The notes under the pieces are model-generated. The model was given only the letters and a program-made list of their open reading frames with translations. It was not told the origin of the DNA and ran no database searches. Shown one piece after another: positions 1 to 64,000 of a stretch of 64,000 bases of DNA (positions are counted from its first letter, which is position 1; each line of letters starts with the position of its first letter). The DNA comes from an uncultured Clostridia bacterium (GTDB lineage: Bacteria; Bacillota; Clostridia; Oscillospirales; UBA644): contig CAOJUB010000006.1 of the NCBI GenBank assembly GCA_948443805.1, forward strand, positions 1 to 64,000, written 5' to 3'. The translations under genes were made by a program, and so were the position numbers.

Positions 1-190
1 AAGATATTTTCAGCCGGAATTGCCGATTCGGATAGGGAGCGTTCCACACCCGATAGTGATACAACGTCTGGCGGTACATCTTACGGCAATGGGGACAAGT
101 ACAATTTTCCGGATGCAGAAACAATTCCGCTGTCGAGGGAGAGAGAGATGAAATTTTCCGATATACCAGCGCCGTCTCTTTCTCATTCAA
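1..190 (-). CDS. Partial CDS running off the left edge; short protein with a C-x-C-P-x-C zinc-ribbon-like motif
   Basis: Manual minus-strand translation gives ...NEKETALVYRKISSLSPSTAELFLHPENCTCPHCRKMYRQTLYHYRVWNAPYPNRQFRLKIS, open to the window edge; start uncertain. Confidence 0.35.
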   Translation of the reverse strand, partial: MNEKETALVYRKISSLSPSTAELFLHPENCTCPHCRKMYRQTLYHYRVWNAPYPNRQFRLKIS

Positions 191-869
191 ACAAAATTCC
201 GCCCAGAAAACATCCCCGCAGGATGAAAAAAGGGAAAAAATTTTTCTCCGGCCTTTAAAAAAATCACAAGTAACGCTGAAAATATCTGTTTCAGACAATC
301 TTCCCAAAACGCCCCGTTCCTCAAAAAAAGAACAAAGGGAAGAATACCGGGCTGCAACCTCATAACGAAAACCCGCACAAAAATCAGAGGAAATTACCGG
401 TTCCGGCAAAAAAACAGAGAAATCCGCCCGGAGAAATAATAAAAAACGTTCCTGAAAAGAAAAAGGTAGTACTGAAAGTTTTTCAATAAAGAGAGAAATT
501 CCCCGATAAACACTTCTTCGGAAAACAAAAAGCACAGAGCCGTCCGAACGATCAAAAATATCACCGCCTTTCCGGCGGAAAAACGCAATTGTTTTTTTCC
601 AAGATGAAAAAAAACGCATATGAGAAAATCGGGAAAGCTGTTTTTTTGTCAAAATCCGGGAAAACCCCTCTGCTGTTCCAAAGGTAAACAGAAGAAAAAG
701 AAAATAAAAAAACGATATCTGTTCGTCAGGATCGGAAAAATCAGAACGGCGGAGAAAAAGATAGGCTTCAAAAAGCCTTTCCCGATCCGGGTGGAAAAAC
801 GCGGGAAACGGTTTCTGTAATGCAAGCAACCGTCTCTTTTTTTCTTGTTTAGAAAAGCACTGTCTGGAA

Positions 870-2075
870 TCAATCATCATCAAATAACCGTAACTGAAAA
901 CCATTATCGGAAAGCACATACCGAAGATTTTGCGAAAAAAGAACATTTCCGCCAAGATATTTCCCGCCGCAGGTAATAAAATAAACGCTTTTTTTTAAAG
1001 AAATCCGCATTTTTTTCAGCATATCATGCGTAACCGCACAATATCTCCGTGCTACAAGAATTTTTTTTGCCGATACAATTCCAATACCGGGGACGCGCAG
1101 CAGCGTTTCAAAATCCGCACGGTTAATTTCAACCGGATACAAATCCAAATGCCGAAGCGCATAGGCAGTTTTCGGATCAACTTCTCTCGAAAGAAACGGC
1201 TCGCCTTCCGGAAGAATCTCTTCCGAAGAAAAACCGTAAAGACGCATTAAACTATCGGCTTGATATAGCCGGGCCGTACGCCACAGCGGCGTCTGAACCG
1301 GAGAAAAATCAGCTTCATACCCTTTTGCCGGCGAAAGATAGCGAAAAGCAGAAAAATAAACCCGTTTCAGCGCATATTTTCTATACAGTGCAGAAGTAAG
1401 AGTCAGAATTGTCCGGTCATCCTCTCCGGTACTGCCAGCCATAAGCTGCGTTGTCTGACTCAAGGCAAACGGTTTTCGCTCATACCGGTTTTTTGCAATC
1501 CGGGAAGAAATCTCACTCATAGGAGAAAGAATATTCTCCCGGTTTTTTTGTTTTGCAATTCGTTCGTACCCGGAACTTTTCGCCACTTCAATATTCACGC
1601 TCAACCGGTCGGCATACCGGCCGGTTTTTTCTATCAGGCAGGGATCCGCCCCGGGCATCACCTTCACATGAAGAAAACCGGTAAAACCAAGCTCTTTCCG
1701 TAAAATCCGCGCGCATTCAGCCAAAAGCTCCTGCGTATAATCAGCATTACGACAAATAGCAGAAGATAAAAAAATCCCGTGCGAACTGTTTTTCACCGAA
1801 GCAAAAGCCAGACGAGCCGCTTCGGCCGGAGAAGACAGATAATCCTCCCGATCCAAACCGGCCCGGCAGGAGCAATAGGCACAATTAAAAGCGCAGTGAC
1901 CGCATAAATAAAGTTTTGACGTTTTTTGAGGAGGAACAAAGGAATGAATCGCCGAAGCAGACGCCATGGCAAAAACTTCCGCGTCTCTGTCGGAAGACAC
2001 TTCATAAACAGCGTCCGCCGCCATCTTATCCAAAAGCTGAACCTCACTCGGCTTCCGAGGAAGAAGCAATTCCAT
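870..2075 (-). CDS. Putative DNA modification/repair radical SAM protein with C-terminal helix-hairpin-helix
   Basis: CGHCAFNCAYCSCR radical SAM-type cysteine cluster; C-terminal LLRVPGIGIVSAKKILVARR HhH motif. The ORF-track start at 2156 lies inside the -35 box, so the start is placed at MELLLPRKP (2075) or MDNISN (2123). Confidence 0.8.
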   Translation of the reverse strand: MELLLPRKPSEVQLLDKMAADAVYEVSSDRDAEVFAMASASAIHSFVPPQKTSKLYLCGHCAFNCAYCSCRAGLDREDYLSSPAEAARLAFASVKNSSHGIFLSSAICRNADYTQELLAECARILRKELGFTGFLHVKVMPGADPCLIEKTGRYADRLSVNIEVAKSSGYERIAKQKNRENILSPMSEISSRIAKNRYERKPFALSQTTQLMAGSTGEDDRTILTLTSALYRKYALKRVYFSAFRYLSPAKGYEADFSPVQTPLWRTARLYQADSLMRLYGFSSEEILPEGEPFLSREVDPKTAYALRHLDLYPVEINRADFETLLRVPGIGIVSAKKILVARRYCAVTHDMLKKMRISLKKSVYFITCGGKYLGGNVLFSQNLRYVLSDNGFQLRLFDDD

Positions 2076-2127
2076 GCATGCACACCACCCAACAAAAAAA
2101 TCACAATTAGAGATATTATCCATCTGA

Positions 2128-2156
2128 ATTATATCACATAATGCAATATTTGTCAA
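2128..2156 (-). promoter_or_regulatory. Sigma-A type promoter for the radical SAM gene
   Basis: Minus strand TTGACA (2156-2151), 17 nt, TATAAT (2133-2128). Confidence 0.75.
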
Positions 2157-2271
2157 GCGTTTTTTTCTCTTTACAACATTTTAGTAAATCTTTCCTTCTT
2201 TTTTGATTTTCAATTGACTTTTACAGCAGTTTTTGGTATACTTAAGAAAAAGCCAAGTTAAGGAGAAACCC

Positions 2272-2613
2272 ATGCCTTATATTCATACAAAAACCAATCT
2301 TAAAATAACCGAAGAAACGGCTGAAGCGATCAAAAGGCGCCTAGGAAACGCCATCTCCCTGTTCCCGGGAAAAAGTGAAAACTGGCTAATGATCACACTG
2401 GAGGGAAATCAGAAAATGTATTTCCAAGGTGAAGAAAAGCCTGTTGTTTTTGCAGAGGTGAAATTATTCGGTACACCGGAAAAATCAGCCTGCGCAGCCT
2501 TTGCAAAAGAGGCTACCGGAATTTTTGACGAATTGCTCGGCATCTGCCCGGACTGCATTTATATTCGTTTTTCCGGAACGGAAAACTGGAGCTGGAACGG
2601 CCGCTTATTCTAA
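2272..2613 (+). CDS. Tautomerase/MIF-like protein
   Basis: MPYIHTKTNLKITEETAEAIKRRLGNAI...; SD AAGGAG before ATG 2272; overall MIF/phenylpyruvate tautomerase-like layout. Confidence 0.6.
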   Translation: MPYIHTKTNLKITEETAEAIKRRLGNAISLFPGKSENWLMITLEGNQKMYFQGEEKPVVFAEVKLFGTPEKSACAAFAKEATGIFDELLGICPDCIYIRFSGTENWSWNGRLF

Positions 2614-2631
2614 GCCGAGAAAGGGAATCGA

Positions 2632-4197
2632 ATGAAAAAACGAATCTGTTTGCTTTTTCTGACATTAATTTTTTGCTTTTCCTGTGCAGCCTGCACTTCG
2701 TCTTCTGAAAATAAAGTAAAACTGGAGAACCTGGTTTTTGTCCCGGAGGAATTATCGCAAAACAAAGAAAAAGTTATCCCGGAACAAACCGTCTCGTTCC
2801 GTATTTGGACGACTTCGCTTGCTACCGCATCGGACATCACCGAAATGCTGGATCAAATCGAAGGAAAAAACTATCAGAGTATCTCGCTCTATCTGTTATG
2901 GAGTGATTTTGAATATGAGCAGGGAAAATATTCTTTTTCCTTTATTGATGAATTAATCCCGCTGATTATTGGCCGAGGATATAAAATCGACTTAACGCTG
3001 GTTTTGTGGACCTACAACCTTTCCTGGAAAGACGCGCTTGATTTTCAGCAGACGCGAACGGGTGAAAATTTTTCCTATGATGAGATCCGGAATGAAACAT
3101 TGTCCATTTTTTCCGAAAAAAATAAAACCTGCATAAAAAATTCTATTTTTGCCTTAGCCGATCACTGCAACAAGACCTTTGGAGAAAACATTTCACAATG
3201 GAGCGTTGTGCTGTCGCCTTCGGGGAAGATGGAATTGTCTTCGTTCGCGGGAGCTGATTGTTCCGAGCCGGCAAAAACCGCCTTTTATGCCTATCTACAG
3301 GATAAATACTCGGAGATCAGCGCGTTGAACAGCCATGTTTCCCGGCAATATGAATCGTGGGACGCACTGAAGCAAACAGAATTTTCGACCCTGACGGACC
3401 TCGCGGCTTTTGACTATGAAATTTTCACCAAAGAAGCCCTCTCTTCTCTGATAAAAGAAACCGCAACCGCTTTTCAATCGGTTTCTCAAACCATTCCCGT
3501 CGTTTTAAAAATTACCGATCCGACAAGCGTATTTGCAGCAAAAACTATGGGGCTTTCAGAAATCTACTCTCTGACTCAAAACACAGGAGTCGACATCCTG
3601 TCCTTTGTCGCGGCAGAAAATCCAATAGAAACGGCGTTTATCTGTGATATGATCGGTTCGGTTACCGGTCTTCCGGTGTCGGTAGAAATCGATTCGGCAA
3701 CCCTTTCAAGCGAAGCCGAAGCCGAAAACCTGCGTATACTTTCCGGTCGGGCAACGCTTGCAGAAACCGCTAATTTCGACGGAGACTCCCCTCCCGTATC
3801 GACCTTCGGCGACAAAGACCGGCAAAATCTGCGTCCGAAAGAAATTATACTTGTCAATTCACTGGATTTTCTCAAACAGCCGCCGACCGAAGGGCTTTAC
3901 AGAAAACTCCGGGCAGCCTATACCGGAATGTCACAGAACGGGGAAGGCCTTGTCACTGTTTTTTCAGACCTGCAAATAATTGATCACCCGGAACTACTTT
4001 CCGGGATTGAAGAAATCCATCTGGGTGCGCTTTCCGAAACGGTCTATCTATATCCGGCTTTGGCCGAAATATTGGCTTCCTATTCCGGAAGAATCACGGA
4101 TAATCAGAACGAACAGCCCCAATATAAAGACCAATATGAAACAGAAATAACAAAAGAATATGCTGAAAAAATAAATGAAAAATTAAAAGAAGGATAA
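2632..4197 (+). CDS. Lipoprotein, glycoside-hydrolase-like (GH42/beta-galactosidase-like N-terminal fold)
   Basis: Signal peptide with lipobox (CFSCAAC|TSSS); TIM-barrel-like segment ISLYLLWSDFEYEQGKYSFSFIDELIPLIIGRGYKIDLTLVLW. Confidence 0.5.
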   Translation: MKKRICLLFLTLIFCFSCAACTSSSENKVKLENLVFVPEELSQNKEKVIPEQTVSFRIWTTSLATASDITEMLDQIEGKNYQSISLYLLWSDFEYEQGKYSFSFIDELIPLIIGRGYKIDLTLVLWTYNLSWKDALDFQQTRTGENFSYDEIRNETLSIFSEKNKTCIKNSIFALADHCNKTFGENISQWSVVLSPSGKMELSSFAGADCSEPAKTAFYAYLQDKYSEISALNSHVSRQYESWDALKQTEFSTLTDLAAFDYEIFTKEALSSLIKETATAFQSVSQTIPVVLKITDPTSVFAAKTMGLSEIYSLTQNTGVDILSFVAAENPIETAFICDMIGSVTGLPVSVEIDSATLSSEAEAENLRILSGRATLAETANFDGDSPPVSTFGDKDRQNLRPKEIILVNSLDFLKQPPTEGLYRKLRAAYTGMSQNGEGLVTVFSDLQIIDHPELLSGIEEIHLGALSETVYLYPALAEILASYSGRITDNQNEQPQYKDQYETEITKEYAEKINEKLKEG

Positions 4198-4293
4198 ACA
4201 ATACCACCATAATCAATCTGCGTTTTAGCCATCAAATGTTATTGCACACAGACAGAAAGCATTGACGGACCTTTACTCTGCCGCGGGGGGGGT

Positions 4294-4309
4294 TGTTTCA
4301 CGTGAAACA
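4294..4309. promoter_or_regulatory. parS: parS centromere site (perfect consensus)
   Basis: TGTTTCACGTGAAACA, 16-bp perfect palindrome, about 390 bp upstream of parA. Confidence 0.95.
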
Positions 4310-4615
4310 TCCCCCCCCCTTTCAAAAAACAGAAGTCAATCGCCGCCGTTTTTTTGGGGAAACCTTTTTCCCCTTTGGTTCTTCAAACGGTAACACAAGC
4401 GAAAAACCTCATAAAAGAAATCGACAATACCGATTGCCGCAAAAAAGGCGGCAAAAATATGAAAAATCTCCCATCCGATCTGCAAAAGGAGCCCTCCTAT
4501 CTTTCAGAAAAATCACAGCAAAACTTTTGAAAGCTATGGAAATACACCATATATTTTCATTCTATTCGGGACTTGTCTGTTTTGACACAAACTCCACTTT
4601 TTTCTCCGGAAGGTC

Positions 4616-4644
4616 TTGCTTTTTCGAGGAAAAAGTGATATAAT
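4616..4644 (+). promoter_or_regulatory. Promoter for parA
   Basis: TTGCTT - 17 nt - TATAAT. Confidence 0.6.
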
Positions 4645-4694
4645 AAGGAAAGATATTGATAAAAAACCACCCAGACAAAGAAAAGAGGGAAAAA

Positions 4695-5474
4695 ATGGCG
4701 AAAATTATAGCTGTCGCCAACCAAAAGGGAGGCGTCGGAAAGACAACCACCGTAATCAACCTGGCGGCGTCTCTGGCAGAAAAAGGGAAAAAAGTGCTCA
4801 TAACAGACCTTGACCCACAGGGAAATACGACCAGCGGCTGCGGTATCCGAAAAAAAGGGCTGGGCCAGTCAGCCTATACCGCATTACTGGAAGAAAACGG
4901 AAAAGACGCAATTTTAAAAACCGATTACCCAAACCTTTTCGTTCTTCCTTCGACAATCGACCTTGCCGGCGCGGAAATTGAGCTGGTAGACCTGCCCAAA
5001 AGAGAAGGACGGCTGAAAGCCGCCTTTGCCAATCTTCAGGATTTTGACTACATTTTTATAGACTGCCCGCCGTCACTTGGCCTGCTGACGCTAAATGCTC
5101 TCGTTTCGGCCGATTCGGTGCTGATTCCGATCCAATGTGAATTTTATGCGCTTGAAGGCCTTTCACAGCTGACCAACACCATCAAACAAGTAAAAACGAA
5201 ATACAACCCCAAGCTGGAAATCGAAGGTGTTCTGATTACGATGTTCGACAGCCGCTTAAACCTGACCCTTCAGGTCCTTTCTGAAGTAAAACGGTATTTC
5301 AGCACAAAAATTTACAAAACCGTTATCCCACGGAATGTAAAAATTTCGGAAGCGCCTTCTCACGGAAAACCAATCAATTATTATGACAGGGGAGCCAAAG
5401 GAACCACAGCATACAGAGAATTGGCAGACGAGTTTCTGAAACGGAACAAAAACCAGAAACCTTCCGGAAAGTAA
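4695..5474 (+). CDS. parA: ParA/Soj chromosome partitioning ATPase
   Basis: MAKIIAVANQKGGVGKTTTVINLAASLA deviant Walker A; FIDCPPSLGLLTLNAL; followed by parB. Confidence 0.95.
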   Translation: MAKIIAVANQKGGVGKTTTVINLAASLAEKGKKVLITDLDPQGNTTSGCGIRKKGLGQSAYTALLEENGKDAILKTDYPNLFVLPSTIDLAGAEIELVDLPKREGRLKAAFANLQDFDYIFIDCPPSLGLLTLNALVSADSVLIPIQCEFYALEGLSQLTNTIKQVKTKYNPKLEIEGVLITMFDSRLNLTLQVLSEVKRYFSTKIYKTVIPRNVKISEAPSHGKPINYYDRGAKGTTAYRELADEFLKRNKNQKPSGK

Positions 5475-5493
5475 AATGAAAGGGAACAGACAA

Positions 5494-6366
5494 ATGAAAA
5501 AAAAAGAAAAAAAAGAAGCGCTCGGAAAAGGTCTTGAAGCGCTTTTTGAAGAAAACATACAGGATATCAGCGAAGCCCCTGCCGGTCAAGTCCGGCAGAC
5601 GGCAATTACGGAAATCGAACCCAATAAGGAACAGCCCCGGAGACTTTTTGACAACGAAAAACTGGAAGAACTGGTTTCTTCTATTTCAGAACATGGTATT
5701 TTACAGCCGATCATTGTTCGCCCCATCGGCGACCGGTATCAGATCGTTTCCGGCGAACGCCGCTGGCGCGCTGCCAGAAGAGCCGGACTTTCAGAAGTAC
5801 CGGTAATCATTCGGGAAATCGACGATAAAACCTGCCTGGAACTTTCTCTGATTGAAAATCTGCAGAGAGAAAACCTGAACGTCATAGAAGAAGCAAAAGG
5901 ATATCAGCGGCTGGCAAAAGAATTTTCCATGACACAGGAAATCATCGCACAAAGAGTCGGAAAATCAAGACCCGTTATTGCCAATGCGCTCCGCCTGCTC
6001 TCTCTGCCGGAAAAAGCAATTCAAATGACAGAAAGCGGGGAACTCTCGGCAGGACACGCCCGCGCACTCTTGCCGCTCGCAGAAAAACTCTCCCCGGAAG
6101 AATTTGAAAAACTGCTGGAGGATATCAAGAACAAAAACATAACGGTTCGCGAACTGGAAAACCTCTACAAACGGCTTTGCGAAAATCCGGTAAAAGAGAA
6201 AAAGGAACGTCCGGAAGAAATCTATTATGCGGAAATCGAAGGGGAAATCTCGGAAAAATGGGGAAGAAAAGTACGAATCTCCGCCGCGAAAAACAAAGGG
6301 AAAATCGAACTTGAATTTTATAATAAAGAAGACTTCGAAGAACTGATCCGCGCACTGAAGAAATAA
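5494..6366 (+). CDS. parB: ParB/Spo0J chromosome partitioning protein
   Basis: LGKGLEALF N-terminus, QPRRLF, GILQPIIVRP..YQIVSGERRWRAARRAGL, HTH region. Confidence 0.95.
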   Translation: MKKKEKKEALGKGLEALFEENIQDISEAPAGQVRQTAITEIEPNKEQPRRLFDNEKLEELVSSISEHGILQPIIVRPIGDRYQIVSGERRWRAARRAGLSEVPVIIREIDDKTCLELSLIENLQRENLNVIEEAKGYQRLAKEFSMTQEIIAQRVGKSRPVIANALRLLSLPEKAIQMTESGELSAGHARALLPLAEKLSPEEFEKLLEDIKNKNITVRELENLYKRLCENPVKEKKERPEEIYYAEIEGEISEKWGRKVRISAAKNKGKIELEFYNKEDFEELIRALKK

Positions 6367-6383
6367 AGAAGGGAAGATAAAAA

Positions 6384-7664
6384 ATGCTTGACATCCGGTT
6401 TGTAAGAGAAAACCCAGAAATTGTAAAAGAAAATATCAGAAAAAAATTCCAGGAACAAAAATTACCGCTCGTGGAAAAAGCGCTGCAGCTTGACGCGGAA
6501 AACAGAGCAATCAAAACCGAAGTTGAAGCACTGCGTTCAGAAAGGAACAAAGCATCCAAACAAATCGGCGCTCTGATGGGACAAGGGAAAAAGGAAGAAG
6601 CCGAACAAATCAAAGAAGAAATTGCAAAAAAAGGGACGAAAATCGAAGACCTCTCCAAAAGAGAAAAAGAAGTGGAAGAAGAATTGACCAAGGTAATGAT
6701 GGTCATTCCCAATATCATTGACCCGTCTGTTCCGATAGGGAAAGACGACAGCGAAAATGTCGAAGTCGAACGCTTCGGAGATCCCAACGTTCCGGATTTT
6801 GAAATCCCCTACCATACCGAAATCATGGAAGCCCTGAAGGGAATCGATCTCGACAGCGCAAGAAAGGTAGCCGGTAACGGGTTCTACTATTTAATGGGAG
6901 ATATCGCCCGTCTGCACTCGGCAGTCATATCCTATGCAAGAGATTTTATGATCGAAAGAGGATTCACCTACTGCGTTCCGCCTTTTATGATCCGCAGCGA
7001 TGTTGTTTCTGGCGTTATGAGCTTTGCCGAAATGGAATCGATGATGTATAAAATCGAAGGCGAAGACCTTTTCCTGATCGGCACCAGCGAACATTCCATG
7101 ATCGGAAAATTCATCGACACCATTCTGCCGGAAAAAACACTCCCGCAAACACTGACCAGTTATTCGCCCTGTTTCCGGAAAGAAAAAGGAGCGCACGGCA
7201 TCGAAGAGCGAGGCGTTTACCGAATCCATCAATTTGAAAAGCAGGAAATGATCGTTATCTGCAAACCGGAAGACAGCATGATATGGTTTGACAAATTATG
7301 GCAAAACACAGTGGATCTGTTCCGTTCGCTGGAAATCCCGGTTCGGACACTGGAATGCTGCTCCGGAGACCTGGCGGATCTGAAAGTAAAATCGGTTGAC
7401 GTAGAAGCCTGGTCGCCCCGGCAGAAAAAATACTTTGAAGTCGGCTCCTGCTCCAATCTGGGAGACGCACAGGCACGAAGGCTGAAAATCCGGATCTCCG
7501 GAGAAAACGGAAAATATCTGGCGCATACATTAAACAATACCGTAGTCGCGCCGCCCCGCATGCTGATTGCGTTTCTGGAAAATAATCTGCAGGCAGACGG
7601 AAGCATTTCTATTCCGGAACCGCTCCGGCCGTATATGGGCGGAAAAGAAAAAATCGAACGCTAA
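6384..7664 (+). CDS. serS: Seryl-tRNA synthetase
   Basis: MLDIRFVRENPEIVKENI coiled-coil N-terminus; class II motifs (CFRKEKGAHG.., HTLNNTVVAPPRMLIAFLENNLQ). Confidence 0.97.
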   Translation: MLDIRFVRENPEIVKENIRKKFQEQKLPLVEKALQLDAENRAIKTEVEALRSERNKASKQIGALMGQGKKEEAEQIKEEIAKKGTKIEDLSKREKEVEEELTKVMMVIPNIIDPSVPIGKDDSENVEVERFGDPNVPDFEIPYHTEIMEALKGIDLDSARKVAGNGFYYLMGDIARLHSAVISYARDFMIERGFTYCVPPFMIRSDVVSGVMSFAEMESMMYKIEGEDLFLIGTSEHSMIGKFIDTILPEKTLPQTLTSYSPCFRKEKGAHGIEERGVYRIHQFEKQEMIVICKPEDSMIWFDKLWQNTVDLFRSLEIPVRTLECCSGDLADLKVKSVDVEAWSPRQKKYFEVGSCSNLGDAQARRLKIRISGENGKYLAHTLNNTVVAPPRMLIAFLENNLQADGSISIPEPLRPYMGGKEKIER

Positions 7665-7686
7665 ACTCTCCCATTCCGATAAATTT

Positions 7687-7702
7687 TGTTTCACATGAAA
7701 CA
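7687..7702. promoter_or_regulatory. Near-consensus parS-like site (1 mismatch)
   Basis: TGTTTCACATGAAACA vs TGTTTCACGTGAAACA; central CG replaced by CA. Confidence 0.6.
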
Positions 7703-7738
7703 AAAACATTTCCTGATAAACAGAAAGAGGGAACAGAT

Positions 7739-8617
7739 ATGAATATCGGCGTCAGCAGCTATAGCCTTTCCGGATATATGGCCGGGAATCAGAAATCGAT
7801 TTTTGAAGCAATTGATAAAGCTTCGGAACTCGGCTTTGATTCCATGGAGTTTATCGATGTTTACGCGCCGGAAGGAAAGGATGCCGTCGAACAGGCGAAA
7901 GAAATCGGTGCTTATTGTAAAGAAAAAGGTCTTCCAATTTCGGCTTATGCCGTCAGTGCAGATCTCTTGCGGGATCCGGAATATTTTACCCGGGAACTGA
8001 TTCAAAAGGACTTAAAAATTGCGCATGCGCTCGGCGCTACACTGTTCCGGCACGATGTAACCAGAGGCTACCCACCGGAAAAGACCTATGCGCGCGGTTT
8101 TGAACAAAACTGCATGCCGGTCGTCGTCCCGGCCATAAAAAAAGTAACCGAAGCGGCAAAAGAGCTTGGAATAAAAACCATGTCGGAGAATCACGGATTT
8201 TACTATCAGGACATCGACAGTATCGAACGTTTGATCAATGCGGTAAACGACGAAAATTATGGACTGCTTTTCGATATGGGGAATTTTTTCTGCGGGGACG
8301 ACGATCCGGCCGCCGCGGCCGGAAGGCTTGCCCCGTACACCTTCCATATCCATGCAAAGGATTTCTTCCGGAGAAGCAGGGACAGGGTCTCGCCGGGCGA
8401 AGGATGGTTCCGGGCAAGAAACGGGGAATATTTGCGGGGAACCATTGTCGGCCACGGAGACGTTCCGGTAGGAACCTGCCTTTGGCTGATGAAAGAAAAC
8501 GGCTATAACGGCGCGGTATCCATCGAGTTTGAAGGCTGTGAAGATAATCTTTATGCGCTTCGCGTCGGTCTTGCCAACATGCGGCGATTTGCGGAAACCG
8601 CAGAAAAAAAGGGGTAA
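7739..8617 (+). CDS. Sugar phosphate isomerase/epimerase family TIM-barrel protein
   Basis: MNIGVSSYSL..., GFDSMEFIDVY, LGIKTMSENHGFYYQD, LLFDMGNF, FHIHAKDF, GAVSIEFEG. Confidence 0.8.
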   Translation: MNIGVSSYSLSGYMAGNQKSIFEAIDKASELGFDSMEFIDVYAPEGKDAVEQAKEIGAYCKEKGLPISAYAVSADLLRDPEYFTRELIQKDLKIAHALGATLFRHDVTRGYPPEKTYARGFEQNCMPVVVPAIKKVTEAAKELGIKTMSENHGFYYQDIDSIERLINAVNDENYGLLFDMGNFFCGDDDPAAAAGRLAPYTFHIHAKDFFRRSRDRVSPGEGWFRARNGEYLRGTIVGHGDVPVGTCLWLMKENGYNGAVSIEFEGCEDNLYALRVGLANMRRFAETAEKKG

Positions 8618-8626
8618 ACGGAATCC

Positions 8627-10345
8627 ATGAAAACAATGCTACGGCTCTTTAAAGAATTAAAAGGATACTATCGCTATCTGATCGCCGCGCTCGCTGGGAT
8701 GTTTGCCATAACAGCCGCGCAACTGATAACGCCGATGGTAACGAGAAAACTGATTCAAATGATTGAGCTTTCCGACCCGACATTAGCAGAAAACGCACTG
8801 AAACTTGGCCTTTTCCTGCTGATTCTTTATGCCGTTCAGGCTTTTGGGCAATTCAGCAAATCGTATTTTGCTCACTATGCAGCCTGGGATTTCATCCATC
8901 ACTTTCGGCTACGGATTTATAATCATATTCAAGGTCTTTCCATGGGGTTTTTCCATGATAAACAAACCGGACAGCTCCTTTCACGGATCACAGCGGACAC
9001 CACCAATCTCGAACCTCTCATCGCCCATGCAGGGCCGGATCTGATTGCAAACTGCGGCCTTTTTTTCGGCAGCGCGGTGATTCTTTTCTTTATCAATGTA
9101 AAACTGGCGCTTTTCACCCTGGTAACCATCCCGTTTACACTGATCTGCGTCTACATATACTCAAAAAAAGTCCGGCCGATTTTCAAAAAATCGCATGAAA
9201 AAATGGGGGAGCTCAACGCACAGGTGCAGGATAAACTGCAGGGAATGAAAGAAATCCAGATTTTCAACAAGCAGGCAGAAGCTTTTCAAAACTTAAATGA
9301 AGTTTCGTTCGGCCACCGGGAATCTATTCTCGATGCACTCAAAAAAGGGGCAATCTGCAATCCGCTGATTCTTTTCACCAATCATATCGGCGTAGTGATT
9401 ATCATTGCAGCCGGCGGATTTCTGGCCGCTTCCGGAAAAATTTCCGCCTCGGATATTGTTGCCTTTACCCTCTATGTTTCCTATTTTTATCAGCCGATGC
9501 AGGCGCTCGGACAGATTTTTGAACAAATCCATACCGCAACAACCGCTGCAGACCGGTCTTTTGAAATACTAGATACACCATCGGCCATTACCAACGGGAA
9601 CTACACGCCAAAAACGCCGGTACAGGGAGAAATTCAGTTCAAAGACGTCTCTTTTTCTTATCAGAAAGAAAACCCTTCGGTTCTCCAGGGGCTGTCGGTT
9701 CACCTTCCCGCCGGAAAAACGCTGGCGCTTGTCGGCCCAACAGGTATCGGAAAAACAACCTTTGTTAATCTGCTCTGCCGGTTTTACGATGTAGATACAG
9801 GAGAAATCCTTCTTGACGGAAAAAACATCAAGGAATATACCTTACCATCGCTGCATGCTTCTATGAGCCTTGTTTTGCAGGATATCTTTCTTTTTCACGG
9901 AACCATTGCCGAAAATATCGCATTCGGCGTTCCAAAAGCCAGTATGGAAGAGATTGAAAAGGCGGCCAAAATTGCAAACGCACACGAATTTATCATAGAA
10001 ACCGAAAAAGGCTACCAAACCCTTGTCGGCGAACGGGGAATGCGGCTTTCCGGCGGACAAAAGCAACGGATTTCCATTGCGCGCGCCGTACTAAGGAACA
10101 GCCCCATTCTGATTCTGGATGAAGCAACAGCGTCAGTAGACACAAAAACCGAACGCCTGATCCAGCAATCGCTGGATGAACTCAGCCGGGGAAGAACCAC
10201 CATTCTCATTGCGCACAGGCTATCTACGGTACGTAAAGCAGATATCATTGCCGTGATGGGGGAAAACGGAATCGAAGAGCAGGGAACACACGAAGAACTC
10301 CTGAAACTCGGCGGAAAATATGCAACACTGGTAGCAAACAGTTAA
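8627..10345 (+). CDS. ABC transporter, fused permease and ATP-binding (MsbA/multidrug type)
   Basis: TM domain plus NBD with Walker A GPTGIGKTT, signature LSGGQKQRISIARA, Walker B ILILDEAT. Confidence 0.93.
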   Translation: MKTMLRLFKELKGYYRYLIAALAGMFAITAAQLITPMVTRKLIQMIELSDPTLAENALKLGLFLLILYAVQAFGQFSKSYFAHYAAWDFIHHFRLRIYNHIQGLSMGFFHDKQTGQLLSRITADTTNLEPLIAHAGPDLIANCGLFFGSAVILFFINVKLALFTLVTIPFTLICVYIYSKKVRPIFKKSHEKMGELNAQVQDKLQGMKEIQIFNKQAEAFQNLNEVSFGHRESILDALKKGAICNPLILFTNHIGVVIIIAAGGFLAASGKISASDIVAFTLYVSYFYQPMQALGQIFEQIHTATTAADRSFEILDTPSAITNGNYTPKTPVQGEIQFKDVSFSYQKENPSVLQGLSVHLPAGKTLALVGPTGIGKTTFVNLLCRFYDVDTGEILLDGKNIKEYTLPSLHASMSLVLQDIFLFHGTIAENIAFGVPKASMEEIEKAAKIANAHEFIIETEKGYQTLVGERGMRLSGGQKQRISIARAVLRNSPILILDEATASVDTKTERLIQQSLDELSRGRTTILIAHRLSTVRKADIIAVMGENGIEEQGTHEELLKLGGKYATLVANS

Positions 10346-10374
10346 AAAACAATGCCCCGTTAATTTTATTGTCT

Positions 10375-10672
10375 AGAGAAAAAATTTCCTTGAAACACGG
10401 ATTTATCTTAATTTCCGCCGGTTGCGTGTATCGGCAAAGCCAATCGCGCAAGACATTATATAGGAATAAATATCGATAAAAGGAGTAAGTTATGCAAAGA
10501 GAAAAATTTTCTTCAAGACTCGGATTTATCTTAATTTCCGCCGGTTGCGTGTATCGACAAAGCCAATCGCGCAAGACATTATATAGGAATAAATATCGAT
10601 AAAAGGAGTAAGTTATGCAAAGAGAAAAATTTTCTTCAAGACTCGGATTTATCTTAATTTCCGCCGGTTGCG
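10375..10672 (+). repeat. Tandem direct repeat, 123-bp period, two full copies (10375-10497, 10498-10620) plus a 52-bp partial copy inside the symporter gene
   Basis: The AGAGAAAAATTTTCTTCAAGACTCGGATTTATCTTAATTTCCGCCGGTTGCG block occurs at 10498 and 10621 (degenerate at 10375); the rest of the unit, including AAAAGGAGTAAGTTATGCAA, is repeated. Confidence 0.97.
10492..10602 (+). pseudogene. Truncated 36-aa duplicate of the symporter N-terminus (possible upstream ORF)
   Basis: MQREKFSSRLGFILISAGCVYRQSQSRKTLYRNKYR*; same SD (AAAAGGAG) and first 19 residues as the downstream gene. Confidence 0.7.
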
Positions 10673-11988
10673 CGATTGGCTTGGGGAATGTCTGGCGTTT
10701 TCCCTATATTGTCGGAAAATACGGAGGCGCCGCATTTGTGCTCATTTATCTGCTATTTCTCATTCTCCTCGGCTTGCCAATCATGATTATGGAATTTTCG
10801 GTCGGAAGAGCCAGCCGCGCCAGCGCCGCGCTTTCTTTTGATAAACTGGAACCGAAAGGCACAAAATGGCACGGGTTTAAATTTTTTGCTATGGCAGGGA
10901 ATTATCTGCTGATGATGTTTTATACAACAATCGGAGGTTGGATGATTCAATATTTTATAAAAACTGCCGCCGGCGAATTTGAAGGACTGGATGCGAACGG
11001 CGTTTCCGGTGTTTTTTCGGATATGCTGTCTCATCCACTGATTATGAGCGGATTTATGGCGCTTACCGTCATTCTCTGCTTTACCATCTGCGGCATGGGT
11101 CTGCAAAAAGGCGTAGAAAAAATCACGAAAATCATGATGCTTCTGCTTTTGGTTCTGATGATCGTTCTTGCTGTCCGCTCGGTAACGCTCCCCAACGCCG
11201 CCGAAGGATTGAAATTCTATCTTTTCCCGGATTTTTCAAAATTGAACGAATACGGACTTTTCGATACCATTTTTGCCGCAATGGGTCAGGCGTTTTTCAC
11301 GCTCAGCCTTGGCATTGGTGCAATCGCTATCTTCGGCAGCTATATTGATAAAAACCGGTCGCTGACCGGCGAAGCGATTTGTGTTACCGCTCTGGACACC
11401 TTTGTCGCACTGATTGCCGGCATGATCATTTTTCCCTCCTGTTTTGCCTACGCCGTCAATCCCGGCGAAGGCCCCAGCCTGATTTTTGTCACGCTGCCGA
11501 ATGTCTTTAACAATATGGCCGGCGGACGGATCTGGGGCACTCTCTTTTTCCTGTTTATGATTTTCGCGTCGGCTTCCACCATTATTGCCGTCTTTGAAAA
11601 TATTATTTCCTTTGCGGTTGATTTGACCGGATGCAGCCGAAAAAAAGCGGCAGTTATCAATGCGGCGGTTATTATCCTTCTGTCTTTACCCTGCGTTCTC
11701 GGCTTCAATCTGCTGAGCGGTTTTCAGCCGTTCGGTGAAGGTTCCAACATTCTGGATCTTGAAGATTTTCTTGTCAGCAACAATCTTCTGCCGCTCGGAA
11801 GTTTGGTTTATCTGCTCTTTTGCACCCGCCGATACGGCTGGGGATGGAATAACTTTCTTGCCGAAGCCGACTGCGGAAAAGGAATCAAATTCCCGAAATG
11901 GGCAAGAATTTATATTACCTGGATTCTGCCGCTGATTGTTCTCTTTATCTTTATTCAGGGATATCTCTCTAAATTTTTTGCCGGATAA
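10615..11988 (+). CDS. Sodium-dependent transporter of the neurotransmitter:sodium symporter (SNF/NSS) family
   Basis: REKFSSRLGFILISAGCAIGLGNVWRFPYIVGKYGGAAF signature; multiple TM segments. Confidence 0.95.
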   Translation: MQREKFSSRLGFILISAGCAIGLGNVWRFPYIVGKYGGAAFVLIYLLFLILLGLPIMIMEFSVGRASRASAALSFDKLEPKGTKWHGFKFFAMAGNYLLMMFYTTIGGWMIQYFIKTAAGEFEGLDANGVSGVFSDMLSHPLIMSGFMALTVILCFTICGMGLQKGVEKITKIMMLLLLVLMIVLAVRSVTLPNAAEGLKFYLFPDFSKLNEYGLFDTIFAAMGQAFFTLSLGIGAIAIFGSYIDKNRSLTGEAICVTALDTFVALIAGMIIFPSCFAYAVNPGEGPSLIFVTLPNVFNNMAGGRIWGTLFFLFMIFASASTIIAVFENIISFAVDLTGCSRKKAAVINAAVIILLSLPCVLGFNLLSGFQPFGEGSNILDLEDFLVSNNLLPLGSLVYLLFCTRRYGWGWNNFLAEADCGKGIKFPKWARIYITWILPLIVLFIFIQGYLSKFFAG

Positions 11989-12006
11989 AACAAAAATATT
12001 GAAATA

Positions 12007-12039
12007 AAAATCCCGCCCTTATGTAAAGGGCGGGATTTT
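12007..12039. terminator. Bidirectional intrinsic terminator
   Basis: AAAAATCCCGCCCTT-ATGT-AAAGGGCGGGATTTT between convergent symporter and mscL. Confidence 0.9.
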
Positions 12040-12052
12040 CTGCAGAAAAAAC

Positions 12053-12502
12053 TTATTTTGCTTCAGCGACCTCTTTTTCTTCTTCCTTTTCGTCAAGAAG
12101 GAGTTCCGACGTACAATGCGGGCACCGTGTCGCTTCCACCGCAATCGAAGAGCGGCAGAAAGGACAAACTTTTTCGGTAACAGGCGCTTCTTCCGGATGT
12201 TTTCCCAAAGACATCACCTTATTAACCATCTTAACAATCAGAAAAACAACAAGCGCCAAAAGAATAAAATGAATCAGCTGACTGATAAAATCCCCGATCC
12301 GAATCGAACTGCCGAAAAGAGTCAGCGAAAAATCTGTCAAGCTGGATCCGGGAAGAATCAGCCCCAAAATAGGGGAGAAAAGGTCTTCAATAAACGCTGT
12401 TACAATTCCCTGAAAACCACCGCCGATAATAACGCCGACGGCAAGCCCCAAAACATTACCCCGCATGGCAAACTCTTTGAATTCCTTCAGAAATTTTTTC
12501 AT
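12053..12502 (-). CDS. mscL: Large-conductance mechanosensitive channel MscL with C-terminal zinc ribbon
   Basis: MKKFLKEFKEFAMRGNVLGLAVGVIIGGGF; C-terminal CPFCRSSIAVEATRCPHCTSEL. Confidence 0.93.
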   Translation of the reverse strand: MKKFLKEFKEFAMRGNVLGLAVGVIIGGGFQGIVTAFIEDLFSPILGLILPGSSLTDFSLTLFGSSIRIGDFISQLIHFILLALVVFLIVKMVNKVMSLGKHPEEAPVTEKVCPFCRSSIAVEATRCPHCTSELLLDEKEEEKEVAEAK

Positions 12503-12548
12503 ACATCTCCAACCTTTCATTTTTTTATTATTTTAAACATCTGAAAAC

Positions 12549-14417
12549 TTACACATAATGAAAATAAATCAGCAAAACAGAAATATCTGCCGGGCTCACA
12601 CCCGAAATCCGGCTTGCACGGCCAATGCTTTCCGGCTTCTGTTGGTTCAGTTTCTGCCGCGCTTCCAAACGAAGTCCCTTAATTTCATTATAATCAAACG
12701 CTGTGGGAAGCAATTTTTTTTCCAGTTTTTTAAACTGCTCCACCTGTGCCAACTGCCGTTTTATGTACCCTTCATACCGAATCTCCACTTCTGCCGTTTC
12801 GGTAATCGTTTTCGGCAAAACGGGACGTTTGTGATCGACTAACGCCAGATCGGCATAAGAAAGTTCCGGCCGGCGGAGCAAATCGGCAAGGGAAACCCCG
12901 CATTTCACCGGCGAAGACTGTTTTTGTTCCAAAAGCGAAAGTAATGTTTCGTCCGGTGGAATAAACGTTTTTTTCAAACGAAGAATCTCTTCGCTGAGTT
13001 TTTTTTGTTTTTCCTCAAATAACCGATATCTTTCATCGCTGATCAAGCCGATCTTCCGGCCAATCGGCGTTAACCGGGCATCGGCATTATCCTGCCGAAG
13101 AATCAGCCGGTATTCCGAACGGGAAGTCATCATCCGGTAGGGTTCTGCGGTTCCCTTCGTGACCAAATCGTCAATCAAGGTTCCGATATAGCTGCTGCTG
13201 CGGTCCAAAACAACCGGTTCTTTGCCGAGAATCTTCCTCGCAGCGTTAACCCCTGCAACCAATCCCTGGGCGGCCGCCTCCTCGTAACCGGAGGTTCCGT
13301 TGATCTGCCCCGCCGTAAAGAGCCCCGGAATTTTTTTCACCTCTAACGTAGGAAACAGAAGCAGCGGATCAATACAATCATATTCAATCGCATAAGCATT
13401 TCGCTGAATCACCGCATGTTCAAAACCCGAAAGAGAACGGATCATCGCAATTTGAACGTCCTCCGGAAGGGAAGAAGACATCCCCTGCAAATACATTTCA
13501 TCGGTATCCAGTCCCATCGGTTCCAGAAAAAGCTGATGCCTCTCTTTATCAGCAAACCGGACGATCTTATCTTCAATACTCGGACAATACCGGGGGCCTA
13601 CGCCTTTGATTGTTCCCGAATACAGGGGAGAACGGTGCAGATTTTCCTGAATGATCCGATGCGTTTCGGCATTGGTATAAACCAGATAACAGGGCTCTTT
13701 ATTTTCACCGATATCCACCCCTTCATTCTCAAACGAAAAAGGGCAGATCTCGTCATCGCCTTCCTGACGCTCCAGTTTAGAAAGATCCACGGAATTCCGG
13801 TTGATCCGCGCCGGCGTTCCGGTTTTAAAACGGCGCAGTTCCAGCCCCATTTTCGCCAAGCTTTCTGAAAGCCCGTCCGAAGGAAACAGTCCGTCCGGAC
13901 CGCCCGGATAGGAAATGTCTCCGACAATGATCCGCCCCTGCATATATGTTCCTGAGGCAATTACTACTGATTTTGCAGAAAAAACAGCCCCCAACATCGT
14001 TACTAACTCAAAATGCTCCGAAATACGGCTGATTTCTTTAATTTCCGCCTGTTTTAAATCCAGATTTTCCTGTTTTTCAACCGTTTGTTTCATGACGCTC
14101 TGATATTTCCGCCGGTCGGCCTGAATCCGCAGAGAATGAACCGCCGGTCCTTTTCCCCGGTTCAGCATACGGCTCTGCAAAAAGACTTTATCCGCCGCGC
14201 GCCCCATTTCACCGCCCAAAGCGTCAATCTCCCGAACCAGATGTCCTTTTGCCGTGCCGCCGATCGACGGATTGCAGGGCATATTACCCAAACCGTCAAG
14301 ATTTATCGTAAACAAAACGGTTTTTACGCCCAGACGTGCTCCGGCAAGAGCCGCTTCCAGGCCGGCATGTCCTGCGCCGACAACGGCAAGATCATAATCT
14401 CCCGCATGATATCTCAT
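12549..14417 (-). CDS. mnmG: tRNA uridine-5-carboxymethylaminomethyl modification enzyme MnmG (GidA)
   Basis: YDLAVVGAGHAGLEAALAGARLG; GNMPCNPSIGGTAKGHLVREIDALGGEMG; FTAGQINGTSGYEEAAAQGLVAG. Start ATG at 14417 rather than the TTG at 14456. Confidence 0.97.
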   Translation of the reverse strand: MRYHAGDYDLAVVGAGHAGLEAALAGARLGVKTVLFTINLDGLGNMPCNPSIGGTAKGHLVREIDALGGEMGRAADKVFLQSRMLNRGKGPAVHSLRIQADRRKYQSVMKQTVEKQENLDLKQAEIKEISRISEHFELVTMLGAVFSAKSVVIASGTYMQGRIIVGDISYPGGPDGLFPSDGLSESLAKMGLELRRFKTGTPARINRNSVDLSKLERQEGDDEICPFSFENEGVDIGENKEPCYLVYTNAETHRIIQENLHRSPLYSGTIKGVGPRYCPSIEDKIVRFADKERHQLFLEPMGLDTDEMYLQGMSSSLPEDVQIAMIRSLSGFEHAVIQRNAYAIEYDCIDPLLLFPTLEVKKIPGLFTAGQINGTSGYEEAAAQGLVAGVNAARKILGKEPVVLDRSSSYIGTLIDDLVTKGTAEPYRMMTSRSEYRLILRQDNADARLTPIGRKIGLISDERYRLFEEKQKKLSEEILRLKKTFIPPDETLLSLLEQKQSSPVKCGVSLADLLRRPELSYADLALVDHKRPVLPKTITETAEVEIRYEGYIKRQLAQVEQFKKLEKKLLPTAFDYNEIKGLRLEARQKLNQQKPESIGRASRISGVSPADISVLLIYFHYV

Positions 14418-14452
14418 AAAAAAACCCGTGCCTTTGCACGGGTTTTTTCCAT
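14414..14452 (-). CDS. Putative 12-aa leader ORF overlapping the mnmG start (ATGA)
   Basis: Minus strand AAAGGAG-N7-ATG GAA AAA ACC CGT GCA AAG GCA CGG GTT TTT TTA TGA = MEKTRAKARVFL*. Confidence 0.45.
   Translation of the reverse strand: MEKTRAKARVFL
14418..14448 (-). terminator. Terminator-like hairpin abutting the mnmG start codon (candidate attenuator)
   Basis: Minus strand AAAAAACCCGTGC-AAAG-GCACGGGTTTTTTT immediately followed by the mnmG ATG. Confidence 0.75.
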
Positions 14453-14487
14453 GCAAAGGCTCCTTTGATCGTAATTTTAAACAACCG

Positions 14488-15591
14488 TCAATTCTTTATA
14501 AATTTCAGGTATTCATTGACAAATTCGTCCAGATCTCCGTCCATCACCGCGCCGACATTTCCGACTTTACATCCCGTCCGGTGGTCGGTAACAAGCGTAT
14601 ACGGCATAAAAACATACGAACGAATCTGGCTGCCCCAGGCAATTTCTTTCTGTTCGCCTTTAATATCTTCAATCCGTTCCAGATGTTCCCGTTCCTTAAT
14701 TTCCACCAGCTTGCTTTTCAGCATTCGCAGCGCAACTTCTTTATTCTGCCGCTGGCTTCGTTCATTCTGGCAGCCAACTACAATCCCGGTCGGCAGGTGC
14801 GTAATCCGAATCGCCGAATCGGTTTTATTGACATGCTGACCGCCGGCGCCCGAAGCGCGGTGAGCCTCGACCTTGATATCTTCTTCCCGAATCTCGATCT
14901 TCACATCATCGTCAATTTCGGGCATTACCTCAACCGAGGCAAAGGAAGTATGCCTCCGTCCGGAAGAATCAAAAGGAGAAATCCGAACCAACCGGTGTAC
15001 GCCGGTCTCCGATTTCAGATAACCGTAAGCGTTCGGGCCTTCAATTAAAAGAACGCCGCTTTTCATTCCGGCTTCGTCTCCGTCCAGATAGTCAATAACT
15101 TTAACCCGATATCCCTTTTTTTCGCCGAAACGGGTATACATCCGGAACAGCATCATCGCCCAATCCTGCGCTTCGGTTCCGCCGGCGCCGGCATGGAAGG
15201 TCAAAATGGCGTTTTTCGAATCATATTCGCCGTCCAGCAATGTTTCCAACGTCTGGGCATGAATCTCATTTTCAATTTCCCCGGTTGAAGAAACAATTTC
15301 CTGCTCAATCTCCTCGTCGCTTTCGTCCATCGCCATTTCAATCAGAACTTCGCAGTCCTCCGTCATCGAACAAAGGCGGAGATATTTATCCACTTTATCT
15401 TTTACCTGCTTCTGTTCCGACAGAATTTTTTGCGAACGCTCCGCATCGTTCCAGAAATCCGGGGCGGAAGACAATTCTTCCAACTCAGCCAGACGTTTTT
15501 TCTGTTCCTCTATCCGGAGCGCGTCTCCCAGTTCTGTGATTTCCTTTTTCAGCTGAGAAAGCTTTAATCTGTATTCATCTAAAATGATCAT
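14488..15591 (-). CDS. prfB: Peptide chain release factor 2 (in-frame, no programmed frameshift)
   Basis: HAGAGGTEAQDWAMML, RASGAGGQHVNKTDSAIRITHLPTGIVV (GGQ). Start placed at MIILDEY after TTGACCAACGAA. Confidence 0.96.
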   Translation of the reverse strand: MIILDEYRLKLSQLKKEITELGDALRIEEQKKRLAELEELSSAPDFWNDAERSQKILSEQKQVKDKVDKYLRLCSMTEDCEVLIEMAMDESDEEIEQEIVSSTGEIENEIHAQTLETLLDGEYDSKNAILTFHAGAGGTEAQDWAMMLFRMYTRFGEKKGYRVKVIDYLDGDEAGMKSGVLLIEGPNAYGYLKSETGVHRLVRISPFDSSGRRHTSFASVEVMPEIDDDVKIEIREEDIKVEAHRASGAGGQHVNKTDSAIRITHLPTGIVVGCQNERSQRQNKEVALRMLKSKLVEIKEREHLERIEDIKGEQKEIAWGSQIRSYVFMPYTLVTDHRTGCKVGNVGAVMDGDLDEFVNEYLKFIKN

Positions 15592-15645
15592 TTCGTTGGT
15601 CAACCTTTCTTTGGAAAGAATTACGGATCACAGAAAACGCTGTGT

Positions 15646-17028
15646 TTAGAATTCCGTTTTCTTCGCAATATATGCTTTCAGATCCTCAATTTTGATTCTT
15701 TCCTGCGCCATGGTGTCTCTGTCGCGAACCGTTACACAACCGTCTTCCAGCGTATCAAAATCCACCGTCACGCAAACCGGCGTTCCGATTTCATCCTGCC
15801 GTCTGTAGCGTTTTCCGATCGAACCCGCGTCATCATACTCACAGTTGAAATCTCCGCTGATCATCGCATAAATTTCCGAGGCTTTCTCTCCCAGTTTTTT
15901 CGAGAGCGGCAGAACAGCGGCCTTGACCGGCGCCAGTGCAGGATGCAGATGCATAACGGTGCGGATATCGCTTTTCCCGTCTTTGCCGATCTCCTCTTCA
16001 TCATACGCTTCCACCAAAAAGGCCAGCGCTACCCGGTCCGCACCGAGCGACGGTTCAATCACATACGGCAGATATTTCTCTCCGCTTTCCGGATCAAAAT
16101 ATTCCAGCGATTCACCCGAGGTTTCCATATGCCGCCCAAGGTCAAAATCGGTCCGGTCGGCAATCCCCCAAAGTTCACCCCAGCCAAAGGGGAACAGATA
16201 TTCAATATCAGTCGTAGCGTTTGAATAATGAGACAGTTCTTCCTTTTCATGGTCGCGAAGCTTCATGTTTTCTTCCTTCATGCCAAGCGAAAGCAGGAAG
16301 TTTTTACATGCGTCTTTCCAGTAGGCGAACCACTCCAGATCGGTTCCAGGTTTACAGAAAAATTCCAGCTCCATCTGTTCAAACTCACGGGTACGGAAGG
16401 TAAAGTTTCCCGGAGTAATCTCATTCCGGAAAGATTTTCCGATCTGGCCGATACCGAAAGGAACCTTCTTTCTTGCCGTCCGCTGCACATTTTTAAAATT
16501 TACAAAAATTCCCTGCGCCGTTTCCGGGCGGAGAAAAATTTCATTCTTCGCCTCTTCGGTAACGCCCTGAAATGTTTTGAACATCAGATTAAATTTCCGG
16601 ATCTCGGTAAAATCCTTTTTTCCGCAGTTCGGGCAGACAATATCGTTGGAATCAATATATTCCTTCATCTGTTCGTTTGTCCAGCCCGCACAGTTCACTC
16701 CGGCATCTTCCAGCAGTTTATCGGCTCTGTGCCTGGTTTTACAGGCTTTGCAGTCCATCAGCGGATCGGAAAAACCGCCTACGTGTCCCGACGCAACCCA
16801 CACTTTCGGATTCATCAGAATCGCGCAGTCCAGCCCGACATTATACGGCGACTGCTGAATAAATTTTTTCCACCAGGCCTTTTTCACGTTATTTTTAAAT
16901 TCCACACCAAGCGGTCCGTAGTCCCAGGTATTGGAAAGACCTCCGTAAATTTCGCTTCCCTGATAAACAAACCCTCTTGCCTTGCAGAAAGCAACGATTT
17001 TTTCCATGGTTTTTTCGCTGTTTTTCAT
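15646..17028 (-). CDS. glyS: Glycyl-tRNA synthetase (dimeric alpha2 type)
   Basis: [60 protein letters not shown]. Confidence 0.96.
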
Positions 17029-17216
17029 TCTGTTTGATTCATTCCTTCCTTATTATCTTAAAAACGGCAGATTTTTCCTAAACGGAAAACGCCGGTGCGG
17101 TTTTTTTGTTCTTTTGTCGATGAGTTTTGAACAGTTTTAACACTTTCGCTGTTTAAAAGGCTGAACCGCCTGTTTTTACTGTCTAAACTCTGTCGGTTTC
17201 CTGTCGATACCAAAGT

Positions 17217-19775
17217 CTATTCAGAAATCTCCGGTTCTGTTTCAGAAACTTCCGCTTCCGCCGCATCAGCCGCGTCAATCTCCACCGCAGCAGTCGGAAT
17301 ATCCTCATCGTTTTCCGCGGAAAGAGCCGCAATATTGACGACCTTGGTGTCCTCTTCCTTAAAGCGCATAATCCGGACGCCGCCCGATGTCCGGCTGTAT
17401 TTCGGAATTTCACTGATTTTAATCCGGATAATAATACCGTCGGAAGAAATCACAATCAGGTCTTCGTCTTCGCTGACGCTTTTTACGCCCGAAAGCAAGC
17501 CTGTTTTTTCGGAAATTTTATGTCCTTTAACGCCTTTTCCGCCTCTTGCCTGAATTTTATAACCGGAAATATCGGTACGCTTTCCGTAACCTTTTTCGGT
17601 AACAGTCAAAACGGTTTTTCCTTCTTCAAGAGGAATCATTCCGATAACAAAATCGTTTTCGCTCAGGCGGATAACCCGAACGCCTCTTGCCAGACGGCCG
17701 ACAACACGGACGTCGTTCTCGTCGTAGCAGATAACCATACCTTTATGCGTAGCAACCAGCATTTTTTGTTTGCCATCGGTCAGACGTACTGAAACCAAAT
17801 CGTCCCCTTCGTCAAGATCCACCGCGTTCAGGCCGGCTTTGCGAAGGTTTTTATAAGCCGTCAGCTCACAGCGCTTGGAAATTCCGTATTTGGTAACCAT
17901 ATTCAGATAAAAACCTTCTTCAAAACCGGAAATCGGAATCATCGCCGTAATCTTCTCTTCCTGCTCCAGCTGAAGAAGATTGACAATATTCATTCCCTTC
18001 GCCTGCCGCGATGTTTCCGGAATCTGATAACCTTTGATCTTATATACCCGCCCCCGGGTGGTGAAAAAGAGAATCATCTCATGCGTTGAACCGATAAACA
18101 TTTCTTCCGCATAATCCTCTTCTTTTGTCGTCATCGCGGTAATTCCCCGGCCGCCGCGGCGCTGAACTTTATAAACATCCTCCGGCATCCGCTTGATATA
18201 CCCGCAATGCGTCAGGGTATAAACGCAAGTTTTTTCCTCAATCAGGTCTTCAATATCTATTTCATCTTCTACGTCCTGAATCTCGGTTTTTCTGTCGTTT
18301 CCGTATTTATCCCGAATTTCAATCAATTCCTCGCGCAAAACGCCGACCAGCATTTCTTCCGAATTCAGCAGCTGATTGTAATATTCAATCTTTTTTGCCA
18401 ATTCTTCATACTCTGCGCGCAGTTTTTCTTCCTCCAGCCCCTGCAACGCTTTCAACCGCATTTCCAGAATCGCCGAAGCCTGAATCTCCGAAAGCCCGAA
18501 GCGGGACATCAGGTTTTCTTTCGCATTATCATAAGAATTCCGAATGATCCGGATAACCTCGTCGATATTTTCCTGCGCGATCAGCAAACCTTCCAGCAAA
18601 TGAGAACGTTCCATCGCTTTTTTCAGAACATAACGGGTCCGACGAATCAAAATATCTTTCTGGAACGCAATATACTCATCTAAAATTTCGCGCAGCGAAA
18701 GGATTTTCGGCTGCGACTGATTATTTACCAGCGCAAGCATGTTAACGGCAAAAGTCGTCTGCATCTGCGTCTGAATGAACAAACGGTTCAAAACAACCTG
18801 GGGATTCGCGTCTTTTTTCAGTTCAATAACAATCCGCATACCTTCGCGGTCGGATTCGTCACGCAGATCGGAAATTCCTTCTAATTTTTTATCCCGAACC
18901 TGTTCGGCAATATTGGCTACCAGCTGACGTTTATTCACCTGATACGGCAATTCACTGACGATGATCCGCATCCGGTCTTTGCCGAATTCTTCAAATTCGG
19001 TTCTTGCCCGAACCGTAATGTGGCCTCTTCCGGTTGCATATGCAGCGCGGATTCCCTTCCGACCGAGAACAATACCTTTCGTCGGGAAATCCGGTCCCTG
19101 CACACATTCCAGAAGATCGGCAAGTTCCGCTTCGGGACGATCCAGAATCAAAACGGTTGCATCGATAATCTCGCGCAGATTATGCGGCGGAATATTCGTT
19201 GCCATACCAACGGCAATTCCTGAAGAACCGTTTACCAGCAGGTTCGGAAATCGGCTGGGCAAAACGCGGGGTTCTTTTCTTGTTTCATCAAAGTTCGGAT
19301 CCCAGTCTACGGTGTCTTTTTCGATATCGCGCAGCATTTCATCTGCAATCCGGGACATTCTCGCTTCGGTATACCGGTAAGCTGCCGGCGGGTCTCCGTC
19401 AACAGAACCGAAGTTTCCGTGCCCTTCAATCAAAGGATACCGCATGGAAAAATCCTGCGCCATCCGAACCAGCGCATCATAAACCGACGAGTCTCCGTGG
19501 GGATGATACCGGCCGAGAACGTCGCCGACAGCAGTCGCACATTTGCGGAAGGGTTTATCCCGGGTTAATCCGTCTTCATACATTGCATACAAAATACGCC
19601 GGTGAACCGGTTTAAAACCGTCTCTTACGTCCGGAAGCGCACGGCCGATAATAACCGACATTGCGTATTCTATATAACTTTTTTTCATTTCACTGACAAG
19701 TTCCGTCTGATGAATTACCTGATCGGGAAACAGAATATCCTCCGGTTGATAATCCACATTTTTTCTCTTTGCCAT
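17217..19775 (-). CDS. gyrA: DNA gyrase subunit A
   Basis: [37 protein letters not shown]; beta-pinwheel repeats; acidic C-terminus. Confidence 0.98.
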
Positions 19776-19792
19776 TCTGTCTGTCCTTTCCG

Positions 19793-21754
<1,962 letters not shown>

Positions 21755-21782
21755 CTATCAAATAATTATCTGTGTTTCCTTT

Positions 21783-22025
21783 TTAAAGTCTCTTCAAAAG
21801 AGAAGCGCATGTAATGGGCGAAATATACAGCCTGGTTTTTCCTTTTTCATGATACAGAATATAAGACCGGGGAAAATCATTGCCGATGGCAATTACCTGT
21901 CCCCGCTTTTGGCTGTAGGCTAAAAATTTTTTTGTAATAACAGAACCGGTCGTGTTTTCAATATCAAAAATTCCGGTTATATATTTTTTTTTAATCATAT
22001 AATTCAGGCCGATATGTAAATACAT
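21783..22025 (-). CDS. remB: DUF370/RemA-like protein (RemB/YaaB position between recF and gyrB)
   Basis: MYLHIGLNYMIKKKYITGIFDIENTT...SPITCASLLKRL; syntenic with B. subtilis yaaB. Confidence 0.8.
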   Translation of the reverse strand: MYLHIGLNYMIKKKYITGIFDIENTTGSVITKKFLAYSQKRGQVIAIGNDFPRSYILYHEKGKTRLYISPITCASLLKRL

Positions 22026-22066
22026 TTTTTCTGTCCGCCTTTTCAGAAAATAAAACTGCTTTTCCT

Positions 22067-23146
22067 TTATCCTTTTATTTTTCCGTTTTCCACCCGGAAG
22101 ACCCGCGCCGTCCGAAAACCTCTTCCTTTTTCACAGGTTGAAATAAAAACCTGCTTTCCTTTAATCTTTTCCGTTATATACGCTTTTCGCGTATAATCCA
22201 GTTCAGAAAAAACATCGTCAAAAAGCATAATCGGATACTCTCCGGTCTCTTCCTTGAGCAATTCCGCTTCTGCCAGCTTTAATGCCATAACGCAGGAACG
22301 CTGCTGTCCCTGGCTTCCATAACTTTTCGCCGGCAGATGATTGATTTTGATACAAAAATCATCCCGATGGCTTCCCATAGAAGTATATCCCAAACGAAGG
22401 TCTTCTTCTTTGTTTTTTTCCAGTTTCAGAAGAAACTGTTCTTCGGTAAAACGGCTGTCTCCTGTTTCGCAGAAAGAACGAAACTCAAAATCGGTCGTTT
22501 CCTTTCCGGAAGAAATTTCTTCGGTTATTTTTGCCGCATGCTTTTCCAACCTCTTCAGATAAGTCTGACGGGTCACCGAAAGAATACTTCCGATCTTAGC
22601 CAGCCGCATATCATATAAATCAAGCGTCTCCAGCAAATCCCGGCGCTGATTTTTTAAAATATAATTTCTCCTCGCCAAAAGGGAAGAATAATCCTTTAAC
22701 AGCCTGTCATACTGCGGTTTTACCTGACTGATCGCAATATCCAGAAATTTGCGCCTTTCTTCCGGTCCGCTTTTTACCAGAAGAAGATGTTCGGGAAAAA
22801 ACAGAACGCAATGAAAAACACCTAATGCCTCAGACGGTTTGATTTTTACACCGTTTTTCAGAATTTCCCGGTTTTTTCCGCTGAAAAACCGGATTTCTTC
22901 ATTCTGATGTCTTCCGTTTTTATAAAATTCCGTCCGTGTCAGCGCGCTTTCCTGCCCGATCCGTATCAAATCGGTCTCGGAGGCGCTCCGAAAAGAACGG
23001 TTTGCCGAAAACAGCCAGAGAGCTTCAATAATATTCGTTTTTCCCTGCGCGTTTTTTCCAAGAAAAATATTCACACCCTCATCAAAAGAAAAAACCGCCT
23101 GTTCAATATTCCGAAAATTATGTAATTGCAGTGAAGAACAAATCAC
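22067..23146 (-). CDS. recF: DNA replication and repair protein RecF
   Basis: LQLHNFRNIEQAVFSFDEGVNIFLGKNAQGKTNIIEALW; GSQGQQRSCVMALKLAEAE. Confidence 0.96.
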   Translation of the reverse strand: MICSSLQLHNFRNIEQAVFSFDEGVNIFLGKNAQGKTNIIEALWLFSANRSFRSASETDLIRIGQESALTRTEFYKNGRHQNEEIRFFSGKNREILKNGVKIKPSEALGVFHCVLFFPEHLLLVKSGPEERRKFLDIAISQVKPQYDRLLKDYSSLLARRNYILKNQRRDLLETLDLYDMRLAKIGSILSVTRQTYLKRLEKHAAKITEEISSGKETTDFEFRSFCETGDSRFTEEQFLLKLEKNKEEDLRLGYTSMGSHRDDFCIKINHLPAKSYGSQGQQRSCVMALKLAEAELLKEETGEYPIMLFDDVFSELDYTRKAYITEKIKGKQVFISTCEKGRGFRTARVFRVENGKIKG

Positions 23147-23152
23147 GCTTAC

Positions 23153-24256
23153 TCACTCGTTTCTCAGTCTCATGGCCGAAAGCAGGCAATAAAATTTTCC
23201 GTTCTCATCTTCTACAGCCATGGGGGACAGCGGGGAATTAAAGTGCATCCGAAGGTTTTCTGTCTCTGCCGTAGAAAAAATACTTTCCAGATATTTATTG
23301 TTAAACCCGATTTCCAGGCTTTCTCCCTCTTTTTCAATCTTGATTTCATCGACAACGCTTCCCTCGCTGGCCCGAAAAGAAACTACCAACGTATCCGCGT
23401 CAATGCTGAAGCGGATCGGATACCGCATTTTTTCACTGACAAGAATCGAGGCCAGGCCGACCGATTTGCGAATCTGTTCCCTGTTTACCGTAACTGTCGT
23501 TTTGAAGGAAGAAGGAAGCGCTGTTTTATATTTCAAAAATTCTCCTCTTATCAGCCTTGAAACAATCCTTTTCCGGCCGAATTCAAACGATACATGCCGT
23601 TCCCCGATTCCGATATTCACATTATCAAGGTCGGCAGGCATGGTTGATTCCAAAACTTCCATAGCCCTTTTCGGAACAATAAAGTTTCCGTTTTCATGTG
23701 ATCCTTCTATCTTTTCCTGCCGAAGCGCAAGACGGAAGGTATCGGTAGCCACCATTGTCAGCATTTCGTTTTCGATTTCAAACAAAACGCCCTGCTGAAT
23801 TTCTTTTCCCTCCGGTCCGGCTGCGGCAAACACCGTTTTTTTAATCATATCCAAAAACAAAGGCGGAGATAAATTAAACTGCTTCTTTTTTTCCATTAAA
23901 GGAAGATCGGGAAACAAGTCGGCCTTCATAACCGGAAGTTTTACCGATACGACGCCGCAGGATATTTCAAGCATTTCTCCTTCTGTTTCAAGAACCATAT
24001 CGTCATCGCGAAGATTCCGCAGAAAATCCCCGAACTTCTTTGCATTGACAACAAAATCTCCGGTTGATTCCACCGATGCGGAAATAAAGCATTCCAGCCC
24101 AATTTCCTGGCCAACGCCGGCAAGACGGATATTTCCGTCGTCGAAAACGTTGAAAAGAATGCCCTCCTCTGCCGGAATGTTTGCTTTTGAAGCAATCACC
24201 TTGGAAACCGTATTAACCGCTTCCAGAAGAATTGTTTTGGTACAGATAAATTTCAT
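23153..24256 (-). CDS. dnaN: DNA polymerase III beta clamp
   Basis: MKFICTKTILLEAVNTVSKVI...; located between dnaA and recF. Confidence 0.96.
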   Translation of the reverse strand: MKFICTKTILLEAVNTVSKVIASKANIPAEEGILFNVFDDGNIRLAGVGQEIGLECFISASVESTGDFVVNAKKFGDFLRNLRDDDMVLETEGEMLEISCGVVSVKLPVMKADLFPDLPLMEKKKQFNLSPPLFLDMIKKTVFAAAGPEGKEIQQGVLFEIENEMLTMVATDTFRLALRQEKIEGSHENGNFIVPKRAMEVLESTMPADLDNVNIGIGERHVSFEFGRKRIVSRLIRGEFLKYKTALPSSFKTTVTVNREQIRKSVGLASILVSEKMRYPIRFSIDADTLVVSFRASEGSVVDEIKIEKEGESLEIGFNNKYLESIFSTAETENLRMHFNSPLSPMAVEDENGKFYCLLSAMRLRNE

Positions 24257-24608
24257 TCATAACTCCGTTCTGCCTTTTTTCTGCTTATTCTATATAAAAA
24301 GGCTTGATAAATAATAAAGTGAATGGTCTCTTCGTTTTTTCCTTTTCTTATTTTTTATAACAAATATAAAATAAAAAAGAAGTAGTAGTAAGGCTTGTCA
24401 ATATCTTTGAAAACTTTTCCAGGAGCGGAAGGACAAGGCCTTTTTGGAAAATTTTTTCTTTTGAAAAAAATCCGATGTTTCTGTTCATAAAAAAAACCGT
24501 TTTCTTTTCATCTTTTTCAACAGGGATTTGAACAGCGGTTTGTCGATGGTTTTGTTGAAAAAGAAAAATTATCAAAAGAAAAAAACATGAATACTGTTGA
24601 AAACTCTT
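24257..24608. other. oriC: Putative oriC (dnaA-dnaN intergenic region)
   Basis: AT-rich; three TTTTCAACA motifs (24514-24522 +, 24553-24561 -, 24595-24603 -); DnaA-trio-like TTACTACTACTTC on the minus strand (24379-24391) next to an A/T-only tract; genes diverge around it. Confidence 0.75.
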
Positions 24609-25964
24609 TTACATGGAACGGATGTCTTCGATCAGTTTGTTGACTTCCGTTTTGGCAGAGGGGGAGTATTCAAATTTCTCCTCTACTTTTTTAATCGCAT
24701 GGTGAACGGTGGAGTGATTTTTTCCTTTTTCGCCGTTTCCTCCGAAAATATCGCCGATATCCGGCAGGGAAAGATCTGTGATTTCGCGGAGAATATACAT
24801 AGATATCTGCCGGGCGAAAACAATGTTTCCGGTTCTTTTTTTGCTTTTGATGTCAGAAACCGAAACTTCATAATGCTTGGACACGGTGGTCAGGACTTTT
24901 TCGATCGTTATATCGATCGGTTCATTTTCATTGGTTACTTCGCTGATGGCGCTTTGGGCAATGGCGATTGTCGGCGTGTCTTTCATAATCAGCTGCGTGG
25001 AAACCAGTTTCTTGATAACGCCTTCTAACTGACGGATGTTGTTTTTGATTTTATCGGCAATAAAAAATTCAATTTCATCCGAAAGTTTGATATTGTAAGC
25101 CGCGCATTTTTTTCGGATGATGGCTACTTTCAGTTCAAGGTCAGGAGCGGAAATATCGGTAATAACGCCCGATTCAAAGCGGGAACGAAGCCGGCTTTCC
25201 AGAAGCTGGATATCTTTTGGCGGCCTGTCCGATGCGAGAATGATCTGTTTTTTTGCATGATAAAGGGTTTCAAAGGTATGAAAAAATTCTTCCTGTGTGG
25301 AATTCTTTCCCGCAATAAACTGAATGTCATCAACCAGAAGAACGTCAAGCGTCCGGTATTTGTTCCGGATATCCGACATGGTGCGGTTCTGGATATTTTC
25401 GATTACGTCATTGATAAATTCTTCACTGGAAACATATAAAATACGGAAAGAGGGATTATTTTTCAGAATTTCGTTTTTGATGGCGTTGAGCAGATGCGTT
25501 TTTCCCAGCCCTGTATTTCCGTAAATAAAAAGAGGGTTGTACATTGTTGCCGGATGTTTGGCTACGGCAACACAGGAAGCGTGTGCGTGCTGGTTAGAAG
25601 AACCGACAATGAAGTTATCGAAAGTATATTCTTCATCGTTCATCGAAACCAGTTCTTCTTGCGGTTCCTCTTCTGGAAGAGGATTTTCCGAGTGTTTTTT
25701 TATATTTTCATAGATTTTTTTATCTAAAACAACACTGATTTTCATGTCGAAACCAACAATTGATGATAAGACATCTTCGATGATATCCTTATATTTGGAA
25801 ATGATGATCGACTGCTGAATGGTATTTTCTACCACAAGGATAAAATAATCGTTTTCATATTTTAAAGGATAAACGGTTTTAATCCAGAGTTTCATCACGG
25901 TTTCCGAAAGAGACCCGGAAAGCGTTTCTACGGTTTTGTCCCAGATGTTTTGAATGCTTTTCAT
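24609..25964 (-). CDS. dnaA: Chromosomal replication initiator DnaA
   Basis: Walker A GNTGLGKTHLLNAI; LLVDDIQFIAGK; C-terminal NHSTVHHAIKKV. Confidence 0.98.
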   Translation of the reverse strand: MKSIQNIWDKTVETLSGSLSETVMKLWIKTVYPLKYENDYFILVVENTIQQSIIISKYKDIIEDVLSSIVGFDMKISVVLDKKIYENIKKHSENPLPEEEPQEELVSMNDEEYTFDNFIVGSSNQHAHASCVAVAKHPATMYNPLFIYGNTGLGKTHLLNAIKNEILKNNPSFRILYVSSEEFINDVIENIQNRTMSDIRNKYRTLDVLLVDDIQFIAGKNSTQEEFFHTFETLYHAKKQIILASDRPPKDIQLLESRLRSRFESGVITDISAPDLELKVAIIRKKCAAYNIKLSDEIEFFIADKIKNNIRQLEGVIKKLVSTQLIMKDTPTIAIAQSAISEVTNENEPIDITIEKVLTTVSKHYEVSVSDIKSKKRTGNIVFARQISMYILREITDLSLPDIGDIFGGNGEKGKNHSTVHHAIKKVEEKFEYSPSAKTEVNKLIEDIRSM

Positions 25965-26189
25965 TTTGTCTGTTTCCCCCCTGTTTATTTTTTCTGAAAG
26001 AAAACCGGCTTCCCCATGAAAAATCCGGTTTATTTTTGAAGAATAAAATAACGCGGTAATATTTAAATAGAATCATTATTCTAATATATTATTATAATAT
26101 TATATATACCACGCCCTCTATTCTATCATAAAAGGCTGGGGAATGCAAGGAATATCTGTAAAAAGTCGAAAAAAATTCAGTTTTGGAAC

Positions 26190-26218
26190 TTGACAAGCGG
26201 ACAATTTCCCTATATAAT
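26190..26218 (+). promoter_or_regulatory. Strong sigma-A promoter for rpmH
   Basis: TTGACA - 17 nt - TATAAT. Confidence 0.9.
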
Positions 26219-26255
26219 GAATAAAGGACTATATTTTTTAAGGAGGGAAAGCAAG

Positions 26256-26390
26256 ATGGTAAGAACCTATCAGCCTAAGAAAAGACAGAGAAGCAAAGTT
26301 CACGGTTTTCGTAAGAGAATGAAAACTGCAAACGGCAGAAAAGTCCTTGCGAGAAGACGCGCAAGAGGCAGAAAGCAGCTGAGCCTGTAA
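26256..26390 (+). CDS. rpmH: Ribosomal protein bL34
   Basis: [54 protein letters not shown]. Confidence 0.99.
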
Positions 26391-26405
26391 GGCCGGCAAT
26401 CCTGC

Positions 26406-26789
26406 ATGAAACAAACCTTATCTCTTTGTGATAACCGAGCATTCAGAGCCTTATATCATAGGGGAAAACGTGCTGTTTTCTCTACTTTTGCTGTTTATTA
26501 CCGCAAAAACCGGAAAAATAACGGTTGGAACCGAATGGGGATCACCGTCAGCAAAAAGATAGGAAACGCTGTATGCAGAAACAGAGCCAAAAGAGTCCTC
26601 AGAGAGGCGTATCGCCTCAATGAACCCCAGCTTTGCACAGGGGTTGATTTTGTTTTTGTGGCCCGGTCTAAAACGGTTGATGTGAATATGCGCCAGGTTG
26701 AAAAAGAAATGCATATTTTCTTCAGAAAAGAGGCTTTGTTGAAAGAAAAAGGAGGGTTCGATGAAAAAGGCGGCCCTTTGGTTAATTGA
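26406..26789 (+). CDS. rnpA: Ribonuclease P protein component
   Basis: NRMGITVSKKIGNAVCRNRAKRVLREAYR; after rpmH. Confidence 0.96.
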   Translation: MKQTLSLCDNRAFRALYHRGKRAVFSTFAVYYRKNRKNNGWNRMGITVSKKIGNAVCRNRAKRVLREAYRLNEPQLCTGVDFVFVARSKTVDVNMRQVEKEMHIFFRKEALLKEKGGFDEKGGPLVN

Positions 26790-26970
26790 ATTTTACAGAA
26801 AGCATATCTCGCCGTTTAAGCCGTGTTGCTGCCGGTTTATTCCTTCGTGTTCGGAATATGCTTTGTCTGCGTTTCAGAAATACAGTTTTCTGAAAGCTCT
26901 TTTTCTTTCGGTAAAAAGAATTGTAAGGTGCAACCCTTTCTGTAAAGGCGGGTATGACCCGCTGCCATGA
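26761..26970 (+). CDS. yidD: Membrane protein insertion efficiency factor YidD
   Basis: FYRKHISPFKPCCCRFIPSCSEYALSAFQKYSFLKALFLSVKRIVRCNPFCKGGYDPLP. Confidence 0.97.
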   Translation: MKKAALWLIEFYRKHISPFKPCCCRFIPSCSEYALSAFQKYSFLKALFLSVKRIVRCNPFCKGGYDPLP

Positions 26971-27098
26971 AAAGCCCGGAATTTTTCCGGACGGCATATC
27001 CGGCCTGACGCAGAGGCGAAAAAGAAAAGCGGAGACCTACGGCTACATCCGTTTAGCAGAATTCTCCCACACAAAGAAAGGTATGGTTAAAGACGTAG

Positions 27099-28052
27099 AT
27101 GGGAAATATTTTAAACATAATATATGTTCCCCTGGCAATGATTCTGAAGCTTTGCTATTCGATTACAAATAATTACGGTTTGGCGATTATTTTCTTTGCT
27201 TTTATCGCGAAAGTTTTGATGCTTCCCGTATCGGTGAAAAGCGAACTGGGAAGAAGGAAAATGGTGAAAGTTCAGCCAAAACTTCAGGCTTTGCAGCAGA
27301 AATACAAAAACAATACCCGCGATCAGAGATATATGGACGAAGTACAGGCGGTATACCGCGAAGAAGGCTACAGTCAGATGTCGGGCTGTTTGCCGACGCT
27401 GATCCAGTTTCCTTTGATTATGGGTCTTTGGAATGCGATCAGAAATCCGCTTACCTATGTTTGTGGTCTTGTGGAAAAAACAATGTATCCCATCTTCCAG
27501 AAACTGACCGAATTGGGTGTGGAGAATCTGGGAACCTGGGATCTTGCAGCCAATAAAAAGGCGATTAATGAAATTGCTATCGCGCAGGGAATTGATCAGT
27601 ATGGCGATCAGCTTTCCGGTCTGCTTCCGGAAGGATTCCGGAATATCGACCTGAATTTTTTCGGTCTGAATCTCGGTGATAAACCGGTTTTCGGATGGGA
27701 TTGGACAATTCTGATTCCGATTATTTCCGCCCTGACCTCCTTTTTGGTTGGCTATATCGGACAGCGGATCAACAGAACAAAAGGCGCGCAGCAGGATCCG
27801 ACGCAGAAAAGTATGAATTTTGTTTTATATACCATGCCGTTGATTTCTCTTTGGATGGGCTTTTCTTTCCAAATCGGCGTTGGTATTTATTGGATTTTTT
27901 CCAATATCTTCTCTTTGATTCAGACGGTTCTCTTGCCGCTTTGTCTTCGGGAAAAGAAACAGGTAGTTCCCGTAAAAGAGAAAAAATTAAATTATAATCA
28001 GCTTCAGAAAATGGAACGAGAAAAAAAAGCGGCCGAAAAAGAAGATTCGTAA
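27099..28052 (+). CDS. yidC: YidC/Oxa1 membrane insertase
   Basis: NYGLAIIFFAFIAKVLMLPVSVKSE..KMVKVQPKLQALQQKYKN..CLPTLIQFPLIMGLW; synteny. Confidence 0.96.
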   Translation: MGNILNIIYVPLAMILKLCYSITNNYGLAIIFFAFIAKVLMLPVSVKSELGRRKMVKVQPKLQALQQKYKNNTRDQRYMDEVQAVYREEGYSQMSGCLPTLIQFPLIMGLWNAIRNPLTYVCGLVEKTMYPIFQKLTELGVENLGTWDLAANKKAINEIAIAQGIDQYGDQLSGLLPEGFRNIDLNFFGLNLGDKPVFGWDWTILIPIISALTSFLVGYIGQRINRTKGAQQDPTQKSMNFVLYTMPLISLWMGFSFQIGVGIYWIFSNIFSLIQTVLLPLCLREKKQVVPVKEKKLNYNQLQKMEREKKAAEKEDS

Positions 28053-28127
28053 CAAGAAAATGAAGGAAACAAAAATGATTTTCCGTTATAAAACGGAAAG
28101 AGATGAAAAGGAAGGAACCGGCCTGTT

Positions 28128-28970
28128 ATGGAAAAAATAATAAGCGGTAAAACAATTGACGATGCGGTTGCGCAGGCGTGTGCGGAACTGAAGCTTGACA
28201 GAAGCGAATTCACCTATGAAATTGTAGAAATGGAAAAAAAGGGTTTTCTCGGTTTGGGAAGCAAGCCTGCGGTAATAAAAGTAACCTATAACGGAACGCC
28301 GGAAAGATATCTTTCCGACTATATGAAAGGTTTTTTTGCGCTGCTCGGCGTAATGTCCTATGAAGAAGAGATCGTTGTCGGCGAGGACGGGCAGATCAAT
28401 ATCCAGCTGAACGGTGAAAGTTTGGAAGAGTATACGCAAAAAGGCTGCAATATTGTAGAAAGTCTTCAGTATATTCTTGTTATGTCGCTGAATAAACAGT
28501 CGGAAGAACGTTACAGACTAACGCTGAACATTAATGATTATAAAGAAAAATCAGCGGAAAAACTGAAGGCTCTCGCGCAGAAAACGGCGAAAAAGGTTCT
28601 TTCGACCAAAAGAAAACAGACGCTGATGCCGATGTCCTCTTTCCAGAGAAGAATTATCCATTCGGCTCTTGCTGATTTTGATGAAAATATCGAGACCTTT
28701 TCTGTCGGAGAAGAACCGAACCGGAAAGTGGTTATTTCTTATACCGGAAGCGACCGGCCTATGGGCGGCGGAAGACGTCCTGGAGGCAACGGCGGAAGAA
28801 ACGGCGGCTATAATAACAGAGGCGGCCGGAATTCTTCAAGAGGCGGAGACAGAAGACCCCGTTCTTCAAATATGCCGAAGGCAACAACGGCGGGCGAGCC
28901 TTTTAAAATGACCCAGATTTATCCGAAACCTGCGATAGAGCGGGATAATTCCGCTTTTAAAGTCGATTGA
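28128..28970 (+). CDS. khpB: KhpB/Jag RNA-binding protein (Jag-N, KH, R3H) with Gly/Arg-rich C-terminal tail
   Basis: N-terminal EKIISGKTIDDAVAQACAELKLDRSEFTYEIVEMEKKGFLGLGSKPAVI; tail GGGRRPGGNGGRNGGYNNRGGRNSSRGGDRRPRSS. Confidence 0.93.
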   Translation: MEKIISGKTIDDAVAQACAELKLDRSEFTYEIVEMEKKGFLGLGSKPAVIKVTYNGTPERYLSDYMKGFFALLGVMSYEEEIVVGEDGQINIQLNGESLEEYTQKGCNIVESLQYILVMSLNKQSEERYRLTLNINDYKEKSAEKLKALAQKTAKKVLSTKRKQTLMPMSSFQRRIIHSALADFDENIETFSVGEEPNRKVVISYTGSDRPMGGGRRPGGNGGRNGGYNNRGGRNSSRGGDRRPRSSNMPKATTAGEPFKMTQIYPKPAIERDNSAFKVD

Positions 28971-29026
28971 TTCTTCTTTGAATCGGTTTTCTCAGAAAAG
29001 GCCGGGCGTTTGTTCGGAGAATAACA

Positions 29027-29053
29027 ATGATTTTTGCCGTGAAGGCGTATTGA
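29027..29053 (+). CDS. Putative 8-aa leader ORF upstream of mnmE
   Basis: GGAG-N7-ATG ATT TTT GCC GTG AAG GCG TAT TGA = MIFAVKAY*. Confidence 0.3.
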   Translation: MIFAVKAY

Positions 29054-29061
29054 ATCAGAAC

Positions 29062-29094
29062 AAAAGATGCGGGCTTTTCAGTCCGCATTTTTTT
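29062..29094 (+). terminator. Terminator-like hairpin directly upstream of the mnmE SD (candidate attenuator)
   Basis: AAAAGATGCGGGC-TTTTCA-GTCCGCATTTTTTT; mnmE SD AAAGGA begins at 29101. Confidence 0.75.
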
Positions 29095-29111
29095 CCGAAG
29101 AAAGGACAAGT

Positions 29112-30497
29112 ATGGAAAAAAGAAACGATACGGTCTGCGCTATTATGACGCCGCTTCTTTCGGGTGCAACGGGCGCTGTTCGGATTTCCGGTCCCGAAGC
29201 TTTTACGATTGCTGAAACAGTTTTCTCTGTTTCTCTGGCGGACAAGCCGGGACATACGCTGCATTACGGCGTTGTTTACGATAGCGCGGGACGGGCTTTG
29301 GATGATGTTGTGGCTTCGGTTTACCGGGCGCCGAAAAGCTTTACGGGCGAGGATATTGTGGAGTTTTCCTGCCATGGAAGCGTTTATGTTTTACGAGAAT
29401 TGGTTAAAGCGTTGATTTCTCACGGAGCCAGACAGGCGCAGCGCGGCGAGTTTTCAAAACGGGCTTTTATGAACGGAAAAATCGATATGGCGCAGGCGCA
29501 GGGGATTATTGACCTGATCGAATCGGAAAGTGAAAAAGAAGCCTGGATTGCCTATCGTCATCTTTCCGGTAGTCTGTCGAAAAAAATAGAAGAAATCCGG
29601 CAGCCGCTGTTGGAAATCACGGCGCAGATTCTTGCTTATATTGATTATCCGGATGATGAAATCGGAGAGATATCTTCTGAAACGTTGCAAAAAAGTATTT
29701 TTTCTGCCAGAGACAGCATTGTTTCTCTGAAAAGAACCTTTGATTCCGGTAAGTTGGTAAAGGAAGGCTTGACGGTTTGTCTCTGCGGAAAGCCGAACGC
29801 CGGAAAATCCATGCTGCTGAATCAGTTTGCCGGATATGACAGGAGTATCGTTACGGCAATTGCCGGAACGACCCGGGACGCTGTTGAAGAAACCGTAGAG
29901 ATCGGCGGTATGAAAGTCCGTCTTTGGGACACGGCAGGACTTCGTGAAACAGAGGACGAAGTGGAAAAAATCGGCGTTTCGATTGCAGAAGAAAAAATGC
30001 GGAGTGCCCAGCTGATTCTTGCGGTTTTTGACGGTTCCAGACCGCTGGATGAAGAAGATAGAAAGATTTGTGCTTCTTTGCAGGAAGCGCCGGGTGAAAA
30101 AATTGCTCTTTTGAATAAACAGGACCTTATTTCTGCTGAAAACAAGGCTCTTTTTTCCGATACCGAAGCGTTTTTGGAAAAAACCGGCTGTTTTTCAGCG
30201 GTTTGCCGGGTGTCGGCAAAGAAAGGCGAGGGGATGGAACTTGTCCGGGAACGGATGACTTCTCTTTTCGGAAAAATCGATCCTGATGAGGAAATTATTA
30301 CCGATTTCCGGCAGTATCAGTGTTTGGTCCGCGCAGAAGAAGCGATCGGTCATGCCGTTCAAAACCTTTCTTTGACGCCGGACGTTCTTCTTGCCGATAT
30401 AGAAGACGCGATTTCTGCGCTTGGAACCGTAACGGGAAAGAGCGTGGGCGAAGAAGTGATAGAAACGATTTTTTCCCGGTTCTGTGTGGGGAAATAA
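29112..30497 (+). CDS. mnmE: tRNA modification GTPase MnmE (TrmE)
   Basis: DTVCAIMTPLLSGATGAVRISG; GKPNAGKSMLLNQ; GTTRDAVEE; C-terminal FSRFCVGK. Confidence 0.97.
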   Translation: MEKRNDTVCAIMTPLLSGATGAVRISGPEAFTIAETVFSVSLADKPGHTLHYGVVYDSAGRALDDVVASVYRAPKSFTGEDIVEFSCHGSVYVLRELVKALISHGARQAQRGEFSKRAFMNGKIDMAQAQGIIDLIESESEKEAWIAYRHLSGSLSKKIEEIRQPLLEITAQILAYIDYPDDEIGEISSETLQKSIFSARDSIVSLKRTFDSGKLVKEGLTVCLCGKPNAGKSMLLNQFAGYDRSIVTAIAGTTRDAVEETVEIGGMKVRLWDTAGLRETEDEVEKIGVSIAEEKMRSAQLILAVFDGSRPLDEEDRKICASLQEAPGEKIALLNKQDLISAENKALFSDTEAFLEKTGCFSAVCRVSAKKGEGMELVRERMTSLFGKIDPDEEIITDFRQYQCLVRAEEAIGHAVQNLSLTPDVLLADIEDAISALGTVTGKSVGEEVIETIFSRFCVGK

Positions 30498-30550
30498 TCG
30501 GTTGTTTCATGTATCATGGAACGGTGCCTGGACGGCGGAAAGGAGCGAGA

Positions 30551-31393
30551 ATGGCGCTGACAGATTTGAACACCCTGCGGCCGCTTTTGGAAAAACACGG
30601 TTTTTCTTTTTCAAAAGGGCTGGGACAAAATTTTTTGATCAATGCCGTGGTTCCGCGGAAAATAGCAGAAAATGCAAAAGGCAATGTCCTGGAAATCGGC
30701 CCTGGCGCAGGCTGCTTAACATATGAGCTGGCCTCCCGCGCCGAAAAAGTTGTTGCCGTGGAGGTGGACGGGCGGTTGCTTTCGGTTCTTTCCGAAAGCC
30801 TGGCAGAATTCTCCAACGTTTCCGTTTTGCATGCCGATATTTTAAAAACCGACCTTTTTTCTCTTTTTGACGGTGATTTTTCCGTTTATGCGAATCTGCC
30901 GTATTATATTACTACTCCGGTTGTGATGTATCTGCTTGAAAGCGGCGCGCCGATCCGCGAGATTACCGTGATGGTGCAGAAAGAAGTCGCCGATCGCTTC
31001 ACCGCGGAGCCGGGAGACTCCGATTACGGCGCTGTTACAGCGTCGATCGGGTATTATGCGAAAACCGAAAAACTGTTTTCGGTTTCTTCCGGGAATTTTC
31101 TTCCGCGGCCGAAGGTCGATTCTGCGGTTATCCGCCTGACGAAAATTTCTCCGCCGGTTTCGGTTCGGAGCCGGGAAACATTGTTCCGCGTGATCAAATC
31201 GGCTTTTGCCATGCGGAGAAAAACACTGGTAAATAATTTAAAGCAGGAATTTTATCTTTCAAAGGACGAAGGGGAAGCGATTCTGGAAAAACTCGGCTTT
31301 GAAAAAACGGTGCGGGGGGAACGCCTTTCCCTTGCGGATTATGCGAAAATTGCAGATGAAATAGAAAAAAGAAAGGAATGTGAACCAGCATGA
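30551..31393 (+). CDS. rsmA: 16S rRNA dimethyladenosine transferase RsmA/KsgA
   Basis: [51 protein letters not shown]. Confidence 0.97.
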
Positions 31394-33822
31394 AATTCGG
31401 TTATTTTGACGACAACCGCAGAGAATATGTCATTACCCGTCCGGATACGCCGTATCCGTGGATCAATTATTTAGGCGAGGAGGATTTCTTTTCTCTGACG
31501 TCAAACACCGGCGGCGGTTATTCTTTTTATAAAGACGCGCGCATGCTCCGCCTGACCCGCTACCGCTATAATAATGTGCCTACCGACGGCGGCGGCAAAT
31601 ATTTTTATATCAACGATGAGGGGGATGTCTGGTCTCCGTCCTGGATGCCTGTCAAAGCAGAACTGGAAGAATATGAATGCCGGCACGGTCTGGGTTATAC
31701 TTCGATCAAAGGAAAAAGAAACGGTGTTTCTGCAGTGCGGACATCGCTTGTTCCGCTGGGTTATACGGCGGAAGTAACGCAGTTAAAAGTGAAAAACGAG
31801 ACCGATCGGGTAAAAAACCTAAAACTGTTTTCTTTTGTCGAATGGTGTCTGTGGAACGCCTTTGACGATATGACGAATTTCCAGCGGAATTTTTCGATCG
31901 GCGAGGTTGAGGTTGAAGGTTCGGCTCTTTACCATAAAACCGAATACAGGGAACGGCGGAACCATTACGGCGTTTTTTGGGTAAACAGCGAAATTTCAGG
32001 CTTTGATACTGACAGAGAAACCTTTTTAGGCTTATATAACGGTTTTGGCGAAGCCAAAGTTCCCAAAGCCGGAAAATCTGAAAATTCCGTCGCTTCCGGC
32101 TGGGCGCCGATTGCCTCTCACGGGATTGACTGCACCATGCAGCCGGGAGAGGAAAAGTCCTTTCTTTTTGTTCTTGGCTATTGTGAAAATAAAAAAGAAG
32201 AAAAATGGCAGAAGCCCGGCGTGATTAACAAAGCTCCCGCAGAGAAACTGTTTTCCGCCTTTTCTACCGATGAGCAGTTTGACCAGGCTCTTCAGGCAAT
32301 CCGGGACTATTTTGACGGGATGCTGTCGAATTATCAGGCGAAAACGCCCGATGAGAAGATGAACCGTATGGTGAATATCTGGAATCAGTATCAGTGCACG
32401 GTGACCTATCATATGTCCCGTTCCGCTTCTTATTTTGAATCGGGCATCGGCCGCGGTATGGGATTCCGTGATTCATCGCAGGATCTGCTTGGTTTTGTTC
32501 ATATTCTCCCATCGCTTGCCCGGCAGCGGATTTTGGATATCGCCGCCACGCAGTTTGAGGATGGTTCCGCCTACCATCAGTATCAGCCTTTGACGAAAAA
32601 GGGAAATCATGATATCGGCTCGGGTTTCAATGACGATCCCCTCTGGCTGATTTTCGGCGTTGCCGCGTATATCAAAGAAACCGGCGATACCGCCATTTTG
32701 GAGGAATCGGTTCCTTACGACTGCGATCCGGAAAAAGCGCAGCCCCTCTGGCACCACCTGAAAATGTCATTTCGTCATGTGGTTGACAATCTTGGCCCGC
32801 ACGGCCTTCCTCTGATTGGCCGAGCCGACTGGAACGACTGTTTGAATCTCAACTGTTTCAGCGAAACGCCGGGCGAATCGTTCCAGACGACGGCGAATTT
32901 TGAAAGTGGGATTGCAGAATCGGTCTTTATTGCCGGCATGTTTGTCGCAGTGGGAGAGGATTATCAGGCGCTCTGCAAAATAGCGGGACAGGAAGAGGAA
33001 GCCGGTTTTGGGAAAAAAGAATGTGAAAAAATGGTTCAGAATGTTCTGACTCATGGCTGGGACGGCGAATGGTTTTTACGTGCCTATGATGCTTTCGGCA
33101 AAAAAATCGGTTCGAAAGAATGCACCGATGGTCAGATTTATATCGAACCGCAGGGCTTTTGCGTGATGGCTGGAATCGGCGTGAAAGAAGGGCTTGCCGA
33201 AAAAGCGCTGAATTCCGTTCGCGACCGGCTGGAAACTCGTTACGGTATTTCATTGCTTGATCCGACATATAAGGAGTATCATGTCGAACTGGGCGAGGTA
33301 TCGTCCTATCCGCCTTCGTATAAGGAAAACGGCGGGATTTTCTGCCATAACAATCCCTGGATCACGATTGCGGAGTCGGTTCTTGGCCGCGGCGACCGGG
33401 CATATTTGACCTATAAAAATATCTGTCCGGCTTACACCGAGGAAATTTCCGAAAAACACCGCACAGAACCGTATGTTTATTCGCAGATGATTGCAAGTAA
33501 GGACGCGCCGAATCAGGGCGAGGCGAAAAATTCATGGCTGACCGGAACATCTTCCTGGACGCTCTATTCGGTAACGCAGTATATTCTTGGTGTTCGTCCC
33601 TCTTATGACGGGTTGGTTGTCGATCCCTGTATTCCCGCCGACTGGAAAGAATTTGAGGTTACAAGAAAATTCCGCGGCGATGTCTATGTCATCAAAGTGA
33701 ACAATCCCAACGGAAAGATGAAAGGGGTTTCTTCGATGACGGTTGACGGAAAAACCGTTGACGGAAACCAAATTCCTTTTTCCGGCGACGGGAAAACGCA
33801 TCGGGTTGAAGTTGTTCTTTAA
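31390..33822 (+). CDS. Glycoside phosphorylase GH94 (cellobiose phosphorylase-like)
   Basis: [82 protein letters not shown]. Confidence 0.92.
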
Positions 33823-33862
33823 AAAAGAAAGCAGGACAGATTTTCTGTCCTGCTTTCTTTTT
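33821..33862. terminator. Bidirectional intrinsic terminator
   Basis: AAAAAAGAAAGCAGGACAGA-TTT-TCTGTCCTGCTTTCTTTTTT between convergent genes. Confidence 0.95.
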
Positions 33863-33880
33863 TACTGGCTGTTCGATTTT

Positions 33881-35056
33881 TTATTTCGAAAATACAATTT
33901 TTACAAATTTATTTTTTCCGCGGCTGATGACCAGATCTTCGGTCGGTTCATATTCCGCCTTCATGTCGGCAACCACTTCGTTGTTGACCTTGATTCCTCT
34001 TCCCTGGATCAAACGGCGGGCTTCGGAGTTGGAGGGCGCAAGGCCGGCCGCAACCAGAAGCGAAATCAGCGACTGTTTGGTTTTTTCCACCGGGACTTCG
34101 GTTATTTTGTCGGGAATCGCGCCCGAGGCGATTTCTTGATAGCGCGCCGCGGCGGGAGCGATGGCCTGTTCTCTGTGGTACATTCTGACGATTTCCTCTG
34201 CATAGCGGAAATGCGCGCCGCGAATATCTTCTTTGATTAGCAGAAGAACTTGTTCTTCCGGCATGTCTGTGGTCAGGCGGAAATAATCGGCGATCAGCGA
34301 ATCGGGGACTTTCATCGCTTTTTCATACATGATTTCGGGCGATTCGTCGAGCCCGATATAGTTGTCAAGGGATTTCGACATCTTTTCTACGCCGTCCAGC
34401 CCCGGAAGCAGCGGAAAGGTAATGACTTCCTGCGGTTCCTGGCCGTAATCCCGCTGCAACTCTCTGCCAACGAGGAGGTTAAAGGTCTGGTCGCTTCCAC
34501 CGATTTCGATATCGGCGCCCAATGCGACCGAGTCGTAACCCTGTGCAAGCGGATAAAGAATTTCGTGAAGGCTGATCGGCTGTTTTTCGTTATACCGTTT
34601 GGAAAAATCGTCCCGCTCCATGATGCGGGCTACCGTATATTTCGCTGCGAGCCGGATCACGTCGGCAAAGTTCATTTTTCCGAGCCACTGGGAATTATAT
34701 TCAATTCTTGTTTTTTCAGGATCAAGAATTTTTGTCGCCTGTTTAAAATAGGTTTCGCCGCTTTTTCTCGTTTCTTCCATTGTCAGCGAGGGCCGGGTCT
34801 TGCTTTTTCCGGAAGGGTCTCCGATCATACCGGTAAAATCGCCGATAACAAAAATGATTTCATGCCCCAGTTCCTGAAACAGCCGGAGTTTTCTGAGAAC
34901 CACCGAGTGACCGAGATGAAGGTCGGGGCGGGAAGGATCGGCGCCGAGTTTGATTTTCAGTTTTTTTCCGCTTTCCAGTTTTTCTTTTAACCCTTCTTCC
35001 GAGAAAATGGCGATCGCGTCTCTTTTCAGGATTTCAAGCAGTTTTTCATTCGTCAT
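33881..35056 (-). CDS. tyrS: Tyrosyl-tRNA synthetase
   Basis: KLGADPSRPDLHLGHSVVLRKL; KMSKSLDNYIGLDE; C-terminal S4 domain. Confidence 0.96.
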   Translation of the reverse strand: MTNEKLLEILKRDAIAIFSEEGLKEKLESGKKLKIKLGADPSRPDLHLGHSVVLRKLRLFQELGHEIIFVIGDFTGMIGDPSGKSKTRPSLTMEETRKSGETYFKQATKILDPEKTRIEYNSQWLGKMNFADVIRLAAKYTVARIMERDDFSKRYNEKQPISLHEILYPLAQGYDSVALGADIEIGGSDQTFNLLVGRELQRDYGQEPQEVITFPLLPGLDGVEKMSKSLDNYIGLDESPEIMYEKAMKVPDSLIADYFRLTTDMPEEQVLLLIKEDIRGAHFRYAEEIVRMYHREQAIAPAAARYQEIASGAIPDKITEVPVEKTKQSLISLLVAAGLAPSNSEARRLIQGRGIKVNNEVVADMKAEYEPTEDLVISRGKNKFVKIVFSK

Positions 35057-35114
35057 GGTGATGTGTTCCTTTTCTCTCTGTTTTTATTCGGAAAACCGGC
35101 CGAATATGCTCTTT

Positions 35115-35143
35115 ATTATAGCATTTCCGGCCGGTTTTGTCAA
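35115..35143 (-). promoter_or_regulatory. tyrS promoter embedded in a palindrome
   Basis: Minus strand TTGACA (35143-35138), 17 nt, TATAAT (35120-35115); flanked by AAAACCGGCCG/CGGCCGGTTTT. Confidence 0.85.
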
Positions 35144-35197
35144 GTCTTCTTTTTTTAGGGGGAAAATTCTCCGTTCTTCTTTCGGTTTCAAAAACCG

Positions 35198-35725
35198 TTA
35201 TTTTAGAATTTTCCGCACCGCTTTCAGGATGACGGGAACCACAACGGTGTAAAGCGCCGCGGTGACAAGCGAGGAAATAATCCGGAAAACCGATTCTCCG
35301 AGGGCGAGAACATACGGATATTGGTAAACCACGCTGTCGATATAGGTAACCAACGTGTTCAGGATGGTGACAATCAGCGAAGAAATGCAGATTTCAACCG
35401 CCAGAAACCCGACTTTTTCTTTTTTCCGGAAGGCGAGGAACAGCAGTCCCATTACCAACCCCCGGACCCCTGCCGGAAGAATCCAAAGCGCGGTTGTTGC
35501 GGTAAATCCGTAGCTGATCATTTGACCGATAAAGCTTCCCGTCAATCCTACGGCCATACCGGAAACCGGACCGTACAGGATAGAGCAGAGGATGATCGGC
35601 AGGCCGCCGAAGGTGATTTTGATGTTCCCCATTTTGAGCGAGAGGGTGTCGAGAACAACGAACAGCGCGATCATAACCGCCTGAACGCAAAGGGTTTTTA
35701 AGTAGTCTCTTGTTTTTTCTTTCAT
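35198..35725 (-). CDS. folT: ECF transporter S component, folate type
   Basis: LCVQAVMIALFVVLDTLSLKMGNIKITFGGLPIILCSILYGPVSGMAVGLTGSFIGQ; under a THF riboswitch. Confidence 0.88.
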   Translation of the reverse strand: MKEKTRDYLKTLCVQAVMIALFVVLDTLSLKMGNIKITFGGLPIILCSILYGPVSGMAVGLTGSFIGQMISYGFTATTALWILPAGVRGLVMGLLFLAFRKKEKVGFLAVEICISSLIVTILNTLVTYIDSVVYQYPYVLALGESVFRIISSLVTAALYTVVVPVILKAVRKILK

Positions 35726-35760
35726 TTCATTCGTTCCTTTCTCTGTCGGAGATTTTCTGC

Positions 35761-35792
35761 AAAAAAAAATCTCCGGATATCCAGATCCAGAG
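35761..35792 (-). terminator. Intrinsic terminator in the folT leader (riboswitch expression platform)
   Basis: Minus strand CTCTGGAT-CTGGAT-ATCCGGAG-ATTTTTTTTT. Confidence 0.75.
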
Positions 35793-35959
35793 CGAGCCGT
35801 AAATAATTGTTTTTCAGACAGCGGAAAAAGAAGAACGGAGACGAAACCGTTTCTTTAACGGAAAACCCTGCTTTCAGAATTTCCGATCGCGATATTTCTT
35901 TTCAGAAACTGCTTTTTGTCAAAAGAAACCGGCCGGTGCTGCCTTTCAAGTTTTATTCA

Positions 35960-36053
35960 ACAGCGGACGCGGCATTACATCGCGGGGCGACCCCCTTTCG
36001 TCCGCAGGCAACTTCCCATCTCTGCGGCACTAAACGCATAATGCCTACTCTGT
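35960..36053 (-). ncRNA. THF riboswitch (folT type)
   Basis: Minus strand CAGAGTAGGCATTATGCGTTTAGTGCCGCAGAGATGGGAAGTTGCCTGCGGACGAAAGGGGGTCGCCCCGCG...; promoter TTGCCC-17-TATAAT upstream; precedes folT. Confidence 0.9.
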
Positions 36054-36511
36054 ATTTTTATTATAGCATAAGTTTTCTGCAGGGGCAAGTTTTTTTTGAT
36101 TTTTTTACAGAATTTTCATTCTTTTTTCTGCCGTGCCGGACGGTTTCGCCGGCCGGGCTGCGGCAAATTTTCTTGCGTGTTTTTGCTTTTTTTCAGTTGT
36201 TTTCAAAATGTTCAATTTTTCCTCTGGGGTTTTTCGTCATTTGTACTGAAAATTTCCCGTTTCCGTCTTGCTTTTTGCTGAAAATCGTGGTATAATATAC
36301 TATAAAATATTCTGGAACTTTATCCTTTTTTGAATCGGGGCGTTTGCGCCGGAAGAAAGAAAAGAACGGGGGCTTTTCCCGGTCGGTTTTTTCGGCGGAA
36401 CGGTTTCCCGGACAGGTTTTGATTTTTAACGTTTTCAACCCTGACATACAAAAACAACAACGCGCGGTTTTCGGACGGCCTGCGGCGGAAAAGAAAGGAA
36501 TTTTCATCATC

Positions 36512-37516
36512 ATGGGAATGAACGATTACGGAATTGATCTCGGAACGGCCAACACGCTGGTTTACCGAAAAAGCAAAGGAATTATTGTCAACGAACCATC
36601 GTTGATTGCAACCGATATTCTTTCTGAAAAAACCATTGCCGTTGGCAACGAAGCCAAAGCCATGCTCGGCCGCGTTCCACAGACGGTTTCGGTTGACTAT
36701 ACGATTAACGATGGCGTGATTTCAGCTTTTGACAAAACCGAACAGATGCTTCGTCTGTTTATGTCGGAGGCTCTTTCCTCCTGGGGAAACGGAAACCGGA
36801 TCGTCATGTCGATCCCCTGTCATTCCACGCCGGTTGACCGGCGTGCGGTCAAAGATCTCGGTTATACGTTAAAGGCGAAAAAGGTTTTTCTGATCGAAGA
36901 GCCTTTGGCTGCCGCGCTGGGGTCGAACCTGGCCGTTTTTGAGCCGTGCGGCCGAATGGTTGTTGATATGGGCGCCGGTACGACCGAAATTGCCGTTTTG
37001 TCCTTAGGCGGTGTGGTTTTTCATTATTCGCTTTCCAATTCCGGCGGAAATCAGATGAATCAGGAGATCGTCAACTATATCCGCACGCAGTACAGTATTC
37101 TGATCGGAGAGCCAACGGCGGAGGCGCTGAAGGTGAATCTCGGCGGCGTGCTGGACACCGGAACGGTGGAATTTATGACGGTCAGCGGTCTGAATTTAAA
37201 TAAACGGCTGCCGGAAAACCTGGTTGTTTCTTCCGATGATATCCGGGATGCGATTATGCCGACGGTGAAAACGATTGTTGAGGGAATCCGGTATACGCTG
37301 GAGAATATTGATCCGGAGATTTCCTCCGATATTATTGCAAACGGGATTTTATTGACCGGCGGCGTTGCGATGCTCCCCAACTGGGTCGATTTGATTGAAA
37401 AAAAACTGGGTGTGAAATCCACTCTTTCCGATTATCCGCTGGAAAGCGTTGCTATCGGTGCGGGGAACGCCTTTGACCATATGGATTTGTTACGAAAATA
37501 TAATTCTTTGCAGTAA
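36512..37516 (+). CDS. mreB: Rod shape-determining protein MreB
   Basis: IDLGTANTLVYRKSKGIIVNEPS; VDMGAGTTEIAVLSLGG; ATG 36512; promoter TTGCTT-17-TATAAT ending at 36296. Confidence 0.94.
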   Translation: MGMNDYGIDLGTANTLVYRKSKGIIVNEPSLIATDILSEKTIAVGNEAKAMLGRVPQTVSVDYTINDGVISAFDKTEQMLRLFMSEALSSWGNGNRIVMSIPCHSTPVDRRAVKDLGYTLKAKKVFLIEEPLAAALGSNLAVFEPCGRMVVDMGAGTTEIAVLSLGGVVFHYSLSNSGGNQMNQEIVNYIRTQYSILIGEPTAEALKVNLGGVLDTGTVEFMTVSGLNLNKRLPENLVVSSDDIRDAIMPTVKTIVEGIRYTLENIDPEISSDIIANGILLTGGVAMLPNWVDLIEKKLGVKSTLSDYPLESVAIGAGNAFDHMDLLRKYNSLQ

Positions 37517-37576
37517 GCCGGAAAACCGGCGGAAACGCCGTTTCGCAACAGAAACAGGAAGGGGGCGCCGCTCGTT

Positions 37577-38410
37577 ATGAAAGATTTTTTTAAAGGCCGG
37601 TTTTTTATCGGAATGATCATTGTTCTGGCGCTTCTTGCCGGGATTATGGTGAATTTTCTCGCCGGCGGAGGAACGACTCCGCCTCAGCAGCTGATCGGGA
37701 TTCTTCTGACGCCGTTTCAGTCGGCGGCGGTTTCGGTGCGCAATTCCGTTTCGGATTTCTTTTCTTCTTTTCGGGAACGGGATACGCTGCGGGAAGAGAA
37801 TGAAAATCTTCGCCGGCAGATTTCCGAGCTGGAAGAAAAACTCGAGCAGAATTATCTTATGGAAAGTGAAAATGAACGGCTGCGTCTCCTTCTTGGTATT
37901 TCGGAGGAGCATCCGGAATTTACCTTTACCGCTGCCGATATCGTTTCGGTTTCTTCCGGCGGCTGGCAGGCGACCTTTTCCGTCAATAAAGGCACTTCGT
38001 CGGGGATTTCCCGGCGTGACGTTGTTGTCTGCGCCGACGGTCTGGTGGGTTATGTGCAGGAAGTGGGCGTGAACTGGGCGAAGATTGTTTCGCTGATTGA
38101 TCCGCAGGTCGGGGTCGGCGCGATTGTTGTCCGGACCGGAGACGCTGCCATGAGCGAGGGGACGCCGGAGCTGAAAGCCGATGGAAAATTCCGGATTACC
38201 CACCTGAGTCCGTCCGCCACCGTCAACCGCGGGGACATTGTCTGCAGTTCCGGGCTTGGCGGCAGTTTTCCTTCCGGTCTTCGGCTGGGTACGATTTCCG
38301 ATATTTCGGTGGAGGATAACGGCCTTTCGAAATCTGCCGTTATTACGCCTGCAGCGGATTTGGAAAATATAAAAAGAGTGTATATCATCAATAATTTTGA
38401 ACCGGAATAA
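37577..38410 (+). CDS. mreC: Rod shape-determining protein MreC
   Basis: N-terminal TM, coiled coil, ...INKGTSSGISRRDVVVCADGLVGYVQEVG; between mreB and mreD. Confidence 0.94.
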   Translation: MKDFFKGRFFIGMIIVLALLAGIMVNFLAGGGTTPPQQLIGILLTPFQSAAVSVRNSVSDFFSSFRERDTLREENENLRRQISELEEKLEQNYLMESENERLRLLLGISEEHPEFTFTAADIVSVSSGGWQATFSVNKGTSSGISRRDVVVCADGLVGYVQEVGVNWAKIVSLIDPQVGVGAIVVRTGDAAMSEGTPELKADGKFRITHLSPSATVNRGDIVCSSGLGGSFPSGLRLGTISDISVEDNGLSKSAVITPAADLENIKRVYIINNFEPE

Positions 38411-38461
38411 AGGATTTCGGAGCCGTCTTTTATTTCAGCGCGTTTAAGGGTTTGTTTGGAT

Positions 38462-38989
38462 ATGAAAAAAAAGATTTTTTTTCACGCGGCGTTGCTTTTT
38501 GTTTTTGTTCTTTTGCAGTATACGATCGTTCCTGTTCAATATAACCGGGCGTCGCCTGACTATATTTTGGTTACAGTCGTTATGGCGGCGCTTTTCTGCA
38601 ACTATCGCTTTGCTTCGGTGTACGGCTTGATTGCCGGCCTTTTGTGCGACTATTGCGACGGCCTTCTTTTCGGGCTGAAGGGCGCGCTGTTTTTGATTTG
38701 CGGTTATTTGATCGGCGTTTTGGTTCAGGTGATTCTTTCCCGGAATCTGCTGACGGCGTATCTTGTATTCTGTTCGGCGTTTATCGGCTGCCAGACCTTT
38801 TACTGGCTTGCTTTTTGTCTGCTGGAACATTCCGGGAGCATCGGCCGGATTTTGGTGAACTATCTGGTTCCCCAGTTTCTTCTTACCGTACCGTTTGTCG
38901 CCGTATATTATTGGCTCTGTTCCAGGGTTCTTCCGGAAAAAGAGAAGGATACCCGGAGAAAAAAACGCAGGAGGCTTCTTGATCAATGA
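38462..38989 (+). CDS. mreD: Rod shape-determining protein MreD
   Basis: Small polytopic membrane protein after mreC. Confidence 0.85.
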   Translation: MKKKIFFHAALLFVFVLLQYTIVPVQYNRASPDYILVTVVMAALFCNYRFASVYGLIAGLLCDYCDGLLFGLKGALFLICGYLIGVLVQVILSRNLLTAYLVFCSAFIGCQTFYWLAFCLLEHSGSIGRILVNYLVPQFLLTVPFVAVYYWLCSRVLPEKEKDTRRKKRRRLLDQ

Positions 38990-41022
38990 AGGATAAACTT
39001 GGCCGCGTTGCGGTTCTCGGTATCATTTTTCTTATCATTTTTGCCGTTTTTGTCTATCGGCTTGTCGATCTTCAGATTATCGAAGGCGCGGCCTATGCCG
39101 AGAAATCCCAGAGCCGGGTTGTGACAAAAACCACCGTGAAAGCCGCCCGCGGAGAAATTCTCGACCGGAACTGCCGGCCGATCGTCTTAAACAATAAGGT
39201 TTTTACAGCGGAATTCAATATGTCGCTGATGAAAGACCTGAACGGAACAATTGAAAAGGTCATTACGATTTTTGAGGGCTGCGGTCAGGCCTATCAGACC
39301 GATTTCCCGATTACGGTGACAAAGCCGTATGCCTTTGAAGCTTCGGTTTTTTCTTCGGAAAAAGCTTTTGCGGAATTTAAAAAATTTCTGGAAAGCAAAA
39401 AGATCGACCCGAATCTTTCGGCCGAAGAGATTGTATCACTTCTGGCGAAAAAATACGATATTTCCGGTTATAACGATGACATGACGGCGAAGATTGTCTC
39501 CGTTCGCTATGCGATGGAATTTCATACGGTAAACCGGTTTTATACCTTTGCCGAAGATATCAGCCTTTCAGCGGCGACGGCGCTGAAAGAACATACCGGG
39601 GAACTGCCGGGCGTTACCGTAGAAGAATTGCCGGTCCGGATTTATTCTCACGATTATTTTGCATCGCATATTATCGGAACCGTTGGCAAAATCTACGCAG
39701 AGGAATATGAGGCTCTGGAAAAGAAAGGCTATGCGCCAAACGACACGGTCGGCAAGGACGGAATCGAGAAGGTCTGCGAGGATGTTTTGCGGGGAACCGA
39801 CGGTTACCGCTATGCGATTCAGGATATTACGGGAAATTCGACCGAAACGGTAACATCGAAAGATAAGGATCCTCAGAAGGGCAACGATGTGATTCTAACC
39901 TTGGATATGAATATGCAGCTAATCTGCGAAAAATCGCTGCCGGAAATTATTGCATCGCTCCGCGAACTGAACGGAGAAGAATCCGCATCGTCAGGCGCCG
40001 CCGTTTTTATGGAAATTGAGACCGGAGAAATTCTTTCCTCCGCGTCCTACCCGACCTATAATTTGGAAACCTTCAATAAGGATTACGATATCCTTTCCAA
40101 ACAGCAAAAGGCTTCCCCCTACCTGAACCGTGTGATTTCCGGGGTTTTTGCGCCGGGTTCCACCTATAAAATGGTGACGGCTGTCGCCGGGCTTGAAACC
40201 GGCGTGCTTTCGCCGTCCACAACTTATAGCTGCCCCGGCCGGTATACCTACTATGACGATTATCAGCCGACTTGTTTTGCTTCTACTGCACATGGACGGG
40301 TGAACGTGATGACCGCGCTTCAGAAATCCTGCAACGGATACTTTTTTGACGCGGCAAGGAAAATGGGGATTGATACGTTGGATGAATACTGTTATTCGCT
40401 TGGTTTCGGAACGCTGACGGGAATTGAGTTGCCCAATGAAAAACCGGGGCTTGTTGCCAGCCGGGCGGCTCGGGAGGCAAAAGGGCTTTATTGGACGGAC
40501 GGAGAAACGCTTTTGGCGGGAATCGGGCAGTCCGACCATGCCGTAACGCCGTTGCAGCTCTGCAATTATGTTGCAACGATTGCACGGCGCGGCAGCCGTT
40601 TGGAACCGCATATCATCAAAAGCGTCAGAAATAACGAAACCGGAGAGATTGTTTCCGAAACGCAGCCGAAAGAAGTTGTTCATTCAAATTTCTCTGAAAA
40701 AACCGTAGAACTGGTTCTTCGGGGAATGGAAATGGTAACGGAATCGGGCGGTTCTCTTTACAGCAGTTTTTCCGATTATAATCTGACTTCCGTTGCGGCA
40801 AAGACCGGTACCGCCGAGGTAACAAACGGACTTCCGAATTCGCTTCTTGTCGGCGTTGCGCCGGCGGAGGATCCAAAAATCGCCTTTGCGGTTGTCATCG
40901 AAAACGGAGGCGCGGGTTCAAGCGCGACGCTTGCCGTTTTGGTGAAGGAAGTTTTAACCTATTATTTTGCCGGAAAAGATTCGGCGGAAACGGTTCACGC
41001 GCCGGGAACATTGCTTCCCTGA
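38986..41022 (+). CDS. mrdA: Penicillin-binding protein 2 (class B transpeptidase)
   Basis: GSTYKMVTAVAGLE (SxxK), KSCNGYFFDA, KTGTAEV; PBP dimerisation domain. Confidence 0.95.
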   Translation: MKDKLGRVAVLGIIFLIIFAVFVYRLVDLQIIEGAAYAEKSQSRVVTKTTVKAARGEILDRNCRPIVLNNKVFTAEFNMSLMKDLNGTIEKVITIFEGCGQAYQTDFPITVTKPYAFEASVFSSEKAFAEFKKFLESKKIDPNLSAEEIVSLLAKKYDISGYNDDMTAKIVSVRYAMEFHTVNRFYTFAEDISLSAATALKEHTGELPGVTVEELPVRIYSHDYFASHIIGTVGKIYAEEYEALEKKGYAPNDTVGKDGIEKVCEDVLRGTDGYRYAIQDITGNSTETVTSKDKDPQKGNDVILTLDMNMQLICEKSLPEIIASLRELNGEESASSGAAVFMEIETGEILSSASYPTYNLETFNKDYDILSKQQKASPYLNRVISGVFAPGSTYKMVTAVAGLETGVLSPSTTYSCPGRYTYYDDYQPTCFASTAHGRVNVMTALQKSCNGYFFDAARKMGIDTLDEYCYSLGFGTLTGIELPNEKPGLVASRAAREAKGLYWTDGETLLAGIGQSDHAVTPLQLCNYVATIARRGSRLEPHIIKSVRNNETGEIVSETQPKEVVHSNFSEKTVELVLRGMEMVTESGGSLYSSFSDYNLTSVAAKTGTAEVTNGLPNSLLVGVAPAEDPKIAFAVVIENGGAGSSATLAVLVKEVLTYYFAGKDSAETVHAPGTLLP

Positions 41023-41072
41023 GGCTGTTTGGAAAGGAACAAAAAGGAAAGACGGGAAAGGAGAGTTTCGTC

Positions 41073-41816
41073 ATGGGGAGAGTCTTGCTGGTCGCTTCGG
41101 GAAAAGGCGGCGTGGGAAAATCGACGCTGACGGCAAATCTTGCCGCGAGCCTTGCGGAGTCGGGCAGGCGGGTTCTGTGTATCGACGGGGATTTGCAGAT
41201 GCGGAATCTGGATATTCTGCTGGGGCTTTCGGATCAGGTTCTTTTTGATTTGCAGGATATTTTTCTTGCCCGGTGTGATTTCGATAAGGCGTGCGTTCGC
41301 CATCCGGAACATCCGAACCTGTTTCTTCTTTCCGCACCGGTTGTTTTAAGCGAGGACCCCTATGATCTGTATGGCTTTATCCGGCGGCTTGCCGAGGAAA
41401 AACGGCCGGAATTTGATTTTGTGTTTATCGACTGTCCTTCCGGTTCGGGCGATTATTTGGAGGTGCTGGTTCACCGCGGGGTAGACGTTTTGGTTGTCGT
41501 TACACCGGAGCCTGCCGCCATGCGGGACGCCGAGCGGACAGCCGCAATCGCCGCCGGGCAGGGCGGGACGACCCGGCTGATTATCAACCGAGTGCGGAAA
41601 ACGCTTGTGAATCGGGGCGTTCTTCCCGATATGGATGATACGATTGACGCCTGCGAGGTTCGCCTGATCGGTCTTGTGCCGGAGGACATCCGCCTTTATG
41701 TCAGCGGCGCTGAAGGCAAGCTTCTCTGTGATCTCCGAAGAACCGCAGCGCGGACGGCAATTGAAAATACAGCCAAACGGATTGCCGGAAAAAGTGTTCC
41801 TCTTGCAAAATTCTGA
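41073..41816 (+). CDS. minD: MinD-like ATPase lacking the C-terminal membrane-targeting helix
   Basis: GRVLLVASGKGGVGKSTLTANLAASLAESGRRVLCIDGDLQMRNLDILLGL; ends ...NTAKRIAGKSVPLAKF. Confidence 0.85.
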   Translation: MGRVLLVASGKGGVGKSTLTANLAASLAESGRRVLCIDGDLQMRNLDILLGLSDQVLFDLQDIFLARCDFDKACVRHPEHPNLFLLSAPVVLSEDPYDLYGFIRRLAEEKRPEFDFVFIDCPSGSGDYLEVLVHRGVDVLVVVTPEPAAMRDAERTAAIAAGQGGTTRLIINRVRKTLVNRGVLPDMDDTIDACEVRLIGLVPEDIRLYVSGAEGKLLCDLRRTAARTAIENTAKRIAGKSVPLAKF

Positions 41817-41859
41817 ACCGTAAGGCTACGTTTTGGGAAAAAGAAAGGAATGATCGTTT

Positions 41860-42273
41860 ATGAATATTGCGCTGATCGCTCACGATAAAAAGAAAGAACT
41901 GATGGTGCAGTTTTGTATTGCTTATTGCGGAATTCTTTCCAAACACAATCTCTGTGCCACCGCAACCACCGGCAAGATCGTTTCCGATACGACCGGACTG
42001 AAAATTACCCGTTTCATGTCGGGCAGCCGGGGCGGAGAAGAACAGATTGCGTCCCGTATTGCCTATGATGAAATCGATATTCTTCTGTATTTCAGAGATC
42101 CTTCCGGGGATTTCCGCAGAGACAACGAAGGACAAGTTCTGCTTCGTCTCTGCGATATGCACAACATTCCGGTTGCGACCAATATTGCAACCGCCGAGAT
42201 TTTGATCCGGGCTCTCGACCGGGGCGATCTGGAATGGCGGGAGGCGAGAACCGCGCCGAAAAACTTTTTTTGA
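41860..42273 (+). CDS. mgsA: Methylglyoxal synthase
   Basis: MNIALIAHDKKKELMVQFCIAY; ATATTGKIV; GSRGGEEQIASRIAYDEIDILLYFRDP; NIPVATNIATAEILI. Confidence 0.93.
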   Translation: MNIALIAHDKKKELMVQFCIAYCGILSKHNLCATATTGKIVSDTTGLKITRFMSGSRGGEEQIASRIAYDEIDILLYFRDPSGDFRRDNEGQVLLRLCDMHNIPVATNIATAEILIRALDRGDLEWREARTAPKNFF

Positions 42274-42344
42274 GCTGGCGAGAGGTTTTGGGTTTATTAT
42301 AGAAAAAGACAAACGCAGGCAAAGGCGTTGGATGGGAGAAAGAT

Positions 42345-43589
42345 ATGGCGCAGATTAAAGCCCAGCGGGGAACCAAAGATGTTCTCTGCGGGGAAAGTTA
42401 TAAATGGCAGTATGTGGAGCAGGTTGCTTCGCGGGTAGCAAAAACGTTTGGGTATAAGGAAATTCGGTTTCCCACTTTTGAAGACACCGCGCTTTTTTCC
42501 CGCGGCGTCGGGGAAACTACCGATATTGTACAGAAGGAAATGTATACCTTTCAGGATAAGGGCGGCCGGTCGGTCACGCTTCGTCCCGAGGGTACGGCTT
42601 CGGTTGTCCGCACGCTTTCCGAACACGGCGCCTGGGGCGGACTGCTGCCGGTAAAGGCCTATTACATTATTTCCGCGTTTCGTTATGAAAAACCGCAGGC
42701 CGGCAGGCTTCGTGAGTTTCATCAGTTCGGGGTGGAATGTTTCGGTTCTTCTTCTCCGGCCTCCGATGTGCAGACGATAAAAATCGGCCATACCTTACTG
42801 AAAGAACTGGGAATCCATGCGGTTCTGAATATCAATTCCATTGGTTGTCCGACCTGCCGCGGTGCGTTTCAGGCTGCACTCAAAGAGTATTTTTCGGCCA
42901 GGAAAGAGGAACTTTGCCAGACCTGTAACGACCGTTTGGAGCGGAATCCCATGCGGATTCTCGACTGCAAAAGCCCGGTCTGCAAGGAAATTGCCGCCGG
43001 CGCGCCGTTAATTACGGATTTTCTGTGTGAATCGTGCCGAGGACATTACGAGGCCTTGCAGGAGGGGCTTTCCGAAGCGGGGATTCCTTTTGTAAAAGAT
43101 CCGCATATTGTACGCGGACTGGATTATTATACGAAGACCGTCTTTGAATTTCTGGATCAAAACGGGCTGGCTCTTCTTGCCGGCGGGCGGTATGACGGAC
43201 TGGTCCGGGAAATCGACGGCAAAGCCGAGGTTTGCGGGCTGGGGTTTGCCTCCGGGATCGAACGGCTGATCGGCGCGATGGAAGCGGCGGGACATTCCTT
43301 CGGCGGGGACGCGGTTCCGAAAGTTTTTTTGGCTTCTTTGGGACAGAAAGGCGTTTACGCCGCCGAAAAACTGGCCGACCGGCTGCGCAGAGCCGGGATT
43401 TGGGCGGAGACCGATATTCTCGGCCGTTCTTTAAAGGCTCAGATGAAATACGCCGATAAAATCGGCGCGGAATATGCGGTTGTCCTCGGAGATTCTGAGG
43501 TGGAGAACGAGCGGGCGGTTCTGAAAAGTATGAAAGGCGATTTTTCCGAGGAATTGTCGTTTGAAGAAATTGCGGCCAGATTGGGTTGA
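42345..43589 (+). CDS. hisS: Histidyl-tRNA synthetase
   Basis: RGTKDVLCGESYKWQYVE; RPEGTASVVR; RYEKPQAGRLREFHQFGVECFG; GLDYYTKTVFEF; GGRYDGL. Confidence 0.96.
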   Translation: MAQIKAQRGTKDVLCGESYKWQYVEQVASRVAKTFGYKEIRFPTFEDTALFSRGVGETTDIVQKEMYTFQDKGGRSVTLRPEGTASVVRTLSEHGAWGGLLPVKAYYIISAFRYEKPQAGRLREFHQFGVECFGSSSPASDVQTIKIGHTLLKELGIHAVLNINSIGCPTCRGAFQAALKEYFSARKEELCQTCNDRLERNPMRILDCKSPVCKEIAAGAPLITDFLCESCRGHYEALQEGLSEAGIPFVKDPHIVRGLDYYTKTVFEFLDQNGLALLAGGRYDGLVREIDGKAEVCGLGFASGIERLIGAMEAAGHSFGGDAVPKVFLASLGQKGVYAAEKLADRLRRAGIWAETDILGRSLKAQMKYADKIGAEYAVVLGDSEVENERAVLKSMKGDFSEELSFEEIAARLG

Positions 43590-43642
43590 TTTTACATGAT
43601 TGATAATGCGGATAGAAAACCGATGGGAAAGGAAGACGGAAT

Positions 43643-45412
43643 ATGTTGAACGGAATGAAGAGAAGCGGTTATTGCGGCAATTTCAGGCTTTCCGATGAAG
43701 GCAAAGAAATTGTTGTCTGCGGCTGGGTGCAGCGGCGCAGGGCTTTGGGAGGCCTGATTTTTATCGATTTGCGGGACCGGACCGGTCTTTTGCAGCTGAC
43801 GTTTGACGAGGCCTGCGATAAAGCGCTGTTTGACGAGGCGTATGCGCTGCGCGGCGAGGACGTTATTATGGCCAAAGGGACGGTTCGCCGGAGAGGCACG
43901 GTGAATCCGAAGCTTCCTACCGGAGAGATTGAAGTGCTGGTGTCGGCGCTTTCGGTTTGCGGAAAGGCAGAAACGCCGCCCTTTGAAATTGTGGAAAACT
44001 CCAATGTCAATGAAGAACTCCGGCTTAAATACCGTTATTTGGATTTGCGGCGGCCTGATTTGACTCAAAATATTATTTTCCGCCACAGAGTTGCAAAAAT
44101 TACCCGGGATTTTTTTGATGAAAACGGGTTTCTTGAAATCGAAACGCCGATGCTGATTAAATCCACGCCGGAAGGGGCGCGGGATTATCTGGTTCCAAGC
44201 CGGATTCACAGCGGTTCTTTTTATGCGCTGCCGCAGTCGCCGCAGTTATATAAACAATTGTTGATGCTTTCCGGTTTCGACCGTTATATGCAGATTGCCC
44301 GCTGTTTCCGTGACGAAGATCTTCGTGCCGACCGGCAGCCGGAATTTACGCAGATTGATCTGGAAATGTCGTTTGTGGAAGCGGAGGACGTCATGCAGAT
44401 CGGCGAAGCCTATATCGCGCGCCTCTTTAAAGAAGCGCTCGGGGTGGAAATCCCGCTTCCGCTGCCCCGGCTGACCTATGCCGAAGCGATGGAGCGATAT
44501 GGATCGGATAAGCCGGACACCCGCTACGGTATGGAAATTCAGGATCTTTCCGATCTGGTTGCCGACTGTGATTTTTCTGTGTTTTCTTCCGCGGTAAAAG
44601 ATGGCGGTCGCGTCAGCTGCATTACGGCCAAAAATGCCGTTTCTGCCTTGACCCGTAAAGAGGTTGATAAGCTGACCGATTATGTGAAGGGCATCGGCGG
44701 GAAGGGGCTTGCCTGGATCCGGTACACCGAAGACGGCGTTTCCTCTTCTTTTGCTAAATTTATGACCGATGAGCAGATGGCGGCAATTCTTGCGCGCGCG
44801 CAGGCTGAAAAGGGCGACGTGGTGCTGATTATTGCCGATAAAAAATCGGCCTCTGTTCTTTCTCAGCTGGGGCTTTTGCGGATTGAGACGGCGAAAAAAC
44901 TCGGCTGTATCGGGGAAGGGTTTCATTTTCTGTGGATTACGGAGTTTCCGTTTTTTGAATATGACGAGGATAACGATGCTTATGTCGCCATGCATCATCC
45001 CTTCACCGCGCCGCTGGACGAGTGTCTGGAATATCTGGAGTCCGATCAGTCGAAGGTTCGCGCTAAAGCTTACGATTTGGTTCTGAACGGCGTGGAACTG
45101 TCGAGCGGTTCGATCCGGATTACAGACCCCGTGCTTCAGAAACGGATGTTTGCGCTTCTCGGCCTCAGTGAAGAAGAGGCGTATGAAAAATTCGGATTTT
45201 TGACCGATGCTTTTAAATTCGGCGCGCCGCCGCACGGCGGCATGGGAATCGGGTTGGACCGGCTGGTTATGCAGATGCTTTCGCTGGACAGCCTGCGGGA
45301 TGTTGTTGCGTTTCCGAAGGTTCAGAACGCTTCTGAACTGATGACCGAATGTCCGGCTCCTGTTGACGAAAAACAATTGGATGAACTGCACATCTCTTTG
45401 AAAAAAGATTGA
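43643..45412 (+). CDS. aspS: Aspartyl-tRNA synthetase
   Basis: VCGWVQRRRALGGLIFIDLRDRTGLLQ; class II motifs; GAPPHGGMGIGLDRLVM. Confidence 0.97.
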   Translation: MLNGMKRSGYCGNFRLSDEGKEIVVCGWVQRRRALGGLIFIDLRDRTGLLQLTFDEACDKALFDEAYALRGEDVIMAKGTVRRRGTVNPKLPTGEIEVLVSALSVCGKAETPPFEIVENSNVNEELRLKYRYLDLRRPDLTQNIIFRHRVAKITRDFFDENGFLEIETPMLIKSTPEGARDYLVPSRIHSGSFYALPQSPQLYKQLLMLSGFDRYMQIARCFRDEDLRADRQPEFTQIDLEMSFVEAEDVMQIGEAYIARLFKEALGVEIPLPLPRLTYAEAMERYGSDKPDTRYGMEIQDLSDLVADCDFSVFSSAVKDGGRVSCITAKNAVSALTRKEVDKLTDYVKGIGGKGLAWIRYTEDGVSSSFAKFMTDEQMAAILARAQAEKGDVVLIIADKKSASVLSQLGLLRIETAKKLGCIGEGFHFLWITEFPFFEYDEDNDAYVAMHHPFTAPLDECLEYLESDQSKVRAKAYDLVLNGVELSSGSIRITDPVLQKRMFALLGLSEEEAYEKFGFLTDAFKFGAPPHGGMGIGLDRLVMQMLSLDSLRDVVAFPKVQNASELMTECPAPVDEKQLDELHISLKKD

Positions 45413-45431
45413 TTTTAAAGGATTTACGGGT

Positions 45432-46475
45432 ATGATAAAAGTTTCTGGGCTGACAAAGGCCTACGGGAAAAAAATAGCGGTCAAAGACCTTTCCTTTACC
45501 ATCGGGCAGGGAGAGAGGGTCGGGTTTCTCGGGCCGAACGGCGCGGGAAAAACAACAACAATGAATATGCTGACCGGTTATCTGGCCTCGTCTTACGGTA
45601 AAATTGAAATCGGCGGTTTTGATCTGCTGGAAAACCCTGCCAAGGCAAAACAGTGTATCGGTTATCTTCCGGAAATTCCGCCGTTGTATACGGATATGAC
45701 GGTATGGGAGTATCTTTGTTTTGCGTTTGATCTGAAAAAATGCAGATTCAATAAAAAAGCGCATTTGGAGGAAATTTGTCAGGTTGTTAAACTGGAGGAA
45801 GTTCGCGGACGGCTGATCCGCAATCTTTCCAAAGGTTATAAGCAGAGGGTCGGACTGGCGCAGGCGCTGATCGGCGATCCGCCGATTCTGATTCTGGATG
45901 AACCGACCGTCGGCCTTGATCCGAAGGAAATTGTGGAGATCCGTAACCTGATCCGCCGTTTGGGTTCAACCCGGACCGTTATTTTGTCTTCGCATATTTT
46001 AAGCGAAGTGCAGGCGGTCTGCCAGCGTGTTATGATTCTGAAGGACGGGGAACTGATTCTGGACGCGTCGGCCGAAGAGCTGACGGTTGTTCCTGGTGCG
46101 AACAGCCGGTACGGCGTTCGCCTGACGGCGCCGGAAAATGAAGTGATTCCGGTTTTGAGCCAGCTTTCCGGCGTTGCCCGCGTGGAATATGTCGGGTCGT
46201 ATGAATCCGGAACGGTGGATATTATTCTGGAAGCGGATCAGCGCGTTGATATCCGGAAAATTCTTTTTGAAGAATGTGCTAAGCGCAGTTGGTATATTCT
46301 TATGATTACGCCGCTTGGCATGTCTCTGGAGGATGTTTTCCTTCGTCTGACCGAGCAGGAACCGTCTTCGCCCGCCCTTTCGGAGGAAAAAGAACCGATG
46401 CCGGAAATCTTGCCGGAAAATGCGAAAACAACGGATTCTTCCCGGGAAGACACGCCGGAACAGATGAAAGACTGA
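45432..46475 (+). CDS. ABC transporter ATP-binding protein (GldA-like)
   Basis: GPNGAGKTTTMNMLTGY; NLSKGYKQRVGLAQAL; ILILDEPTVGLDP; Gld-type neighbours. Confidence 0.92.
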   Translation: MIKVSGLTKAYGKKIAVKDLSFTIGQGERVGFLGPNGAGKTTTMNMLTGYLASSYGKIEIGGFDLLENPAKAKQCIGYLPEIPPLYTDMTVWEYLCFAFDLKKCRFNKKAHLEEICQVVKLEEVRGRLIRNLSKGYKQRVGLAQALIGDPPILILDEPTVGLDPKEIVEIRNLIRRLGSTRTVILSSHILSEVQAVCQRVMILKDGELILDASAEELTVVPGANSRYGVRLTAPENEVIPVLSQLSGVARVEYVGSYESGTVDIILEADQRVDIRKILFEECAKRSWYILMITPLGMSLEDVFLRLTEQEPSSPALSEEKEPMPEILPENAKTTDSSREDTPEQMKD

Positions 46476-46533
46476 TGTCTGCCGGTTTTGTTTTGCATTG
46501 CGAGCCGCCTATGCGGCAGAAGGGAAATTTTCT

Positions 46534-47238
46534 ATGTCTGCAGTTTTAAAAAGAGAACTTTCGGCCTATTTTAAAACGCCGGTCGGATATCTGCTGATCG
46601 GAAGCTATGCGCTTTTTTCCGGGTTGATTTTTTATCTTGTTGTGCTTCGGTCGCTGACCAGTTATACCGGCGATTATTTTGGCTTTTGGCTGTTTTTGGC
46701 GGATATTGTGGTGGTCTCTATTTTTTCTATGAAGTTTTTTGCCGAGGATCGGAAAAATAAAACCGATCAGCTTCTGCTGACGTCGCCTGCCAGTTTATAT
46801 GGGATTGTGATAGGAAAATTCCTGGGGGCGTTTTTGGTTTTTGCCGCCGCTTTCTGTGTGAATTTTGTTTATGTCCTGATTCTTGACGCTTTCGGAAACG
46901 TCGATTACGGCATGTTGTTTACAAATGTTCTGGGATCGCTGCTTGTCGCTGCGGTGATGATTGCCGTGGGGCTGCTTGTTTCTTCGCTGACCGAAAGCCA
47001 GATCGGCGCCGCCGGCATTACCTTCGCGCTTCTTTTTATTCCCATGTTGATTGATCTTTTTTCCGGCTTTATGCCGCCGTTTCTCAGGCAGATTGTTTCG
47101 GCGGTTACCATTTATAATTATTACGGCGATTTTAAAAACGGAATGCTGAGCCTTCCCGCCGTTGTGTACTATCTGAGCGTGACGGCGATCCTGTTGTTTC
47201 TGACGGTTCGCTTTACGGAAAAACGCCGCTGGTCCTGA
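46534..47238 (+). CDS. ABC transporter permease (GldF-like)
   Basis: ELSAYFKTPVGYLLIGSYALFSGLIFY; MKFFAEDRKNKTDQLLLTSP. Confidence 0.88.
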   Translation: MSAVLKRELSAYFKTPVGYLLIGSYALFSGLIFYLVVLRSLTSYTGDYFGFWLFLADIVVVSIFSMKFFAEDRKNKTDQLLLTSPASLYGIVIGKFLGAFLVFAAAFCVNFVYVLILDAFGNVDYGMLFTNVLGSLLVAAVMIAVGLLVSSLTESQIGAAGITFALLFIPMLIDLFSGFMPPFLRQIVSAVTIYNYYGDFKNGMLSLPAVVYYLSVTAILLFLTVRFTEKRRWS

Positions 47239-47285
47239 TATAGGGACGTTTCGTTGATTATTTTATGTAAGATTTGGAGATTCTG

Positions 47286-48881
47286 ATGAAAGAAAAAAAA
47301 GAGAACGGAAAAAATAATCTTCCCGATATCGAAAGGCCGGAAATCAAAGCCTATTCTACGGCGCGGGCCGCTGTAAAAAAAGTCCGGTATGCGTCTTTTT
47401 CGGTGGTCTCAATCGCCGTGGCGTTGGCCGCTGTGGTTCTGCTGAATGTTTTGCTTTTTGTTGCGGCCGAAAAAACCGACCTGAAACTGGATCTTTCCGA
47501 AAATAAAGTTTTTACCCTTTCGCAACAGACATTGGCGTTTCTGGAAGAGTTTTCTTCTCTGGGGCAGGAAGCGGAAATCATTATTCTTGGCAGCGAAGCG
47601 GATTTCCGAAGCCGCGCCAATGCAGCGAATGCCGTTTCGGCGTATACCTATATTGTAGAAACGGCCGATAATTATGCAAAAGCCTGTTCGCAGATCAAGG
47701 TTTCCTATGTTGATCCCCGTTATAATCCCGCCTATTTCCGTCAGCGGGGAATTACGCTTTCTTCAGCGGAAGACTCTTCGACGATTATGGTGCTTTATTC
47801 GCCGGTGACAAGGCGGTATCGGCTGGTAGACAGTACCGTTTTCAGCGATATGGAATATGTCGGGCTGGAACGCCGTATGACAGGCGGCCTTGTTTATGCC
47901 ACGAGGGAAAACATTCAGACGATCGGGATTCTTTCCGGCCACGGAGAGATGACCCTTAATCATTTCCAGCTTTTGATGGAGGACAACGGCTATCAGGTCA
48001 AATATCTTACATTGGCGGACTTCTCCGCCGTGCCCGAAGAGTATCAGCTGTTGGTGATCGCACGGCCGGTGCGGCAGTATTCCAGCGGCGATATTGAGAA
48101 AATCGATTCATTTCTTTATCATAACGGCGCTTACGGAAAACACCTGATGGTTTTCGGCGATCTGGATATGTATGAAAATCCGCTGCTGGAGACCTATCTT
48201 TCGGACGAATGGGGGTTGTCGTTCGGGAAAAATGCCGTTTTTGACAATGAAAAAAATGTGTATACGCTGCCCAATGTTTATTATCCGTTCCTGAAGCTGA
48301 ATTATGCAGAGAGTACGATTGCCGGAAATCTGTCTTCCGGCGGATACAGCCAGTATGTGCAGCTGGGAAAAACCCGTCCGGTTGTCCGGGTGTTTGAAAC
48401 GCGGGATGAATATGCAACGTTTCCGCTTGTGGTGTCTTCCGATTCTTCTTTTTCCCGGTTTATTGCAAATACTTCAGTTTCTGTATCGGATTTTTCCGAT
48501 ATCAGAAAGAGCGATACCGACACCGGCGGTCCGTTTGAAATTATGGCGGCAAGCCAGCGGGTTCGCTACGAAGGGTTGACGCAGTTTTCTTCCACTGTTA
48601 TCGCGGCCGGGTCTTCTTCGTTTGTGGAGGATTATTTTGTCTCGAATGTCGACGGATTTACCGAATCGAGCGCCGAGTACATTCTCCGGACGGTAAAATA
48701 TCTTGTCGCAGCTTCCGAAACGATCGATGCCGATATCGTTCCTGCAAAACTCATTGGCGACAGCCTGAATTTTGAAAATAACTATCAGGTCGTCGGCGTT
48801 GTTGCCGGGATTTTGATTGTCATCCCCGCCATCTTTATTCTCTGGGGCTGCCTGGTTTACCGGAGGAGGAAACGCCTGTGA
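47286..48881 (+). CDS. GldG-family (ABC-type uncharacterised transport, auxiliary) protein
   Basis: Single N-terminal TM, DLSENKVFTLSQQT; extracytoplasmic domain; C-terminal TM; follows GldF-like gene. Confidence 0.85.
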   Translation: MKEKKENGKNNLPDIERPEIKAYSTARAAVKKVRYASFSVVSIAVALAAVVLLNVLLFVAAEKTDLKLDLSENKVFTLSQQTLAFLEEFSSLGQEAEIIILGSEADFRSRANAANAVSAYTYIVETADNYAKACSQIKVSYVDPRYNPAYFRQRGITLSSAEDSSTIMVLYSPVTRRYRLVDSTVFSDMEYVGLERRMTGGLVYATRENIQTIGILSGHGEMTLNHFQLLMEDNGYQVKYLTLADFSAVPEEYQLLVIARPVRQYSSGDIEKIDSFLYHNGAYGKHLMVFGDLDMYENPLLETYLSDEWGLSFGKNAVFDNEKNVYTLPNVYYPFLKLNYAESTIAGNLSSGGYSQYVQLGKTRPVVRVFETRDEYATFPLVVSSDSSFSRFIANTSVSVSDFSDIRKSDTDTGGPFEIMAASQRVRYEGLTQFSSTVIAAGSSSFVEDYFVSNVDGFTESSAEYILRTVKYLVAASETIDADIVPAKLIGDSLNFENNYQVVGVVAGILIVIPAIFILWGCLVYRRRKRL

Positions 48882-50344
48882 CAAAAGCGAAAGTGATCGG
48901 TATTCTTATCGGGGTCGCCGTGATCGGCTGCCTTGCCGGCGTGTTTGTCTGGGTTTCCGGGCTGGATTCTGTACAACCGCAGGAACCGGATAACGATTTG
49001 ACACTGACCTATACCAATGAAAACGCCGTTATTTATAAAGGGGAACTCACGCAGGTCGACTATCTGCAGATTGACAATACTTTTGGCAGTTACCGGGTTC
49101 GGAAAAACGAAAACGGGAAAATTGAGATTATCGGCAGGGAACAGGTTCCTCTTTTTCCGTATTCCTCCGAAGCTCTTTATTCGAGCATTTCACAGGTCAA
49201 ATGCCTATCTTTAATTGAAAAAGATGCAAAGCAACTTTCTGATTACGGGCTGGAAAATCCCGGCGCTTCGGTATCCATTGTGGAAAAAGATCAGAAAACG
49301 ACCCGGTTTTTTGTCGGCGATCAGGCGCCGATGTCGGACGGATATTATATTTGCATGGAAAACAGCCGGGATGTCTATCTGGTGGCGAATACCTATGCGG
49401 AACGGTATCTTTCAGAGATGACGTATCTGTATTCGAACGTGCTGACAAAGCAGATTGCCTATGAAAATCTGGCGTCGGTTTCCCTGACCCGGAACGGAGA
49501 GGAAATTTTCATCCGGAAGACCGAAGGCGCCGAGACGTCTTCGATTGAGTTTTCTACGGGGTTTGTGATGGAGCGTCCGATTTTCTGCGGCGCGGAAAAC
49601 ACGGTTTTGCAAACAGCCTGCGATAACCTGAAAAACCTGAAAGCTTCCGGTTTTGCCGCCGATCTTGTGCAGACCGAGGAAGAAAAGGCTCGATACGGAC
49701 TGGATCATGGTGTGAAGGTTGTTCTTACTGCGGCGGCCGATACGTCGTCGGTGATGCTTTCTTCCGGCGAGAAAAATCCGTATTACGGCCTGAGCAATCC
49801 CGACGGAAGCCCGTATATGATTACGTCGACCTATCTTCTCGGTGATGTTTCCGAGGGATTTCGGTATGTGATGTATGACGATTCTCCGGTGGTATATCAG
49901 GTTCCTTCCTCCGCGTTTGATTTTGCCGACAGTGATTTGTATCAGTTTTGTCAGCGGCTTGTCAATTTGAAAGCGCTTTCCGATCTGTCGGCGCTTACCC
50001 TTTCTTTTGACGGAAAAAATTATGTTTTTCAGATTGAACACGGGGAAGAGAACGCGCTTACCGTAACGCATGATTTTTCCCCTGTAGACAGTGAGGCGTT
50101 CCGGAATTTTTATGTGGATCTGGTCAGCCTGACGCATACGGGGATCGGGCAAAAACCAGAAGGCGAACCGCTGCTTTCGGTAACCTATACCGGAACAGAC
50201 GGAAGCATTGACCTGCTGGAACTGATTCCGTATCCGGAAAATCCGCGTAAAGTTTTTATTTCATTGAACGGCCGCGGCGTTTTTGTAACGGCGGCAACGC
50301 AGGCAGAGGCTCTGAAAGCGGCGCTGTTAAAGCTTCTTTCATAA
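48878..50344 (+). CDS. DUF4340 domain-containing protein
   Basis: N-terminal TM then repeated extracytoplasmic segments; last gene of the Gld-like cluster. Confidence 0.75.
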   Translation: MTKAKVIGILIGVAVIGCLAGVFVWVSGLDSVQPQEPDNDLTLTYTNENAVIYKGELTQVDYLQIDNTFGSYRVRKNENGKIEIIGREQVPLFPYSSEALYSSISQVKCLSLIEKDAKQLSDYGLENPGASVSIVEKDQKTTRFFVGDQAPMSDGYYICMENSRDVYLVANTYAERYLSEMTYLYSNVLTKQIAYENLASVSLTRNGEEIFIRKTEGAETSSIEFSTGFVMERPIFCGAENTVLQTACDNLKNLKASGFAADLVQTEEEKARYGLDHGVKVVLTAAADTSSVMLSSGEKNPYYGLSNPDGSPYMITSTYLLGDVSEGFRYVMYDDSPVVYQVPSSAFDFADSDLYQFCQRLVNLKALSDLSALTLSFDGKNYVFQIEHGEENALTVTHDFSPVDSEAFRNFYVDLVSLTHTGIGQKPEGEPLLSVTYTGTDGSIDLLELIPYPENPRKVFISLNGRGVFVTAATQAEALKAALLKLLS

Positions 50345-50420
50345 ATAAGACCGCATTTTGTACAGACAAAAAATTTTGATATAGTTTTAGCCGCCCTGCG
50401 GCGGCAGAATGGAGATTCTC

Positions 50421-52322
50421 ATGAAAATACTGCTCAAAGACGGCTCTTCTCTTGAAGTAGCCGAAGGCGCGTCCGCTTTTGACGCTACCAGACAAATTTC
50501 CGAAGGGCTTGCGCGTGCGGCTCTTGCCTGTGAAATTGACGGAGAGGCAAAAGACCTTTCGTCTCCGCTTCACGAGGGCTGTATGTTGAATATTTTAACT
50601 TTTGACAGCCCCAAAGGCAAAGAGGTTTTCTGGCACACAACCTCGCATATCCTCGCGCATGCCGTAAAACGGTTGTATCCTCAGGCTCTTTTGACGATCG
50701 GACCTGCGATCGACGCCGGATTTTATTATGATATCGACTGCGATGTGGTCTTTACTCCGGAAATCTTGGAAGCCATTCAGGCGGAGATGAAAAAAATTAT
50801 TAAGGAAAATCCGCAGAATAAACGCTTTGTTCTTTCCAAGTCCGATGCGCTTGAAAAAATGAAGGAAAATCCGTACAAAGTGGAGCTGATCGAAAATCTT
50901 GATGAGAACGCGGAAATTTCTTTCTATGAACAGGGCGATTTTACCGATCTCTGCGCCGGCCCGCATCTGTACGACCTTTCCAAGGTAAAAGCGGTGAAAC
51001 TGACTAACTGCACCGGCGCTTACTGGCGCGGCGATGCAAAAAATAAAATGCTGCAGCGGATTTACGGTATTTCCTTTATGAAAGCGGCTGATCTGGACGC
51101 TTACCTGACCGCTCTGGAAGAGGCGAAAAAAAGAGACCACCGGAAACTGGGTAAAGAACTCGGCTTGTTTTTGTTTGCCGAGGAAGGTCCCGGATTCCCG
51201 TTCTTTCTGCCGAAGGGCATGGTGCTGAAAAACACGCTGATTGATTATTGGCGGGAGATTCATACCAAGGCCGGTTATGTGGAGATTTCCACGCCGATTA
51301 TGCTCAATCAGGATCTCTGGCACCGGAGCGGCCACTGGGATCATTATAAAGACAATATGTATACCACGGTGATTGATGAGACGGATTTCGCCCTGAAACC
51401 CATGAACTGCCCCGGCGGTATGCTGGTGTATAAATCGCAGCCGCATTCTTACCGTGACCTGCCGCTTCGCTGCGGGGAACTGGGGTTGGTTCACCGCCAT
51501 GAATTGTCCGGAACGCTGCACGGCCTGATGCGGGTTCGCTGCTTTACGCAGGACGATGCGCATATTTTCATGACGCCGGATCAGATTAAGGATGAAATTA
51601 AAGGTGTTACGGCGTTGATCGACAGCGTTTATTCGCTGTTCGGTTTTCAGTATCATGTGGAGCTTTCCACCATGCCGGAAGACCATATAGGTTCCGATGA
51701 AGACTGGCAGATTGCGACCGACGGCCTTCGTTCAGCGCTGGAAGAAATGGGCAAGCCCTATATCGTCAACGAAGGCGACGGCGCGTTCTACGGCCCGAAG
51801 ATTGATTTTCATCTGGAGGACAGTCTCGGCCGTACCTGGCAGTGCGGTACGATCCAGCTGGATATGCAGATGCCGGAGCGTTTTGATCTGGAATATATCG
51901 GCGCCGATGGCGAAAAGCACCGCCCAGTTATGATTCACCGCGTCTGTTTCGGTTCAATTGAACGCTTTATCGGAATTTTGACCGAGCATTTCGCCGGCGC
52001 GTTTCCGGTATGGCTTTCTCCGGTTCAGGTAAAAATCCTGCCGATCAGCGAAAAGATGCTTTCGTATGCGAAAGAGGTTCAGGCTTCGCTTTCCGAGGCC
52101 GGAATCCGCTGCGAACTGGATGCACGGGGTGAAAAGATCGGATATAAAATCCGCGAAGCCCAGATGGAAAAGGTTCCGTATATGCTGGTTGTCGGCGAAA
52201 AAGAAATGGAAAACAAAACGGTTTCTGTCCGCAGCCGGAAAGAAGGCGACAAGGGCGCAGTTTCCTTTTCCGATTTTATTTCCGGTGTCAAAGCGCAGAT
52301 TGCGTCAAGAGCCTGCGACTGA
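50421..52322 (+). CDS. thrS: Threonyl-tRNA synthetase
   Basis: N-terminal TGS; HTTSHILAHAVKRLYP; GPHLYDLSKVKAVKLTNCTGAYWRGD; SD GGAG precedes ATG 50421. Confidence 0.97.
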   Translation: MKILLKDGSSLEVAEGASAFDATRQISEGLARAALACEIDGEAKDLSSPLHEGCMLNILTFDSPKGKEVFWHTTSHILAHAVKRLYPQALLTIGPAIDAGFYYDIDCDVVFTPEILEAIQAEMKKIIKENPQNKRFVLSKSDALEKMKENPYKVELIENLDENAEISFYEQGDFTDLCAGPHLYDLSKVKAVKLTNCTGAYWRGDAKNKMLQRIYGISFMKAADLDAYLTALEEAKKRDHRKLGKELGLFLFAEEGPGFPFFLPKGMVLKNTLIDYWREIHTKAGYVEISTPIMLNQDLWHRSGHWDHYKDNMYTTVIDETDFALKPMNCPGGMLVYKSQPHSYRDLPLRCGELGLVHRHELSGTLHGLMRVRCFTQDDAHIFMTPDQIKDEIKGVTALIDSVYSLFGFQYHVELSTMPEDHIGSDEDWQIATDGLRSALEEMGKPYIVNEGDGAFYGPKIDFHLEDSLGRTWQCGTIQLDMQMPERFDLEYIGADGEKHRPVMIHRVCFGSIERFIGILTEHFAGAFPVWLSPVQVKILPISEKMLSYAKEVQASLSEAGIRCELDARGEKIGYKIREAQMEKVPYMLVVGEKEMENKTVSVRSRKEGDKGAVSFSDFISGVKAQIASRACD

Positions 52323-52467
52323 TTGTTGTAAATGAAAAGACAGAACCGTTGGTTTTGTTTGTTTGGAATTCCGGTAAGAGGATCGTTTTTTCCTGTTTTA
52401 TTGGTTGGAGGAAAGAATCTTCCGCCGGAATTTCCGGCTTCTGGAAAAGAAATAAAGGAGGCAGCCT

Positions 52468-52884
52468 ATGCATAAAAAAGAGCAGGAAACCCCGGCGGTA
52501 AAAGTGGAAGAAAAGAAGCCTTCGCGATTGGCGGTTTCTCTTGTTCAGCGGTTGATTCTTGCCGTTGTTTTGGGGCTGATTGTCACGGCGCTTTCCGCTT
52601 TTATCCCCATACGGATTGAGAATGCCGCCGCTTTGAACAATCTGCGTTTCGGTTTTCCGTTTCCCTTTGTTTTACAGCGGTATTACGGCGTTCTTTATGA
52701 GGATTGGTTTCCCGGTTATGCGCCGCCGCAGTTTCATGCCGACGCCTGCTATACCACGCTTTCCGCCGGAAATTTCTTTCTTTCCGCCGGAATTAACGCA
52801 GCGGTAATCGCGGCAGTTTTGATCGGTATTTTTCTGCTTCGGCGGAGAATTCATACGGCCAAAGAACCGCTGCCGGAAATATAA
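52468..52884 (+). CDS. Hypothetical membrane protein
   Basis: Two hydrophobic segments; good SD (AAGGAGG). Confidence 0.6.
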   Translation: MHKKEQETPAVKVEEKKPSRLAVSLVQRLILAVVLGLIVTALSAFIPIRIENAAALNNLRFGFPFPFVLQRYYGVLYEDWFPGYAPPQFHADACYTTLSAGNFFLSAGINAAVIAAVLIGIFLLRRRIHTAKEPLPEI

Positions 52885-52923
52885 CGACCGATCGGAACCG
52901 ATGAAAAGGAAAGGAGTCTTTTG

Positions 52924-54864
52924 ATGTTTACACCGCCCCCGCTCCGGAAAAAACCGGAAGGCCCAAAGAATTTCCGGGAATTTTGGCAAAGCCTGAAAGA
53001 CACATTCCGCCGGCTGCTGTATATTTATCAGCTGGTTTGGGACGCCCGCCCGTCGGTGATTCTCTTGATGGCTCTTTTTTCTCTTTTTAACGGTGTTTTA
53101 CCGGTGATTTCTACGTATATTTCCAAAATGATTCTGGATATTTTCGTTCAGGCTTCCGGGCAGGAATGGCAGAACTGGATTGGCGTTGTTGTTGGGCTGC
53201 TTGTGGCCTCGGCCGTGTTTTCTTTTTGCCAGAATCTGGTGCAGTCGACCAATTCTCTGGTCTCTACGCTTTCCAACGAGAGCCTTGTTTTCAGCATCCG
53301 GCTAAAAATTATGAAGAAGGCAAAAACGGTTGATCTTGCCTGTTTTGATTTGCCCGAATTTTATTCAAAACTTGAAAATGCAAACCGAGAAGCCGGCGGA
53401 AGACCGCTGCAGGTTTTGTCCAATACTTTTTCTATTTTTTCATCGCTGATTACAACCGTTTCTTTTATTGTAATGCTTTGTTCGGTCATGCCCTGGGCGC
53501 CGCCGCTTTTGATTTTGGTTTCGGTTCCCGGTCTGCTCGTTTCGATCCGTTTCCGAAAAAAAATGGTTTCTTATATGCGCTGGCATTCAAAAGAGCGCCG
53601 GCAGATGGATTATTACAATAATCTGGTTACCGATAAGGATCTGGTCAAAGAGGTGAAACTGTTCAGCCTTGCCGATACTTTTATCGGCAAGTTCCGCGCC
53701 GTTTTTCAAAAATATTACCGGGGATTCAGACAGCTGGTTTTCAAAGACTGGTTCTTTAATTCACTGTTTAACCTTCTTGTCGCCGCCGTGCTGCTGGTTA
53801 TTCAGATTCCGCTTGCTTGCCGAATTCTTCAGGGAACGCTGCAGATCGGCGATTTTTCGCTTTATTCTTCGGCGGTCAATAATATTTATTACTCGGTCGC
53901 CCATATTCTTGCGCTTTCTATGGGAATTTATGAGGGAACGCTTTTTATCGATAATATGATCGCCTTTATGGAGCAGCGTCCTTCGGTCGTCCCTTCGCTG
54001 CCGGAACCGCTTCGGGTAGAAAAAAACAAACCGCATGTCATTGAATTTCAGCATGTTTCTTTTTGTTATCCCGCTTCGGAAAAGAAGGTTCTTGACGACG
54101 TCAGCGTTACAATCGCATCGGGAGAAACCGTCGTTCTTGTCGGGCTGAACGGTGCGGGAAAAACAACCTTTCTGAAACTGCTGACCCGGCTGTATGATCC
54201 CACAGAGGGGCGTATTTTGCTGGACGGACATGATTTGAAAGAATATTCCGTAGAGTCTCTGTATTCTGTGTTTGGGATTATTTTTCAGGATTTCGGTAAA
54301 TTTGCCTTTTCCGTTGAAGAAAATATTGCGTTCGGGCAAATCGATAAACCAATAGATTCGGAGGCGATTCGGAATGCTGCGGAAAGCAGCAGCGCCGATG
54401 GGTTTATTCAAAAACTCCGGGATGGTTATCAAACGCCGCTGATGCGGATTTTTGAAGAAGACGGCGCCGAACTTTCGGTCGGTCAGTGGCAGAAACTGGC
54501 CGTTTCCCGCGCTTTTTACCGGGATTCGGATATTTTGATCCTCGATGAACCGACCGCTTCGCTTGACGCGATTGCCGAACAGGAAATTTTTGACCAGTTT
54601 GACCGGCTGCGGGGGAATAAAACCACGATTTTTGTTTCGCACCGGCTTTCCAGCGCCACGATTGCCGATCAGATTCTTGTCATGGAGCAGGGTCGGATTA
54701 TTGAACGGGGAGACCATAAAACGCTGTTGGCGCAGGCCGGAAAATATGCGGAACTGTTCCATGTTCAAGCGGCGAGATACCTCTCTGCCGAAGAGACGGC
54801 GCCGCAGGAGAATTCTTGTAATGAACGGCCGGCTGAGTCGGTTCAAAGAAAGGAAAAAATATGA
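52924..54864 (+). CDS. ABC transporter, fused permease and ATP-binding
   Basis: GLNGAGKTTFLKLL; LSVGQWQKLAVSRAF; ILILDEPTASLD. Confidence 0.92.
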   Translation: MFTPPPLRKKPEGPKNFREFWQSLKDTFRRLLYIYQLVWDARPSVILLMALFSLFNGVLPVISTYISKMILDIFVQASGQEWQNWIGVVVGLLVASAVFSFCQNLVQSTNSLVSTLSNESLVFSIRLKIMKKAKTVDLACFDLPEFYSKLENANREAGGRPLQVLSNTFSIFSSLITTVSFIVMLCSVMPWAPPLLILVSVPGLLVSIRFRKKMVSYMRWHSKERRQMDYYNNLVTDKDLVKEVKLFSLADTFIGKFRAVFQKYYRGFRQLVFKDWFFNSLFNLLVAAVLLVIQIPLACRILQGTLQIGDFSLYSSAVNNIYYSVAHILALSMGIYEGTLFIDNMIAFMEQRPSVVPSLPEPLRVEKNKPHVIEFQHVSFCYPASEKKVLDDVSVTIASGETVVLVGLNGAGKTTFLKLLTRLYDPTEGRILLDGHDLKEYSVESLYSVFGIIFQDFGKFAFSVEENIAFGQIDKPIDSEAIRNAAESSSADGFIQKLRDGYQTPLMRIFEEDGAELSVGQWQKLAVSRAFYRDSDILILDEPTASLDAIAEQEIFDQFDRLRGNKTTIFVSHRLSSATIADQILVMEQGRIIERGDHKTLLAQAGKYAELFHVQAARYLSAEETAPQENSCNERPAESVQRKEKI

Positions 54865-55244
54865 TTTGTCCGGGGAAAAAAGGGCAGGCAAAAATACGGG
54901 TCTGTCAGGAGAATACCGCTGTATTTCTGAAAAGCGGCAGGCTGGAGGTGTTTGCCACGCCGGCAATGGTGGCGCTGATGGAAGAAGCCTCTGTTTCGGC
55001 TGTTTCCGCTTTTCTTGACGAAGGGGTTGAAACAGTCGGAACGAAAATTTCGGTTTCTCATCTTTCGGCGACGCCGGTCGGAATTTGGGTGACGGCGTTC
55101 GCTACGTTGGAAGAAGTAGACGGCCGGCGGTTGGTTTTTTCTGTTGAGGCGTTCGATGAAAAAGGAAAAATCGGCTACGGCACCCATGAGCGAATGCTGG
55201 TTGATTCGCTGAAATTTATGCAGAAAACTTTGAAGAAAAACTAA
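54861..55244 (+). CDS. Hotdog-fold thioesterase (FlK-like)
   Basis: EVFATPAMVALMEEASVSAV...VGTKISVSHLSATPVGIWVTAFATL..GTHERMLVD. Confidence 0.82.
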   Translation: MICPGKKGQAKIRVCQENTAVFLKSGRLEVFATPAMVALMEEASVSAVSAFLDEGVETVGTKISVSHLSATPVGIWVTAFATLEEVDGRRLVFSVEAFDEKGKIGYGTHERMLVDSLKFMQKTLKKN

Positions 55245-55252
55245 AATCCGCG

Positions 55253-56020
55253 CTATATCTGTTTTTTGATTCGTTCCAGCGCGCCTTTTTCCAAGCGGGA
55301 AACCTGTGCCTGTGAAATGCCGATCTCGGCCGAAACTTCCATTTGCGTTTTCCCCTGATAAAAACGGAGCGACAGAATTTTTTTCTCCCGTTCGGAAAGC
55401 CCGCTGACCGCCTGTCTGAGCGACATTTCTTCCACCCAGCAGGAGTCGGTATCGGCTTTGTCTTTAATTTGGTCCATGATAAACAGCGCGTCGGAATCAT
55501 CGTTATACGCCGGTTCAAACAGAGAAACCGGTTCGGCAATTGCTTCCAGGGCAACAACAATGTCGGTTCTGGGTACATTCAGGGAGTTTGCGATTTCTTC
55601 AATGGTCGGTTCCCGTCCAAGTCGGTTTTGCAGCCGGTCTTTTTCACCTAAAGCCTTATAGGCAGTGTCCCGCATGGAGCGGCTGACCCGGATTGCGTTA
55701 TTGTCACGCAGATATCGGCGGATCTCGCCGATGATCATCGGAACGGCATAGGTTGAAAATTTCACATCGTGGCTGTCGTCAAAATTGTCGATGGCTTTCA
55801 TAAGCCCGATACAGCCGACCTGAAAAAGGTCGTCCGGCAATTCTCTGTTGGAAAACCGCTGTACAACGCTCAGGACAAGCTTCAGGTTTCCGCTGATCAG
55901 TTTTTCCCTGGCTGTTGGGTCTCCCTGTTTCATTTTGTTGAACAGTGTTTTTTTCTCTTCATTGGTCAGAACTTTCAGCTGCGAGGTGTTGATTCCGCAG
56001 ATTTCTACCCGGTTATTCAT
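55253..56020 (-). CDS. sigG: Sporulation sigma factor SigG
   Basis: NRVEICGINTSQLKVLTNEE; DLFQVGCIGLMKAIDNFD; SQAQVSRLEKGALERIKKQ. Confidence 0.93.
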   Translation of the reverse strand: MNNRVEICGINTSQLKVLTNEEKKTLFNKMKQGDPTAREKLISGNLKLVLSVVQRFSNRELPDDLFQVGCIGLMKAIDNFDDSHDVKFSTYAVPMIIGEIRRYLRDNNAIRVSRSMRDTAYKALGEKDRLQNRLGREPTIEEIANSLNVPRTDIVVALEAIAEPVSLFEPAYNDDSDALFIMDQIKDKADTDSCWVEEMSLRQAVSGLSEREKKILSLRFYQGKTQMEVSAEIGISQAQVSRLEKGALERIKKQI

Positions 56021-56172
56021 GCTTGCTATTCCCCCTGCAATTTTTTCCTGCCCGTCCGGTTTTTTCGGAAAGGAACAACAGAGGTCGGAACAGCGGAGCC
56101 TTCAGGAATTGATATTGTGAGAAGTATTTCCTTTCCGGGAAGAATTTATACATCTGCAAAAAAAGGAGAAAA

Positions 56173-56538
56173 ATGGATATGGATATGGCTTCAAAAATAA
56201 AAAAAACGGCGTTTTTCCGGCTGGTTTTTTATCTTTTTGTGGTTCTTTTTTTCGCCCTTCTTCCGGTTTCGGTTGCCGAAAGCGGCAGCCTTTGCGTCTT
56301 TTATCGGGCGTTTGGCCTTCTGTGCCCGGCCTGCGGAACGACCCGGGCAATGACGAATCTTTGTCATTTTCAGTTTGCACGGGCATTTTCCTTTAATCCT
56401 CTTTTGGTTTGCTTTCTCGCGCCTCTTTTCTTTTTTTGTGCGGCGCAGGATATTGTTACGATGATTCGCCGGCGGAGGGGGCGGGAAACGCCGCTTTCCT
56501 TTGCCGAATTTCTTCTTCTGTTTCCTTATTTGTGGTAG
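56173..56538 (+). CDS. DUF2752 domain-containing protein
   Basis: YRAFGLLCPACGTTRAMTNLCHFQFARAFSFNPLL signature. Confidence 0.85.
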   Translation: MDMDMASKIKKTAFFRLVFYLFVVLFFALLPVSVAESGSLCVFYRAFGLLCPACGTTRAMTNLCHFQFARAFSFNPLLVCFLAPLFFFCAAQDIVTMIRRRRGRETPLSFAEFLLLFPYLW

Positions 56539-56574
56539 AGGGTTTTGGTTTTCAATTGCGAAGGAAGGTTTTTT

Positions 56575-56784
56575 ATGCTGCTGTCACTTTTACCTGCCGT
56601 TTCGGGGGCTGTTTCTGCTGTTTTTCTGGTTGCCGTTTATTATTCCGCCCGGAAAACAGGCCTGCAAAAAAAACAGAAACGGCTGCTTTGCCTTGTTTTT
56701 TCCTTATTTGCTTTTTTTATTATTCTCTGGGGCGTTCTCCGGAATTTTTTCCCTGCGATGGTAACATCGATGCTGTTTTTTTAA
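56575..56784 (+). CDS. Small hydrophobic protein
   Basis: 69 aa, two predicted TM segments; SD AAGGAAGG some distance upstream. Confidence 0.45.
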   Translation: MLLSLLPAVSGAVSAVFLVAVYYSARKTGLQKKQKRLLCLVFSLFAFFIILWGVLRNFFPAMVTSMLFF

Positions 56785-56810
56785 GAAAAATCTGACGGAG
56801 GTTTTTTCAT

Positions 56811-59800
56811 ATGGGACTGACGCTGCTTCTCGGTCTTGAAGGGAAGAAAAAAACCGAATATCTTGCTTCCCGCATTTCCTCCGGCGGTAAGACGCGGATT
56901 CTTGTCCCGGATCAGTATACGATGGCGGCGGAAAACCGCTATCTTTCGCTGGTTGGAGAAGAGCGGATGGCGTTTGCGGAAATTCTTTCGTTTAAACGGT
57001 TTGCCTCCCGGGTTTTTGAGCAGGCCGGCGGGCTGGCTTTTGAGCTGATCGGGGACGGCGGCAGGCAGGCGCTTCTGTCAAAGGCAGTGCATGAAGTTTC
57101 TCCCTTTTTCCGCTATTATCCGCGCGATTATTACAGTATGAAGTTTGTCCGGTTGATTATGCCGATGATCCGGAATCTGAAAACAGCGGGCATAACGCCT
57201 TCGGAACTGGAAAAAACGGCAACGAAGGAAAAGAATGCAAAGCTGTTGGATATTTCTTTGATTTACGGCTGTTTTGAAACGCTTCTGACCGGCGGGTTTT
57301 TCGATCCCGACGATAACTTTACGCGGCTTTGCCGTTTGTTGGGAAGAAAAAATTTTTTCCGGGATTCTGTTTTTTTTGTCGATTTTTTCCGGACTTTCAA
57401 TAGCGGCGAGCGCCGGGTAATCAAAGCGCTGCTGGCGCAGGGCGCGGAGGTTTTTGTCTGTCTTCCCTGTGAAAAACTGTCTTCGCAGGAGGATTTCGGC
57501 CGGCTTTCGGAAGTGGAGCTTTGCGGCGGAAAGCTGCGCAGTCTGGCCGAATCCTGCGGCTGCGCGTGCAAAACCCTTGTTTTTTCCTGCGAAGGTGAAG
57601 AAAAACCGGAAGATCTTCGGTTTCTTGCCAAACATCTGTTTGCCGAAAAACAACCGGTTTTTCAGGGCAGCTGTGAGGGAATCCGGTTTTATTCCGGAAC
57701 GGATCTTTTTGATGAAATTGAATTTGTCGCGTCGGAGATTATGCGTCTTGTCCGGGAGGAAGGGGCGCGCTATTGTGATTTTGTGGTTGCGGCAAGGAAT
57801 ATTGACGACTATGCCGGGGTTCTCGACCCTGTTTTTGCCGAATACGGCATTCCGGTTTTCTTTCACCGGAAAACGCCGCTGATTCAGAAGTCTACGGCGT
57901 TGTTTGTGGTTACGGTTCTGGAAATCCTGGCTTCCGGATTTACACCGCAGAATGTTCTGACCTGCCTGAAAACCGGGTTTTTCGGATATCCGGAAGAGGA
58001 TATCCGGTTGTTTGAAAATTATCTTTCGCTTTGGTCCGTCCGTCCGTCCGGTCTGGAAACACCGTTTGTTTATCCGGTTCGCGGCATGACAAAGCGCAGA
58101 GGCGAACAGGATGGAGAGTTGTTGACGAGAATTGAATTTCTCCGACGGGATTTTACCGGACGGTTGCTTGACCTGCGAAGGCAGACGGAAGGAAAAACCG
58201 TGCGGGAAATTTCGGAGCGGCTGTATTCTTTCTTGCTGTCGCTGGGGATTGAAGAGCATATGCGGAACGCCGCCGAGCTGTATCTGAAATTCGGGGAACA
58301 GGCGTTGTATGCGGAACATCTGCAGGTTTATGATTTGATTCTGGAATCTTTGGACGAGATTGTTCTTACCTGCGGGAAGGATGTTCTTACACTGACGGAA
58401 TATTCGGATCTGGTTCTTTCGGTTCTGGATTCGAAAGATATTGCGATTCTGCCGACGGCGGCAGACGAAGTGATGACCGGTAATATGAACCGGCTTCCGT
58501 ATCTGGGACAGAAAATTCTCTTTGCCGTCGGTCTTTCAGAAGGCGTTTTTCCGGAAACGCCTTCGGGTGATGCGCTTTTGTCCGAAACCGACAAGACGCT
58601 GCTGAATCAAAACGATATCACGGTGGGAATGACCAATCGGCAGAAAGTGATGTATGAACGTCTGCTGGCGTTCTTTACCTTTACCGCACCCGAAAAAATA
58701 TTGTATCTGACCTGTCCGGAAAAGGATCGGCCGTCTCCGTTCTGGCGGGAGCTTTGCCGGATGTTTCCGCTGGCACAGGTATCGTTTTCTCCGATGCAAA
58801 GCGGGGGCAAAGCGTTGGAAAACCGAATCTGTACCGAACGGTCGGCTTTTTCGGTTTATGCGAAAACAAAGATTGAGCCGCTGGCGCAGATTTTTGAAAA
58901 ATCTCCCCGTTACCGCCGGCTTTTACAGCGCCGCACCGGCAGAGACCTTCTTTCTCCTGCGGTCAGCCGGGGGCTTTTCGGAACGGATATTTTGTTGTCG
59001 CCTTCCAAGGCGGAGCGGTTTTTTCAGTGTCCGTTTTCCTATTTTCTCAGTGAAGGGCTCGGTATTTCTGCTCCGGAAACGGTTCGGATCGGCGGCGTGC
59101 AGTTCGGGAATTTTATGCACGAGGCTTTGGAAAAGCTTCTTCCGGCTGCCCTTGCCGGTACGCCTTCCGGGGAGTTGGTTCAGGGGTTTTCGTCTGTCTA
59201 TTTAGAGGAACTTTTCGGGGGACAGACGCCAACGGCGTCTGTTCGGGAATATTTTGCGATGCTGGAACAGAAGGCGGGAAGACTTCTTCAGAAATTATCT
59301 TCGGAAATTCCGGTTTCCGGGTTTGTTCCTATTGCCTATGAAGCCGGAATCGGCCGCGGCGCTTTCCCGTCTTCTCCTAGAAAAGTCGGTGACGGCACCG
59401 TTTCTGTCCGCGGAAAGGTGGACCGGATTGATTGTTTTTCTTCCGACCGGGAATATCTGCGGATTGTGGATTATAAAACCGGGGAAAAAACGGTCAGCCT
59501 TGAAAAAATTGAAAACGGCACCGAAATGCAGATGCCGCTTTATCTGGCGGCGGTTCTCTCTGCTTCGGGGAAAAAAAGCGCCCCTGCGGGTATTTTATAT
59601 CTGCGCGCCAACCCAAAGATTCGTACCGTTTTGCGGCATTCTTCACCTGAAATGGTGGATCGTGCCGTTTGGGAAAAATCGGTGTCCGGATTGATTCTGG
59701 ATCGGCCGGAGGTTCTTGCCGCCGCCGGCGAGACCGCAGAAAAAATGCAGCGTCTTTCGGAAGAGGCATTCGGCGCTTTGTTTGAAACGGTTGAAAAAAA

Positions 59801-59966
59801 TGTGGATACCCTTGCTTCCGCACTGATGGACGGAAAAATTCCAATCGCTCCTGCTTCTTTGCAGCGGCGGCAGTTGCCGGGTCGGCCGCCCTGTCCTGAG
59901 TCCTGCCGCTATTGTTTTTACGAACCGTATTGTAATGCCGCACAAAAAAAGGAGAGAGCAAAATGA
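56811..59966 (+). CDS. addB: AddB-type helicase-exonuclease subunit (inactivated helicase plus PD-(D/E)XK nuclease)
   Basis: Degenerate Walker A GLEGKKKTEY; nuclease VDRIDCF..YLRIVDYKTGEK; Fe-S cysteines FFQCPFSYF and CPESCRYCFYEPYC. Confidence 0.9.
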   Translation: MGLTLLLGLEGKKKTEYLASRISSGGKTRILVPDQYTMAAENRYLSLVGEERMAFAEILSFKRFASRVFEQAGGLAFELIGDGGRQALLSKAVHEVSPFFRYYPRDYYSMKFVRLIMPMIRNLKTAGITPSELEKTATKEKNAKLLDISLIYGCFETLLTGGFFDPDDNFTRLCRLLGRKNFFRDSVFFVDFFRTFNSGERRVIKALLAQGAEVFVCLPCEKLSSQEDFGRLSEVELCGGKLRSLAESCGCACKTLVFSCEGEEKPEDLRFLAKHLFAEKQPVFQGSCEGIRFYSGTDLFDEIEFVASEIMRLVREEGARYCDFVVAARNIDDYAGVLDPVFAEYGIPVFFHRKTPLIQKSTALFVVTVLEILASGFTPQNVLTCLKTGFFGYPEEDIRLFENYLSLWSVRPSGLETPFVYPVRGMTKRRGEQDGELLTRIEFLRRDFTGRLLDLRRQTEGKTVREISERLYSFLLSLGIEEHMRNAAELYLKFGEQALYAEHLQVYDLILESLDEIVLTCGKDVLTLTEYSDLVLSVLDSKDIAILPTAADEVMTGNMNRLPYLGQKILFAVGLSEGVFPETPSGDALLSETDKTLLNQNDITVGMTNRQKVMYERLLAFFTFTAPEKILYLTCPEKDRPSPFWRELCRMFPLAQVSFSPMQSGGKALENRICTERSAFSVYAKTKIEPLAQIFEKSPRYRRLLQRRTGRDLLSPAVSRGLFGTDILLSPSKAERFFQCPFSYFLSEGLGISAPETVRIGGVQFGNFMHEALEKLLPAALAGTPSGELVQGFSSVYLEELFGGQTPTASVREYFAMLEQKAGRLLQKLSSEIPVSGFVPIAYEAGIGRGAFPSSPRKVGDGTVSVRGKVDRIDCFSSDREYLRIVDYKTGEKTVSLEKIENGTEMQMPLYLAAVLSASGKKSAPAGILYLRANPKIRTVLRHSSPEMVDRAVWEKSVSGLILDRPEVLAAAGETAEKMQRLSEEAFGALFETVEKNVDTLASALMDGKIPIAPASLQRRQLPGRPPCPESCRYCFYEPYCNAAQKKERAK

Positions 59967-60619
59967 CCATGAAAGAAAAAAACGTTCTTCTTTTTGATCT
60001 TGACGGAACGCTGACCGATCCCGGAGAAGGAATCACCAATTCGGTTCGGTATGCGCTGAAAAAATTTGGAATTGAAGTTTCCGACCGGAAAGAATTGTAT
60101 CGGTTTATCGGACCGCCGCTGGCCTGGGGGTTTGAAACTTTTTACGGTTTTTCCCCTTTTGATGCGCAGAAAGCGGTGGAAGCGTACCGGGAGTATTATT
60201 GCGACCGGGGCATTTGGGAAAACAGGCTTTATCCGGGAATTCCGTTTCTTTTGTCGTCTTTGGCGCAGGCGGGGAAAATCCTGCTGATGGCAACGTCAAA
60301 GCCGGAACCTCTTGCGGTTCAGATTGCCGAACATTTTGAGATCGCCGATTCTTTTTCGGTGATTGCCGGTTCGGAGCTGGACGGCCGGCGAACCGATAAG
60401 GCCGAGGTCATCCGGTATGCGCTTGCCTGCGGAAAGGTTTGCACAACCGATCGCGCCGTGATGATCGGCGACCGGGAATATGATATCATCGGCGCAAAAA
60501 AAACAGGGCTTTCTTCGGTCGGCGTGCTTTACGGTTACGGTTCGGAAACGGAACTAAAAGAGGCCGGCGCCGACCGGATTGTCAAAACGGTTTCCGATTT
60601 GAAATTTCTTTTTTTATGA
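59963..60619 (+). CDS. HAD family hydrolase (phosphoglycolate phosphatase-like)
   Basis: LLFDLDGTLTDPGEGITNSVRYAL; MATSKPE; MIGDREYDIIGAKK. Confidence 0.92.
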   Translation: MTMKEKNVLLFDLDGTLTDPGEGITNSVRYALKKFGIEVSDRKELYRFIGPPLAWGFETFYGFSPFDAQKAVEAYREYYCDRGIWENRLYPGIPFLLSSLAQAGKILLMATSKPEPLAVQIAEHFEIADSFSVIAGSELDGRRTDKAEVIRYALACGKVCTTDRAVMIGDREYDIIGAKKTGLSSVGVLYGYGSETELKEAGADRIVKTVSDLKFLFL

Positions 60620-60693
60620 ATAAAATCGTTTCTTCTGGAAAAAATGATACCGGCGATGCGTTTCGCCGGTATTTTTTTTCGGGAGCGTTCGGG

Positions 60694-61398
60694 ATGGATT
60701 ATTTAAAAATTTTTGTTTTCAGTATTTCCTCCGCCGCCGTTTTGTTTTTATTGGCGAAAATTATGGGAAACAAGCAGCTTTCCCAATTAAATCTTTTTGA
60801 CTATATTACAGGCATTACCATCGGGTCGATCGCCGCAGAAATGGCAACGGGGTTGGATCAGGATCCGTTTCAGTCGATTCTGGCTATGGCGGTGTATGCA
60901 GGGCTGGATTGTGTGTTATCGGTGATTACCGAAAAAAGCATCAAAGCACGGCGGGTGATTGTGGGGCAGCCCCGGGTTCTGTTGCATGAGGGAAAACTTT
61001 ACCGTGAAAACCTCAAAAAAGCAAAGTTGGAAATTAACGATTTTCTGACCTTGTGCCGGATTAACGGTTATTTTTCGTTGGATGAAATTGAGACGGCCGT
61101 TTTGGAGTTTAACGGGAATATTTCTTTTTTGCCTTCCGTGAAAAGCCGTCCGGTAACGCCGGAAGACCTGTCGCTTTCCCCCCGCCAGCAAAAGCCGATG
61201 TTCAATGTTATTATGGACGGTAAAGTGATGGAAGAAAATCTGGCTTCTGCCGGAAAAGACCGGGAGTGGCTGAAAAAACAGCTGCACGCGCAGGGATTTG
61301 CCGATGAAAACGATGTTTTTCTCGCGACATGCGACGGCGAGAATTTTTATGCTTACCGGATGATTCAAAAAGAAAAACAAACGCCCTGGTTTGTATAA
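60694..61398 (+). CDS. DUF421 (YetF-like) membrane protein
   Basis: MGNKQLSQLNLFDYITGITIGSIAAEMATG; internal ATG at 60694 preferred over 60616. Confidence 0.88.
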   Translation: MDYLKIFVFSISSAAVLFLLAKIMGNKQLSQLNLFDYITGITIGSIAAEMATGLDQDPFQSILAMAVYAGLDCVLSVITEKSIKARRVIVGQPRVLLHEGKLYRENLKKAKLEINDFLTLCRINGYFSLDEIETAVLEFNGNISFLPSVKSRPVTPEDLSLSPRQQKPMFNVIMDGKVMEENLASAGKDREWLKKQLHAQGFADENDVFLATCDGENFYAYRMIQKEKQTPWFV

Positions 61399-61437
61399 AA
61401 ATTCCTCTTTTTCTGGATCCGGAATAAAAAATCCCGT

Positions 61438-61476
61438 CCTCTCATAGAATGGTGGTGAAAATGTTTCTATGGGGGG
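61438..61476 (+). promoter_or_regulatory. SD-sequestering hairpin upstream of spoIIID
   Basis: CCTCTCATAGAA (61438-61449) pairs with TTCTATGGGGGG (61465-61476), 12 bp including 2 G-U; the GGGGGG is the SD 6 nt before ATG 61483. Confidence 0.65.
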
Positions 61477-61482
61477 ATCTGG

Positions 61483-61746
61483 ATGGATTCGATCAAGGAA
61501 AGAGTTATCCGCCTTGCCGAGTATATTGTGGAAAACGGCGCGACGGTGCGGGAAGCTGCAAAGGCTTTCGGGATTAGCAAATCGACCGTACATAAAGATA
61601 TGACCGGACGCCTGCTTCATTATGATTCTGTTCTTTTTGAAGAGGTCCGGCGTGTGTTGGAGCGGAATAAGGCGGAACGGCATATCCGGGGCGGGCTTGC
61701 TACGCGGGAAAAATATCTGATTCTGAACCGTGCCGGGAAAAAATAA
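61483..61746 (+). CDS. spoIIID: Sporulation transcriptional regulator SpoIIID
   Basis: IKERVIRLAEYIVENGATVREAAKAFGISKSTVHKDMTGRLLHYD...RGGLATREKY. Confidence 0.95.
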   Translation: MDSIKERVIRLAEYIVENGATVREAAKAFGISKSTVHKDMTGRLLHYDSVLFEEVRRVLERNKAERHIRGGLATREKYLILNRAGKK

Positions 61747-61823
61747 AAAATTCTTGTTGCAGCGGCGGAAAGAAGAGTTATTGCGTTAGTTTAGGCTTTT
61801 TTGTAAAAATATGGTGAAATTCC

Positions 61824-61852
61824 TTTACTTTTTGTCGGAAAAATGATATACT
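61824..61852 (+). promoter_or_regulatory. Promoter of the uracil permease leader
   Basis: TTTACT - 17 nt - TATACT. Confidence 0.6.
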
Positions 61853-61873
61853 GATAAAAATAAATAGGAAAAA

Positions 61874-61978
61874 CTGATCTCACGTACGGTACTGTGCTGC
61901 CGACAAGATTGACCCCTCGTGCTGTTTTTGGGGAGAGCGAAGACCAGATGTCTTGCCGGAGTCCGGCAAGATTTTTTT
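61874..61978 (+). ncRNA. Candidate cis-regulatory leader RNA (three-way-junction-like) ending in an intrinsic terminator
   Basis: P1 CTGATCT/AGACCAG; P2 CACGTAC..GTACTGTG; P3 CCCC..GGGG; terminator CTTGCCGG-AGT-CCGGCAAG-ATTTTTTT; antiterminator CCGACAAGA/TCTTGCCGG. Confidence 0.55.
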
Positions 61979-62080
61979 ATGGACAAGTATCAGCCATATG
62001 TGAGGCGGATTTCCCCGGAGAGAAAACGGCGTTTGGGCAGAAGGCTGTTTTTTTCCGTGAAAAGAAAGGATTGTTTCAAG

Positions 62081-63565
62081 ATGAAGAAAGAAAAAGTTGC
62101 TCTCGGCGACGCCGGGATCTACGACGCCCGTCAGTTGGGTGTCGGTAAAATGCTGATTCTTGGGGTTCAGCATTTGTTCGCCATGTTCGGCGCAACGGTT
62201 CTGGTTCCGCTTCTGACAGGCCTTGACGTTGCGACCACACTTTTATTCGCCGGTTTGGGAACGCTGCTTTTCCATTTGATTACCAAAGGAAAAGTTCCGG
62301 CGTTTCTCGGTTCTTCCTTTGCGTTTCTCGGCGGTTATGCCGGCATTACCATGCTGGCGGGAACAGCCGGATATGAAAATTTCACAACGGTTCAGCTTCT
62401 TCCGTACGCTTGCCTTGGCGTTGCCTGCGCCGGCTTGGTTTATCTGATTCTTGCCGCGCTGATTAAAGCCGTCGGCATAAACCGCGTGATGAAATTCTTT
62501 CCGCCGGTGGTTACCGGTCCGATCATTATTGCGATAGGTCTCGGCCTGGCGGGCTCCGCCGTTAATAACTGCCAGACAAACTGGCTGGTTGCCTTTATTG
62601 CGCTTGCCATTATTATTGTGTTCAACATTTGGGGAAAAGGCATGGCAAAAATCATCCCGATTCTTCTCGGCGTTCTCGGTTCCTGCCTGGTTGCCGTTAT
62701 CCTTTCGGTTACCTGCGGACAGACGATTGTTCTGGAGAGCGGCGCCGAGGTAATCGCCATTGGCGGAAATCCCAATTTCCAGCTGTTTGACGTTGCCGCG
62801 CTGAACGATTTTATGAACGCCGCCTGGATCGGTTTCCCGATCAGTCTTGACCGGACGATTTTCGGTATCGACTGGAGCCAGTCATCGCTGGTTATCAGTT
62901 CAATTATTGCCATTACACCGCTTGCCCTGGCGACCATGATGGAGCATATCGGCGATGTCTGCGCAATTTCTTCCACTGTCGGAAAGAACTTTGTTCAGGA
63001 TCCCGGTCTTCACCGGACGCTTACCGGAGACGGTCTTGCAACAACGATCGCATCGGTTTTCGGCGCGCCGGCCAATACCACCTATGGTGAAAATACAGGT
63101 GTTCTTGCGCTTTCCAAAGTTTATGACCCCCGCGTTATCCGCATTGCCGCAGTTTTTGCCGCCGTTCTTTCTTTCTGCCCGAAGTTTTCGGCTCTGATAC
63201 ATCTGATTCCCACGGCGGTTATCGGCGGTATTTCCTTTGTGCTGTACGGCATGATTTCTGCGGTTGGTGTTCGCAATGTTGTGGAGAATAAAGTTGATTT
63301 CAGCAAGAGCAGAAACCTGATTATTGCCGCAGTCATTCTGGTCTGCGCGCTGGGACTCACCAGCGGTATCAGCTTCTCGGTAGGCCCGGCAACGATTTCT
63401 TTGTCGGCTCTTGCCGTTGCGTCGATTGCCGGAATTCTGCTCAACGCGGTTCTTCCGGGAAAAGACTATGTATTCTCAGCGGAAGACCCGAAAGACACCG
63501 GGGTAAATTTTGCCGTGGGGCAATCTGCAAAATCGCTGACAGAAGAAAAGTCGGAAAAGAAATAA
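62081..63565 (+). CDS. uraA: Uracil permease (NCS2 family)
   Basis: MLILGVQHLFAMFGATVLVPLLTGLDVATTLLFAGLGTLLFHLITKGKVPAFLGSSFAF; MEHIGDVCAIS. Confidence 0.95.
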   Translation: MKKEKVALGDAGIYDARQLGVGKMLILGVQHLFAMFGATVLVPLLTGLDVATTLLFAGLGTLLFHLITKGKVPAFLGSSFAFLGGYAGITMLAGTAGYENFTTVQLLPYACLGVACAGLVYLILAALIKAVGINRVMKFFPPVVTGPIIIAIGLGLAGSAVNNCQTNWLVAFIALAIIIVFNIWGKGMAKIIPILLGVLGSCLVAVILSVTCGQTIVLESGAEVIAIGGNPNFQLFDVAALNDFMNAAWIGFPISLDRTIFGIDWSQSSLVISSIIAITPLALATMMEHIGDVCAISSTVGKNFVQDPGLHRTLTGDGLATTIASVFGAPANTTYGENTGVLALSKVYDPRVIRIAAVFAAVLSFCPKFSALIHLIPTAVIGGISFVLYGMISAVGVRNVVENKVDFSKSRNLIIAAVILVCALGLTSGISFSVGPATISLSALAVASIAGILLNAVLPGKDYVFSAEDPKDTGVNFAVGQSAKSLTEEKSEKK

Positions 63566-63591
63566 TCATTCCTGAAAAAAGAAATGTCCGG

Positions 63592-63615
63592 AGCATAGTC
63601 TCCGGACATTTTTAC
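63592..63615 (+). terminator. Intrinsic terminator downstream of uraA
   Basis: ATGTCCGGAG-CATAGT-CTCCGGACATTTTT. Confidence 0.9.
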
Positions 63616-63642
63616 AGAAATCTGAATTTTTTTGACCGCCTC

Positions 63643-63671
63643 TTGACAGCGGCGGTTTCCCGGGTTATAAT
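63643..63671 (+). promoter_or_regulatory. Promoter of FMN riboswitch/ribU
   Basis: TTGACA - 17 nt - TATAAT. Confidence 0.9.
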
Positions 63672-63682
63672 AAGAGCGAAAA

Positions 63683-63797
63683 TGATCTTCGGGGCAGGGA
63701 GAATTTCCCGACCGGCGGTAACAGTCCGCGAACGAGCCAAGCTCGCCGAGCAGGTGGAATTCCTGCGCCGACGGTATAGTCCGGATACGAGAAGACA
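63683..63797 (+). ncRNA. FMN riboswitch (RFN element)
   Basis: GATCTTCGGGGCAGGGAGAATTTCCCGACCGGCGGTAACAGTCCGCGA...GGTGGAATTCCTGCGCCGACGGTATAGTCCGGATACGAGAAGAC. Confidence 0.97.
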
Positions 63798-63844
63798 GCC
63801 GCATTTTCCTTCGGGGAAAGTGCCGGCAGCCTGTATGTAAAATA

Positions 63845-63875
63845 GGTTCCCGAATGTTGCATTCGGGAACTTTTT
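63845..63875 (+). terminator. FMN riboswitch expression-platform terminator
   Basis: GGTTCCCGAAT-GTTGC-ATTCGGGAAC-TTTTT. Confidence 0.85.
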
Positions 63876-63926
63876 GTTTTTCTGCTGGGAAGATCTTTTT
63901 CAGAAAAAAGAAAGGACTGGCTGAAA

Positions 63927-64000
63927 ATGAAAAACCAATCTCTCAAAAAAATGGCGGTTACCGCCTTGTTTGCCGCAATCAGCGTTGTTTTGATGTACCT
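63927..64000 (+). CDS. ribU: ECF riboflavin transporter S component RibU (5' part, truncated by window)
   Basis: MKNQSLKKMAVTALFAAISVVLMYL... directly downstream of the FMN riboswitch. Confidence 0.75.
   Translation, partial: MKNQSLKKMAVTALFAAISVVLMY

Follow-up and report, generated by a model that had tools for sequence, protein, structure and literature searches.

The closest described relative of the leader analysed here is the PyrR binding site (RF00515). Its anti-antiterminator, antiterminator and terminator overlap in that order ahead of a pyrimidine gene, and the binding loop of Bacillus subtilis is ARUCCAGAGAGGYU (PMC7430163). In Streptococcus pneumoniae a pyrR RNA is located directly ahead of SP_1286, a putative uracil transporter (PMC10942264). 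A second described system is the E. coli pyrBI (pyrL) attenuator, which senses UTP and likewise controls pyrimidine genes through a terminator. Among openly accessible papers, which leave out most subscription journals, no account of PyrR leaders lacking their protein came up.

For comparison 80 homologous uraA loci were fetched. Among these uraA was often downstream of pyrR. The pyrR leaders had the form CUUUAA..CGGUACAGAGAUGCCGACAAGAU followed by a terminator, with TTTAA..CGGTACAGAGATGCCGACAAGAT and a terminator in the pyrR-uraA leaders of relatives. Essentially all of the 18 canonical leaders had UUUAA and GNGA; this apparent invariance is somewhat inflated, as the sites were collected with a model favouring these letters. 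Both parts of the binding-loop stem covaried across 17 distinct canonical leaders (22 two-sided cells compared to 8.1 in shuffles, 0/500). The Rfam PyrR model picked the same spots in L031 (51.7 bits) and L136 (46.4 bits), and also in L106. All were below the cut-off of 54, which is why ordinary Rfam scans did not list these leaders. Because the model scores clear Oscillospirales leaders below its cut-off, the lack of an Rfam hit says little about whether a leader is an orphan. Two pyrR leaders (L027:1234-1290 and L029:1237-1292) apparently contained two consecutive PyrR-type loops, CAGUGA followed by CAGGGA or CAGAGA.

The window analysed is a stretch of 64,000 nucleotides from an uncultured Clostridia bacterium (GCA_948443805.1, contig CAOJUB010000006.1). 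The leader of interest comprises 122 bases ahead of a uraA-like gene and includes the start region of a promoter, a terminator hairpin and an upstream strand (61900-61908). The features are as follows.

61824 to 61852, plus strand: sigma-70-type promoter TTTACT-N17-TATACT, read from the sequence (hexamers 61824-61829 and 61847-61852)
61876 to 61910, plus strand: degenerate PyrR-type binding loop (anti-antiterminator), from the fold and homology to PyrR leaders
61900 to 61908, plus strand: antiterminator 5' strand CCGACAAGA, from the fold, shared in part with the binding-loop 3' strand
61951 to 61959, plus strand: antiterminator 3' strand TCTTGCCGG, from the fold, doubling as the terminator 5' arm
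61950 to 61978, plus strand: intrinsic terminator with a 10-bp stem, AGU loop and seven U, from the fold (hairpin 61950-61972, U run to 61978)
62081 to 63565, plus strand: uraA-like NCS2 nucleobase permease, the regulated gene, from the open reading frame and family models

The product of the regulated gene scored 290.3 bits with TIGR00801, slightly below the cut-off of 291.8, and the uracil permease model was second. Transcription was predicted to start near 61859-61861, downstream of the promoter. Folding and model alignments gave a two-part stem with an asymmetric internal bulge and a hexaloop. The lower stem is GAUCU (61876-61880) paired with AGAUU (61906-61910) and the upper stem is CGGUA/UGCCG (61887-61891/61898-61902). 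The hexaloop is CUGUGC (61892-61897) where the canonical loop is CNGNGA, and the 5' bulge is CACGUA where canonical sites carry UUUAA(GAG). As in the PyrR binding site, the 3' strand of the binding loop doubles as an antiterminator against the terminator arm, pairing at 8 of 9 positions. Binding loop, antiterminator and terminator are three mutually exclusive helices. It is well supported that the attenuator is real and that uracil uptake is controlled by transcription attenuation.

A first-pass annotation of this DNA had described the promoter with its 17-base spacer, a CCCC/GGGG hairpin, the strong terminator and the pairing of the upstream strand with the terminator 5' arm, and all of these were recovered by sequence reading or folding. 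It had placed them in an orphan riboswitch-like leader with a three-way junction, closed by a stem of 61874-61880 with 61941-61947. That stem has 6 of 7 pairs, is energetically possible and is included in the minimum free energy structure of 61862-61979 (-31.7 kcal/mol). It competes with the lower stem of the binding loop, which dominated transcripts ending at 61910-61945 with a probability of 0.90-0.97 when growing transcripts were folded. The closing stem peaked at about 0.36 in the later transcript steps sampled. It was not seen in the leaders of relatives read by eye, and no close relative turned out to have this leader; a BLAST search with the leader in 20 genomes of the same family gave no match besides itself. 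The main, stable hairpin is not the one proposed at 61881-61896 but CGGUA-CUGUGC-UGCCG at 61887-61902. The stability of the region as a whole was unremarkable (z = -1.08; 31 of 200 shuffles equally stable). At this z the stability of the fold is no evidence; the evidence is homology to relatives.

The best ungapped match of the leader was with L136 (22/26 identical in the core), and none of 200 and none of 400 dinucleotide-preserving shuffles was as good. The summed ungapped score was 307 compared to 252 ± 7.3 for shuffles and 266 for the best of 67 real upstream controls. Gapped alignment with the canonical leaders scored 217.5 compared to 131.8 ± 10.6 (0/500 shuffles). Judged by these alignments, 61876-61910 is homologous to the PyrR leaders preceding pyrR-uraA and pyrC in related Oscillospirales, although the first-pass annotation had seen no recognisable PyrR-type binding loop. 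The canonical leaders most like it (L136/L058, L031, L106, L111) differ in carrying UUUAA and the GNGA loop. Like the window leader, L031 is located directly ahead of uraA. L136, L106 and L111 precede an intact pyrR and the L031 genome has a pyrR start at a contig edge, whereas no pyrR was found in the genome of the window.

With CACGUA for UUUAA and CUGUGC for CNGNGA the letters that PyrR would be expected to recognise have changed. Of the conserved loop letters, C1, G3 and G5 were retained and the fourth, the last A of GNGA, was changed. Because the letters PyrR should read have changed, models of canonical sites gave just 10.4 and 7.0 bits on the leader compared to roughly 20-50 for canonical sites. 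These covariance models were not significant on the window and membership among canonical PyrR sites is not claimed. The Rfam search proposed in the first-pass annotation gave chance hits only in the leader region at E ≤ 10, with no match to RF00515 there or elsewhere in the genome. The leader therefore resembles RF00515 in the order and overlap of its three elements, its stem sequences and its place ahead of a pyrimidine gene. It differs in the changed UUUAA and GNGA, the lack of an Rfam match at E 10 and the lack of a PyrR found in the genome. The loop of a second pyrimidine leader in this genome has also changed.

PyrR (NF003549) was not found over cut-off in the genome of the window by protein and family model. 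The assembly is 98.85% complete, and a pyrR inside a gap between its 35 contigs is conceivable. The sole match to the PyrR model (26.5 bits) was identified by eye as an HPRT-like, hypoxanthine-type phosphoribosyltransferase. Among 20 genomes of the family PyrR exceeded the cut-off in six (G003, G014, G016-G019), and it also did so in 13 of the 50 genomes behind the other uraA loci. The PyrR-bearing family members carry one or two canonical PyrR sites while none was found in the genome of the window. In one further family member, G015, a canonical PyrR-type site was present ahead of pyrC (L185:1501-1540) with only a weak match to the PyrR model. With about 350 contigs in that assembly, its pyrR may lie in a gap.

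The second pyrimidine leader precedes the operon pyrC-pyrK-pyrD-pyrF-pyrE-pyrB-pyrI, named by eye except for pyrB. It reads AAUCUUUGCC-CGGU-UCUUACA-GCCG-AUAAGGUUU and ends in a terminator, whose arm CUUGUCGG is able to pair with the 3' strand of the leader. Both stems, lower and upper, are kept together with the antiterminator and the terminator, and no GNGA loop is present. Against the canonical leaders, gapped alignment gave a summed score only modestly higher than that of shuffles (3/500), and ungapped alignment did not exceed them (82/400). The homology of this leader to PyrR leaders rests mainly on layout. Canonical loops of this same type stand ahead of an apparent pyrC in several family members with PyrR and in G015; the reading frame confirmed pyrC in G015 only, where PyrR was not over cut-off. 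In the genome of the window, then, the switch layout survives in the two pyrimidine leaders and the docking letters are gone from both. These leaders have no loop or bulge sequence in common, and the terminator is the part most alike. The pyrC leaders of PyrR-less genomes were mostly without an attenuator, so no replacement motif in common was found.

Altered loops were also present in other relatives. Two uraA leaders (L076:1868-1906 and L078:1871-1909) are homologous to PyrR leaders and have flanks as in these, with the loops UGAUUA and UAAAUA, which are unlike the consensus and unlike each other. The L025 leader, from a genome without PyrR over cut-off and with a UraA 78% identical to that of the window, had a similar layout by eye. 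Its sequence did not stand out convincingly from shuffles (235/400 ungapped, 29-44/500 gapped), and for this reason it was not used as evidence.

The leader is best read as a switch of a known type whose state is unusual: its recognition letters are worn and its regulator was not found. It is probably a relict attenuator, now independent of PyrR, whose ancestor was under PyrR control. In the absence of PyrR-UMP as a stabiliser, the hairpin of the binding loop would form unaided, ahead of the antiterminator. Forming once transcribed, it would delay the antiterminator and a fixed share of transcripts would stop at the terminator. The leader would then act as a fixed attenuator, not responsive to a pyrimidine signal, with a drifting loop. 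An extra-stable hairpin as compensation for the lost PyrR was considered and rejected (-8.2 kcal/mol compared to about -4 to -13 kcal/mol in canonical leaders). The locus suggests a regulatory RNA that has outlived its regulator: its terminator logic persists as the letters for protein docking drift. This pattern would extend beyond a single leader, and perhaps beyond a single lineage. Canonical, degenerate and absent sites form a natural series for the study of attenuator evolution and of what an attenuator does without its sensor.

The main rival is a missed PyrR gene. A missed or much-diverged PyrR would still bind the altered loop with UMP and force termination, and weak binding is conceivable because C1, G3 and G5 of the loop survive. 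The architecture, the position ahead of a uracil permease, the PyrR of the six family members and the arrangement at SP_1286 all count towards such a working site. It is nevertheless unlikely given the absence of PyrR over cut-off from a nearly complete genome, scores of 7-10 bits, the loss of PyrR letters from both leaders and changes in precisely the letters, UUUAA and the last A of GNGA, that canonical sites keep.

Still less probable is that after PyrR loss the uraA and pyrC leaders became protein-free riboswitches sensing a pyrimidine or passed to another RNA-binding protein. Attenuator logic is retained in both leaders despite the lost letters, the competing junction stem is energetically possible, and the retained terminator machinery could mean that the leader still responds to something. 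Against this, Rfam matches in the leader were no better than chance, and two leaders without a common aptamer make a new riboswitch unlikely. Drift is preferred to a new sensor because the sequence common to the two leaders is confined to stems and terminator and the L076 and L078 loops differ mutually. The orphan riboswitch with a junction aptamer was therefore not upheld, given also the homology to PyrR leaders and the competition from the lower stem. The leader is an orphan in another sense, as the PyrR protein that would operate it was not found in the genome. An attenuator of the pyrBI type, with ribosomes on a U-rich leader peptide sensing UTP, is already disfavoured and very improbable; the uraA leaders of some other relatives look like this, whereas the window leader has no leader peptide and no Shine-Dalgarno-led frame ending at the terminator.

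Six uraA leaders (L033, L049, L162, L164, L168 and L172) contained a Shine-Dalgarno-led short frame, U-rich at its end. In these frames, for example MTVLGTGRVFLSFPFCV and MNDLFTDRKTVFFFHFFYDSGK, each ending in a stop, the stop codon adjoins an intrinsic terminator. Such leaders look like Oscillospirales counterparts of the UTP-sensing pyrBI attenuator of E. coli. The genomes of L033 and L049 are without PyrR over cut-off. Upstream of uraA in L038 (about 1835-1960) and L046 (about 1800-1930) a common attenuator-like motif was present, GCGGAT..GACGACGGGATGC..ATYCGC..CTTGTCGTC-terminator. It was no more like PyrR leaders than shuffles were, and both genomes are without PyrR over cut-off. Elsewhere in the window a THF riboswitch (RF01831, 75.4 bits) was located at 35959-36054 on the minus strand, and an FMN riboswitch (RF00050, 100.9 bits) at 63681-63800 on the plus strand, ahead of a gene starting near 63927.
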